A stretch of 64,000 nt of DNA, taken from contig JAUFSD010000006.1 of the NCBI GenBank assembly GCA_033030425.1, positions 1,612,001 through 1,676,000 of the forward strand, given 5' to 3'. Under the pieces are notes generated by a model that saw only the letters and a program-made list of their open reading frames with translations, made no database searches and was not told the origin of the DNA. This document shows, piece after piece, positions 1 to 64,000 of this stretch. The stretch's first letter is position 1. Each line of letters begins with the position of its first letter. Source of the stretch: Verpa conica. Its lineage: Eukaryota > Ascomycota > Pezizomycetes > Pezizales > Morchellaceae. The translations under genes were made by a program, and so were the position numbers.

Positions 1-441
1 TGAAGAGAAACCTCGCTGCGTGGACCGAAAGAGGATCTCCCAAATATAGATTTCATGTTCATTGATAATCTCAATATATGGCTGAAGAATGCCCCACGAC
101 TCAAATAGGTCATTGAGCATTTAGATGGCCTACGTTCTATGTTTTCGAGCGATCTTCTGACATCCCCGGCAATATCATTAGCTCTCATAACCATTTCCTT
201 TGTCCTATATTATATTAGCTCAGTGTTACCAATAGGAGTTCAGAAGTTATCGAACCGTGTATTTGTCATTTCTAGATTTACTAGCTTACGGTTTGGTTTG
301 AGAAATCGTGTTTGTAGGGGTGATAGGGTAAGAAATAAGTATATGGAAGACGAATGAAGTAGATATATGAGGCGGTAATACTGCGGCTGTAGTAGCGTTA
401 TAATGACGGGTGAGGGACGTCAGGCATGATACTAACTAGCC

Positions 442-458
442 CGAGTGACCTACTGTGA
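442..458 (+). promoter_or_regulatory. Bipartite motif CGAGTGAY-N5-RTGA, copy 1
   Basis: Reads CGAGTGAC, five bases, GTGA. It is one of 13 exact matches in the window. No gene start is nearby. Binding by a protein is inferred only from the recurrence. Confidence 0.55.
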
Positions 459-1399
459 CCACAGATTACGTCTCCACACTACACAACCCATCAATCAATC
501 CTCCTCCCGTTCAATAAACATCAACATATCTAAGACCTACCTCACTAGAACCCTAGCATAGTACTAATACAATAGCATCCCCACGCATTAAGCCCTCCAA
601 GTTCTTTAACAGCAAATTATGACCACCTGGCTTGGCTTTCTGGCATAGTCAGTCATAATGCAAGACTAGACTAGATGCCTTTCTAAGCAAGCATTATTAC
701 CCTAAATAAATAAGTTCGGCATCCATTCTAAGGAGCTTGGGTAGGTCCGGGCTCGCCCACTTCGGTGGAGAGATATACAAACACAGCGACACCGAGGCCT
801 TATGGTATATCGAACTCACAGCTGCGTCTGTGATAGGTTCAAACTTTCTTTAGTCAGCCAGTCAGCCATTTGCCACTTTGCAGTACAACACTCACCCCTA
901 AGACAACATTAAATTTTAAGTGGAGAGGCGGATTGAAGAAAACATCTAAACTCGGTTCGTCTATATCCACTATCTCTAGACTTATGTATCAGTCACTAGT
1001 TATTCTAATAGTAAAAAAACACAATCAGAGAATAGAACCCTACTCACAATATAGCGAAGGTAAATAAAGTATGGAGAGTACTGAAGATATTGACTGTAAT
1101 AAATAAAAAAAAAGAAATAAAGAGATCAGAACTAAAGAGTACACTAGAGTAATCATGAACAGTGTCTCTCGAGTGAGCCATAGGCTACTAAAGATCCCTA
1201 TATTAGTACTGAACTTCATCCCCAGCCAAACGACTAAGGAGCGGTAACAGAGACAAAAAATATCAAGGAAAAAGCAATATGCTTTAATCTACTGCTGTGA
1301 CACAAATGGTATAATCTTATCTATATTAAACTTATTAAAAGATCATCTTGTAATGTGACAACTAGATACTAGAGCTTTCCTCTGACTCATTTCACTCTA

Positions 1400-1581
1400 A
1401 AGTGCTTCATCGTGAAGCCGATCACCCCCCCTAGAAACCGATCACTTGGCCTCTCTTGGGGGTTTCTCTGTGGGGATTAGTCTCATTTTATTGCTGCGGT
1501 ACTGAGCTTTGGCCGTAGCTTGGTACTCATATATCGTATGATTGGTTTCTAGGCGGTGATTGGCTTCACTGTGAAATACTT
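1400..1581. repeat. MITE-like inverted repeat with TA flanks
   Basis: The first ~47 bases (from AAGTGCTTCATCGTGAAGCC) match the reverse complement of the last ~45 (ending GTGAAATACTT), with scattered mismatches and small gaps. Most mismatches are C/T or G/A transitions, which fits RIP-like decay. A TA dinucleotide flanks both ends (1398-1399 and 1582-1583), as for Tc1/mariner-type target duplication. The ~90-bp centre has no ORF. It is best read as a decayed non-autonomous element of about 182 bp. Confidence 0.65.
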
Positions 1582-2350
1582 TACTACCTAGGGATTAGGT
1601 CAACATGTGCTAGTTGATAGACCTGTGGAGGAAGACCACGAAAGAGTCACTAGAAATTAGATTTTATTGTAGATTAGAGCAACAAAAATATATGATAACT
1701 TGGCTAAACAAGAGGTCTAGAGAAGGAATATCTTTCACTAGTAAGAAATATATAGGCTCAGATGCCCTAGAATGAAATAATACAAAATACAGTCCCATCC
1801 AGAAACCCTTCGATACTATCACGCATACATCCTTCAAAAACAAACAAATAGACAGGCACCTGTGAGAGGGTTCCGCCGAACTAATAATGTTCAAGCGCCA
1901 CGAGTGACACTACGACTACGCACCTAACTCAACTTAAATTTCTATTCACCGCTGAAACAGACATACACTAGCAACGATAATTATCATTACCAAGCCCTCC
2001 CCAGAGTCACTACTCTATAGAACCGCCTCATAAACGTGGCCGTCGTTATTGTTGAAAAAACAGACCTTACGCCTCCGACAAACATCGCAAAAGAAAAAAT
2101 GAAAAACACAAAAGATATCAGGAGAATTTTAAAAAACATAGGAGGTAAATGAAAAAAGAAGAACGATTACCACTAAGGTATCCACCCATTCACGATATAA
2201 ACCAAATACAAAAACAGAAGAAAAAGAACCCCCGTTGTTGAAACACCCTTTTACCACGACTAAAAGAAATGACGTAAAGAAAAGAGTTTTTTTTTAGGAA
2301 AAGAGTCAACCGAGGAAGGAATACTATGCACCTTGCTACATAGTAAGAAC

Positions 2351-3925
2351 CTACTCCATTGCCCACCTCTTCTCCCTCATCCCCATCTCCCCAGTCCTGG
2401 TGCCCTCTTTCTCCGCCTTCCAGTCCCAATATTCGCCCAACCTGATCTCCGCATATCCCTTATAATCAAAGTGGATTTGACTAATCTCGGCCTGGATGAG
2501 TGCCCAAATACCCCAGTAAAAGCCTGGCACACCTCTAAATAGGTCCACCTCAGCCATAAGGCTCTCAATCTCGGCTTCCTGGGTTGCACTGTGGAAACAG
2601 TTACGGTGCTGATGGAAGCTCTGAATGTAATGTTTGATGAACTCGCGGCGGGTAGAGCGGGTTGGGAGAAGGTTGTAATCGCAGTCAAAACCACCCCATT
2701 CAGCGAAATGGTTAGCAATGTCAAAAGCGCGTTCACAAGGGGTGGAATATCTATTTATCGAGTTAGCAATCGATAGCCGCTCACAGGTCCTGAGAGAATG
2801 CATACTCGTAATCAATAAAGTGGACCTTCTTAGCCCCGTTGACGGGCGCAATACCCTCCTCTTCGGGTAATATAATAACATTCCCGTTTAACAAATCGCA
2901 ATGCCCAACCACAACCCCCATCCCTCCATCCTGTCCTTTAATCCCGTACCCTCCTTCATCTTCTTCCAACTGCAATAACTCCAATTCTCCCTGAAGCAAC
3001 TCTTTTCTCTCCTTCTCAGACTTGCTCGTATCTGGCAGCGCACTGATCCATTTCTGCAACACATTCCAGAGTGTCACATCAGGCTCAGATGAGGAAGCCG
3101 AGCTCGAGGAAGCCGGGGATGGTGGCGGGGTAGTGCTAGTCGGAAGAGTACCATGCCATTCCCCCATACGCTCCGCGACAGCTCTCCAGATGCTAGGCTG
3201 CGACATTTCCGGGACAGTGCAGACTCGGCCGGCGACGAATCTATAGAGGAGGCCATTTTCGAAGCGAGCGAGGAGAGGTGGGGCGAGGCCGTGCCTGGAG
3301 AGGAGAAGGTGGGATGCACATTCACCTATTTTGTGTCAATTACGCTCTTTTAAAGAAAACTACCCGAAGCGGAGATAGAGAACTTACGTTCACGATCAAT
3401 CAAGATGCTAGTGTCTCTTCCATATGCGCGTAAAAGCACAGATTCCTCATCCGCAAGCCTCTTTGCTTCCGCTGGGGATGTACCCTCGGGAGGATTATGA
3501 ACACATTTAAGAAGCTATTTGTAGAGACAAAATCAGCCGATCATTCAAAGAAACAAGAGCGAGCTCCGATAACATAGCAATAATTGCAGAGTTCTGGTTA
3601 CCCAAGTCCGTTGTTGCGATGACCACCTTTCACATGCTTGCAAAAACGCACTAACGCAGGGAAACCCGTTGAATTCGCCTCAAAAAAGCAAATAAAAAAC
3701 TCAACAAAAAAAGTGAACAGTTCAACATACAGTATTGGTGATTCCATCTGTGAACCTCACGAGCTTAATCCCTCTTCCTCCCTTGGCAGGATTCCATTCT
3801 GGTAGCAGAGTATATACCAGCTGCTGGGCTGATGCGTCTGAGTTTGCTGGGCTATAGGATAGCGGGAGAACTGGAAGCTGCTCCATCTTTGCTAGAGCCT
3901 GTAGGGTTGGTTTGGCTGAAGACAT
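2351..3925 (-). CDS. EKI1: Ethanolamine kinase (choline/ethanolamine kinase family)
   Basis: Phosphorylates ethanolamine with ATP, the first step of the cytosolic Kennedy pathway to phosphatidylethanolamine. The spliced reading starts at the ATG at 3925 (MSSAKPTLQALAKMEQLPVL) and runs through 'KLVRFTDGITNT', a 'LLLSRHGLAPPLLARFENG' block, the catalytic 'VGHCDLLNGNV' (Brenner-type HxDxxxxN) and 'VHFIDYEY'. It ends in 'TPCERAFDIANHFAEWGG' and an acidic/basic tail. At least three introns are needed. The last runs 2751-2805 and joins GATTACGA to ATATTCC to give FIDYEYSTPCERAF; another joins DRE(R) to ECASHLL near 3318-3390. 'RFENGLLYRF' and the HFAEWGG block favour ethanolamine over choline kinase. 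Substrate choice remains an inference. Confidence 0.88.
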
Positions 3926-5770
3926 TTCTTTTCCTTTCGCTATGTGAATGGCTAGGAGCTGAATTGGGGGCTTGGAGGAGATGGCGAAGAGATGGCGAAG
4001 AGATGTAGTAGAAATAGTAATCTAGATGGGCTACAAGTGATGGATATGGCAGCAACGTAGTTAGGGAGATTCTAGAACAATGAATTTCACTACGAATGAT
4101 GAGATCCAATGTCAGAAGCTTTTCGGGCGAGGAAAGGAATAGTATTGCAGGTAGATGTAGGAGAAAGGGAGAAACCTGGGGGAGAGATAGGGTGGAAATA
4201 GGACAGGGAAACCTCGGTCTCGTGCTCTGATTTAACACTCCATCTCCTCCGGGCCGCGACATCATCTGGACACATTACTGGATGAATGGTGGGGTGTCAC
4301 TTGTGTGGCATCCCTTGTGCATAAGTTGTGGTAGATGGATAAGTGATGGATGGGCAAGATGTGAGGTTTCTACCCCTGAAGGAGCGAGGGTCCCATGGGA
4401 CTCGACAGCTCAACAGCTCGACACCGGTTTCTCCCTTCCGAAGGCGAACAAAGTGGGGCTCTGTAGCTGGCTGGCCACTGGCCAGAGTTGAGATCGTCAC
4501 CTTGCACATGTCAATGGAAGAAGGGCGATTATTTGCCATCAAGATCATTACGTAGGCTCTTTCCCTGCCTTATCAACAGACCCCTATCGTTTGTTTGTCT
4601 GTTTGAGATCTGATAACCATCAAGACACCAAGCCCCCAGTGAGAAGAGCAAGAACAGGAACAGGAACAAGGGATTTGAAAGGAGCCTGGGCATATTGGTG
4701 TGATAGGTCATGCGTATGTACAGGCGCGGAATAAGTAGGAAACCCTTTACAGCGGCTGTTTGAGTACCGAACTGCTCAATTTCTGCATCTTCGGCTACGG
4801 CCCGGGAAAGTGCTGTTCTGACTGCTGCCAGTTGTACAACCACAATTACGACTATAAGGCAGTTGAGCGCATTCTTTAGTTGCTCTCTAGTATGTCGAAA
4901 TCAAAATTTTATCTGGCCAGATAAAGCGCAAGGGAACGATTTCTGTGCTGCCTGGGATGACCGCCAGCGAGGAACAGTCCCTTTCCTGCAATTGCACATG
5001 GCAATCCCCTCTACTACATGCCCATGTAGTATACTCGCCCATTCTCTAGTGGCACTTGTGGTCATTGGCCTGTCCCCAACCAAGCAACATTACCTTTTCA
5101 CCGGCAAATAGGAGTTGTTGAGAGTAGAGACCAATCCTATGCTACCTCTGTTGCCGCAGCAACGACAGTTTACAGATTCACGTTATTGACCTTGACTATT
5201 CGGGGGCTGCTACCATTTGAGCCTCAAAATCATCTTGAAAATAGATGTTTCTCCCCCAAAGATAGCGGCTATACACAGCCCCCTCCCTTTGTGGAAAAGA
5301 GAAAAAGATAAAACTTGAGCGTTGATCGATGCTGATTGGATCGACACCCTTTATCTCCCCCAGGAACCCGATATGGAGATATTCTATGTCTCCTAACTTC
5401 CACATAAGACAGGTCAATTGAATTTATCATTACTCCAACAGGTTATTTTCATAGCCTAATTATCAGCCAACCCAAGCGAAACAATACACTCCCTCAGCTC
5501 AGGGGCCAAGCGCTATATAGAGCCTAAGAAGAGAGAAGGAGGTGCCCCTGAGCCTACCACAACAGCTACAAGAAGTTTAAGAGAGGTTCTTCAGCGGCCA
5601 GACCCAAGAGTTTTAGTGATCAGACTCTAAAGCTAACGACCTCTGGCGCTAAATTATACAAGCATTTTTCTGCATGTAAGGAATATTACTCCTGCCACCG
5701 GAAAGTCTTGTCATCTAACGCTTACAGAGTAATCAAGACGTACATCCCAACCCCCACCCCTTACTTCACC
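3926..5770. other. Intergenic, divergent promoter space of EKI1 and the DUF3405 gene
   Basis: Upstream of both neighbouring genes. The short ORFs here overlap on both strands, have no recognisable domains and do not splice into anything convincing. I see no RNA gene or repeat. Confidence 0.55.
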
Positions 5771-8113
5771 ATGGGCTGGTGGAAGAATCTCCAGGATACA
5801 CTCCACCCTCCTCCACCCCGCCGCGCTCCTCCGCCTCTTCTCACATCTTTCAGCGCGTCATCACTATATATCGACCTCGAATCCCCCAAAGCATCATGGG
5901 CCGAAAAGATAACTACTCGCCGCTCCCCATTCACCCTCCGCCGTACCTTTGGTCGCATCATTATCACCATGACAGCGCTCACGTTGCTCATGGTGATATT
6001 CTCAATCAGTGGGTTCTCGACCGCAAAGTTCCGCGCGGGGGGCGGCGGATCTCCTCTTCCACCTTCGTCCCCTCCCCCTATATCATGGGACAAATTCCCT
6101 TTCCTAAAAAACTACTATAAGGGCCTATTCAGCCTTGTAGACAACAGCTTGAACATCCCCGAGTACCCGCCACGCATCGCACATGAGCAAGAAGCAGCGC
6201 AGAGCTCGTCAAGGCCAGACGTGGTAAAAGGTGCTGGGAAGAACGCCAGGAGCAGGGAGTTCAACCCGTACCCGAAGTACGGGAACGACGAATATAAACA
6301 AATCTGGGAAGGTGAATATAAAGAGTGCTCTTTTGATGAGGGTGAAGAGTTTGTAGATGGGGAGACGACGAGGGGACGACCAGAGGTTAGAGTTTTTGAT
6401 GGCGTGCCTGAAGGCATGCCGGCGCCGACCTTTGGATCTCATAAGTTGTTGGGGATTAATGATGATGTGTGTTATGATCGGTACGGGAGGTACGGTACAT
6501 ACGGGTACGGGTATAATATTTCTGAGGGTGGTTTAGGAGAGGCTATTAATGATGGTGGGGAGGACGAGAAAGATATCGAGACCGGTTGGGGACCAGGTAA
6601 CATGCCGTTTAACAGGATTGACTGGAGAGGTGTCAATTGGGGTACACTGCAAAGGAATTGTTTTAAGAAGAACAAGGATCGATTTGAGTATGTGGGGTCT
6701 AAGGATACCTTATTCCCAGCAGAGGAGCTCCTATCTATAAAGGATACCGTGGAGGAGATAAGTGAAGAAAATCCCCCACCACTACGTAGGGGCATGCCCG
6801 GTGGTGCTCTCCACAAGCAGAAGAAATACCTCCCCCGAACTGCAGTCCTTATTCGAGCTTGGTCTGGCTACAGATACAGTGCTGGGGATATTGCCTTTAT
6901 CCGTTCCCTCATCTCTGAGCTTTCTATCCACTCTGGCGGGGAATACACCATCTATCTCCTCGTCCACTCCAAAGACAATAAAGTTCCTATCTGGTCCGAT
7001 AGCGATACTTATCGGAAGGTTCTCCAAGAAAACGTCCCCGAAGAATTCTGGGGGATTACAGAGTTATGGAATGAGGCAATGATGGGAGCCGTGTATGCCA
7101 GAATGGAGGGATGGGAGTACAGAGACCTGCCACTACATGGTGTCTACCGTAACACCTTCATGCCAGTCCAATGGTTTGCTCACCGCCACCAAGAGTTTGA
7201 CTTCTTCTGGAACCTGGAGATAGATGCACGCTATCTAGGCCACTGGTACCAACTCTTCGACAAGATGGGATCCTGGGCAAAACAGCAACCTCGAAAGCAC
7301 CTCTGGGAGCGTAACGAGCGCTTCTACATCCCCGAGGTCCACGGCACCTACTCCGCCTTCTCCGAAATGATCTCCAATTCCATCCCCGTCAATTCCACAA
7401 TCTGGGGTCCTCCCAAGGTCGATACTGTCACTATTCACCCTGATGACCCTATCCCACCATTTCCCTCTGCCGAGGAAGATGTGGACTCTACCTGGGGTGT
7501 TGGTGAGGATGCAGACCTACTTACCATGAACCCAATCATCGACCCCGAGGGCTCAGACTGGGGTCTCAGTCCCGACGTAACCGGGTATGGAACCTACACC
7601 GAAGCATCCTACCGCTATAGCCAAGATCCACACAAAGACCGCTTCAAAAAGCCGCCCCCTCCACCTCCCGGAACCCCAATCGGCCCACCACGCCGTACCG
7701 CAATCGTTGCCATCTCCCGTCTATCCCGTCGCCTACTCAACCGCATGCACTGGGAGAATGCGGTCGAAGGCCACACAATGTTCTCTGAGATGTGGCCGGC
7801 ATCTTGCGCTTTCCATCATGGCCTCAAGGCTGTCTTCGTCCCTCACCCTACTTACATTGACCGTGAGTGGCCAACGGACTACCTTGAGAAGACTTTTAAT
7901 ATGGGTGTTTATGGCGACAAGACAGTGTTTGGAGAGGCAAATCAGCATAACTTTCTTGGGAGCTCGTGGTTTTATGTTTCAGGCTTTCCAACAGTGTTGT
8001 GGACGCGCTGGTTGGGTAGGTCAATGTATAATGATGGTGGAGAAGTATGGGATAGGAAGGATGGGAGAATGTGTTTGAAGGGAGTTTTAATGCATCCTAT
8101 TAAGGGGTTGTAA
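5771..8113 (+). CDS. DUF3405 family type II membrane protein, glycosyltransferase-like
   Basis: A 780-residue intronless protein. I chose the ATG at 5771 (MGWWKNLQDTL, context ACCATGG) because the longer reading only adds residues from a TTG codon. Residues ~55-90 hold one hydrophobic segment (TFGRIIITMTALTLLMVIFS) after a proline-rich cytosolic tail, so it should be a single-pass signal-anchored protein facing the secretory lumen. The DUF3405 core starts near residue 360: 'RTAVLIRAWSGYRYSAGDIAFIRSLISELS', 'YTIYLLVHSKD', 'FFWNLEIDARYLGHWYQLFD' and, near the C-terminus, 'MWPASCAFHHGLKAVFVPHP'. 'EIDARY' sits where a DxD metal site would be in a GT-A fold. The family is common in filamentous fungi and has no assigned reaction that I know of. 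A glycosyltransferase role in the Golgi is inference. Confidence 0.9.
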   Translation: MGWWKNLQDTLHPPPPRRAPPPLLTSFSASSLYIDLESPKASWAEKITTRRSPFTLRRTFGRIIITMTALTLLMVIFSISGFSTAKFRAGGGGSPLPPSSPPPISWDKFPFLKNYYKGLFSLVDNSLNIPEYPPRIAHEQEAAQSSSRPDVVKGAGKNARSREFNPYPKYGNDEYKQIWEGEYKECSFDEGEEFVDGETTRGRPEVRVFDGVPEGMPAPTFGSHKLLGINDDVCYDRYGRYGTYGYGYNISEGGLGEAINDGGEDEKDIETGWGPGNMPFNRIDWRGVNWGTLQRNCFKKNKDRFEYVGSKDTLFPAEELLSIKDTVEEISEENPPPLRRGMPGGALHKQKKYLPRTAVLIRAWSGYRYSAGDIAFIRSLISELSIHSGGEYTIYLLVHSKDNKVPIWSDSDTYRKVLQENVPEEFWGITELWNEAMMGAVYARMEGWEYRDLPLHGVYRNTFMPVQWFAHRHQEFDFFWNLEIDARYLGHWYQLFDKMGSWAKQQPRKHLWERNERFYIPEVHGTYSAFSEMISNSIPVNSTIWGPPKVDTVTIHPDDPIPPFPSAEEDVDSTWGVGEDADLLTMNPIIDPEGSDWGLSPDVTGYGTYTEASYRYSQDPHKDRFKKPPPPPPGTPIGPPRRTAIVAISRLSRRLLNRMHWENAVEGHTMFSEMWPASCAFHHGLKAVFVPHPTYIDREWPTDYLEKTFNMGVYGDKTVFGEANQHNFLGSSWFYVSGFPTVLWTRWLGRSMYNDGGEVWDRKDGRMCLKGVLMHPIKGL

Positions 8114-11100
8114 TGATAGTGTAAACGATTAGACGTTTTCGTTGCCTTGTTTTTCTTTTTTCTTCTTTGGTAAATAATTTTGTGTGGGAGACTTTTTTCT
8201 TTATACATATTATCCAGAGAGTTCTGCCCTAATGTAATTACTCTCACTACCACAAGTAGTTATTCTTAGAGGTACAAAAAATCCAACACAAAGCTAGTCA
8301 ACCAGATGACTCTCGAGACCGGCCAATTGCAGTTTGCGTGACAAATACTCCCTTGCTTTCCGACACCAAGTGAGTCACAAGACTTTACAGTATCTCTCGG
8401 CTAGAAACTTGTATTGCTATACCAAAATCACTTGAGGAATGTCGTGGGACGATTCCACAAGGTATCCTTGCATTATAGGGTCACAAATCTGACTATACGG
8501 CGACGTAATGTACGTAACACAGCCCATATTATATATTTATTACTCAACTCCACTGCAAATACCACCAGCGTAGAGTCTAAAACTCCTAAAGTATTAACGT
8601 ATATTAAACTAATCTCTACTTCCCTTGATGCATCTATACTGCCTATTACCGCGCTTATGGGTCTTATCCTATTACGCTGTGCTACTAATATCTACCTATG
8701 TGTAGTAAATTCTACTAAGGCACAATCCGCAATATTATGCATGAAATATCACTCGTAGTACCAACACACGCAGTACTGATATTATCGCTATAACCCACAC
8801 AGATAAGGACCTATGCAGATTTACCCAGCTGTATGAATTTATCTATTTTTACACCGAGCTTTCTATCCAACTAATCGAAGATGATTATAATCCCATTGCT
8901 AGACTACAAGTATCCAGCCCTATACACAAAGCTATACAGCAGCATCTATATAATCAAGCCACTAGCCAGACCGAACAAAAAGAAGAGAGCAACCTATCAA
9001 AGCTCACTCCAGGTGGCTAACTGGAATTCCACGTTTTTTCTTTTTCTTTTCCCGCAGCTCCCTAGACAAATCTATCGAATAAGAAACGTGTCTTTGATGC
9101 AACGAGACGTCGTCTATCCATCCACCCATCCATCCATCCACATAGAGGCTAGATCCTTTCCCGCAGGTTGCCTTATACTGACGTTACCCTGGGTGTGTGT
9201 GCTGATCATTGACTATCAGTCTAAAGTGCAAGATCTCCTACCGTGGCTCAACAAAAAAAAAAGGAAAGTGAGAGATGGGAAAGCGAAAGGAGTGAATGGG
9301 GAAAAAAAAACTGCACTCTGGATAAGAAAAAATGATATGATGTTCTCCAGCCACTATACTATTACTTGAAGAGGGAGGGTTGATTCTGAATACCAACCCG
9401 TGATCTGCAGCCCTAACCTTCTTTTTTTTCCACTTAGTAATCGACCAACAGATTTTTTCCTCTTTTCTCTTCTCCACTAAATAGATAAGTAATTGTATAG
9501 TTCACCTAGTTAGTGAAAGTGACCTACTCTGAGTATCACTTAAAAAAAGATACTATATTTTTACCACCTACCATAGCCTTCAAGAGTCCCCCTTTTTTCC
9601 TACCTACCCGCTATACAAAACAGAGAGATCTCCCACTACTTATCTAGGCGGGTAACGAAATAAGTTTCCACTTCTACCAAAAAGGTAGATAACCACCGAT
9701 GTTAAACAAAAACACCAAAAAAAAAAAAAACCTCCGACCTTCTCTCTAACGCCCGTTTTTTTCTTCTCCTTAGGCACATACATATAACTTTTATTCATAA
9801 TATTAATTATAGCTAAAGCTACATGTACTCACGATGATTTTATACCATCCTAGGCCAGGCGCCCCGAGTGACCCCCTATGATCTCCAACCGCCGCATCAT
9901 CATCGATCAACTCCCCCCTCCCCCACCCCACCAACCCAACTCACAACCCCTCCCAAAATAACGCACGGATCTCACAAGCGTGCTTGGTGTAACGTGTCAA
10001 AAAGCTTAGCATTGAAACGCAACACGCGAACGTTTCATGTCCGAAATTACATTTCTTTATATTCTACTTTTTTTTCCCTCTCTTTCTTTCTAAAATATAA
10101 GCTAGTAAATTAGTTAAATTACATGTAGTCCTTGGCTTTAATTGGGTGGGTGGGGCTAGTGAGTGGAAAGAGAGTATTTATAGAATTCAAGCCTCCTCCT
10201 CCTCCCCCTCCCCCAATCCGGAATCCGAGCATGCCTAGAACTCTTGGAGCAAAACCCCGGGTGAACCCCCAGGTTCAGCCAGTCTGTCTGTCGGTCGCGT
10301 GGTCATGGGGTTCATTACTCTGATCTAGACCATGTTTTTTATGCTTAGAAGGAGAGAGAGGTAACAAGAAAGAAAAAAAAGGGCAAATGCCGTAGATTCT
10401 GGTTTTTCGCCAATTACAACAACATCATCTATCTCCCCTCCACACACTCTCTCTACTATTGGCTATATGCACGATCTGACTGGATGTTGAAATCTTGGCC
10501 CAGTAAAGGAGAACCAACTTATCACAAACAAATCAACCATCCCCCCCTTAAAGCTGAAAAGGGGAGGGTCAGACAGTCAAGACTCATTTCGGAAATTAGG
10601 CCCGTCAGCATTGGCGAGAACGATCGTCGTACATGGTACAAGGGGTATCTGTTGGTTCGTTGAACCGAACCGAATCGAGGATTAGGCTTTTCCTGATTAC
10701 GAAGATCGCAATAAGGCACAACCGGGACTCCCATCCCTTGCAAATTGCACAAGAAAACCGTCGTCGCGCATAAAGTATGTAAGCTTAAAAACAACCAAGC
10801 TAGATTTAATTTAACGGCGAAATTTAATTCATAAATATGATTCCATTTCATTTAATAAAAAGAAGCAGGGTAGAAAAAAAATTGCTACAAGCAATCTCTA
10901 CGCATAGAAATTCGCCGTTACATGCAAGAAGTAATATACAGCCAAAAACCAAGAAGCTCAAACAAATAAAAACAAAAGAATGCAATTAAAATGAAACAAA
11001 AAACACCATGTTCCGTTGAACCCCGATGAAGAAAAGAGAAGAAAAAAAATTATACACCTGCGCATAGTAGTAGAGAACCTATTGCGTAAACCCAGCATTA

Positions 11101-11230
11101 TAAAACAATTGCAACCATATCGATGGAAGAAATTGATTAGCCCGCCAGAAATGACAACCCATTAATCTATCAACCACTTGACTATTTGCACCCCAGCTAC
11201 ACTTTGACACATGTTGCTCTATAGAGCGAT
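8114..11230. other. Gene-free stretch between DUF3405 gene and SOD
   Basis: No supported gene. It holds a CATC microsatellite near 9118-9140, several A- and T-runs, one exact copy of the 17-bp motif (9865-9881) and one near copy on the minus strand (8739-8755, ending ATGC instead of RTGA). The reading frames at 10132-10323 and 10522-10851 are low-complexity or lack any domain. Confidence 0.55.
9865..9881 (+). promoter_or_regulatory. Bipartite motif CGAGTGAY-N5-RTGA, copy 2
   Basis: Reads CGAGTGAC, CCCCT, ATGA. It lies in gene-free sequence. Confidence 0.55.
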
Positions 11231-12023
11231 TTAGAAGATAAAGACAGCGGCAGCGAGAGCACCTCCAAGAGCAAGGAAAGAGGAGACGCCGAAAGTGCTG
11301 GCAGAGCCTTTCTGGAAAACAGGAGCACTGGTGCTGGGGAGGTTCTCAGTGAGTATAATGTTGGCGCAGGTAAGACGTCCACCGCCGGCCTGGTGAATGA
11401 CGATTGAGCGGTTACCAACGAATGCACCGATACCGGGCTTGGTCGAGATGTAGAGATCGGTGTAAGAATCGTGGAATTCAACTATTCACGAAAATTAGTA
11501 CGGGAAGGAGAGCAGAACAAAATTAATACACTGAGGTGAAACGTACGCAAAGTTCCGTTTGTGTTGGGAATAGGATTGTGCTTTCCGGACAAATCACCGA
11601 CTTCACAAGTCTGAGGACGAGTCTTGTCACAAGGAGTAGCCTGGCCACGCTGATAAGGATCCAAATGGGACAAAGTGCCATTGCAGTTCCCGTTGGCAGG
11701 GACGGGCTGGTCGTGAACGTGGTAGTTGAAAGGGCCTGTAGCACCAACGAATCCCCGAAGATCAACCTTAACTGTAACGCCGGTACCGTTGACGGTATTA
11801 AAGGCAACTGTTCCGGTCACGGTGCCATTGAAGGTAGCGGTATAACTATTTCACCATCAGATTACGTTTCTTAGTATCAACGCGTGATAAGTATGACTTA
11901 CGTATATCCAACCGGGTTGTCACTCAGAGCAGCAGCATCACCGAGAGCACCAGTGGTGGCATTCTGGGCAGAAACGGCAGCAATGGCCAGAATGGAGGAG
12001 GCGAAGAGAGATTTGAACTGCAT
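11231..12023 (-). CDS. Extracellular GPI-anchored Cu-only superoxide dismutase
   Basis: Converts superoxide to peroxide at the cell surface. Three exons give 223 residues: 11902-12023, 11547-11845 and 11231-11481, with introns of 56 and 65 bp and all phases consistent. The start MQFKSLFASSILAIAAVSAQ is a clear signal peptide. The copper ligands of the SOD fold are visible: the HVH pair in 'FNYHVHDQPV', the bridging-type histidine in 'LSGKHNPIP' and the histidine in 'RSIVIHQ'. The zinc triad of Cu/Zn SOD is missing and the loop between is short ('NTNGTLLEFHDSYTDLYIST'), as in fungal Cu-only SODs such as Candida SOD5. The C-terminus is a small/serine-rich stretch followed by a hydrophobic tail (SSFLALGGALAAAVFIF), a GPI signal. 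A copy of the 17-bp motif lies 69 bp upstream of the ATG. Confidence 0.92.
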
Positions 12024-12091
12024 CTTTGATTTGATAATGAAGGGTATTATTCCAGGTAATTAAACAAGCAGGAATCGATAGACAGAATCAG

Positions 12092-12108
12092 CGAGTGACT
12101 GTAGATGA
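12092..12108 (+). promoter_or_regulatory. Bipartite motif copy 3, Cu-only SOD promoter
   Basis: Reads CGAGTGAC, TGTAG, ATGA. It lies 69 bp upstream of the SOD start codon, in the opposite orientation to the gene. Confidence 0.6.
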
Positions 12109-15100
12109 GTTTTTGAGATTAGACTTGTGGATGGAAGACGGGGTGGTAGGTGGAGTGGAGAGAGGCATGGAGAGTGCAGGCGGGCGAGTCTTATACACAC
12201 ACGGGCAGGCCAAAAGGTGCTGGCAGCTGTATGTCTCCATTTGGTCGAAGAGTGGCACACGCACCACACCCACGCAGCTGCAGACCAGCTATGAATCGGA
12301 TCCAGCCAAACAAAGACGGGTGCCAGTGCTGACTTCTGCCATAACCCGAGCCAGAAGATTATATGCAGGCATGCCGGTGGCTGCCCTGAGCCTCGCGCCT
12401 CCCCATTGGCTGCCCAGCGCTTCTTGCACCCCTGCGCCCCTGCTTAACCACCCTCCCCAGCCTCACCTTCTCTCTGCGCCTCTGGAGAGAATAGAAGGGT
12501 TCACTAGAAGACATGTATTTTGGGCTACCAGCTCTCCCCCGAGAAGTCTGTCTGCGCGCCTACTATCCCCCCGTTTCGTTTCCCCCCCCAAAACATGGCG
12601 AAGTTCTCTCTCTCTCTCTCTCTTACACACGCTCTAAACGGGGATTCCCTAATCGATAAGCAGCTACAGTAGTCGTGATCCTGAGTAACATTAGATCCAG
12701 CAAATTGGCTGCCACCCTTCTTTATTTTTAGCCGTATTTCCCCGTCAGTAATCAAAGTTGCGTTCCTGACGTACCCCAGACCTGGGAATACTCTAATAAG
12801 TCCCCTGTGTACGATCCAAGTGATGGAATCAGCACTGAGGGACTCTACACCAACCTCCCGAATAGTTCTAATCACTCCGCTGATGATAGACATTGGTTGT
12901 CACTTGTCAGCCTCTCCTTGGTCCACGACAAACCCACCACTCTCCTCCACTCCTGCACAGGCGGGAGAACCAAAAAGAAAGGAAGTGCAAGAAATTCTGA
13001 GGTTGGTACATGGCATATGGTGATGATACAACCTTGCTGGCCTGTCCTCGCTACAATAGGGACGGGGTGAGAGAGAGACCGCCCCATCCAGCACTGGGCC
13101 GCTTGGATGAGTCCGACCTCCGCTATTGGTGCTTGCGAGACTCGTCCGTATCCAGGCTAGCCGATGCTATCAGATGCGGAGAACCGCAAAAGGTCCAAGC
13201 TCCAGTAATAAAGGAGGAGGCAAGAGGAATCATGAAACACGATTAGCGGAAACAAAGACTAGCGAGTAGCTACAAACGAATAAAACGTCAAAACCCTCTT
13301 TGAAAATGAGCCCATCGCTCTCTTCTTCCCCGAGGGAAGCGATCCCTCGATCGGATAACAACAAAAATAATTGTCCTGTTGCACCGATACGAACACACCA
13401 AGTGGACAGCCAAGTAGAGATCAGAATACGATAAAAAAGAAAGAATGGAAAAGACCGAGTGATTATTCTCTTTTCCACCCCAACCCTGGATCTTCTTTCC
13501 TATCAATCATAAATCATGGTGGCAGACCTTTTAGCGAACTGTGGCTATCTTCTACCACACCTTTGGTCCTTTTTCCAATAACCCGTAGATCGCTGGGTGT
13601 GTATATAACACACGTACCGTAAGACATGTCTTGCCCTGTTCACGACAACCGAATAGTGCAGGAACTTGATAAGTTGTAAACAGCATGCATACGACACAAG
13701 AACGTGAAGTCCAGAAGTCGGAAACTCCCCCAATCCCTATTCACGACAAGGTGATAAGGTGCAAGTCTCGGGCAGGGAACATACCTTTCGGGCGCGGGGA
13801 GTCTTAGTAAGTACATGTATACATGCCGATCGGCGGGAATGTTTACACTTGCAGGTACTTATGCCTACCCCGAGTACTCTGGCTCCCAAGAAATCAGTAT
13901 CACCGCCCAAGCAACAAATCCAGAGGTTGTAGATACATGTGACTACCCGTCGTAACCCAAAAGGAGAATTCTTCCCGCATCACCGCATATTCCCGCATCC
14001 GATGTAATGTACTTCTAGACCTCTTGAGATCTGTTGGTTTAAATTTGCTAACCATACAAATTTGATGCAGGAACAGGGACACACGGCATCTCTCAAAGCG
14101 AGGAACCCACGGAGCTCCATCTTTTAGTTCCGGTACTTCCGGGAACCTACAGTGACTACTCTTAATACTACTTACAGCCATACGAACAAAACAAAACAAA
14201 CCCCATAACCCCTAAGAACTTTAAAAAGCAATATGTTTGAAAAAAGCTTGTGAAAGGTTCTATCCATGCTGTGCGACAGAGGATTTACATGACAAACCGT
14301 TGTGTAACTGACAACAAGTGATAAGTGGAGGGCTGCTAAAAACGCCATACCTGCGCCCGCGGCACTAACTGTGGCTTATGGTATGATAAGATTGGGTGGT
14401 AACCCAACACCTACTATGTGTAATTTATCTGACCGCGCCGCTTGGCGATCCCCCGGTAAGAAGACTGAAAATATGTAACCGTCAGCTTTAAGGAACTTAA
14501 AGTTCAAGGAGATGAAGTCATTTAGATGTCTAGCCCTAAATATGTCAGTCAGATATGTTATAAGCGAGCTTACCATGAAAGCCACGCTACATTTGGTTGT
14601 GCGCTTTGAGATCGTTGCGGGTGCTGGCTGCACTGCGCCTATAAAACCCTGGCGGTGGGGCGGTGCTGTTAAATTTGTGATTGACAGCCAACCCTGGGAA
14701 ATTTACCTTTCTCTCTCCCTTCCAAGAAAGGTGGGTTATAAACAAATCACTGGAAGCTGAACTGAGCTGGCAAAAGCTTAAGTTTTCTTGGCTCTGGTGG
14801 GCCTGGCCCAGTCGGGTGTTCAGCTTTTGAGTATATCTCAAGATTGCTAGTGTTATTGGTCTCGAATATTCTCTCAGCTCATGTACTGGATTATATTCCT
14901 CCAGGCTAAAAACAACAGACTTGGATGATTCTGCGGGTGCCTTGAAGACTTTGCCAAGTTGGTAATAAATAAACAAAATTTCAAAAGTGCAATTACTCAC
15001 TAAATACGCATTTTATCCACTCTAGAGTAAGGCCCTGAGGGGGGGGGGACCTCTTAAAACAGTATTCTAGTTGAATTTTAACAAATCTAGTACTTGAAAC

Positions 15101-15632
15101 TGCCATATCATCATCATTTTTCCCTTTACTCAACGGCGAGCTGCGATATTTACTTTGGAGATGTGTTGTCATGCCAAATAATGGCATTGTTTCATAAGTT
15201 GCAGGGTCTTGACGTTTCAGGAGCTGTCGGCTACCCGGGCTGGTGTCGCCAGCGCATTTGAAGCACATGTTTTTTTTCGTGTCTGCCTCCTTCTACTAAA
15301 TCGCTATTGAAAATGATTGAACAAGGTAAGATTTTTTTTCCCTTCCCCTTTCCCCCTTCCACTTCACTTTGGGCGACAGTTGTTCACACTGCAAGAGGAG
15401 TGAGCCTTAAGCCAAACTAGTTGAACAGGTTGGCAGTTAGGTTTGAGAGAGAAAGAGTTCGTCACCGGTAGTTGTTTCGAGGAGGTGATGAAGTGGTCGA
15501 TGTAAATGACTATTTTGTCGGGAATTCATGGTGTTGATATTTCGATTGGTCGTGGAGCTACTTCTCCGTGCTGCATGCAGTCAATCATAGGGCTGTGGCT
15601 GTGCCCCCCCTCCTCTCTCTCTCTCACAACAG

Positions 15633-15649
15633 CGAGTGATAATTCGTGA
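15633..15649 (+). promoter_or_regulatory. Bipartite motif copy 4
   Basis: Reads CGAGTGAT, AATTC, GTGA. No gene start is near it. Confidence 0.55.
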
Positions 15650-16488
15650 ATATTATAATGGTTATTTTGACCCGCATTATCCGAGACATATATAGATGGC
15701 TGTAGATACCAGGAAAGTATTATACACATGAAACATATCATTTGATATCGTGTCACATGGACAAATGTGATGGGTTACTATTCGTTATTACTTTTTGACT
15801 GTGGTCGGTCTTGTAATAATAGAGATATTCAGCCCCTCCGGTCTAGAATGTGTTTTCTTTGCGTTAGTGAAAAATTACAACGTTACACTAGTGAATATAT
15901 AGCTTTTTAGGAAGGAATGACTTCTATAAACACTTTTTATAGGTGACCTTAACATGGAATGATATTACCGCTTTTACCGGTAGGGGGGGGCTTCACATTC
16001 CGAATTTGCACTTTTCCTGTTGTCAGTATTCTAGCACACAGACTCTCTGAGAGCTAGACGGTTCCTCCCGGCAAGGCGGCATGAGATCCTTATTCTTTTT
16101 AATACTAGTTCTCTTAGGTCTATCAGCCGTGAATGTAATACTATTTAATATACCCCACTAGTCGATTACTGAACCTCAAGGCGCATCCACGGGTACAACG
16201 GCATAGGCGACATTGAGACAAGCTTTGTTCCCCTGTTCATTTGAAACGACTATTCTATAGACAAGCGAGGCGAAGCAAAATGAAAAAAACTAAATAAAAA
16301 AAAGGTATCAGTTCCGAATATACGATCATCCTTCAGGGGTTATTCTGGTTGATTCTTGAGACCTTTTGTAACCGCCACATCGAAGATCTTTGCAGCCTAA
16401 GAAACATGCGAAATCGAAATAAGCTTTTTTGACATGCTGGCGCTTAAGTGAAGTTAGTTGAAATTCTAGGCCCTTCTCTGTGATGTTT

Positions 16489-16520
16489 CTTTTATTTTAT
16501 TTTATTTTATTTTATTTTTA
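16489..16520. repeat. TTTTA pentanucleotide microsatellite
   Basis: About six tandem TTTTA units. A related T-rich run lies in the first intron of the transposase gene (17936-17956). Confidence 0.85.
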
Positions 16521-16667
16521 AGAAGGGATTTAAGCGCCTGTTGTAGTAGGCGGTGTAGCGTCTGTATTTATATGTCTCTCCGTGGATACCCTTCCTTTTT
16601 CTCTCTCTCTCCTCCTGTGTGTGAATATAGTCCCGCGTTTACCGTAACTATGTACCTGTAATTAACT

Positions 16668-16684
16668 TCATGAACGATCACTCG
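16668..16684 (-). promoter_or_regulatory. Bipartite motif copy 5
   Basis: On the minus strand it reads CGAGTGAT, CGTTC, ATGA. It is intergenic, about 1 kb upstream of the transposase gene. Confidence 0.55.
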
Positions 16685-17702
16685 AGGTGACGCGTAATGC
16701 CGGTGGCCGAAAATGGCAGCAGGGCTCGTCATTTGTGAACAGTCTCAAGACCCCCTTCCCCCCCTCCAAACGCCTTAGGCTCATAGTCATCATTCCAAGG
16801 GATTCTATTTTTCTCTGGGCAGAACAAACTACTGCATGGCAACGGGTGGAAACGTAATCTGTAATCGGCTCCGTGGGACATGCCAAGCGGAACCTATATT
16901 TGTCATTCTCTTGACTCTTCAACTGCAAAATTGACTCTTATCTACCCCTCACTTTCTGATTATGGGACTCCCCAGGGGGTCGAATCTACTAAATACCCTT
17001 CGTTTCTGGAACCATCGATTGTCTGCCCGTCGGTCCCCAATTGTGTTTTCACAACGCTTGACGGTCAACAGCACAATGAGAGTTGGACTGTTTATCTCTC
17101 TTAAAAGCGGAGTGCATGCATGATGCTGTCTTAGTTTGTGTCTTACGAGAAGAACCTACCACAAAGCGTTAGTGGAAAATAGATCACCTATGGTCTAGGC
17201 CCTGTTAAATCACAATGAGTCCCCCCCCTCCCTCCCATCTTGTCAGTGCGCCAATGTTGGATATACTCATACCCTTGTTGGAACAACAGACAATCCCATC
17301 AAAGACATTCGAAAACGTATGGGTGTTATGAAATCTCATATGTTTGGCATCATGTTACCGGCCAGCGAGTTGTGTAGTCGTAGCCCGTTTGTTGGCAAGC
17401 TCCGTCCGGCGCCTCCGTTGCGTTGCCACATAGGTCTAGTCGGTATAGATTTCAAATTGCAGGGAAGGGGAGGGGAGGGGGGGGGGCTGCACTAAACTCC
17501 GGTCAATAGTATATATTGAGGCCCTTGTCGCCCCAGAAGTGGGTCATGCTGTCACTCCAAACTTTCTCTCGCTTTTCATAACACTCGACACTACCGACCG
17601 ATTACGTAGGGGCTAAAAAAAAAAAGAAGAGACTACTTATATACCTTCAACCTAACTCCCCCCTCCCTCCCTCCCCACACAATCTCTCACTTCTCAACCA
17701 CG

Positions 17703-18886
17703 ATGCCAGCAAAGAAGAATAAGAAGCTTCTCGAGCTTGGCTTGAAGAAATTTCTGGACGGTTCTCCAATTGGTACAGCGGCTGAGATTGCGGATGCTGG
17801 TCCACGAACAATTTATCGAGCAAAGGAGCGAGTCAAGAAGTACGGGGCAGTTTATGCCCCGAAACCAGAGAATGAAGGGAGGCCACGAGAACTAGATCCT
17901 CATATGATGGAGGTAAGTTCAATATCTGCTTTTCTTTATTTTTATTTTTATTTTTAAATTCTCTATCCTGTACACAATTGCTGATAAAACAAACCAAACT
18001 GCTTAAAGTGGTTGCTCCTGCTGCTGGAAGGAAAACCAGACATGTATCTCGACGAAATGCGAGATGAGCTAGAAGAGGTCTATGACCGAAAATTCAGCTT
18101 GCCAACGATTTCACGACGATTGAAAGAGGCAAAATGGTCCAAAGTTGAAGCTGTGAAAGCTGCAAAGCAGAAGAATATGGTATTACGAGATAGTCATCAG
18201 CTTCAGATGCGGGATTTTCGGAGGAATCAGCTAGTATATGTTGATGAATCTGCTGCGAACGAGAAGGTGGGCGATCGAAAGAGGATATGGAGCTTTCGAG
18301 AGTCAAAGGCTGCTGCATCAGGCTCATCTCCGTCAAAATCAACTGGGGGTGACACAGAAATGACGGAGCAAAAGGCCTTAAATAAAGGCGAAAAGTACGC
18401 AATTCTGCCAGCATTCACGATCAATGGTGGGTAGACCAGATTATCTAGGGGTAGACCCCTTTTTTTTTTCTACAAAAGCTATAGCTAAAAATATATATAG
18501 GGTTCCTTTGTCACGATATAGCAGAAGGCACCTTCGATGCCGAAACATTCTACCTCTTCCTTCGTGATACTCTTCTTCCATTGTGCAATCCTTTCCCGGG
18601 GGAAAACAGCGTAATAATAATGGACGACGCTGCCATCCACCGCGCACCAGCAGTCCGCGAGCTCGTTGAAGCATCCGGCTGTAAACTTATTTACTTGCCA
18701 CCCTGCTCTCCTGACTATAACCCAATAGAGTATGCCTTTATCTATGTCAAGAAATGGATTGCATTGCATACGATTGAGTTTCAGAAGGCGAGCGAAGGTG
18801 GGTATCTCCCACAATTCTTTGAAGCTGCGATGAAGGCGGTTGATGATAGGGCTTGTGATGTTTTCTTTCGTAAATGTGGTTTGTAA
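17703..18886 (+). CDS. Tc1/mariner-IS630-type DDE transposase gene, intact and spliced
   Basis: Three exons, 17703-17912, 18009-18426 and 18501-18886, join in phase to a 337-residue protein. The N-terminus (residues 1-70) is a small helix-turn-helix region (GTAAEIADAGPRTIYRAKERVK). A second winged-helix part follows (DMYLDEMRDELEEVYDRKFS, PTISRRLKEAKWSK). The catalytic domain shows the three acidic residues: D in 'QLVYVDESAAN', D in 'NSVIIMDDAAIHRAPA' and E in 'PPCSPDYNPIEYAFIYVKKW'. There are 34 residues between the last two, the D34E spacing of Tc1-like enzymes. There are no stops or frameshifts. I could not find terminal inverted repeats or a TA duplication around it, so it may be a stranded or domesticated copy rather than a mobile element. 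That is an inference; the TIRs may simply be diverged. Confidence 0.85.
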
Positions 18887-20124
18887 AGATTATAGTGATT
18901 TATATACGCTCTTTATTTTCCGTCCTTCGTTTTTTGTTTTTTCTTTTGTTTTAATCTGGGGAAAAAAAGCGTAGGTATACATGAGAACGGGCCTATGCTA
19001 GCCATACAGGAGATGAAGCTTGCTGCTAGATCAGGTTGTACGGTATACATGAAGATATGCGCGAGGGGTTTTGTGGAGTTTTGATTTTTTTTTCAGCTTT
19101 GTATAAGGGGGCATCTTCCCCATTTCCCTAATAATAGACTGCGGAATTTCTTACCAATCTTTGTTTGGTGAATAGAGGAAAGTATTTCCAGAGAGAGTTC
19201 TGAAGCGTAATCGAGACAAGACCAATCAAGCACATGTGTGTGTGTGGTGTGCGTGCGTTTCATTGGCATTCCAACTGGTTGTGGAACTACTATCACAATA
19301 TGTGAACTGGGGATTTGTTCACAGGCCAATTAGTTTGGCTATATATTATTCACCTGACGGACCTCCACTTCAGGTGAATGGCGACTGTAGCTGGGGGCAA
19401 AAATGGGGCAGTGCACATTGATGTAAAGCACAAAGGCCGGTTTAGAATTCTCGGATGGCAATTACTTCAGCTAGGCCCGAGCACCCAATTGTGTCTTGGC
19501 CTAGCTACTCGTATACATTTTGCCACACTACCGTGTAACTAGAAGTGTCTGTGTAAAGAGCCCTTACTCTTTGCTGTAAAAATAATAAGTGTGTTTTGGC
19601 CCCAGTTGTGCGCATTCCAGCACATTAGGATGTCTGTGCAAGCAAGGCTATCTATTATTCCTAGTTTTTTTTGTCGCAAAGTGCTGCTGCAGCGGTAAAC
19701 GGCTGTAGCCAATGGGATTTTTTTCTATATCTACAGTACCGAATGATCGGCTATGAATCGATTATCCGCTTCAAACCGCCTCTTGCAGTTGTTGATGCTA
19801 TCATTTCCCTTTTTTGCCACTAATTAATTTTTTCTTGACGTGTTTGGGCATTTTTGTTTTCCTTGCCTCGCGCTTCTCCTCTTTAATCTTCTTTTTATGT
19901 TCCTATGTTTCCCCCTCAGTCAGCAGCTGTGCTTTGGAGTATAGTTTAGGCCAATGGTATAATGAGGATCCCACTAAGCCTTGGCTAGGGTTCAATTATG
20001 GTAGGAGTTCTTGTTTTGCCCTCTAGCCACTCGCTTCCTCAAAGACAGGGCGAAGGAAGGCAAAACAAGAATCCCTATCAGATATTGATATGGTAAGTTC
20101 TGTACTGTAGGGCCTTTATTGCAC
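18887..20124. other. Intergenic between transposase gene and RIO1 3' end
   Basis: No supported gene. It has short GT-repeat and T-rich patches near 19230-19260 and 19800-19850. No RNA gene recognised. Confidence 0.5.
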
Positions 20125-21815
20125 CTATCTCCCAAACCCGGTTCGTTGGCCTAGAGAGATGGAGTGCGGGGAACAAACCTTCTTCTCGTCCTTATCCTCA
20201 TGTTTCTTCCCCCTCGGCTTCTTGTCAGCGTCCCTATCCTTCTTGTGTATCCCATCCTCATTATCGTCACTCCCATCTTCCCCACTATCCTCTCCACTAT
20301 CACCCCCTTCACTATCTTCCTCTTCCTCTTCCTCTTCCTTCTCAACTACCTTCTTATCTGCTAGGAGGTCTTTGTATACTAGATCTGCGCCTTCTCCCCG
20401 TCCTACTTTTTCTGCATCCCTCTCAACGTCATAAACTTCCTCCAATGTCCTTGGCACATACGCCTGTCTATATACCTCTACATCAACCTCATTATCATCT
20501 CCCCCACCCCTTTGAAGTGTCTCAACTTCCTCTGCACCCTTTGTGATCCACTCAAACGCTCTCTTCTCCGCAACTGTGTCCACCCCCTTCCTCCGGAAAA
20601 AGTCACGGACATTCTTGATATCCATCCTTAGAAATTCCAGAGACCTCGGGTGGTCGTGTTCAACTGACTGAGAGACGTCGATTATCCAGAGTTTCTTTTT
20701 GTGGTAGAGGACGTTGTATTCGCTCAGATCCGCGTGAACGAGTCTACATTTCTGGTACATATCTCGCATAAGGCTCAAGAGCTCAAGGTATAGTGTATCC
20801 CAGACCTTCTCATCCTCAATAGGGGCATCTCGGAGGCGTGGTGCTGGCCAGCCCTTTTTATCGCCAATGAACCCCATGACTAGTACATGAAGACGTAGAT
20901 ATAGTGGCTCAGGACACGGGATACCGGCAACCCAGAGGCGTTTAAGGTTGCGCATTTCCTTCTCCGCCCAGATTTTCACCATGGCACGGGGGTTAGATTT
21001 GTTGTATCCATTCCGGAAACGGTGTTCTCCGGATACATAGCGGTCGCGGTCTTTAAATACTAGGATTGCGGTTTTGTAGACTTTTATTGCACGGTGGAGC
21101 GGGGATGTAGAGTCGGGGGAGTCGGAGAGGGCGTGGTAGACATTGGCTTCTTTGCCAGTTGAGAGGACGCCGTTGATGGTGTGAATTGTGGATCGGTTTA
21201 TTAGTTGGAGAAGAATCATGCGGGTTCGAGGGTCTAGGACTTGCTCAGAGGTCGCGCGGTCGGATTTGTCCGTTGTTCTATATTCCAATCAGCATCACGA
21301 CCAGTAGCTGTTCAGGCGAAGAATTATGCAAACCTATCACCCTTAGAGCCACTCATACCACTCTCAACATCCCCTAATTTAATCCTCCCTGCAAACTTCG
21401 TTAGACTCTGGATTTGATCGTCCACCCTTGCTTTAACATTTGCCTTCGGCTTCAATTTGTTCCCCTTTACCACTCCATCTGCCCTCCCTGCATTTGTAGC
21501 CTCTATAGCTTTTCTTTGGCGATTGTATGACTTTGTGAAATCGCCACCGCCACCACCTGATCCTGTCCAGTCCTGATCATTGAGTTCATCATCGAATAGT
21601 TCGTCATACGAGTCTTCATCCTCATCCTCATCCTCGTCCTGTAGCTGCACCTGCTCTGCCTGGTGTATAGTAGCTTCTTCAGAGTCGGCGAATCGGTCTG
21701 GATTGTTAATGTAGCCTTTGTTAGGAACATAGTCATAGCGCGGACACGCAGCTGCTGTATATTCAGGGAGCTGTTCAATCGGGTTCTTAGACTGTGCTTC
21801 GGCTATGGAAGCCAT
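20125..21815 (-). CDS. RIO1: Serine/threonine protein kinase Rio1, 40S ribosome maturation
   Basis: Atypical kinase/ATPase needed for late 40S subunit maturation in the cytoplasm. Two exons, 21334-21815 and 20125-21277, with a 56-bp intron (21278-21333) join GDR to TTDKSDRATSEQVLDPRTR, giving 544 residues. An acidic N-terminal region (EDEDEDEDSYDELFDDEL) precedes the RIO domain. The domain shows 'INGVLSTGKEANVYHA' (P-loop), 'AIKVYKTAILVFKDRDRYV', 'LVHADLSEYNVLYH' (catalytic loop) and 'LWIIDVSQSVEHDHP' (metal loop). All key residues are present. The C-terminal tail is very acidic, then lysine-rich. The usual terminal basic block of Rio1 is not obvious: the frame ends SPHSISLGQRTGFGR, and a GTTTGT donor-like site just before suggests one more short 3' exon that I could not place. 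Confidence 0.93.
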
Positions 21816-22060
21816 TATCTTATGATTTTTTTTTAGGGGGGAGAGAGAGGGAAGATTGACTATACTATATTTTGTTGATAAGTTGTAGGTTTCGTATAAT
21901 GTAGATGAATTATGAATGTTCCTGGAGAAATTTTGAATTATCTTTTTTCTCCCCTCCTGGTGTTGCGGGTAACCCTAGCTTTTCTGTAGGGCGGGGTGGA
22001 GGGGCAAAAAATTAATTTTTTTGTGTGGGGCTCTTTGGGTGTCTTGGCAGGTTGTCTATA

Positions 22061-22077
22061 TCATCAAATATCACTCG
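22061..22077 (-). promoter_or_regulatory. Bipartite motif copy 6, upstream of RIO1
   Basis: On the minus strand it reads CGAGTGAT, ATTTG, ATGA. It lies about 246 bp upstream of the RIO1 start codon, in the same orientation as RIO1. Confidence 0.6.
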
Positions 22078-22778
22078 TAGCATACGTTAAGTTTCGATCG
22101 AATGAATTAATTAATCATAAGTACATGGTTAAGTTTTGATCTCATCTTATCTGTTTTATTGAAACTATTGGCCTCCCTCTCTTGAAAAGGGTCACACGGC
22201 ATATAGTCTAGATATATCGGTATTAAGCCCCTCAAACACCTAGAACACTCTTAGAGACCCCGGAGCGCCCTATCTTTCGGGACTCTTTAGCATCGAACAC
22301 GTCTTAATTCTTAAGGTTGAGAAGGCTGAGATACGTGGGTAGTTGGCTCTTCCTTGGGATTTTTGGGATACTGTAAGCTTTACGAGGATAGGCCATGTGG
22401 CCCCATTACGTGGACTCCCTCATGCTATAAACAAAAAGGAAAAAAGTGCGAATCTTTTCGAAATTGTATACGTATACAACACATACATATTCACTAGTCT
22501 TTCTTGCTGAGGTCCTTGCCATACAGAGCTACATACACTAATCTGCAATCAAAGCCTAGGGCTGACTATGGGTTTCCGCTTCTTTTTTTTTTGTAGGTTT
22601 GAATGGTAAATCTTCAACTCCTACTAGTAGAGGTACTGTACTGATAAAGGTTTATTCTAGATAACGAGGCCAAAACCTGCTCATGCATGATCATGACCTC
22701 TCTCGGTTACAAACTCTCTTCGATCGAGAGTCTTTTTAGTGTATGCATGTACGTATGTACTCGGGGCAGGCAAGAATT

Positions 22779-22883
22779 ACCCGACAATGCAAGTCTTATT
22801 CTTACCAATCGATAGGCGTACTTTGCCCACTAGGGAGGTTTTCTCGAGTAAAGAGCCCTTACCCAAGACTTGCATTATCGGGT
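22779..22883. repeat. Inverted-repeat element, copy A of a dispersed pair
   Basis: Arms 22779-22797 and 22865-22883 are reverse complements at 18 of 19 positions; the single difference is C/T. The interior (TGCAAGTCTTATTCTTACCA onwards) is similar to 32370-32430, so the same element is present twice in the window. Confidence 0.65.
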
Positions 22884-23356
22884 ACTTAGGCAGAAGGAAT
22901 AAAAGAATCTAGAAAACAGGGCGTGAGCTTGGTCAATCAACTCGCTCATGTGCTTGAAAAAACAAGGCGGATAAGAGATAGTTGACAACACTCGCGTTTC
23001 GGGGATACGCTAACGGAGAGTTCCATGTCTTTCCTATGATGCAACTTTTGTGAGACTGGGGTGCTGGCAAGGCCCGGTAGTGCTTACTATAGCAATTTCA
23101 ACGAATTACTAGAGTGCTCTGGACACAGAGACTTCGGGTTCATATACTGTGTCGGTGAGTAGGAAATAAGATATGGCCTTATCACTAAGTTCTGCAGATA
23201 CCTAAAAGGTAAGGTATATATGCATATGTCAAAGTCTGTCATTACTCATATCCCTGTCGAGACAAAAGAAATACTGAGACATAATTTAGATAGGATATTT
23301 GGTAATACTAAAACTTGTACCCTTGTGAAAGCCTTGGGGGAAATTGCCCTTTTGTA

Positions 23357-23548
23357 GTATTATCTTACGAGATTCGACCCGCTGTGGTCGGGGTCAATAT
23401 GTGTTTTTGCGCAGTTTTCAACACAAGGGAGGTAGGGATAAACAGTTTTACTCTGTATCAGTACAAGTATCATAGCTCATAACTGTTCCAGCGCCTATTA
23501 ATGTCTATTAACCCTGGCCACAGCGGGTCGAATCTCGTAAGATAATAC
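23357..23548. repeat. MITE-like element with long near-perfect inverted ends
   Basis: The first 31 bases (from GTATTATCTTACGAGATTCG) are an exact reverse complement of the last 31. Similarity continues for about 13 more bases with only transition differences. Total length is about 192 bp with no ORF. No target-site duplication is clear: flanks are TTTGTA on the left and GGTATT on the right. It is the best-preserved structure in the gene desert, so probably the youngest insertion there. Confidence 0.75.
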
Positions 23549-25379
23549 GGTATTAGGTACTCAGTCTTCGCATATGTCAACTGGGTTTACCCAAGATGAG
23601 ACATTGGCTTTAAGTTACTACTATAAATAGCCTAAGACAGAAGCCTATAAGACCTTCAATAATCGTATTTATACTACCAGTGCGCACTATGGCGTCGCTA
23701 AGACATGCTTGTAGCTGTCGTGGATCTCTCGTCTTTGGTACCGGGGAATATGCAAATGTTATTCTCGCTAATCAGTAAGCACAACTTCCTCACTAAGAAC
23801 ATCGCCTCCAACAAAAACCCCTGTTTGCAATAGTTGTATATTCGGTTTCTTTTGCCTACCTCAAATTGCAAGAAACACCATGTCTTTACAATTAGCTCAC
23901 ATTTTGTGGCTGGGGTTAATCAATCATATTAGTTCAGCCTTGTGTTAAGTGGGGTCATTGGGGTATTGTCTCAAAAGTGTTGTAGGCGTATTGGGCTTTT
24001 CGAGTAGAGTTATCAAAAAGGCGGGGAAGACCTGGTCTGATATCTCTTACCCTTTATGCAAAGTAGAGATCGGGACCATTTACGAAGCACCCATCCTCAA
24101 ACAAAATTAGCGACTTGAGATAATTCCTGTGTCATACAAGGTTCTAAAGCTCAACCTTATCCATCTATTAGACGATTATTACTAATGTCTAATGTCTTCA
24201 CCGGGTCGTTACTCATCTGTTCAACGGCTACACAATGAACGCCTAGGGAACATGGAACTACGTTCCTAATTCAAGACTCTCCTTTGATCAAATGTTCATA
24301 GCGATTTTATTATGATCTACTTTCTATATATGTGTTTCGGTCTTGACCGCTTGGCGCGAGCAACTAATTCTCACCCTAAGCTTTGGGGGCCCTGTCCTAT
24401 GAATAACAGGCACTTTGGGACCTTGCTTACAGATGTTCGACATACCGCCACTGAGTTTATGTATCTGTCTTATCTCGTATATGTTATTATTACTGGCTGG
24501 ACTTTACTTTTCGCCAAGGATCGAAGCAAAGATTATTCTCGCTGAGGGTAAGAGTGATGTCAACATAGAGTGAGTCAAAACAACTTTGCCTTTATTCCTG
24601 ACTATGGTGGATAGGTGTTGATTACTATATATAGTGTTTTAGCTGTACATGGGCTAGGGTCGAATCCTGATTGGGTTTAGACTTTCGAGAGCCAGAAGGG
24701 CAAAGTCATGTGGCTGAAAGATCTCCTTGCTCAAGGATTTACCAGGGTCTGAATTATGGTTTTCAGTCACGGCTCTGAGTGGGTAATTAATGCTTCTGTC
24801 GAATTACCCAAGGGGCGCGGCCAACAGCTTTTAGGCGCGTTGAGCGCCAGAAGCTTCCATATAACGTAAGTTTTCGGCTATATATAGATATACCTTTATG
24901 TGATTGGTAGTGTATTTATACTGATTTATAAAAGAGAAAATGCGTCCGATCGTCTTTACTGGACATGGTTTTGATGGGCAGATAATCAAGGAGATGACTA
25001 CTATTAGCGGTGAGTTGGGTTTGTTGATAATACACAGAAAATAGTGCGAACTGCCGAAGACTCCTAGTACAAAACTGTCAAGAATTCGACCGAATACGTG
25101 CTATTTTTAGGTGTCTTCTACAATGGCTCTCGGATCACATTGAATGGGAAAATTATATCGTACGGCACATATTTGTTAGCACGAAATTTCTCAGATTACT
25201 AAAACCTGGGCTAGAGAACCCCTGGATTCTGAACGATAGGTTTCTAAGCTGTGGATCTCTGTGAAGCTAAGAAGTCGGAGTTCATGGGTATACCTATTAT
25301 GACATTACAGGAGTATTCGACTTTTAACTAAGAGTAGTAATTTGTGCCACGGCCCATATATATCGGGCATGGGAATATC

Positions 25380-26205
25380 ATAGGCCTACTTCTGGAGAAG
25401 GGTACGGATATCAATACGAAATACGATTAGGCAACTACACTTTCTGAAGTAGCTACAAGGGGTTATAACAAAATTGTCACCTTGTTAGAGAAAGGGGCAA
25501 ACATTAATTTCACGACGAAACTAGAAGTGACGACGCTTTTTCTAACTCCTAGTAATGGCTTTGGAAGCACTGCAATCTACTACTCGATAGAAGGGCAGAC
25601 ATCAACTCCACAACAAGACTAGGCGAAGCTGCACTCTGCACTGCAGCGGCGAATGGTCATGAGGTAGTTTTTCAGTCTATTAATATTAAAAGAAGGGCTA
25701 GATATAAACTTTAGAACGAGATTGGGAAGAACAGCACTTTGTGGCGTAGATGTGGGGGCTAATAACGGATACTTAACCTCCTGTTAAAAAATGAGGTAGA
25801 TATCAATTCAAAACAAGATTTGGGGGAACTGTACTTTGCGTAGCCACCATAAATGGGCATGAGAGAGTTGTTAGTGTGTCATTAGAGAGGGGTGCAAATA
25901 TCTGTTTCACGAGGAACTACGCTAATCACAACCGTTAGGAACGGATATAAAAAATCATTGGTTTATTGAAGGGAGCTACAGGTACAGCCTCTGGTAGAAT
26001 TATTCTAGAAACAGGGATTATCGAGCAGGGGCTTCTAGCCAATGCTATTGTCCAAACCTTCGTCAAAAACGTAGAAGACGAATTATCGTGCGCGCCACAT
26101 TTCCACAATAATTCTACCGGGAGCTGTATGATACCAAGAAAGATTGTGAGCCAACTGGAACGTATTAGGGTAAGGGTCATTCTAGAGGCACCACGCGATA
26201 GATGA
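25380..26205 (+). pseudogene. Decayed ankyrin-repeat gene
   Basis: Successive pieces read like ankyrin units on the plus strand but in shifting frames with stops: 'LLEKGTDINTKYD', 'VATRGYNKIVTLLEKGANIN', then near 25700 and 25870 further units of the pattern gly-his/leu-leu-x-x-gly-ala-x-ile. A last open frame (25966-26205) could be the old C-terminal part. The repeats share a ~100-base period in the DNA, as expected for 33-residue ankyrin units. Fungal genomes carry many such genes. What the N-terminal domain was cannot be seen. Confidence 0.6.
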
Positions 26206-26334
26206 ATAGTACTAGTGTACTATTGCGACACATGTAGCAAAATGTTTGGTGATATAGGTCCGAGAGGTATTTATTGTGGATTGCTATATAAAAAAAACTT
26301 GATGTATTTTTCTTATTTCTTCTTATAGGCAGGG

Positions 26335-27221
26335 GTGGTTAAAATTTTATTAAGGCTGTGGGGATGCTTGGCATCATCGTCATCCAAGGTCACTCGTGGC
26401 ATCGTATCAACCAAACCTCAGTCAACTTCATCCATTACAGCAAGGCTTATGGAGGCATTTTGCCGTTCACAAAGTTCTTGGGCCTTCGGTAGATTATTAA
26501 AGGCTCAAAACACTCACCCTCATCTAGCTGCGCTTCGGACGAACGTAGCTAGAAAATTCACTATACACCATAGGAACTACGCCAGGAAGATAACGCCACG
26601 TTCACGAGTTTATGAACAACCAAAGCCCTTACAGAGCCAAGACAGTTATAGATGTTCACTAGGGGCAGGATTAAAGGAGAAAGTGGAAACAGTGGGGGGT
26701 TCGACAGAAGAGCCCCGCAAGGTGTTTGGTAGCCATAATGATGCACTGGAGGCATTCGAGAATGTGACAGAGGAGCAAAAAGCCGTGAACCACCCTGCTT
26801 CGCCCCCCTGCTCTTGCTAGCTCTGAGTTGACTTACAATGGGGTAGTTCTGGCTTTCGGACGGGTTCTCGTCCCTGTGCTCAGAGTACCCAGCAATCACA
26901 TTGCATATAAAAGTTCCTCCTGAGCCCCCTGGAGCTAGTGTAGAAAAGTATATCGAAGATATGGCAATGGATTTAGCCGTAGAAATACACGTTGCAAATC
27001 ATCCTCGCGATACCTTAAGATCGACGGTATCACAAATGAAGTTTGCAGAGACAATGATGACGTTAGTTGCCGAGCATATGGGTACTATCACGGAGGGATT
27101 GAGAACAGGGTGGCTGGCTCCTGGTAAGTGTGTTGGCTGTGGTAGTCTTTTTTTTTTGCTGAATAGAGATTTAGTTAAGGAAGGGCGCTCTTGGGCTAGT
27201 GTGTTTGACTCAGATGAATAA
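26335..27221 (+). pseudogene. Unrecognised coding-like fragment(s)
   Basis: Two open stretches, 26335-26820 and 26901-27221, have less biased composition than the surroundings. They read, for example, 'NDALEAFENVTEEQKAV' and 'YIEDMAMDLAVEIHVANHP'. The first follows a possible intron acceptor (TTATAGGCAG at ~26322-26331) and lacks its own ATG. The two could be exons of the same former gene as the ankyrin relic upstream, but the join between them has stops and no clear splice sites. I do not recognise a family. Confidence 0.3.
26380..26396 (-). promoter_or_regulatory. Bipartite motif copy 7
   Basis: On the minus strand it reads CGAGTGAC, CTTGG, ATGA. It lies inside the coding-like fragment at 26335-26820. 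Confidence 0.5.
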
Positions 27222-28079
27222 TTATGACACTAGAATTCGGAGTAGAGTGATTAGACTTAGACATATATGAGGGGGTTGAGGGGTTGGGAAGGAAGATACA
27301 ACTGGAATGGAAGGGATCCCTGGATGAGGGGCTTTCAAGAGGGGCTTTCTGCCTCAAATCCTAAGGCGTAGAGATTATATCTCAATAATTCATGTAGGCT
27401 ATCATATGCTAGCGAGAGGCACATTTATACAGCCGCAATTAGGCCAATCCAATCTTCGTATAAACAAGAATATGGATACTCTCAAGATAAAATACCGCAA
27501 ATCCAATGGTCTCTCCTCAAGTGACATGTTTTAGTGTCTCATAGTATCCCCCGCTCTCCTTTCTTAGGCAGAAATTGGCCCTAAGCGTAGGAAAGTGTAG
27601 AATTCGCAGTGAGGCTGAAAGTCTAGGCAGAGGGACTGATATAGCAACTCTATACGTAGAGCTGGAAAGGCTGAAGAGGCTTGGGGTGGGTCTGTTTTAG
27701 ATGGTGGGTAGATGGAATCGTGGTATATCTTTGAGAACAACCTTAGCCAATAGAGTCATCGGTGGAGCCTTATTATTGGTGATAAGAGAATGTTGGAAGA
27801 TATTCTAGCTTAAGGTTAGAAATTACTATTAACTTTAATATTTGTTCTTTAGACCTTCTATGATGGATTGTTTGATGACTGATCCTGCAATTTATTGTGA
27901 TTGCGAATGGTGTATGGTTGGGACTCAGATATGAAACAAATGTTGAAGACTACATGTATCCCTGAAAACGGACGGGCCCGACCGGCTAATATGTAATCCG
28001 CAAACTTTACTGCGTGAAAGGTTATGTATGTTTGCCGGATGCGTCATAGCTAGTGGCACTGATTCACAAGATCTCGTGA

Positions 28080-28096
28080 TCACTATGAGTCACTCG
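28080..28096 (-). promoter_or_regulatory. Bipartite motif copy 8
   Basis: On the minus strand it reads CGAGTGAC, TCATA, GTGA. It lies in the gene desert. Confidence 0.5.
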
Positions 28097-28840
28097 ATAA
28101 AGAGCATGCATCAAGCGGCGAAGAACGAATAAAAACCGATGACCTTGACTATCATGGGAAGGGAAAAAGGAAGTCTGAGGTACCGATACACACTACCATG
28201 CCGTGGAGCTTGTGCCAATCACTCGGAGTGTAATACAAGAGGGGCGAGGTACATGATCGATGGGATGATTGGAGATCGAGGTGAGAGGTTTAGGTGGGCG
28301 CAGTAAGAGAGTCTCTAGCCAAGAACTTTCCGTAAAGAGATCAGATCATGAGGTCTTAGAATCTACTTAGGTTCGCTGAGTGATTGTATAATATATACCT
28401 TTCTATCAATATACATGTATTTTATCAAAGTTGGCCGCTAAGTAGTAGTTACACCTTAGCACTAAAGCGTGAGTACGAATTTTAAGAAGGAAATTTGCTA
28501 CTATATTTTATTTTATTAGGATGCCTTTATCAGGGCTTACCCAAGTTTGAACAAGGTGAATATGATTTAAGACTAGCAGGAATCTTAAGTGAATTTATAA
28601 TCTATATTCTCATCAGTGAGTACAATGTGGAGTCCATTATAATTCTTAAACTGGGGCTTTTGAACCTTCTAAGGGGGATTATTAGTTTTAACCGTAGTAA
28701 GAACCCGCTACTAATAAAGTCCCTTAATATGGTGGCGCCCTGAATCTCTGATAGAGTACGAGTACAATAGTCTTAGGGCTACACGTACTATGATTCATTC
28801 ATTCGATCAAGTCCCTTGATAAACATAATATTGTAAACAT

Positions 28841-28857
28841 CGAGTGATGATTTATGA
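28841..28857 (+). promoter_or_regulatory. Bipartite motif copy 9
   Basis: Reads CGAGTGAT, GATTT, ATGA. It is in the gene desert. A half-match (CGAGTGAT only) follows at about 28918, and a near match (ending ATGT) lies on the minus strand at 29950-29966. Confidence 0.5.
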
Positions 28858-31800
28858 CTTAGAACACTAGAACACGCATTAAATGGAATACGAGTAATAG
28901 ATGAAACCGACCATATCTCGAGTGATAAGGAGAATTAGAATGTAGTCAGGGCTAGAGTCTCTTTGTATTCAAAGCCTGATATTGATGTGTAGAACTTCTA
29001 AGCTCTACTCGGGGAGATACTCTGCTGTAGAGGCGAGCAAACTCATTATACTTGTTATTTAGCCATTTTTTTATTAGATAAATCTCGAAGGCTAAAATCC
29101 GAGTCATTTTAGCGGCATCCAGCCATCTTAATATTCTAAGAGCAATACCTATCTAATGACAACTCACTGAGCTTACCAAAAAACCTATAAAAACTCTACA
29201 TATAACCCTAGTAACCCTAGAAGTTACTAACTAACTATGATAGCTTCTAGTGCCAGAGTCAAAGCGGGCCTTGGCACAATGTTTATGTAATCAAACGATG
29301 TCTCACTCGACTCGAGAAATGATTGGACAACGAAATCTGCCAATGTTTACAGTCACGCTTCATGAATCACTTGCGGCTTATGAGAAGGTGATTTTAGTGG
29401 TAGCGGCATTAAATTGAGCCTGGCGTAGATAGATGCATTGTAGATCCTTCGGTGAGAAATACGGATGTGGGGGTCTGTGCTAGTTATTTTGAACGGTAAT
29501 TTAGCTTGTAAAAGAAGAGCTTCCGAGCCCAGAGTAAAAATTTTCAATTATAAGCCCTTGGCGCCATGATATGAAACCCAAGAGAAAAAAAAAAAGATGG
29601 CAGGAAAAAACCCGAGCACGTGGGAATTTACAACTAGAGTATTGGTAGTAATAGCAAAGTAAACAAAGAGTGAAGGGAAAATAACCCTGGGACTATTAGT
29701 AGCTTCTTTGTATACTATGCGTAGTATATTATCGAAAAGTCTGCCCTCACCTCTGGTAAAAATCGGGAGCTCTTCCGATCTTACTCTTTACCTACGGCTC
29801 CTAGTGGTGGTACAAGGGCTGTTTTAAAGAGTAAAGCAAAAATATTTTGGCTTTGTCGAGAACTCGATTCTTAGCAGGGTTATGTATATGCACGTATCGC
29901 GATATCGATCTTTAGACAATTATCGTTAGGGCTGTCACTAAAGCTTATAACATGAGAGATCACTCGACTAGATAAGAATGTCCCTAGTGGGTTTTCGTGT
30001 TGTTTATCCCATCAAATATAGGAGGCTAGAGTCTATAATACTACAGCCGCCCCGCCTTCTAAAATAAGTCTATCCAATACAGGCGCCCTATACTTCTGTT
30101 TAGCAGCGTTTAAGTCAGCTCCATAAGACTTGAGCTAAGCCTGTTATATTAGGTCGTAGGATTATTCCAGCAACGTGCATGTTAGTCAGCTGCACACAAC
30201 CATGAGATCATTGAAAAAAATGTTCAAGGCAGCAGCCTAGACTTCCAAGTGTGATACGGAGTCATGGGGCCGGGGTTCTGGCATGACGGAATTGTGTTAC
30301 ACCTACACATGCAGATGCCCGGAATCTGAAGGTTCAAACCAAGAGAGGACCCTTGCAGCAACCATGCATCAGAGCGACTAGACTGCCAGCACAACAAGTG
30401 CTTTCAAGATTTTGGAGTGATATGTATGCGTGCTTAGTTGTGCATACATACTGGTCGCTCGGGAAGTTTGTTTTGGTAGAGCTCTATCTAGTCTTGGGGT
30501 CTAGAGGCTAAAATTTCTTGCCAGATTTCAATATAAGTTACTATGGTATAATTAGATAATTTATCGTTTTGAAGGTTTCTGTGAAAGAACTTTTCTTAGA
30601 AGCTATGTGTTCTTTATAGTTTTGGGGGATTAACCTAACCCATCACTACCTTAGCCCACTTACGTAACTACCTGGTTGAGATTCAAAATAATATTATAGC
30701 AAAGCGTGAGTATAATCAAATTAACTCGCGAGAGAAAGAATAGAAAAATCTAGGCACTTGCCTAGCAACTTCATACTACTAGTTTGAGAACCACCTGGAC
30801 CCTACTTAGATAGCTACCTTAGTATTTTTACTAGTTATCCCTACTCTTTAGCTTTCCTAGAGCAAGCGATCACTTTCCAGTCTGAACGGCTCTTTCCACA
30901 TATCTTCCTACTTAACTCATAGAGAAACTAAGTATATCCTCATTAAATGATATGATATGATGTCATAGCAGAAATAAACATTAAACTCAAACCTATTAAA
31001 TAGTAAATGAAGACTATTAGGCCACCGGTCCATATAGTACCATACTATTTTTTTTATTTCCATGATTCAATTTTTAACTATACGTAAGTGATGCCTAAGG
31101 TTTCCAGTCTAGAGGTCTTATATAAGTTTTTGTCAACTAAAGGAATAGAATTATTACCAAAGGGGTTAAAAGGAATGGGAAGGCCGTCTCAATTCTTTAT
31201 AGAGTTAGTACTGTATTCAATACTCATTTTAGTGCATTATATTCTGCGACTTTAGTACACTACAGCCGTTGTGCCGACCCGGTAGATCTCCACACTTCGT
31301 TGAATCCACCCAATCGAGGACGGTTGCTAGACCTGACCAACAGTATGAGATTATACAAGGTGGGCTTGAAATGACAGGGCACTCAATGTTACCAGATTCT
31401 AGAAAATCTTTGTGACGAGGAATACAGAAAGATCTTAGATCTATGCAAGTCCAACGTCCAACAATTTTGTCGCCGATAAGTAGGTCAGGATCTCATATGC
31501 GCAGCCTTCCTCGCACTAAAAACTTACACATGTACGATCTATTACACTTCTACCACTTGCATCGCAAAAACGTAAGAACTATCGCTATGATCTATGCTGC
31601 ACGGAAGAAAGAAAAAAAAGGCCAGCCCCTCGGGGATTTCCAGCGATTCGGAGTCACCCCGTAGGAAAAAAAAAAGGTCGGGAACAAGGTAGATACCCTC
31701 CTAAACTCTAGGCCAAATCGTTATCTATACGTCATTACAGCCAATCGATATAAATGTGAGTACACCCACGGCCGAAACTCGCATTGCATTGCATTGCATC

Positions 31801-32368
31801 ACTTTTTCTTTCTTTCCCCCTGCGCTCTGCTAGAGAACAGAGATAACTTTCCATAGAATGTTATTGGAAACTATGTTTGTTGTTCTCCTCACCAAGGCGG
31901 ATTTGAGTGTGCCTAGAGCCTATAACGATATTGGATCATGTAAAGCTCTGGTTAAGACGTTGAAGTTGGGTTAATGCACTCAGTACGTGGGGTAGCTCAT
32001 AATTTCCAACCACCCTTAATTGGGCTGGATAGGGTAACGTGTCGGTAATATTTCGCACCAGTGATAGGATTTGGATCATGTTTTTTCTTTACACACGACG
32101 TACGCCCAGCTAGCGGTGAGGAACATGAGGCTTGGGATTGGGAGAGGGTGGAGAGGGTGGAGAGGGATGGCTGTTATTTGTTTTTTTTACACTCACAGCG
32201 AGGGTTCTAGTTGTGGGATTGAACATGGGACCCTCTTCGTAAAACCTTGTTCGTGTGCATTGTACCTGAAAAAGCTAGCAAATACTCTTAGCAATAAGTA
32301 TCCAGAAATGCAGGTGAGTATTCTCACAGATCATCAGGCGTACTCGCAACGGGCATAAAGAACCTGAA

Positions 32369-32552
32369 CATGCAAGTCCTATTCTCACCAGTTAATAGGT
32401 GTACTTTACTCGATAGAGGCGTAACCTCCAAGCAAACCCCTCGCTTCAACAGTTACATGTTCTGGTTCTTTATGCTTGTTACGGGTATTTTACATAGAAA
32501 GGATCCTGTGTCCAATAGATATTTCCTATCAGAGACCTGCATTTACGGGTAC
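32369..32552. repeat. Inverted-repeat element, copy B of a dispersed pair
   Basis: Left end (CATGCAAGTCCTATTCTCAC onwards) resembles the left arm and interior of the element at 22779-22883. The right arm (GACCTGCATTTACGGGTAC, ~32534-32552) is its imperfect inverted partner. The centre is longer than in copy A, so one copy has an insertion or deletion. Confidence 0.5.
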
Positions 32553-32804
32553 TTACTTTCTGTCGCAAGTAATAGAGTATATAGTCAACACACCAGGCAT
32601 AAAAAAAAAGTATAAGTAGGATGTAAGTGATTGATGACCGGTATCAGGTGCAATAGGTTGACAAGAATATAATACCCATGATCTTGGGGATCACGTACGC
32701 ACCGTACTCAGGAGCTACCTATGGTGATAGTTCGTATCGGCGATATAAAAAAAAAAACACCCACGCGATTGATATACCTAATCCACAGTAGACCTAAATG
32801 CCGT

Positions 32805-32938
32805 GAGGCTGAGCTACTACTCGTAATCTCATGACGTTTTGAGAATGGACTGCTATTGCATACCATACAAAAAAACTGTGCCAAGCCTGTGGTTTTTGTA
32901 TGGTAGTCCGTCGTGCGATTACGAGTACTAACCTCAGC
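32805..32938. repeat. Imperfect palindrome, foldback-like
   Basis: Paired blocks: TACTCGTAAT (32818-32827) with ATTACGAGTA (32918-32927), and ACCATACAAAAA (32862-32873) with TTTTTGTATGGT (32893-32904). Weaker similarity lies outside and between them. The left half carries about 18 extra bases. It could fold into a long hairpin and is probably another decayed non-autonomous element. Confidence 0.6.
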
Positions 32939-34502
32939 ATGTTCATTCCAAATATCTAATTAATCCCTGAGGGGGAGGGAGCCTCCCTCAACGCTAGCAT
33001 ATCAAGATCTTCCATCCCCCACGTTGGCCGTTACACACCCGGTGCCCCTCCCGGGCCATCTAGTAAATAGGATCGGGCCAAAATGCCAAGACGTCTAAAA
33101 AGTGCCGCAAGACACCCCACGCCCCCCAGGCGATGCAAGGCTGGATAACTAGGCCAGGAACCCGTGATATATTAACGATGCCTTGCCCTGCCCATTTTAA
33201 AAAACATCCTAGGCTATTCTAATAAATAATTGCACTGCCAAATTCCGGGTGTAATTTAGCTGGCGTCTGGTCTGGTGATTTACGGCCAAGAACTACCTAA
33301 ACCGCTTATAACCGCGCGTCAAAATCTTGGCCCTATTTAATTACACCATAGCCTCAAGAAGCTAGATATCGATTGATTAATAGTACTCTTGTAACTTTTA
33401 AATAAGTAATCAACTAACTCCTAGATACCCAAGATAATAAAACATGCTGAAAGAAAGAAGGAATCAATTGCTCGCTAGTATCAAATCACCCTGTATCTAC
33501 ACTGCGTAGTTAAACAGTGCGCACCATGCAGTACCCGCGGCCCGAGCCCGCTACTATCCTACACCATTAACGAACAAGGCTACCAGAGAAGTCCACTCAA
33601 ACAACATCACAGCGCTTTGGATATCTAATCTCCAGGTAGCCCCGCTTGTCGACCATCAACCCCACAAAATTCACCCGCCAAAGCCTCATCTTCCCGCCTT
33701 AACAACCCAGGTTCACCATCGACCGGTCATCCCCAAAGATTGACCCGCTGTACCGAAAGTCATAAGACAGAGAGAATATAGGTGACACCACCAAAACCAG
33801 CCGCTGGTGTTAGCGATGTAGCCCTTATCGATAAGAAGCCCACAGAGGAAAAAGAAAAGACTGTTGTGAATAACGGGGCAAAGGAGGTCCAATAACAATA
33901 TGATTTGTACGAGAAAAAAATAACCTCTTATGTAGATAGTAGAAAGCCTCGTATTTTGCCAAGACTAGAAAATGTATGAAAGAACAACCAGGAGAGCTAA
34001 AGAAGCAGCCCAAAGAACCCCAAACGACCGCCTGGGCCAACACAACCCAAACCAATCCAAACTATGAATACATTCAGAATACAAGCTCAAGAGCTTGAAC
34101 AAGTATAAAATAAAGTGTTTAAACAGAGGGAAAAAAGTATGCGGACTAAAAACGATATACTGTCCAAGGCCTATCCAGGTTCCCCCGACCATGTATTCTA
34201 GTAGTGAGAGGGAAAGGTGCTAGTGGGTGAAGTAGAAGGTATATATACTGTTGCTATATCTCGAAAAAAAGGAAAGTGCTGTACCGTGCGGGGTTGTGTT
34301 GTTGTGATTGTTTGTCAATATAAGGTGTAATTATTTTTTATTTACTGTTGTGTTTTTTTTGTGACATATTGGTGATGTGCGTAGGAGGTTAAAAAGTAAC
34401 AGAGATGAGACAGCATATTGCGCAACTTATCCACTTGACGAGTAAGGTTTCACCGCCATCACTACTTCCATGGATAAATAACAAGGGTTTGCCGATGTGA
34501 AA

Positions 34503-36374
34503 TCAGAATGGTGGAATCGGCTTCCCAGCAGAGTCTGGGTACACATAGAAGCTGATCGCAATGATTGTATATCTAGAAGTCATAATTGTCAGCCTCAAAT
34601 CAAATTCAACTATCACTTTATCCTTGCCATCTCGTAGCTGGGCGCCAAGCAGCACAACCCAACATTAACTCCCCCCCCAACGCCAAAATAGGTAAGGGTT
34701 ATGTAGGTTTAGGATTATACTCACATCCCAAGCAACATAGCCCCCTCGAGATAATTACTCTTCCCATCTTGAATCAAGTAATTTGTAATAAGTACGCTCA
34801 TGAAGAAGACCACAGTCTCAAAGGTTTGGAAGTAAAGGCTCATCGGTTGCCCAATTATCCATCCGAGAATGACGAGGAATGGTGTAACAAGAAGTGCAAT
34901 TTGCATGCTACTTCCTATCGCAACTCCGATTGCAAGGTCCATCTAACGCCGTAGAGTCAATACTTGCTTATTTTTACAGCTTTGCCATAGGAATGCGGTG
35001 GGCGCTTGTGGTAAACAAGGGTAAATGCTACTAGGATCTCGTGTGGTACCGAAGTAGGTACTCATAGGACTAGGCAGAAATATAGACGGGTCTTGAGGCT
35101 GAAGGGGTGGGGTACATTTTGCAAGGATGCATGCGTGCATAGGCAGAAAAAAGGAAGTAGCAACGCCAAAGGATTCACCACGTTTTCCCTGAAGGGAGAA
35201 AGGGCGCAACAAGGAGTAAAGCCAAGCAAAGGATAAAATGTAGTGTGTATGAAAACGCAAATACGGACCTTATTTTTCATCGCCACCACTACAGCTGTAA
35301 CGTGTTCGGCTGCATTTCCCACAATAGGTATCAAAATCAGTCCAATAAAAGTCTTGCTAATGCCTGAGCTCGCAACGATGCTATCAATCGAGCCAACCAA
35401 GTATTCAGCACAAATAGCAACTGCGAGCGTGACAACAACCAAGACAACGCCAGATTCTGCGACTGTAAGAAGACTTTCTTCTTGCTCGGCGTCGCCACCG
35501 GCCTCAAGTTGCTCCTCAAAGAAATGAGAGTGGGTGCGTAACTGAAAGATCAAGTAGAGGATGTATAGAATGAGCAGAACGATTGAGGTACCCCGGGAAA
35601 GGTCGAGGACCAAAGAAAACCCTTCTTCATCCGAGACATCTACGGTTGAGTATAGTGCTGCAGGAATAATTAAAGACGCAGTGGCGACGGCCATGAGAGA
35701 GGACATGGTAGAAGCAACTGTGGTGTTGAATTCTTGCTCCTCGTACTTCAATCCACCGAAAAAAAAACACATCCCAAGAACCTAAACAGAAAATTGTTAA
35801 TTAAGAAATCTCTAGTGGGTAGATTTAGACGTACTAAAAGAATGTTAGATAGAATGCTCCCCAGCATGCTAGCCTGCACAATTCTAATCTCGCCCTTGGT
35901 CAAAGCAACCACGCTAACCTAGATAGAGGAAGAGTAATGTTAGTAAACCTAGTCCCATATTATCCTCTTTCAAAGTCAATCTCCAAGAACCCTTACAATT
36001 AGTTCGACAGCATTCCCAAATGTAGCGTTCAATAATCCCCCAAGAGTCTGCCCGACCATCAAGGCCAGTTCCTCGGTAGCAAAACTCAGTAAAGCTGCAA
36101 GCGGAATAATAGCCAAAAAGTTCAACACGAATGTAGCAGTTGGATTCCAGCCCAAGATTCCAGATAATATACCCAATGGCACAAAAACCAGCAAGATGTT
36201 GACATAGTTGCTAAAGAGGACAACCTTCGATTTATGGAGAAAGTTTGCGCCAAACTTTGCGATAAAGCTCCGACTCCGCCGAGCAACGCTGTTATGGCCA
36301 GAGGTATAATGTAAATGACCGTTACCATGGCCGTTACCATTGCCATTAGAGAGGAGAGGCTGTGTTTCGGGCAT
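34503..36374 (-). CDS. VCX1: Vacuolar-type Ca2+/H+ exchanger (CAX/VCX1 family)
   Basis: Moves Ca2+ into the vacuole against protons. I start at ATG 36374 ([15 protein letters not shown]): the frame upstream only opens with GTG and closes at a stop. Exon 1 ends at 35997 and joins in phase to give the CAX motif '[39 protein letters not shown]'. The next exons carry several membrane helices and the second motif '[17 protein letters not shown]', which splices to '[19 protein letters not shown]'. The last intron is 34573-34724, and the final exon (34503-34572) gives '[18 protein letters not shown]' and a stop after PIPPF. Both acidic helix signatures of the exchanger are intact. The loop between repeats is acidic (GGDAEQEE), as usual. 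Confidence 0.93.
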
Positions 36375-38083
36375 GCCGGTATATCTCCGAGTGCCCCGGA
36401 CAATTGTATTTGTTCGACGTCTTAGAGCCCCTGTCCAAGTATTCCAGCAACGGCGCCAATATGGCACAGAGCCGGTGGTGGTTAGCTTTGGGTCCAACAC
36501 CTCGACAGATTTAATGAGAAGCCCAGGTTTTAGTGAAAATTTAATGGTTGAAGGAGTGGATATTCAAAGGGGATTGAGGAGAATGTAAGGTTGCACAGGA
36601 AGGAACGGATATTTCAAATAGTATCATCGATATCTGACAAGCAAAATTGCCAAAAGGAGGATTAAGAAAACTGAAGAGAGCGGGGAGGGGGAAGTATATA
36701 ATATTATATAGTGAAGTTTTAAAACGGTGTGGTGGGAAAGTATAAGCCATGACTAGAGTGATTTGGTGTATGAAAAAGAAGAGGTGTGTGGACAGCCACA
36801 AGCTAATAGAGACTTACACATTATTGGAATGAGTTATGTGAGCCTTTCTTGGGATTTTTTATGGTATGGAATGTGTGAAAGTGCCGAGAAACCCTAGAGC
36901 GATTAATTACGCGCACGAGCGATAAAAAGGCCTGCTATCGGAGCACGGCGCCAGATCGAACGCTTGGAAGGTGTAGAGTCTGAGGCTTAGGGGATTCTGT
37001 GAGTTCTTGGGACCAGAGCAATGGCGACTGGCGAGACCTTGTGATGCGGAACGAGGGTGATCTGTCTGGATGACCCAGTGAAAATTCGGAAGCGAGGTCC
37101 TGTTGGAGTCTCAGAACGCGGAGGCTGTGCTTCTAGATCTGGCAGATGATGGTGTGTGGGGAATACAGAAAACAACAAAACAGCGACTTTTATAAGCTGC
37201 TACCGGGACGGGGGGGGAGGAAGGGGGAGAGAGGACAAATATAATGGAACTAGGGAGCCGGAAACAATGGGGATTAAGTGAGAAAGAGAATGAGGGAGGA
37301 GAAAGATGGTTTCAGTGTGAGATTTGGGCTGAGGGAGTTCCTAGGATCCCGTATCCAGCTCTCCCAGCTCAACCGCCAGCCCGTTGACGTATTGCCTTAT
37401 CACAGTAATTGTTTGCTGCGGGTATGATCTTGCCCCTACCGCATCCAGCCCCAGTCAGAATTTTCTTTGTGTTTTTAACGTTCGACCGTTACAGATACAT
37501 CGCTGTACCACAGATCTGAGGATGGGGAGAGAAAGGGATGATGTCGTCCATCTCCTCTTCCGTGTCACCACTTACACAATTGGACGAAAGGGCCCACAAC
37601 CACCGGCTTCTGCAGGAAAGCGTCTGCCACCCACTAAACTCCTGTTTTCCTCCTTGAAATCCAGGTACATGCCATATACATAGCGTCATCAATCGGCCTG
37701 CGCTAAGAAGATCAAGCACCAGTTTTTGTTGAAAATCATCGGGGGGGCCTCCGTCTTGGTAGCAACATCTCCCCGTAAGGGGCCATGTTAGTACTAGAGC
37801 CTAGAATACAGCGAGCGGTTTGTTCCAGCTTCATGGGTACCGGTGCTTGAAGATTCCGTGAGCGGCCATCTTTGAGGGCCTGTCCTTCCGCGCAGAAAGC
37901 CACAGTAAGTGCCTGTACTCTATAGTTGGACAGCTAAGGCTGTAGAACAATGCTGAGACATGTATACTGTACTACATGTGGTAATCCTCATCGCCACCTA
38001 CCGTGCCACAGTTCCCTCGCCTAGTAGTCCGGAGGATTACCGCCAAGCCAGCATTGTAGTTCCGGAATCGGAAATTATTCTTA
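36375..38083. other. Intergenic upstream of the Ca2+/H+ exchanger
   Basis: Likely promoter and 5' UTR of the exchanger at its left part (GA-rich around 37200-37310). No other gene seen. The frame at 37972-38289 (minus) only runs across the end of the pogo element. Confidence 0.55.
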
Positions 38084-40321
38084 ACGTATTTGACGGTGTA
38101 ACCGCCCGTGACCGTGATTCCGTTCAGCCTCGGCGCCAAGATTTCGAGGCCCTCCCTACAGTAAAGAGGGGGTGAGCGGGGTTGCAGAGGAGTAAACCAC
38201 TTCCAACACGCATCAAAATGGGTAACCTGAAAGGAAGAAAGAAAGAGGAGCGGGAGGAACAGATCAAAATGGCTATGGAACACTACCAAAACAGCAAAGA
38301 CCCCTCCCTAAGACAGACTGCCGAGAAATTTGGTATACCCTACTCTACTTTGAGGGACCGCCTCCAGGGTGCGCAAAATCGCCGAGAAAGCCACCGCCGA
38401 CAGCAGTTACTCACAGTACATGAAGAAAAAACAATTGTACAGTGGTGTGAACGCATGGATGACTGGGGATTTCCGCTTAAATTGGGTTTAGTTAAAGAGA
38501 TAGCCGCATACCTAATTCAAAAGCGGCATTGCGGCCATAAACTAGGCTCCCACTGGTTAGGTCGGTTTTTAGACCGCAATCCAGAGATAGCCGCACGTTT
38601 CACGACGCGTCTGGAGCGGCAGCGCGCATATGCAGACAACCCGGTACTGCTCAAGGATTACTTTGACAAGGTAAGTGTCTAATTAAACCATGCATATGTA
38701 TAACTAACGTATATATTAGCTTCGTCGAGTTATACAAAAGTATAACATACTCCCTAAAAACACATACAATATGGATGAAAAGGGGTTCATGATGGGTATG
38801 GCTCTAAAGTGCAAGGTTATTTGTAGGAGGGGGCGGAAAAATCCACGACTTACACATAATGGTAACCGTGTATGGGTTACGGTTATCGAAAGTGTATCTG
38901 GTTCAGGGGTTGCTTTACCTCCTATGGTAATTAATCAAGGAGTAGGCCACTATTATGGATGGTATGCAGGGATAAAAGATAAAGATATAGCTACATTTGG
39001 CTATTCTCCTAAAGGGTGGACTGATTCCTTTCTGGGCATAGAATGGCTTACCCAGAATTTCGAAAAATATACTGCTGAAGAGTAAGTTATCCTATTACTA
39101 TTTTTAACTTATGCTAATTTAACTCTAGAGCGGCTGGGGAATGGAGGCTGCTTATTTTAGATGGTCATGTCTCTCATGTAACCTGGGAGTTTTTCGATTT
39201 TTGCTTGGCACATAAAATTGTCCCTTTTTGTCTACCTCCACACTCTACACATCTATTACAGCCACTAGATGTAGGCCTATTTGGTCCTCTGCAGCGCCAC
39301 TATATGATGTATTAGATATGCGTATACGAAAGTGGAGATATGGGTATTAATAAGGCCAATTTTAGGGTTAGTACCACCGCTTTTTTTTTATACTAGTTCA
39401 ATTATTATTTAAAGGTTCTAACTATATATTATTGGTATAGATTACTCTTCCAGGCTCGGCGTCTCACCTATACAAAATCTAATATACTTTAACTGCGTAG
39501 AAAAGCTTCAGTATATGGCCATTTAATCCTCGCAAAGTACTGAATTCCAGCGGCTCGGCGCATGCCAAGCCCACAAAAACATCGCCGAGCTTTATTATCC
39601 CCGCAACCCCCGCACCACCCGCATTTGGCTGGTCACTACCAAAGAAGCTTTAGCTATTATTAAAGGCACTACTCCTAATGCATGTAGATTGCGCTCACTA
39701 ATATCTCAATTGGATAAAGGCTTGCAGATCTCTATCACTGAAAAGGAAATAGGGGATCATATAAATAAAAAATTTCGGGATTCTGTAGCTAAAAAAAGTA
39801 ACTCTAACTATGGTGATAGAAGAAGACTCACTAAAGCTAGAGTAATTACTACTGAAGAGGTTATTAGGTTAAGGGGGATTAAGGAAAGCGCCGATGCCGA
39901 GAAAGTGGCTAAGGCTGCGGCTAAAGAAGAAAAGCGGAAATTAAAAGAACAGCAAGGGCCTATAACCTTAAAAGGTAAAGGCAAAAACAAAAAAGCTGTA
40001 TCTATATGTGAGGATGTCACTGTATATAATGATAAGCCAGAAAATACGGCTGGAGTGGAGGAGGCTGAGGAGGGGTGGGTTCACATTGATGATTTTAGCG
40101 AGCTACCTGAGGGTTCTTCACCACCCCCAGGCTGCAAAAGGGTTAATAGGGTTTGGGAAAAGGCTCAGAGAAGTCACTATATGGATGACAGTGTACTTTA
40201 ATTTTTTTATTGGGGGATGATTGCTATGAATTTCTTTATCGGGGATTTTTTTAGAGAGAGGAGGCTGTTGCCACTAAGCGATCGGAATCATAGTCATGGG
40301 CGGTTACACCGTCAAATACGT
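38084..40321 (+). mobile_element. Pogo/Tigger-type DNA transposon, 2.24 kb
   Basis: A complete element by structure. The 39-bp terminal inverted repeats (38084-38122 and 40283-40321) begin ACGTATTTGACGGTGTAACC and match at 36 of 39 positions. The TA target dinucleotide flanks both ends (38082-38083 and 40322-40323). All three TIR differences are transitions. Inside lies a transposase gene with HTH-Psq, CENP-B-like and DDE_1 parts, now broken. Confidence 0.92.
38218..40201 (+). pseudogene. Pogo-type transposase, interrupted
   Basis: Starts MGNLKGRKKEEREEQIKMAM, followed by a Psq-type helix-turn-helix (SLRQTAEKFGIPYSTLRDRL) and a CENP-B-type DNA-binding part (CGHKLGSHWLGRFLDRNPEI). After an intron at ~38671-38720 the DDE domain begins: 'NMDEKGFMMGMA' (first D), then after another short intron 'LLILDGHVSHVTWEFFDFCL' (second D) and 'CLPPHSTHLLQPLDVGLFGPL' (third D). 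All three catalytic acids survive. Just after GPLQRHYM the frame stops. 'GINKANF', 'ARRLTYTKSNI' and 'WPFNPRKVL' are in different frames near 39345-39540, so the region after the catalytic core has frameshifts. A long open C-terminal frame (39689-40201) remains. The copy is probably inactive but not old. Confidence 0.8.
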
Positions 40322-40669
40322 TAGTCCTGGGAGGCCAGCTTGGTCTGTCGCGTCAGTCAGCGGAGCTTTTTATTATTTCTTTGTTTGTCCCCCCTGAGCC
40401 AGGGACACCGTGAATCCACCACCCCGCCATCGCCATTGCCGGAGAAACAAAACCGCCCTACGTTTAGCCCAGAACACTACATCGTAGTTCTCTTCCCACT
40501 ACCAACGTCTACAGTCGTCGTAGTCGTCTCCTGCTTTCCCGCTCACCCCCAGTCCTTCGGTCACGGCCATCTCATTCTCAAACATCATCACAACCCACAC
40601 TCATTTTATCTTCATCGCCTCAAATTATTCAATCAATCACACCCTCTAGCCAATAGCCAAGCCGCCATC

Positions 40670-42065
40670 ATGGTGGCCGAAACCCCCGAGGTTCCCTCCT
40701 TTATGGGTGTGCCGATGAAGCACTTGTCCCTAGTTACTGTATGATGCCCCTTCGCTCAGAGATGTAATTCAGTTATCCCGCTAGAAACACAGCTAACTAA
40801 TATCCAATGATCACAGTTAATGTTCCAAAATTCAGCTTTGATTCTTGTAAGATCACTCTCGGTGTCTATGCTTATGTTTTACTATACCGTTCATCCACTC
40901 ATGTGATCGTAGATAATGCACTACTCCCGCATCATGCCCATGACATCTGAACACCGGTATTTTACCTCTACAGCGGTCTTTCTCAATGAAGTCATCAAGC
41001 TCGCTATATGTGTCTGTGTTGCTCTCCGCGACCGCCGTAAGATCGATGGCTCAATGGCCCCAATGTCTCAGTCCGTAAAACAACTCTATACTGAGGTCTT
41101 TAGGCCAGACAATTGGAAGTTGGCTATCCCAGCATGCCTATACACGCTCCAAAACACGCTCCAATATGTTGCTGTCTCTAATCTAGATGCTGCAACTTTC
41201 CAAGTCACTTATCAACTCAAGATTTTGACTACTGCCTTATTTAGCGTTACAATGCTACATAGAAGTCTGTCACTGAAGAAATGGGTCTCTTTAATACTGC
41301 TAACAGCAGGCGTTGCAATTGTTCAACTACCTTCCCCTGGTGCCACTACATCAGCACAAACTCAATCATCAGACAGTACCGACGCTAGCCACCAGCGCCG
41401 CTCAGCAACCTATGAAGGTATTCACAATGACAACCATATGGAACCTGAAATGAACCGCACAATTGGATTGTTTGCTGTCGCAATTGCATGTACCATCTCC
41501 GGACTAGCTGGTGTTTACTTTGAAAAGGTCCTCAAAGGCTCTAGCGCAACTTTATGGGTCCGGAATATCCAACTGTCATTCTACTCGCTTTTCCCTGCGT
41601 TTTTTATCGGTGTTGTGTTTGTGGATGGATCCGAAATTATGCGTAGAGGGTTCTTTGATGGATACAATGGTGTTGTGTGGACTGCAATTGGGTTTCAGGC
41701 TGCGGGGGGAATTGTCGTGGCACTTTGTGTGAACTTTGCGGATAACATCGCAAAGAATTTCGCGACGAGTATTAGTATCTTAATAAGTTGTTTGGCGAGT
41801 GTATATTTCTTCGATTTTGTGGTTACCCTTAACGTAAGTTACCTCCCTCCCCCCACCATTAGAGTCGAAAGTAATTAATATTGAATAGTTCATGATCGGT
41901 GCTGGTGTTGTTCTATTCGCTACATGGCTTTACTCTAAGCCTGACCCCCACCCAACAGGCGATTACGTCCCGCTAGAGAAGACCGAGGTTGAGACTGTAT
42001 TTGATAACAAAGAAACTGGTCTCCCTGAAGATGAGGCATCGAATCCTGTTAAAAGACAAGATTGA
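40670..42065 (+). CDS. UDP-galactose-type nucleotide-sugar transporter
   Basis: Golgi antiporter bringing a UDP-sugar into the lumen in exchange for UMP, used for glycosylation. Four exons, 40670-40738, 40817-40846, 40913-41833 and 41889-42065, are all in phase and give 398 residues. The spliced start is MVAETPEVPSFMGVPMKHLS then VTLMFQNSALILIMHYSRI. Family signatures include 'STAVFLNEVIKLAICV', 'YTLQNTLQYVAVSNLDAATFQVTYQLKILTTALFS', 'GLAGVYFEKVLK' and 'VWVRNIQLS'-like 'LWVRNIQLSFYSLFP', then 'FADNIAKNFATSISILISC'. These are typical of the SLC35A group (S. pombe Gms1). Ten hydrophobic segments are expected. UDP-galactose is the likely substrate but UDP-GlcNAc cannot be excluded. The start lies 348 bp after the pogo element end, so the transposon sits in or next to this gene's promoter. 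Confidence 0.9.
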
Positions 42066-42961
42066 TTAGTCTAGGACTTGTTTTATATTATAATATTATA
42101 TTTCCTGGTGTTTTTTTTTGTTTTTTTCTTTGTTTTGTAGATGATTACAATGTTAGGGTTGCGGGTTACAAACTTTTCCCTTTGCGGGTTAGGAACTTTA
42201 AAGAATGGAGTTCAAAGGATGACTCTTGTAAATATATGTATAAGTGGCTTGCATAAGGGCGTAAGTTGAGCTTGAGGCACAATAACAATTGGCGAGTTGG
42301 TAAACGTGGCGGTGAACGGGCAAATACAGACGTTAGTATGCAGGAACCAGCAATGACTAACTGGGATTCTAACTTAAGAAGCCACCCCGCCGTAACTATA
42401 ATCAGCGTAACCGTAATTGTGGAAAAATGCACCAAAAATGGATTGCTTACTCCAAAAATAAGGGGATGACGCCAAGAGACGGAAATAAAGCTTCTGTACC
42501 CGATCTCGAGGTTTTGGAAGGTCAAAGCTTGAAGTCATTGTACGGTACCCGGGACGGCAGGGCCTATCCGTGCTGACTTTACCCTATTTAACACCTTTTG
42601 TCAAGGAGAAATGCGTTGTTGGATGAGCTGAAATTATGTACTTTTTATTTTTTGTCACGGACCTCACCTCACCCGTTCCCAAGGAAGCATCTTCAGGCGT
42701 GAGCCAAGGGGTCGTGCATTTCTCGTGTGTCGGGAGAAAGCGAGCTGAACTATTGATCTACACTTATCCTAGGGAAGATGCAATGAAGTGTATAGAAGCT
42801 GGTTTCCCCCCGAGACGTGCATTTTCATTCTTTTTTATATTTAGCCTTTTTGAGGGAGTTTTGACTGGCTCCTTATCGATAAGGCCACCATCGGTAATGA
42901 TCTTGTAGCTTAAAAAAAAAAGAAGCCCATCTCCACCCGAGACATTACGCTTGGCATATGC

Positions 42962-42978
42962 CGAGTGACCTTTTATGA
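42962..42978 (+). promoter_or_regulatory. Bipartite motif copy 10
   Basis: Reads CGAGTGAC, CTTTT, ATGA. It is located between two convergent genes, so it does not look like an ordinary promoter element here. Confidence 0.55.
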
Positions 42979-43716
42979 CGGCTGTACATACTTAGGTCAG
43001 GGGAGTGAAGTATTAAGCTATCACGGATCTGAGTGGTCGCTGTTTCTTGGCTGTGTTTTTATTTCATCACGGACCTGTACTCTTTCAGTATGTTCCTAAT
43101 GCTCTATCCTTGACCCAAGTGCACATACATATGTATTAAGAGAACAGAATAGAGAACAGTGAACCCCTCGGGAAATATTACCATAGTTTTGTCTATCCTG
43201 TGCACGTACCCTACTCTAATCCCTCCTCCCTTCCTCCCTCTCTCAGCTCCTTACTGCGGTCCACAATGTAATCTATAGAAGCACAGCATAGCCTATGTAA
43301 ACGCGTCCATTGCTGCCTACCTTATTTTAACAAAAACATAATCACTCCCCTCCCTCCCCCCCCAAAAAAAAACCAAAGTGGGGGGGGGACATAACGTTTC
43401 TTATTTTTATTCTTACTAGCTGGTTAGCCTGTTATGGGGTATTACATATACATGCATCTCCAAGACCTGTGGGACTGCGGCTGGAGTGAATAGATAGATA
43501 TATCGCTCTTATGGTCACGTGGTGTTGGTTGCCTAATGCCTCTCAGCCCCCGGGTACGTTGTGGATCTTCATGTACACGCGCTTCTCACGTGTTGTAACG
43601 GGGAGTACTAGTGGGTCTCAGTATTTGTCTGGGGTGGTGGGGGGTATGCATTGAAACATGGGTTGCATAGTTATGGCATTGGGTCGTAGTAGGCGCAGTA
43701 CGTTACTCCTTGGGGG

Positions 43717-43733
43717 CGAGTGATGTTTTATGA
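43717..43733 (+). promoter_or_regulatory. Bipartite motif copy 11
   Basis: Reads CGAGTGAT, GTTTT, ATGA. It lies 187 bp beyond the stop codon of the complex I gene, again between convergent genes. Confidence 0.55.
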
Positions 43734-43919
43734 TGTGATATTGATGGCTCCTCCTAGATCTAGGATGAGTTACAGGGAACAAAATGTCCTTGGAATAAAT
43801 AGGAAAAGATACAGCCTAACCCGCAAAAAGAATCCTAAGTCAAATAACTTGAATTTTTTTTTACATGCAATTCTCTTTGACTTCGCTTTATTTATACACA
43901 TCTTCGAAACAAAAAAAAA

Positions 43920-45635
43920 CTACCTATCCACCTCTCCAAACACCAAATCCATCGTACCAATAATAGCCACTGCATCTGCCAAAAGATGTCCTCTAGAAAT
44001 CTGATCAAAACAGCCTAAATGCGCAAAACCCGGCGCACGGATCTTGCACCTATATGGCCTTTCGCTACCATCTGAGACGACAAACACACCCATCTCACCC
44101 TTAGGTGCTTCGATGGCGCTGTAAGTCTCACCCGGAGGAACAGCATATCCCTTAGTGTATAGCAAGAAATGGTGGATAAGAGCCTCCATGTTCTCCTTCA
44201 TTGCTGACCTTGGCGGTGGGGAGATCTTGAAGTCTTCTACACGCACAGGGCCAGCTGGCATCTTGTTGAGACACTGGTGGATGATGCGTAGTGATTGTCT
44301 AAACTCCTCCATACGGCATAAGTAGCGGTCATAACAGTCTCCGTGTATGCCGACTGGTACGTCAAAGTCGACTTGGTCATATGCGTCGTAGGGGGCGGAT
44401 TTACGGATATCCCAAGGGACACCGGAACCACGGAGCATAACACCGGTGAAGGAGTAGTTGAGAGCGTCAGCAGCGGCGACGACACCAATACCCTTGGTAC
44501 GGGCGGTCCAGATTCTGTTATCTGTGAGGAGTTCTTCCGTTTCGTCGATACGATCACCAAACTGGGTTGCCCATTGGTAGATATCGTCGAGAAGACCAAT
44601 GGGGATATCTTGATGGACACCGCCAGGACGGACATAGGCGGCATGAAGACGGGCACCGGAGACACGTTCATAGAATTCCTGGGTGGCGAGTAAGAATAGT
44701 ACTATAGTGTGGCGAGTGACCAGAATAGTAGACATACCATCAACTTTTCACGTTCCTCAAACCCCCATAAAAAGGGTGTCAGAGCGCCGACGTCTGCAAA
44801 TAGGTGTTATCATAATACCCCCTAGTATTGAGGAGTAATATAGGCTTACCCATAGCATGTGACAAGACAGACATGAGATGGTTAAGGATACGAGTGATTT
44901 CTCCGAAAAGAGTACGAATGAATTTTGCCCGCTGCGGAATTTCAACATTGAGCAGCTTCTCAACAGCCAGCGAGAAACATTGCTCATTTGTCATCCTATA
45001 TCACCCAAAAATGAGCGTTTGCCCCCGGGTGGTAATTGCCGGAGTACAACTCACATGGAGACATAGTCCAAACGATCAAAGTACGGTAGAGCCTGAAGAT
45101 AAGTCTTATACTCAATCAACTTCTCCGTACCTCTATGAAGAAGTCCAACGTGAGGATCAGCACGGATGATCTGCTCTCCATTCAGTTCCAGAATCAATCT
45201 GAGCACTCCATGAGCAGCCGGATGTTGAGGTCCCTGCAGGTCATCAGCGTCGAAATCCTACAACAGCTCTTGCCTACAAATTATCTCTCGACGAATAAGG
45301 TGACATACAAAATTGACGGTGTAATGTCTAATCTTTCTATTCTCAACCGCAGTCTCATTATGTGGTTCCTCATCGTTCAAGATATCTAAAGCATCCAAAA
45401 ATTAGCAAGGAAGAAATAAAACTAAAAAAAAAAAAAAATCCCTACAAGTATGATCTTGCGCCCCAGCAGGGCCAGACTCTGTAAGTGTAGTCGGCGTATA
45501 TGCCTCTGCCCTCGCTATCCTCGTACTCGAAAACGGACGTACAGCTAACGCCTTCAGCGCCGGGTTTGGCTTGAATACCGATAACGGCCTGGCAAAACAC
45601 AGCCTCTTTGCAGCCAGGCGAGCAAAAGATGCCAT
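43920..45635 (-). CDS. NUO49: NADH:ubiquinone oxidoreductase 49-kDa subunit, mitochondrial
   Basis: Core complex I subunit lining the quinone pocket. Starts at ATG 45635 with a basic, serine-rich mitochondrial presequence ([20 protein letters not shown]). Exon 1 ends at 45446 and splices to '[20 protein letters not shown]', then '[20 protein letters not shown]', '[20 protein letters not shown]' and '[20 protein letters not shown]'. The last long exon (43920 to ~44670) carries '[18 protein letters not shown]', '[17 protein letters not shown]', '[17 protein letters not shown]', '[17 protein letters not shown]' and the invariant end FGEVDR. The quinone-site His (GPQHPAAHG) and Tyr (RLDYVSM) regions are present. 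At least five short introns are implied. One intron (~44671-44737) contains a half-match to the 17-bp motif. Confidence 0.95.
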
Positions 45636-48181
45636 ATTGGCGGTTCAGTTCAATTGGATTTGAGGGGAGATGCAAGGCACATGCGAATGGAAGACGCGGC
45701 GGGGGAGGAGAGTTGACGTCTTGAAACAAGCCGGGGTAGTGGCGGTGATGACTAAGGCGCCGTATCTTCTATGGTTGGAATATGACTAAGCAGTGGAGCC
45801 TGTATCACGTGCTTTTGAGCTCTTTAGATCGATCATTCACCAGGAGTTGGTCTTTCAAGTGGTCTTTCCAGTGGTCTGTGGAATCTTACTGGGAAAATTC
45901 GCAGGATTATCTAACTTGTTCGGCTTAGAACGCTGGAAATTATATTTTAGGTAATAATTAAGCTATATATTTGTACTGTCTATGTTTGTGTTTATTTTTT
46001 GGAAGCCGCTTGAAGGGACTATCGAGAAGGTACTTGATGGGATTAGATTTATGTAGGTAAACGTGGTTGGGGATGTGTTGCGAGAAGACCTCAGTGCCAC
46101 TTCTTTTTCAAAGAGAGAAGGTGATGGGGAGCAGGTGCGTAAAAGGATCTCTAATAACTACATGTAGGAGTGGTATCAACACATGCATACTACACTACAC
46201 ACATTGAGCCACCCTAGCTATGTAAACCGATACGTCATTTAGTCAGCCATCACCTTCATCGTACTTATTTAAGCCAAACACCCATCATACCTCAGGTCAT
46301 TGCTACCCACCGCATCAACACTCCCGGCATTACCGCTCATCTCTTTCTCCGCGTACCATTTCTAACTCTGGGCATGCATTGTCGGTTTACCATACAGCCC
46401 TCCTAGTTCTTTACCAGGCTTGTGGTTTTGTAGCACTACGGCGGGAGTGATTATGCTAGGAGAAAAAATCTACAAAACCTACGAACACTATTATTCTTTC
46501 TACCCATATTCTCTCAGGGCACCATCACTAGTGGTATGGAGGAAGAAGTAGCTGTGTAAAGGTAAAGCCTTATATAATTTACACAAGAAGAGGGGATTGC
46601 AATAGGGGTTACGTATAACGTTGGTCTTCCATCTCTCTATCCCCTTCTACGTTAGCCTTGTAAAGTTTTTTTCTTCTTCTGGGAGGCTCACCATTGATAT
46701 AGATACTAGAATACTGAAGATTTTTTTAAATAAGAAACTTGTCTAATATCAGAGGGATCATCGGTAATTATTGTCTGCTACCCATTCAAAGTCTTCCCCC
46801 TAATATTCTGATGTTAATAAAATCTTTAGAGCTTATTTCTAGTAGTCATAGCATGGGGCTCAGAGTTGGAATACAAGAGAAGCTAGATAAAATTTTTGAA
46901 GACAAACATTGCATTGCATTGACGTCATAAACAACACTAGTAATTAGTGTCGTTTTAAACTATATAAGTAGGGGCCCCCCACTTATTCTTTCTTTTTCTT
47001 TTCTCTTGTTTCAATCAACTTTTATTATAATAGACATTAATTTCACACTTGTTTTCAACAAAAATTAGCAAAAGTGCTAGATTCCCCCCATACACCCAGG
47101 GTTTATCACCAACCCTCAGGATCGTCACGATAACGAGCAAATGATTATTGTTGATAGGGGAAAGGATAGGCTTGGGTAAACTCCCAGTTTTAATCCTGAT
47201 GGAGCGTAGACACGAGCGTATTATTATGCGTTCTCTATAAATGGTATCTATCCAACGGTTGGATATTGGCTCCTTTTGACCATTTAGTCGTTTTCACCAG
47301 CTATGGAGGTTTTCGACACACTAGTAAAAGTATACGACTATACGGTGATCTCAAGTCTTATGGAGGCCCGGATCCTGACAGCCTCAGAGCCTAATGATAT
47401 GGGCCTCGGGACTAGCAGAGGCCAGGAGCTTGATAGAAGCCCCGATGTTAGGGTGTCTAGTAAGCGCCGAATTTATACGGCTCGGTTAAATGCTTACAAT
47501 AGCTGTAGTATATAGCTAGGACGGAGTAGTGTGGAAGATTCTCCCTAGGAAAATCTCTCTAGGGAATAAACAAAGGGCTATAGTGCCTCTTATAACTAAG
47601 GCTCTACCTATCTCGCTATGCAAATTAGATGGTTAACCTGGTAATGCTAAAGTGTACTCATCTCACAAGACAGCGGTGGTTGCGTTATCGGCACCACGCA
47701 TGACTAGGCTCTATTTTGACGACTAGCGGTGGGCCATGGAGTTAAATAGCTAGATAAGAGCTCAGGCTATAAGAATACTCACTTTATAAGGGTATATTCT
47801 TGTGTACTAATAGGGGCCAATTGTAGGTACTGGGCCTTTCTATAATGATATTTGCTCTATAAGGTCTGACATCGCGCTAACTTCATATCCTTATAGGGTT
47901 GTTTTGCTGTAGCAGGGAACACCGGATGGCGGTGTTTAGCAATTGGTTTCTCGAGGTTTAGTCATAGAAAGTACAAGTGTAGGGGCTCGGATACAAATCA
48001 CCAGAAGATGAAAGGAACGGAGGAAGAGACTCTGTTCTATGTGTTTTTCTCTAGACAAATTTATACCTATAAAAAGAAAGACTTCCTAGTTAAATTCCAA
48101 CCCCAGTCCCAACCCCACAGCCGGGTAACCAACCCCACCACCCCACCTCGCAACCCCACCTCACACAACCCCCCCAAAGCC
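45636..48181. other. Intergenic, 2.5 kb
   Basis: Upstream region of the complex I gene and of the MDP1-like gene. No gene recognised. The small frames at 46739-46930 and 47303-47515 have no domain and no splice support. It contains a perfect CRE palindrome at 46920-46927. Confidence 0.5.
46920..46927. promoter_or_regulatory. CRE palindrome TGACGTCA
   Basis: Perfect CREB/ATF-type site, just after two tandem GCATT units. It is about 1.1-1.3 kb from both gene starts, so its use is uncertain. Confidence 0.35.
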
Positions 48182-48784
48182 ATGCCCCGAAAGACCAAAA
48201 CACTCATCCCAGAGTCCTCATCAGTAGGCAGCACCCTCCCCTCAACCTTCACCGATGGGGGTCCCCTCCCTAGCATCTTCGTCTTCGACCTAGACTACAC
48301 TCTCTGGCCCTTCTGGGTCGACACGCACCCAACACCCCCCTTCCGGTTCTCAACACCCACAACCGTGCTAGACCGCACCAACACACCATACAGCTTCTAC
48401 GCCGCCGTCCCCCGCATACTCCACGCCATCCGCACCAAAGGCATCCTAATCGCCGCGGCATCCAGAACCCACGCCCCCGACAGCGCAAAACAGGTCTTGT
48501 CGCTATTAGAGATAGAGGGTGATAAAGCTGTGGAATTCTTTGATTTTATGGAGATTTATCCAGGGTCGAAGATTACGCATTTTGAAAGGTTGGCACAGGA
48601 TACTGGGGTGTCGTATACGGACATGTTGTTTTTTGATGATGAGATGCGTAATAGTGAGGTTGATAGGGCGTTGGGTGTGTGTATGGTCCATGTGGTGGAT
48701 GGAGTGGAGCCTGGGGTGGTGGATAAAGGTGTGAGGGAGTGGAGGAGGAGGAGGAAGGAGAGAGGGGAGGAGGAGGCGGAGTAG
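48182..48784 (+). CDS. Magnesium-dependent phosphatase-1 (MDP1) family, HAD superfamily
   Basis: A HAD-type phosphatase, thought in other organisms to act on phosphotyrosine or on glycation products of proteins and sugars. From ATG 48182 (MPRKTKTLIPESSS) it has 200 residues, about the family length. An in-frame ATG at 48008 would add 58 residues of low-complexity sequence, so I prefer the inner start. Motif I is 'FVFDLDYTLWPFWVDTH' with both aspartates. Motif II is in 'ILIAAASRTHAPDSAKQVLS', the lysine lies in 'IYPGSKITHFERL', and the acidic motif IV is 'MLFFDDEMRNSEV'. The C-terminus is a basic/acidic tail (REWRRRRKERGEEEAE). Third positions are strongly C-biased in the first half and G/T-biased in the second. 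Confidence 0.9.
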   Translation: MPRKTKTLIPESSSVGSTLPSTFTDGGPLPSIFVFDLDYTLWPFWVDTHPTPPFRFSTPTTVLDRTNTPYSFYAAVPRILHAIRTKGILIAAASRTHAPDSAKQVLSLLEIEGDKAVEFFDFMEIYPGSKITHFERLAQDTGVSYTDMLFFDDEMRNSEVDRALGVCMVHVVDGVEPGVVDKGVREWRRRRKERGEEEAE

Positions 48785-49109
48785 GAGTAGGAGTAGGTGT
48801 GTATATGATGGTGATAGAGATAGAAGGTCGGGGTTCAATGACAATGCTTTAAGTATATTATATACCATATCTTTTTGTGTATTAAGAGGGAAATATGGAG
48901 GGGGGCTATCTGGGGTAAAAGCTACTATAAAGATCTTATATCGAATTGAGTATAGAATAGATAGAATCTCAGAATCTCATTCGCCTACTTAAGATAATTA
49001 TAAAAACCCAAAAACTTTTACATTCGTTATCGTTCTTATCCCGAACTCCGAATCGAAATTACAGTTTTCCATTTATCATACAAGACCACGATAGAGAATA
49101 TACAAGAGA

Positions 49110-49156
49110 AGAAGGAGAAGAAGAAGAAGAAGAAGAAGAAGAAGAAGAAAAAGAAG
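49110..49156. repeat. GAA trinucleotide microsatellite
   Basis: About 14 GAA/GAG units immediately after the NUG1-type stop codon, in its 3' UTR. Confidence 0.85.
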
Positions 49157-49173
49157 AACCTCCCCCCTAAATT

Positions 49174-50889
49174 CTACTCCTCCATCTCTACCTCCATCAC
49201 CTCATCAGCATCATCACCCCATAGTCCTTCCAACTTAAACTCCGCCGCCCACTCCTTTACAATCTCCTTCTGGTCACTCTCCCCTACATCCTCATACCCC
49301 TGTTTGACCCCACCCTGTGCCTTCGCCGCAGCCACCGCAGCCGCAGTATTCGCGAGTGCTGGTGGGTCTATCCACCCCTGAATACGCCCATCACGCCAAT
49401 CCATAATCACCGTCTTTGCCGCAGCATCAATATTCGGAATACCCCGTTTACCCAACCGACCACGCTTCCTCGCAACCTGCACAAGGAAGTCATTAACGCC
49501 ATCTTTAGCGCTAGTATTGATGATCGCCGGCAAGTCATACACCGCCAGGAGTTTTGCAAACAGGGCCTCAGAGGTAGAGAGACGGCGGATGAGGAGTGCG
49601 ATTGCGGGAACAGGGTCAGTGATCTGTTTAGGTGGGACAGCGTTCAAGAGGATCAGTCTCGCTTGGTCGTCATCGGTATTGCCGGGGAAGACGATTCCAG
49701 GGGAATCGATCAGTTTGAGTTTTTTGTCGAGCTTGACTTCGCGGAGGGAGGTTGTCACGCCGGCTTCAGCACCTGTTGGGCAGGATGCTTGGGAGCCGCC
49801 GAGACGGCCGCAGAGAGCGTTGATGACGGAGGATTTGCCGACGTTGGGGTAGCCGATCACGCCGACGGAGACGGAGCGTTTTAGCTGCTTGCTGTGAGCG
49901 AAGCTTTTTAGTGCTTTTAGGAGTGCGGCGGAGGTGCCGGCGACTGTGAGGGCTTTGTGGTCGAAGGTGTGGGCGTTGGCTGCAGAGGTGCTGGCGCGCA
50001 AGGGAAGGGTGGGGAAGTAGCGGCGGAGGTGGGTTAGCCACCCTTTGAGCACATTCGGGGGGACAAGGTCGATCTTGTTGAGGATTAGGATGAGACGTTT
50101 TTCACCCCCGTCGGCGGCCATGACGGCGCGTTCAACCTCGCGGGAACGGGTTCCTTCGGGGTCTCGGGCGTCGATAACGTAAAGGACTACGTCGGCTGCG
50201 TCGACGACTTGCTTGAACATCTTGTCGAATGCCCGGCGGGAGGTGTCTTTGGTTATATTTGTCTCGCCATCGTCTTCCTCGGAGTCTGACTCGCCGCTCG
50301 AGACGCCATGTTCAGCTTCATATTCGGCAGCACGGGCACGAGCAGAGGCAAGAAGTGCTGCCATCGCTGATGTTCCATTCTATATAAAAGTTAGTATGGG
50401 TTTAAAATTACCACAATAGCGAGAGAGAGAGGGGGGAAACTCGCCCCAGAATCATCCATATCTTCATCCATCTCATCACTATCCTCCTCTTCTTCCGATT
50501 CTTGAGACCCCTCAACCTCATCAGCATCGACCATAACCTCCTCATCTACATTAACCGCCTTCTTCCTCAATTTCGCAGCTTCCCGTCTTTTGAGTTGTTC
50601 CTCCTCTTTCGCCCTTCGCCCTTCCTCAATCTCCGAGAGTAGTTGGTCCTTATATGGAAAACTATTCGGAATATTCAATTTCTCTGTCTTCTTACCTCTA
50701 TGACGTTCTGGATGCTTTTTGGCATCTTTACGCTCCTTGCGCTGCTTCTCGGCGCCGCGCTTCTCAATCTTGTGTCTGAGACGGACAGGGACACGCTTTG
50801 ACTTCTTCTCTGTAACGTAAGGAGAGAGGTTTGTTAATTCCAATTGATAGAAATCATTTGGAAGAGAAGAACTTACTTGGCTTGACCAT
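49174..50889 (-). CDS. NUG1: Nucleolar GTPase of the NUG1/GNL3 type, 60S assembly
   Basis: Circularly permuted GTPase required for pre-60S maturation and export. Exon 1 is only 13 bases (ATGGTCAAGCCAA, ending 50877). It joins to 'KKKSKRVPVRLRHKIEKRGA', the usual basic nucleolar start. A lysine-rich coiled region and an acidic stretch (SEEEEDSDEMDEDMDDS) follow. A second intron near 50364-50445 leads to the GTPase part, with motifs in permuted order: G4 'LILILNKIDLV', G1 'GVIGYPNVGKSSVINAL', G2/G3 'TTSLREVKLDKKLKLIDSPG'. 'DARDPEGTRSREVERAV' before G4 is also typical. The C-terminal RNA-binding-like domain ends in an acidic tail. The gene is divergent from the EngB-type gene, sharing a 520-bp spacer. 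Confidence 0.93.
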
Positions 50890-51409
50890 TTTTTATTTAT
50901 TTGTGTGGTAGAAGGGATTGAGACTTGTGGGTGTTGGGTGAGAGGGAAGCTTTTTTTTTTCCTCTTTACTTTGTGTGTAGGAAATTTTTTGTGGGGTTTT
51001 AGGCCGGGTAAGTTGTGTGTGGCTGAGAAGAAGCTACAGCTACCCCGCCATACATGCGAAGCATGGAAAGAGCCCCACTGAGAGGTGAGAGTTGAGTACT
51101 GAGGAAGGAATAATATAGGGGATATAGTTAATTGGGGATGTGGTAGTACTAGAGGATACTTCTCTTTAGGCAGTGTCGAAGTACAATAAATCTTAAGGCT
51201 AGGTGGTGCTGCTAATAGCCAGAGAGATCAAAGAAAACTCCACTACTACACGTATCAAGCCCAGTATTCACTAAAGTCCCCAGTCTGTCTGTTCCCATCC
51301 AATATCTTAGGCAATACCACCGAGTGACCATCCATGACCCACCACCCCTAACCCACAAAACGTCGAATTCTACTCAACATCTCCCCCACCTTATTACCAC
51401 CCAACAACA
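50890..51409. promoter_or_regulatory. Shared divergent promoter of two ribosome-assembly GTPases
   Basis: A 520-bp spacer between start codons of the NUG1-type (minus) and EngB-type (plus) genes. It contains a T-run next to the NUG1 start and the 17-bp motif at 51321-51337. Confidence 0.5.
51321..51337 (+). promoter_or_regulatory. Bipartite motif copy 12, GTPase gene pair promoter
   Basis: Reads CGAGTGAC, CATCC, ATGA. It lies 72 bp before the EngB-type ATG. Confidence 0.6.
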
Positions 51410-52533
51410 ATGAAGACCTTCATCCGCCACCTCCGCACCCGCATAACTCCCAATCCCTCCCGAACACCCAAAACCAACCTCATCTCCGCCACAATACCCA
51501 CCGAAACACCCGCCACACTCCCCACGCCAGCCGCCGAATCACCAACCCTCACCCGCCCACCCGCACCCGCACCCTCACCGCCCACCTCCGCAGAGCTAAC
51601 CCGCTACCGCCCATTCCAGCCCACGCCACAAGATCTCCCCATAAAGCCACCCAAACTGCACCTCAGCGACCTCCTCCCCCCAACCCTAACACCCCACGCC
51701 TACCGCTGGGAAACCCACCCCCCTAGCGCCGAGCAGCTCCACACCGCCGACACCTTCTTCCTCACCCATCCTCCGCACCACCTATGGTCCGAATCCAAAT
51801 TCAAAAAAATCGACTTTGGCAACGTCCCTGAGGTTTTCCCTTCCCCCTTCTCCCTTCCCCCTTCCCCCTTCTCCCCCACACTAACACACAAACTAAAAAC
51901 CAGGTCGCATTCCTCGGCCGCTCCAACGTCGGTAAATCATCCCTCCTCAATGCACTCCTCAATAACAAAAACCTCGCCTACACGTCCTCAAAACCAGGTC
52001 GGACGAGACTTATGAATGCGTTCAGTATTGCGGATGGGAAGTTGGTGTTGTTGGATATGCCAGGTTATGGCCATGCGTCGAGGGAGGAGTGGGGGGTTCA
52101 GATTATGAAGTATTTGAAATCTAGGAAACAGTATGTATTGAAATATATATATATGCACAGATGGAGAGAAAAATGTGTGATGATGGATGCTGACGTAAGA
52201 AGGTTTCGACGGGCTTTTTTGTTGATTGATGCGAAGCATGGGTTGAAGGACAATGATTTACAGCTCTTGGAGCAGTTTGGACAGGAGGGTATCTCGTTCC
52301 AGATTGTCCTCTCCAAGATTGATAGGGTTAAGCAGGATGGAGTTGTAAAGATGTTTGAAGAGGTACGGGATCTCATGGAGAATGGAATCCCTGGTGCGAA
52401 TGCTGGTCTTGGGGAGATTCTAGCTACATCCGGGAGTCCCGCAAAAAAGGGCGAGAAGAAAGTAGGCTTGAGTGACCTTAGATGGGCTGTCATGGTTGCT
52501 TCTGGACTAGAAGGTCTGCATATTGAGAAATGA
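51410..52533 (+). CDS. EngB/YihA-type GTP-binding protein, mitochondrial
   Basis: TrmE-Era-EngA-EngB class GTPase, in fungi thought to help assemble the mitochondrial large ribosomal subunit (yeast Mrx8 group). Three exons, 51410-51832, 51904-52130 and 52203-52533, join in phase to 326 residues. The N-terminus (MKTFIRHLRTRITPNPSRTP) is basic and hydroxylated with a long proline/threonine-rich stretch, fitting a mitochondrial presequence. G1 is 'VAFLGRSNVGKSSLLNALL', G2 'SSKPGRTRLMNAF', G3 'LVLLDMPGYGHAS', G4 'FQIVLSKIDRV' and G5 near 'ILATSGSPA'. The first splice falls right before VAFLGRSN. Its 3' end faces the RPT6 3' end, 156 bp away. Confidence 0.92.
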
Positions 52534-52689
52534 TCATACGAGCATGAAAAATGAACGTTGTGCAAAATCTGGGCTTGTATATATATACGATAATGTAGGA
52601 TAGGTATCATCACAGGGGACGGTAATCTAAAAATTGCTTGGCCTGTTTCTTAAAAAAAAAAGAATATAGAATACAGAATGACAAACTCC

Positions 52690-54307
<1,618 letters not shown>

Positions 54308-54758
54308 TATTGCCCAAAGGATGCTGTACGATTGGAAATTGACGATAAAGGTATCTAATTAGGGCCTAGATGATCGCAAAGTAGCTGAGTAGATGGATGG
54401 CGCTGATAAGGAGGTGGACCACGATGATGAATGATGGATGGCGGAGATACTGGTGTAGAAGTTGACGCTGCGGGAGCCCCAGTTAGTGGGACATTGAACC
54501 CCACGTGATCCGCGCTTAACAATGTGCTTGTCATGGTATCAAAGTGCTAGGAACTACCCTTCTATGGGGAAGTACTGGGTACAGGTGCCACGCAAAGAAC
54601 ACCTCGCCTTTCCCCTGACCTTCCAGAGCATTTAGGGTGCCCGATCTCCACCTTCATTGATCTTTCCTCAACAGTATACAGCTTCAACACAACCACCACT
54701 ACCACCACCTAAGAATTTTAATCACTCTTTCACCACCGTTCTTTCAACTACATTCATA

Positions 54759-55107
54759 ATGTCTGACCAATTCGCTCAAATCGCCGATATCCCTAGGGAA
54801 TTCCTCAAGGACGGAACTCTCTTCATCAACCGATGCACTAAGCGTATGTCGCCTTCCGCCGTTCTATCGTAGTTTCTTGCTATTCTTCAGTGCGCTAACT
54901 GCTCTGGTTCACTATAGCGGATAAGAGGGAGTTCATCAAGATCTCACAGGCTGTCGGTATCGGTTTCGTTGTCATGGGCGCCATCGGCTTCATTGTGAAG
55001 CTCATCCACATTCCCGTCAACAACATCTTAGTGTATGTGTTCTTTTCCCCAATACTTTTGCGCATATGAACAAGATGCTTATGCTTTTTTATAGTGGTGC
55101 GGCATAA
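54759..55107 (+). CDS. SSS1: Sec61 complex gamma subunit (Sss1)
   Basis: Small tail-anchored subunit that clamps the Sec61 translocon in the ER membrane. Three exons, 54759-54843, 54918-55032 and 55095-55107, are all in phase and give 70 residues: [20 protein letters not shown], '[20 protein letters not shown]', and the membrane helix '[20 protein letters not shown]' ending ILVGAA. Length and the PDKREF(I/L)KI motif match the family exactly. The last exon codes only four residues. Confidence 0.96.
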
Positions 55108-55744
55108 GCGATTGAAGAAGAGAAAATCTTAATTTATCTTTGTGAGCTGGGTTTTACGAGATTGTGGTGGCACGACTGGGTCTGGAGTTTCGCGATATTT
55201 AGTGCATAGGAAACGGAACGGAAGGGAAGGGTGGTGATTTCTTTGATCGCTTGAGCAGCGGTTCTAGCATCTATTACTGTACGATATTTTCGGCTTAGGG
55301 TGTGGTTGTTCTTTTTTTCACATTTTTTTTCTTTGCACAAAAGTATTGGATTAGATTCCATGGCTCTGGTATAGACCCCTGTGTACTGAAACCGTGAGAT
55401 GCGTAAGAGATTAAGATACGTGGCTCGAGCTCTATAGTAATGTTGAATGCATTGAAGCAAGTGGAGTACATGTAATAGTAAAGTGTATGTAAGCAAGTAA
55501 CCAGCCCTCTGCACGTGCTGTGAGTTACCCTCACTCCAGAGTACACACGGTCCATCCCCGGCGCGTCTCCAGAACGCGTCTCACTGGGAGCCTCCCTGGG
55601 AGATCCTCACGGAGATCCCCACCCCTCTACTCCTCACTCTCCTCTCCCTTCTCCCTCCCTCTCCCTCTACCCCAACCCCAACCCACCTTCTCCAACTCAA
55701 CACAAACACCACCAAAACCCTCGCACAAATATTAAACACAAACA
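55108..55744. other. Intergenic between SSS1 and the DnaJ gene
   Basis: 3' UTR of SSS1 and a C-rich pyrimidine promoter of the DnaJ gene (55620-55700, CTC/CCT tracts). Nothing else seen. Confidence 0.5.
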
Positions 55745-57003
55745 ATGTCCGATACCGAAGGTGACTCAACCTCCGACTCGGGCGACTTCTCCTCACCCCC
55801 CACCTCCATAAACCCCTACACAGTCCTCTGCATCCCGTCAACCTCCACCGCCTCCGAGATCCGCTCTGCCTACCGCCGTCTCGCTCTCCAAACCCACCCC
55901 GACAAAGTCGCCCCCACCGAGCGCGACGCAGCACACACTAAATTCCAAGAGCTCGCCTTCGCCTACGCCGTTCTCAGCGACGAAGCTCGGCGCGCACGCT
56001 ACGATGCTACCGGGAGCACTAGTGAGAGTCTGTTCGAAGAGGGGTTCAATTGGAGGGATTTCTTCAGGTCACAGGTCAAGGATCTTGTGAGTCCTGAAGC
56101 TGTAGAGAAATTCAAGAGGGAGTATCAGGGTTTGTTGTTTCTCCCTCTCTTGCGGTTACATTGAATTAATAGATTATGGGTATAGGATCGGATGAGGAGC
56201 GAGCGGCGGTTTTACAAGCGTATACGGACTCTGCGGGATCTTTAGATGTGGTTTTTGAACGTGTTATGGTCTCGAGTGTCCTTGATGATGAGGACCGTTT
56301 TAGGACTATGATTCAGGAAGCTATTGACGCTGGTGAGGTGGAAGGCTACAAGGCATTCACTAAAGAGAGCGCGAAATCGAAAAAGGCACGACGGGCTAAA
56401 GCTGAGGGGGAGAAGAAGGAAGCTGAGGAATATGCAAAGGAGTTGGGAGTGTGGGATGTATTGTTTGGGGAGAAAAAGAAGCGGAAAGAGGAGCAAGAAG
56501 CTGCACAAGCAGAGACAGACACAGAGATGCAGGATGCCGAGGAAGATGAAGAGGAGGAGGAGGAGGAAGAAGAGAAACCTCCAAAGGTGAGTGGAAAAGG
56601 GAAAGGCAAGGGCAGAACGGCGAAAAAGGTTGAGCCGAGGGTTAAACCAGTTGCAGAGAGGAAGAAGACGAAGAAGGAGGACGATACATCTGCTCTCGAA
56701 GCACTGATCAAGGGCCGACAAGCAAACCGACAAGCTGGCTTTTTGGCAGGCTTAGAGGCTAAATATGGCGCCAACGGAAGCAAAGTCAAGAAGGAGAAGC
56801 AAAGCAAAAAGGGCCGAGGCAAGAAATCTAAAGATGAGAGTGAGGTGGAGGAGGAGGAGGAGGAAGAGGAAGATACAGTAGAACCCACAGAGGAGGAGTT
56901 TCAAGCTGCCAAGAAAAGGGTTGAAAGCCGAGCTGCGAAGAGAACTGGCGAGGTGGTCGGGAATGGTCGAGAGAGGCGGTCTAAGAGGGCTAAAAGATCG
57001 TAG
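55745..57003 (+). CDS. DNAJC9-like J-domain protein
   Basis: Two exons, 55745-56129 and 56186-57003, join CAGG to GATCGG in phase for 400 residues. After a short acidic start the J domain occupies residues ~23-90 ('NPYTVLCIPSTSTASEIRSA', HPD in 'LALQTHPDKVAPTERDAAH', 'ELAFAYAVLSDEARRARYD'). It is followed by 'GFNWRDFFRSQVKDLVSPEA' and 'AVLQAYTDSAGSLDVVFERV', a three-helix region typical of DNAJC9, a nuclear Hsp70 co-chaperone for histones H3-H4. The rest is charged: acidic runs (EEDEEEEEEEEE, ESEVEEEEEEEED) and lysine-rich blocks, ending in a bipartite-looking nuclear signal (NGRERRSKRAKRS). Histone chaperoning here is inferred from family. Confidence 0.9.
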
Positions 57004-57350
57004 TAGTACTACTAGAGGGATAGAAAAAAGGGTTATGGTTCATGATGTCATGGGCGCTGTATTTTTAGGATATATCTTTGTCTCAGTTACTGGGAGGGTT
57101 TCTTCTTGCGGTCAGGGTTATTACTTTCATGGTAGCATATGGGTATTCACTAGCGATTGATTTATCATGCTTAGGAAATAAAAATTTGAAGAATTTGTAT
57201 TATTATGTCTAACAATAGTGCTTTGAGCACCGCCTCTTTCATCCATTCTAAATAGAAATATTGTTGGGTAGGGTATATATCTGTGATTCCATGTTAGAAC
57301 TATTATTTCTCAAGTATGTGTAGAAAACGACATGATTGAAAATAACAAAT

Positions 57351-57477
57351 GGAACATAAAATATCAGGCTACGGCCCCGGTCAAAGGGCGATTTCATCAA
57401 TACCCCCACGTATGGCGGGGGGCGTATGAAGACCGTCGTGAGATTGTAGAAGGAGTATCATCATGGTAAGATGTTCC
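57351..57477 (-). ncRNA. snR73: Box C/D snoRNA, snR73-type (25S C2959)
   Basis: C box ATGATGA (57458-57464), D box CTGA (57364-57367) and a perfect 7-bp closing stem GGAACAT/ATGTTCC (57471-57477 with 57351-57357). The internal guide is antisense to 14 bases of 25S rRNA, AGACCGTCGTGAGA (window 57430-57443). Counting five bases upstream of the D' position gives the first C of GACCG, which by my count is yeast C2959, the snR73 site. The D' box is degenerate (CATA). A C'-like TTGATGA lies at ~57393. The second guide, before the D box, has no target I recognise. Confidence 0.85.
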
Positions 57478-57637
57478 TAAGGGGAAGAAACGGAGTAAAG
57501 GAAATAGAAGCGACTAACCTTTAGAGGAAATTGAGGCGTGGGGAGATACAGGGTCTGCTGGTAGCTAGATTCTAAAGTTTGTTAGCTTCTGGGAAGCGAA
57601 AATATTAAGAGATTGATGAGGTAAAAGCGGGCAGAAG

Positions 57638-57722
57638 TCAGACATTCCAAGTTCTCGTCTTCTGCAAGGATGCTACTCCCGCTCGGACATATGCTTGTCT
57701 TTTGTAAAGGAAATCTCATCAT
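57638..57722 (-). ncRNA. snR74: Box C/D snoRNA, snR74-type (18S A28)
   Basis: C box ATGATGA (57716-57722), D box CTGA (57638-57641), D' box CCGA (57683-57686). The guide before D' is antisense to 13 bases of the 18S 5' end, CATATGCTTGTCT (window 57688-57700). The fifth base upstream of D' pairs with A28 (CATA), the yeast snR74 site. No clear external stem was found. Intronic, between exons 5 and 6 of the host. Confidence 0.85.
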
Positions 57723-57900
57723 ATGGATTTAAGCAGGGCAAGGGTTAGGAGGGGAGAATGTCTTACAGTTTAGGTAAGCGCTGGGTGCGAGTGTTTTAGT
57801 TTTGGCCAGTCAGGGCGCTGTACTAGAAATCTGTAAGAACAGTTAGCACAGAGCTAATAACATGCATTTTTTATATTTAAGTGGGGCAGAATGAGGATCA

Positions 57901-57989
57901 TCAGATATTGCATGAATGGTTATTAAAAGTTTGTCTCGTCATTGGCAAAATGCCAGATAGGACTCGTCATCTAAAGTGGATATCATCAT
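57901..57989 (-). ncRNA. snR75: Box C/D snoRNA, snR75-type (25S G2288)
   Basis: C box ATGATGA (57983-57989), D box CTGA (57901-57904). The internal guide is antisense to 12 bases of 25S, CTCGTCATCTAA (window 57963-57974). With a degenerate D' box CCTA (57958-57961) the fifth base pairs with the G of CTCG, which counts as G2288, the yeast snR75 site. The second guide has 10-base complementarity to GCATGAATGG, just downstream on the same rRNA stretch, and may stabilise binding. An overlapping plus-strand frame of 83 codons is not a gene. Confidence 0.82.
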
Positions 57990-58143
57990 TGAAGAGGGAT
58001 AAGGAATATAAGAAAATAAGAATTAAATTACTTTTTCTCAAGCTCTATCAGGCACTGGAAAATTCTCCTGAACTAGTGACAGTAAACCTGTCAGCACCAG
58101 CAAAGTTCTTCCGTGGTAAAGCAGCTGGATAAACGAAGACAAA

Positions 58144-58263
58144 GTGCGGCCGAAAGTATGTCAGGGCGGCAGGGTTTCTGAGGCCCATGCCAAAATTGCG
58201 TCTCGATCATTGGATTTCAGAGACCAGTGCTCTTGTGCAAATCATCATTTAAGATGGCCGCAC
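58144..58263 (-). ncRNA. snR76: Box C/D snoRNA, snR76-type (25S C2197)
   Basis: C box ATGATGA (58242-58248), D' box CTGA (58217-58220), C' box TGATCGA (58203-58209), D box CTGA (58161-58164). An 8-bp perfect closing stem GTGCGGCC/GGCCGCAC pairs 58256-58263 with 58144-58151. The D' guide is antisense to 25S CCAGTGCTCT (window 58224-58233), and the fifth base falls on the C before AGTG, counted as C2197, the yeast snR76 site. This is the only one of the internal guides here with a canonical D' box. Confidence 0.87.
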
Positions 58264-58401
58264 ACATGATGTCCTGTGGTAGTGAAAGCAGAGTGATCTA
58301 ACCTTTGTAGAGCTTTCCATGGTGGATCTTAAGTAACAAATGTTAGCATGTTACGAGGAAATTGAAATGATATGAAGAATTCTTGAGAAGTGATTAGGGT
58401 G

Positions 58402-58495
58402 AAAGCTCAGAAATAGCCATTTGATTTCCGCAACGCACCGAAGTACTTGGACGGTAATTTCCAGCGTATATGTTGTCAAATTGTTCATCTTTGCG
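58402..58495 (-). ncRNA. snR77: Box C/D snoRNA, snR77-type (18S U578)
   Basis: C-like box AGATGA (58485-58490, imperfect), D box CTGA (58407-58410), short AAAG/CTTT closing stem. The internal guide is antisense to the 530-loop of 18S, CGGTAATT (window 58452-58459), and continues with CCAGC after one bulged base. The fifth base before a degenerate D' (CCAA, 58447-58450) pairs with the U of GCGGU, yeast U578, the snR77 site. The C box is weaker than in the others, so this call rests mainly on the guide and on its place in the cluster. Confidence 0.75.
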
Positions 58496-58729
58496 ATCTG
58501 GGACAGGGAGGGGCAAGGTGTAACGATAGTGGGTTTTTTGGACAGGGGGACAGGGGTGGAATGCATACCATGAAATTTTTATTGGTTTACTTTGAGTATG
58601 ATTAGTGTTATTTGACAAAAGTCTCAAATACATCCGCAGTACAAGTCCTAGGAGACATTGAAATCCTGAAAAACAACTCAGTTAGCAGAGAACTAAGAGA
58701 TTTTCAAAAGACAGTAAATTCATAGTAAA

Positions 58730-58835
58730 GGTTTCAATATCAGCCTGACGTGCAAAGTAGTTTCACACCTCAACCCTTTGGGAAGAAGTCAAAGACTCTA
58801 GTTATGCGGTTGTACAAATCATCACCAAAGAAACC
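58730..58835 (-). ncRNA. snR78: Box C/D snoRNA, snR78-type (25S U2421), double guide
   Basis: C box GTGATGA (58819-58825), D box CTGA (58740-58743), 6-bp closing stem GGTTTC/GAAACC (58830-58835 with 58730-58735). The D' guide is antisense to 25S GACTCTAGTT; with D' box TTGA the fifth base pairs with the U of GACU, counted as U2421, the yeast snR78 site. The D guide is antisense to 12 bases of another 25S site, CTGACGTGCAAA (window 58745-58756), where the rule selects the A of CTGA. I know of no yeast methylation at that A. The peptide that can be read across this snoRNA is not coding. Confidence 0.82.
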
Positions 58836-58939
58836 ATTGGTGGAAGAAGAGGTAGGAGACATTTGAGAGAGAGAAAATTGCATACCTAGACATTAAAAAT
58901 TGTCGCGTTGTGGTCGACGTGTGCTGTTGACGGTAAACA

Positions 58940-59878
58940 AATGATGAGGATGAATAGATGTGGTGGGGGAACAGAGAAAAATTTCATTTGTAGCACGCAT
59001 CACGCTTTTTTTGGCCGCCTTGGCGTCCACTTAGCAGCGGGACTGGTTAATCCTAACCCTTAACCCCCCACCCTCAGCCCTAGTCATCCTCCGTTCCTCG
59101 TTCTGTTTCCCCGGCTAAATGGGGGAAGAATACCCCCGGAACATCTTCGCATCATAATTACAAGCTTTGGAACACAACAACCAAACAATTGGTCTCCAAC
59201 CTCGGTCTATCAACATTATTCCGGTAGCGGGCAATCCCGGAAGATACCGGCTGGTACATTTATCTCACCTTACCGGTTTGTCGCGAAGGGTCGGAGGTCC
59301 GGGGGAAGAAGGGGGCATCCCAATCCACGGATTCGGGGGAAAGGCGGGGCGTTTTTGGCGGGGCCAGTCGTTGGTCCTCTGCTGTGATCACGGGTCTCTC
59401 AGTTCCCCATCTCATCCCATGCAAATGTCACGAGCCCCCTTCCTGCCTGCTAAGCAGATCTGCAAGTACTAATCGCATAAAAATTGATCCACAACAAAGG
59501 GAGGAAGGGTCAAAGAAAAAGAAAGGATGTGAGCTGCGGCTAACAGCGGAAATGCTGGAGAGCAGGATGGATGGCATCGTGTGCCCAATTCCCTATGCAG
59601 TATGCTCACATCGTGGGTAGAGCTCGGTAGTCGCAGCAATTCGGGACGAGGGGAAGGAAGCTTTCCCTGTGCCTTCCCTAGTCCCGAGCTTATTTAAATA
59701 GCTCACAGTAATTCAAACTCGCTTTATACAGTAGTATAACTAGTCCACTGCCCTCTCAACGTCTTCCTTGGCCCAGCATTCCACAGTTGTTCACTATCAC
59801 CGATATACAAACAAGCCTTCTTCTTCCTGCTGCTATTACCATTTCGTATTCCCACTATAAATACAGAACTGTATCAAA
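58940..59878. other. FBP1 promoter and 5' UTR region
   Basis: No gene seen. It holds GC-rich patches with GGGG/CCCC runs (59040-59110, 59285-59365), which could include stress-response type sites, then a TATTTAAATAG box at ~59690-59701 and a pyrimidine-rich leader before the FBP1 start. Confidence 0.5.
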
Positions 59879-61235
59879 ATGGTATCAAACGGTAACGGTA
59901 ACGGTAATGCGGACTCAGAAGTCAAGACCGACATCATCACCTTGACTCGCTACCTCACAGAAGCCCAACATGACCTTGGTTCATATGCCACTGGTGACTT
60001 CACGTGTGTTTTATCGCTGCCCGGGGTGTTGAGTTAGTTGCAGAGAGCTCATGTATCAATAGACTATTATGCCACGCCCTCCAATTCTCCTTCAAGAGTA
60101 TTGCGTAGGTTATCCATTTTCTTGAAACATAAGACCAGTAGAAGATCCGAGGGAACTAATTTTACATCTAATCATATAGCTATTACATTCGTCGTGCTAC
60201 TTTGATCAATGTAAGTATTGCTTGTGATTACTTAATTTGAAAACAAAGAGCTCACACATCCCATAGCTCATTGGACTTGCTGGCTCCGCCAACTCTACCG
60301 GAGATGACCAAAAGAAACTCGACGTCATCGGCAACGATATCTTCATCAACGCCATGCGTGGCTGCGGCAAAGTAAAAGTCCTTGTCTCCGAAGAAGAGGA
60401 CGAGGCTATTATCTTCCCCGGTAATGGCAAATATGCTGTTGTTTGCGACCCCATTGACGGTTCCTCGAACTTGGACGCTGGTGTGTCTGTTGGAACTATT
60501 TTCGGTATCTTCAAGCTTGACGACGGTGCAGTTGGAAAGGCTGAAGATGTCCTGCTTCCTGGGACATCTTTGGTGGCTTCAGGGTTTACAATGTACGGTG
60601 CTTCTGCCAACTTGGTGTTGACGATGAAGGGAGGAAATGTCAATGGTTTCACACTTGATAACGCTCTCGGAGAGTTCATTCTTACACATCCTGACGTCAG
60701 TCTCCCAATTCAGGCCCCGAGTACTACCTTGCTGACCCCTTGTAGATGAAAATGCCAGCATCACGAGGGATCTACTCGGTCAACGAAGGAAACTCCCTCT
60801 ACTGGACTGAAGGCTGCAAGGCATACTTTGAGAGTATCAAGTACCCTACCACAGCTGGTGCAAAGCCCTACTCAGCACGTTATATTGGATCTATGGTTGC
60901 AGATGCATACAGGACATTGTGCTACGGAGGAATATTCGCCTACCCGGCCGATAAGAAGAGCCCCAAGGGAAAGCTTAGAATTCTGTACGAATGCGCACCT
61001 ATGGCTATGGTTATGGAGAATGGTATGTTCTGTTCCTAGAATATTATAGGAGACTGGCAGAAGAATCGTAACTAATTATGACTTTATAGCTGGTGGGCTG
61101 GCTATCACTAGCACTGGCGATAGGATGCTCAGCGTTGTACCTGAGCACATCCATGACAGGTCAGGAATCTTCATGGGCTCAAAAAATGAAGTCGAGAAGG
61201 CCAAAGCTACACTCGCAAAGCATGATAGCAAGTAG
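59879..61235 (+). CDS. FBP1: Fructose-1,6-bisphosphatase
   Basis: Gluconeogenic enzyme hydrolysing fructose-1,6-bisphosphate in the cytosol. Begins MVSNGNGNGNADSEVKTDII (ATG 59879). Several tiny exons follow ('LTRYLTEAQHDLGSYATGDF', 'LLCHALQFSFKSIA', 'YYIRRATLIN'), then the large exon 'LIGLAGSANSTGDDQKKLDV', with metal-site residues in 'VSEEEDEAIIFPGNGKYAVV' and 'VCDPIDGSSNLDAGVSVGTI'. Later exons carry 'NEGNSLYWTEGCKAYFESIK', 'KPYSARYIGSMVADAYRTLC' (substrate site), 'LRILYECAPMAMVMEN' and 'AGGLAITSTGDRMLSVVPEH', ending KHDSK at 61235. The active-site acids (EE, DPIDGSS, E of YECAP) are all present. At least five introns. Confidence 0.95.
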
Positions 61236-61897
61236 ATCAAGAGATAATGAATCTAGGCGTTAGGGACTGTGTGGAATATGACTAGGTGACATCACGAGAA
61301 TTGGTGGTTTCTAGTCCTGTATGATCAGTCTTCTGGGAAGCACTGTACTACAAATATTTTCTTTTTTTTAGCTGCGTACTTCATGACACTGTATGTATAT
61401 GGTAGGAAAAATAGGAGTCTTGGTTCTTTCAAAAAAGGAAATAGTAAGCCGAATAGTAGATTTCTGTCTGTGACTTTGCTAACAGTATGTACTTATGATT
61501 AATTCATTTATTCGTTGCTAACCGTGGTCTAAAATATGATTATCTAAACTTAACAAGGCTTTAGGTCGAGAAATCTTAAGACACTGGTTACAGACATTCT
61601 CTCTCACTAATTCCCCAGCATCTATAGTATGAGGGTGATTATTTGCCTAAGGGCTGTAATATTACTCGAAAACGAATGTTCCCTCAAGGGTCTCTCTAGA
61701 AACGGAGACAGGGTGTCAGACTTTTTGAAGCACGTCGTTTGAGAGCGAATAATTGAATAAAGGTTATAAAAATGTATTCAAACCTGCGCTACGCTACGCT
61801 ACCTCCACCAATCAATATTCCATGTACATACAAGGTTAATTTTAAAACGCAATTCCACATTATTCCTATTGGTTTTTATGTTTTTATCGTTTTTAGT
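61236..61897. other. Short convergent spacer between FBP1 and SOD2
   Basis: 3' UTRs of two convergent genes. No further feature seen. Confidence 0.5.
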
Positions 61898-62842
61898 TTA
61901 TGCCTTAAACCTCTGCTCAGCAGATTTCCAGTTGATAACATCCCAGATAGCACTAAAGTACTCAGCCTTACGGTTCTGATACTGGAGGCTATTCCTTCGT
62001 CAACTTCCACTCTTCCTTAATTTTCATAGGGAGGAGGGGGGTGGGGGATAACTTACTAGTAGGCATGCTCCCAAGCATCAATACCCAACAACGGCGCATA
62101 CTTCCCAACAACCGGATCCTGGTTTGGCATAGTGATGATTTGCAACTGATTTGTTTCTTTATCCTTAACAAGCCAACTCCATCCACTACCCTGGATACCC
62201 GCGAGCGAAGCATTCACAACCTTCTTGAACTCGTCATAGTTTCCCCACGTAGTATTGATAGCGTCAGACAGGGGGCCAGTTGGTGGTGCTCCACCACCAG
62301 CAGACTTGGGCGCGAGGTTCTCCCAGAAGAGGGAGTGGTTGAGGTGCCCACTAGATTAAATATTTCGTGTTAGAAAAAAGATTATTATAACAGCAAGAGA
62401 GGAGGAGGAGGAGGAGGAGGGAGGGGGGGGAGTATATCACCCTCCATGGAACCTCAGTGCGGGTTGGAGCGAAATTTGTGATTTGACATCTTTAGATTGA
62501 ACTGCGGTAGCGTATTTCTCTTCTGCCTCGTTGAGGGAGTTTACGTATGTTTGGTGATGTTTGGAGTGGTGGAGCTATTTACATGTTAGTGACTGAGTTT
62601 TCTTTTTTCTTTTTTTTCTTTTCTTTTTCCCCACCCAACTCTAAAACAAAAAGATCTGTATTCGTTTCTCTCATAGTGAGAACAGGGCGACAAACCTCCA
62701 TAATCTTCCCCGAAATTGCGGGCTCAAGAGCCGCATAGTCATACGGCAAGTCAGGAAGCGTATGCTTCGCAGCGACCGCAGAGGTAGCAAATCCACGACT
62801 AGCGAAAGCGACGGGACGAAGAGCAAGACGTGTGAAGGACAT
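61898..62842 (-). CDS. SOD2: Manganese superoxide dismutase, mitochondrial
   Basis: Removes superoxide in the mitochondrial matrix. Begins [20 protein letters not shown] (ATG 62842), a mitochondrial presequence, then '[20 protein letters not shown]'. After an intron come the HHxKHHxTYV-type exon ('[20 protein letters not shown]'), 'RFHGG', the exon '[20 protein letters not shown]' and '[20 protein letters not shown]', '[20 protein letters not shown]', then '[12 protein letters not shown]' (Mn ligands D and H). The last exon is '[20 protein letters not shown]', ending EQRFKA at 61898. Mn ligands (H in HHSKH, H in NHSLFW, D and H in DAWEH) are present. GGG at the start of the AGGG loop fits the Mn form. 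A GGA/GGGA microsatellite occupies an intron (~62398-62432). Confidence 0.95.
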
Positions 62843-64000
62843 TTTTTTAGCGCAGAGTTATCTCCAATTGAGATTTATCGCTGGAGTGATGTTTCTTGAG
62901 ATGTTTCCTGGTGACGGTGATGGGGGGGGAGGAAGACGTCATTTATGGCAATGTGCCTGGGTAGTTTAAATCCGATAACCGAACCGGTTACAAACCGGCT
63001 TAGAGGTCATGTACGGTCACTCGGTCTTTGGTGTGGTCAACCGTTTAAGGTTATTAATGCCTTTGTGTGATCTAGGTATCTAGACTGCGATCTTATATGT
63101 AAGCTGTGTACAATGTGCCTTGTGTGATGATAAATGGTAGAACATGTGTGCACCCAAGAGGGATATGTGCATACCAAGGGGTTCCTCGGCAATAACAAAT
63201 GACTCGAAACCAGGACCAATTAGATAGAAGGTCTTGATCCTGCCCTAGGGCAAAAGAGAAGAATAAGCGACTCTTTAACTAAGCTGGTTATTCGTCATTC
63301 AATTCTAGAACACTAGAAGATCTCTCATTACGAGAATCTGTCCATCAGAGCAAGATACATGTTAGAGCTGGACCGCTTGGGTACTTTATCCTAAGAGGTA
63401 TATATGGTGCGCCTGCATTAACTAAAGAGATCCTGCTTTTGTTGGGTTTTGAAAATAGACATCGAGTGTGCACTGGTCAAATTAGGGTTGTATCCCAGAT
63501 CACCCCCCCCCTTGTCCCCCTTGATTCCTCTCTCTAATTAATTGGGATTATGTTAACGAAGTGAGTCTTGAACCCTTGTTCTAACGGTAGACTCTATTGT
63601 AGCCCCTAGCATGGAATATGCTGAATGTTAGACTAATCATACCTCTTAGAGAAATACCCCCCCTCCAAATTACTACTATACATTAGTCAAATTCCCCTAA
63701 ACCTAACTAATACTACATTTGTAAAAGTCTATTTGGGGAAGTACCTAGGGGCCGCGCTATCTAAGAAAAACCCGACTAATATTGTATTATATAAACTAGA
63801 GAGATCATTAAGAGGTGAGCTGCTCTTGCGGAACACTTAGAACAGGTAAGGCAATTAGGGGGTGACTATATACAGCCTCGTAAGTAGATATCGGATACAA
63901 TCCGCTCATTGTTCTTTTACTGAATTAAAAGAAACCCAGAAATCGCCAAGGGCTCCATAAAGTATTATCCAGTTCAGTGTTCCCTCGTATATTGCTAGGT
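62843..64000. other. SOD2 upstream region and right edge, no gene
   Basis: Promoter of SOD2 with the 17-bp motif at 63007-63023. To the right is A+T-rich sequence with no supported gene. The short frame at 63037-63219 has no recognisable content. Confidence 0.5.
63007..63023 (-). promoter_or_regulatory. Bipartite motif copy 13, upstream of SOD2
   Basis: On the minus strand it reads CGAGTGAC, CGTAC, ATGA. It is about 165 bp upstream of the SOD2 ATG, in the same orientation as the gene. Confidence 0.6.

Follow-up and report, generated by a model that had tools for sequence, protein, structure and literature searches.

A predicted intronic snoRNA cluster I with a fused snR78/72 double guide in Verpa conica

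Six box C/D snoRNAs follow one another on the minus strand of a Verpa conica contig (58885-57281), one per predicted GT-AG intron of a single host RNA, in the order of the snR78/72, snR77, snR76, snR75, snR74, and snR73 homologues. We are highly confident that this locus represents fungal snoRNA cluster I in the form typical of Pezizomycotina, that is, a noncoding host with six introns, each of which carries one C/D snoRNA. Two lines of evidence lead to this reading: first, the boxes, closing stems, guides, two Rfam matches above the gathering cutoff, and six GT-AG introns; and second, the publication of the same set for N. crassa, T. rubrum, and Euascomycetes. The host transcript of the cluster would be spliced, after which each intron lariat would be debranched and then trimmed to the C/D core. 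Debranching and trimming are the route of intronic C/D snoRNAs in general. The resulting snoRNPs would guide 2'-O-methylation of U2421, A876, C2197, G2288, and C2959 in 25S rRNA and of U578 and A28 in 18S rRNA (yeast numbering). Transcription, splicing, trimming, and methylation at this locus most likely proceed as for the homologues.

The window, meaning the whole stretch of DNA that was analyzed, comprises 64,000 nucleotides of contig JAUFSD010000006.1 (NCBI GenBank assembly GCA_033030425.1; positions 1,612,001 to 1,676,000 of the forward strand), and all positions given here are counted within it.

TABLE 1 Modeled host RNA, snoRNAs, guides, and the convergent gene, ordered along the minus strand
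Feature	Position	Strand	Description
Host exon 1	58886..58980	-	only the 3' end at 58886 is predicted (5' splice site GTATGC); 5' limit arbitrary
Intron 1	58666..58885	-	220 nt; GTATGC...TGCTAAC...TTTCAG
snoRNA 1, snR78/72 double guide	58730..58835	-	C box 58825; D box 58743; 6-bp stem GGTTTC/GAAACC
snR78 D' guide, snoRNA 1	58794..58803	-	10 bp to 25S 2418-2427, site U2421; D' box TTGA
snR72-type D guide, snoRNA 1	58756-58745	-	TTTGCACGTCAG; 12 bp to 25S 873-884, site A876
Host exon 2	58569..58665	-	97 nt; splice-site model
Intron 2	58328..58568	-	241 nt; GTATGC...TGCTAAC...CTTAAG
snoRNA 2, snR77 homologue	58405..58496	-	C box 58491; D box 58410; Rfam Afu_300, above gathering
Guide, snoRNA 2	58459-58452	-	AATTACCG; pairs with 18S 575-582, site U578
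Host exon 3	58303..58327	-	25 nt; splice-site model
Intron 3	58068..58302	-	235 nt; GTTAGA...TGCTGAC...GTTCAG
snoRNA 3, snR76 homologue	58144..58263	-	C box 58248; D box 58164; guide 58233-58224 to 25S 2196-2205, site C2197; exact D' CTGA; 8-bp stem
Host exon 4	58032..58067	-	36 nt; 3' limit depends on the choice of GTAATT at 58031 as 5' splice site
Intron 4	57831..58031	-	201 nt; GTAATT...TGCTAAC...TTACAG
snoRNA 4, snR75 homologue	57899..57991	-	C box 57989; D box 57904; Rfam snR75; guide 57974-57963 to 25S 2285-2296, site G2288
Host exon 5	57767..57830	-	64 nt; splice-site model
Intron 5	57572..57766	-	195 nt; GTAAGA...AGCTAAC...CTTTAG
snoRNA 5, snR74/U27 homologue	57637..57727	-	limits approximate; C box 57722; D box 57641; guide 57700-57688, 13 bp to 18S 25-37, site A28; D' CCGA
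Host exon 6	57519..57571	-	53 nt; splice-site model
Intron 6	57281..57518	-	238 nt; GTTAGT...TTCTAAC...TCACAG
snoRNA 6, snR73/U35 homologue	57351..57477	-	C box 57464; D box 57367; guide 57443-57430, 14 bp to 25S 2956-2969, site C2959; 7-bp stem
Last host exon	57010..57280	-	3' limit set arbitrarily; borders on the convergent DnaJ gene, which ends at 57003
DnaJ-C9-like gene	55745-57003	+	apparent intron; convergent to the cluster

Boxes, closing stems, and Rfam models

The motifs, guides, gene order, and splice signals of the cluster are present in the DNA as described here. All six units have an exact CTGA D box (positions are the starts in Table 1), and five have an exact RTGATGA C box; unit 2 has AAGATGA, with one mismatch. 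Closing stems of 6, 8, and 7 bp bracket units 1, 3, and 6, respectively. For comparison, pure Watson-Crick stems of at least 6, 7, and 8 bp were found at 88, 25, and 10 of 3000 random minus-strand places. The stems of units 2, 4, and 5 (snR77, snR75, and snR74) span just 3 to 4 bp, which we count against our reading. A preliminary description, made from the letters of the window, had reported six minus-strand C/D units with exactly these box counts and three perfect stems of 6 to 8 bp, and it proved accurate on both.

Two units are recognized by Rfam models at full length: unit 2 by Afu_300 (RF01509; 62.9 bits, E value of 4.5e-11, gathering cutoff of 40) and unit 4 by snR75 (RF01185; 62.6 bits, gathering cutoff of 40). 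Scores of three other units fell below gathering, namely, unit 3 with Afu_513 (32.3 bits versus 48) and snR76 (21.7 versus 55), unit 5 with SNORD27 (22.5 bits versus 52), and unit 6 with snoZ161_228 (22.7 bits versus 45); the homology that we propose for these units is claimed on guide, order, and boxes and not on Rfam models. For unit 1, an Rfam search up to an E value of 10 returned no snoRNA match, a second point against our reading. With two of six genes found at the gathering level and most scoring below the cutoffs, members of such a cluster can be missed by routine annotation.

Guides to seven yeast methylation sites

Guides were sought against yeast 25S and 18S rRNA sequences that were reconstructed for this analysis and stand in for the rRNA of Verpa conica. 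Two contig collections of viral and prokaryotic sequence had no match to eukaryotic 25S patterns or to a pattern of the two snR75 elements, which is uninformative for fungi. As a check, the reconstructed sequences have lengths of exactly 3396 and 1800 and carry the listed base at 55 of 56 methylation sites (37/38 and 18/18); the sole mismatching site had been labeled G1437 in our list, and PMC5199042 gives C1437. The yeast guide-to-site table in that paper agrees with the assignments used here (U2421, snR78; U578, snR77; C2197, snR76; G2288, snR75; A28, snR74; C2959, snR73; A876, snR72). Against this yeast reference, seven guides in the cluster address seven yeast sites with the methylated base at position 5. 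Matches of 8 to 14 bases had been claimed at six of these sites, and all six were recovered, with contiguous antisense pairing over 10 (U2421), 8 (U578), 10 (C2197), 12 (G2288), 13 (A28), and 14 (C2959) bases. Read by their targets, the snoRNAs stand in the yeast gene order from snR78 to snR73, again as described before, and all on one strand, which is the order by which cluster I is recognized.

An exact D or D' box accompanies two of the seven guides (snR76 and the A876 guide); two have a D' box with one mismatch (TTGA in snR78 and CCGA in snR74), and three have one with two mismatches (CCTA in snR75, CATA in snR73, and, by eye, CCAA in snR77). The five-base rule counts as fully independent evidence only next to a recognizable D' or D box, so the degenerate D' boxes confirm their sites less independently.

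We compared matches at 56 yeast 2'-O-methyl sites between the region and 300 dinucleotide shuffles of it. Matches of at least 10 bases cover six sites in the region (A876 included, U578 excluded), whereas the shuffles averaged 0.32 such sites and never exceeded 3. At the other thresholds, the region and the shuffles gave 4 versus a mean of 0.03 (maximum, 1) for at least 12 bases, 6 versus 1.31 (maximum, 6) for at least 9 bases, and 14 sites versus 5.05 (maximum, 11) for at least 8 bases. Among equal-sized other pieces of the window on both strands, without the minus-strand pieces that overlap the region, 22 of 84 had at least one match of at least 10 bases, and the most per piece was 3. The 8-base U578 match taken alone is not significant, and its mere eight contiguous pairs count against our reading; the identity of unit 2 rests on its Afu_300 match. 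When a guide of at least 10 bases had to be preceded by a C box within 60 nt and followed by a CTGA at most 70 nt beyond the expected D' box, five cases emerged from both strands of the 64 kb, all of them in the cluster; four further rows in the 64 kb paired a C box with a guide and had no CTGA in range (matches without a C box were left out).

One might suppose that the cluster has decayed or fallen silent and that its working counterparts lie elsewhere in the genome, given that some D' boxes are degenerate, that three closing stems are missing, and that our search for copies covered the 64-kb window. Such decay is hard to reconcile with D boxes that are exact in 6/6 units and C boxes in 5/6, with the presence of all seven guides, and with two full-length Rfam matches above 60 bits, and we regard it as extremely improbable.

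Second rRNA pairings

Two units have a further complementarity to rRNA close to their target. In the snR75 homologue, a second match of 10 bases (57919-57910, minus strand) to 25S 2307-2316 starts 11 nt past the guide duplex on the rRNA, and in the snR77 homologue, a second match of 9 bases (58463-58471, minus strand) to 18S 594-602 starts 12 nt past it. We tested all seven guides for extra pairing within 70 nt of yeast rRNA to either side and ran 300 single-base shuffles per guide. Pairings as long as those observed arose in 2/300 shuffles for snR75 and 6/300 for snR77; extra pairings of the other five guides spanned 5 to 7 bases and were reached by 97 to 300 of the 300 shuffles. The second elements of snR75 and snR77 are also found in the Rfam consensus sequences and are therefore probably conserved helper pairings. 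Helper pairings of this kind were reportedly treated by van Nues et al. in 2011. Within the available text of the yeast CLASH paper (PMC6171561), nothing on such extra pairing was found.

On its D side, the snR77 homologue has an element (58407-58425, minus strand) that is close to the Afu_300 consensus and has no 9-base match in yeast rRNA. The corresponding second guide of the N. crassa snR77 homologue has been assigned to A62 of U5 snRNA (PMC2780460).

A fused snR78/72 double guide

In addition to its snR78 guide, unit 1 carries an snR72-type guide to A876 that is absent from the preliminary description. This guide lies one base from the D box, and an extra G-U pair between the guide and the CTGA puts A876 at position 5. 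Because unit 1 pairs at both U2421 and A876, we take it to be a fused snR78/72 double guide, and the cluster thus reaches every target of the snR78-snR72 set; the extent from snR78 to snR73 given earlier stands for its six targets but stops short of this seventh. Unit 1 corresponds to the snR78/72 unit of PMC3596301 and to CD5 of N. crassa.

No other match of at least 10 bases covers A876 in the 64-kb window. We also looked for an snR72 gene outside unit 1: the only other A876 complement of at least 9 bases in the window is a 9-mer on the minus strand (61979-61971; 25S 868-876), which was rejected as an snR72 guide because it ends at A876, whereas a guide would extend past it.

Introns and the host RNA

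From the splice signals, we infer that each snoRNA would sit in its own spliced intron. The modeled introns are 195 to 241 nt long, with the C box 42 to 77 nt from the 5' splice site, and in all six units a CTRAC branch-like site lies 56 to 70 nt past the D box and is followed by an AG 10 to 23 nt further on. Formulated as a test, with distance limits that were set after seeing the data, this combination of branch-like site and AG is passed by 6/6 units versus 4/193 other CTGA occurrences on the same strand, and by 1528/63800 positions as background. The earlier proposal of one snoRNA per intron thus holds at the level of the sequence, with splice and branch-like signals in 6/6 units, and the junctions that it predicted (58886 to 58665 and 58569 to 58327) coincide with those of our model. 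The last intron reaches 57281, past the end of the region then outlined (57351..58835). The longest ORF in the modeled spliced host RNA of 641 nt, both ends of which are arbitrary, has 39 codons, and the host is therefore probably noncoding.

The same snoRNAs could be real and yet derive from a polycistron that is unspliced, as in Saccharomyces, or has its own promoter, with the splice-like motifs arising by chance. Splicing of this cluster is predicted here from sequence signals, and its 5' splice sites are not uniform (GTATGC in two introns, then GTTAGA, GTAATT, GTAAGA, and GTTAGT). Chance, however, would have to supply a 5' splice site, a branch-like site, and an AG at the distances given above in 6/6 units, and the branch test separates these units from other CTGA occurrences. 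Moreover, the clusters of Euascomycetes are reported to be all intronic (PMC3596301), and those of N. crassa were checked by RT-PCR (PMC2780460). We consider an unspliced origin very unlikely and retain the reading of six introns with one snoRNA each.

Comparison with known clusters

Cluster I was defined as snR78-77-76-75-74-73-72 by Luo et al. 2013 (PMC3596301), who describe it as intronic in the Euascomycetes studied and as unspliced in S. cerevisiae and its close relatives, with the switch put down to decay of splice signals, for which they cite Mitrovich et al. 2010. A recombined snR78/72 intron is reported there for all Euascomycetes studied and for Yarrowia. The Verpa conica locus agrees with the Euascomycete form in its order from snR78 to snR73, in the predicted intronic position of each snoRNA, and in the snR72 guide inside the snR78 unit; it differs from that sampling in adding a Pezizomycetes genus, a class to which we assign none of the genera in the species list given there. 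Over three clusters, 323/460 snoRNAs were predicted to be intronic in that study, and EST or RT-PCR evidence confirmed 83/323 introns, a proportion that we count against our reading.

In N. crassa, six snoRNAs with these targets are intronic on chromosome VI, and one of them is a double guide that serves both the snR72 and the snR78 site (PMC2780460, Table 1); judging from that table, the members of cluster I would be CD5, CD24, CD12, CD7, CD21, and CD31. Hosts of the N. crassa clusters are UHG-like, with ORFs of only 159 to 267 bp, and RT-PCR was used to check how their transcripts are spliced (Liu et al. 2009, PMC2780460). The Verpa conica cluster shares the six snoRNAs, their targets, their intronic placement as modeled here, and a UHG-like host without a long ORF, and it differs in sequence and in that alternative splicing of cluster I was shown for N. 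crassa.

Sequenced cDNAs of T. rubrum (TRnc_4259 to TRnc_4264), all on one supercontig, represent U52/snR78, snR77, snR76, snR75, snR74, and snR73 (PMC3890542), the same homologue set and order as here. They differ in being listed as 5'UTR or intergenic rather than as parts of one intron-bearing host, with the first about 1.8 kb from the second. The predicted targets of the snR74 and snR73 homologues in T. rubrum are not the yeast sites, which again counts against our reading. The SNR72-SNR78 polycistron of S. cerevisiae has the same snoRNA set, order, and rRNA sites (PMC3596301, PMC5199042); its primary transcript is unspliced (PMC3596301), and its snR72 and snR78 genes are separate (PMC2780460).

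The novelty implied in the preliminary description does not survive this comparison, in that both the intronic cluster I and its change to an unspliced polycistron in Saccharomyces are already in print (PMC3596301). The retention of gene order despite a switch in expression mode is already established. The cluster clearly exemplifies two things, a gene whose product is its introns rather than its exons and a gene order that survives a change in how the genes are expressed, and both points have been made in the literature (PMC3596301). The present locus is a well-preserved further example of a described arrangement and not a discovery.

Age of the cluster and of the fusion

Pezizomycetes are one of the earliest branches of Pezizomycotina. 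The presence of the cluster in this early-branching class suggests that the fusion and the intron layout already existed in the ancestor of Pezizomycotina. We think it fairly likely, with much less assurance than for the identity of the locus, that the last common ancestor of Pezizomycotina had the cluster with one snoRNA per intron and a fused snR78/72 guide and that the second pairings of snR75 and snR77 are extra docking contacts. An added lineage with the full set and the fused guide would push the fusion toward the base of Pezizomycotina, and the event would then be earlier than the species sampling in PMC3596301 shows for this group. Since the fusion is also reported in Yarrowia (PMC3596301), it may be older still or may have arisen twice. 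A literature search for Tuber melanosporum and Pezizomycetes found neither term among the results listed, a weak indication that the literature lacks such a case.

The convergent DnaJ-C9-like gene groups with Pezizomycetes: among the 120 matches listed of 880, the best nine named ones come from Pyronema, Rhizina, Wilcoxina, Choiromyces, Trichophaea, and four Tuber species. A midpoint-rooted tree without an outgroup was built from 33 rows, namely, the gene from the window and 32 rows selected from the listed matches. In it, the gene from the window groups with 11 rows (nine from genera that we place in Pezizomycetes and two metagenome proteins) with support of 90/73, below the level at which groups were starred. 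The smallest larger set that is starred has 13 rows (98/96), the same 12 plus Orbilia, and the remaining 20 rows, all named Pezizomycotina, form the other group.

Neighboring elements

A further C/D candidate on the minus strand (54049-54149) matches Rfam Afu_190 at 40.5 bits (cutoff, 35). Its 11-nt guide (54133-54123) is directed at G562 of yeast 18S rRNA. The candidate may be intronic; about 400 nt downstream of it is a reading frame for an AAA ATPase (53004-53612; Pfam AAA), which by eye resembles a proteasome ATPase. CD43 of N. crassa guides 18S G559 and is on the same chromosome as the six cluster snoRNAs listed in PMC2780460; its G559 is probably the equivalent of the G562 site.

A 13-nt complement on the minus strand (55154-55142) to 25S 2943-2955 (A2946/C2948, the snR71/69 sites) was dropped as a further snoRNA and is probably due to chance, because the 60 nt upstream contain no C box and Rfam gives no match at the gathering level. 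Upstream of the cluster and on the opposite strand lies an exon of a fructose-1,6-bisphosphatase (Pfam PF00316; 60354-60749, plus strand).
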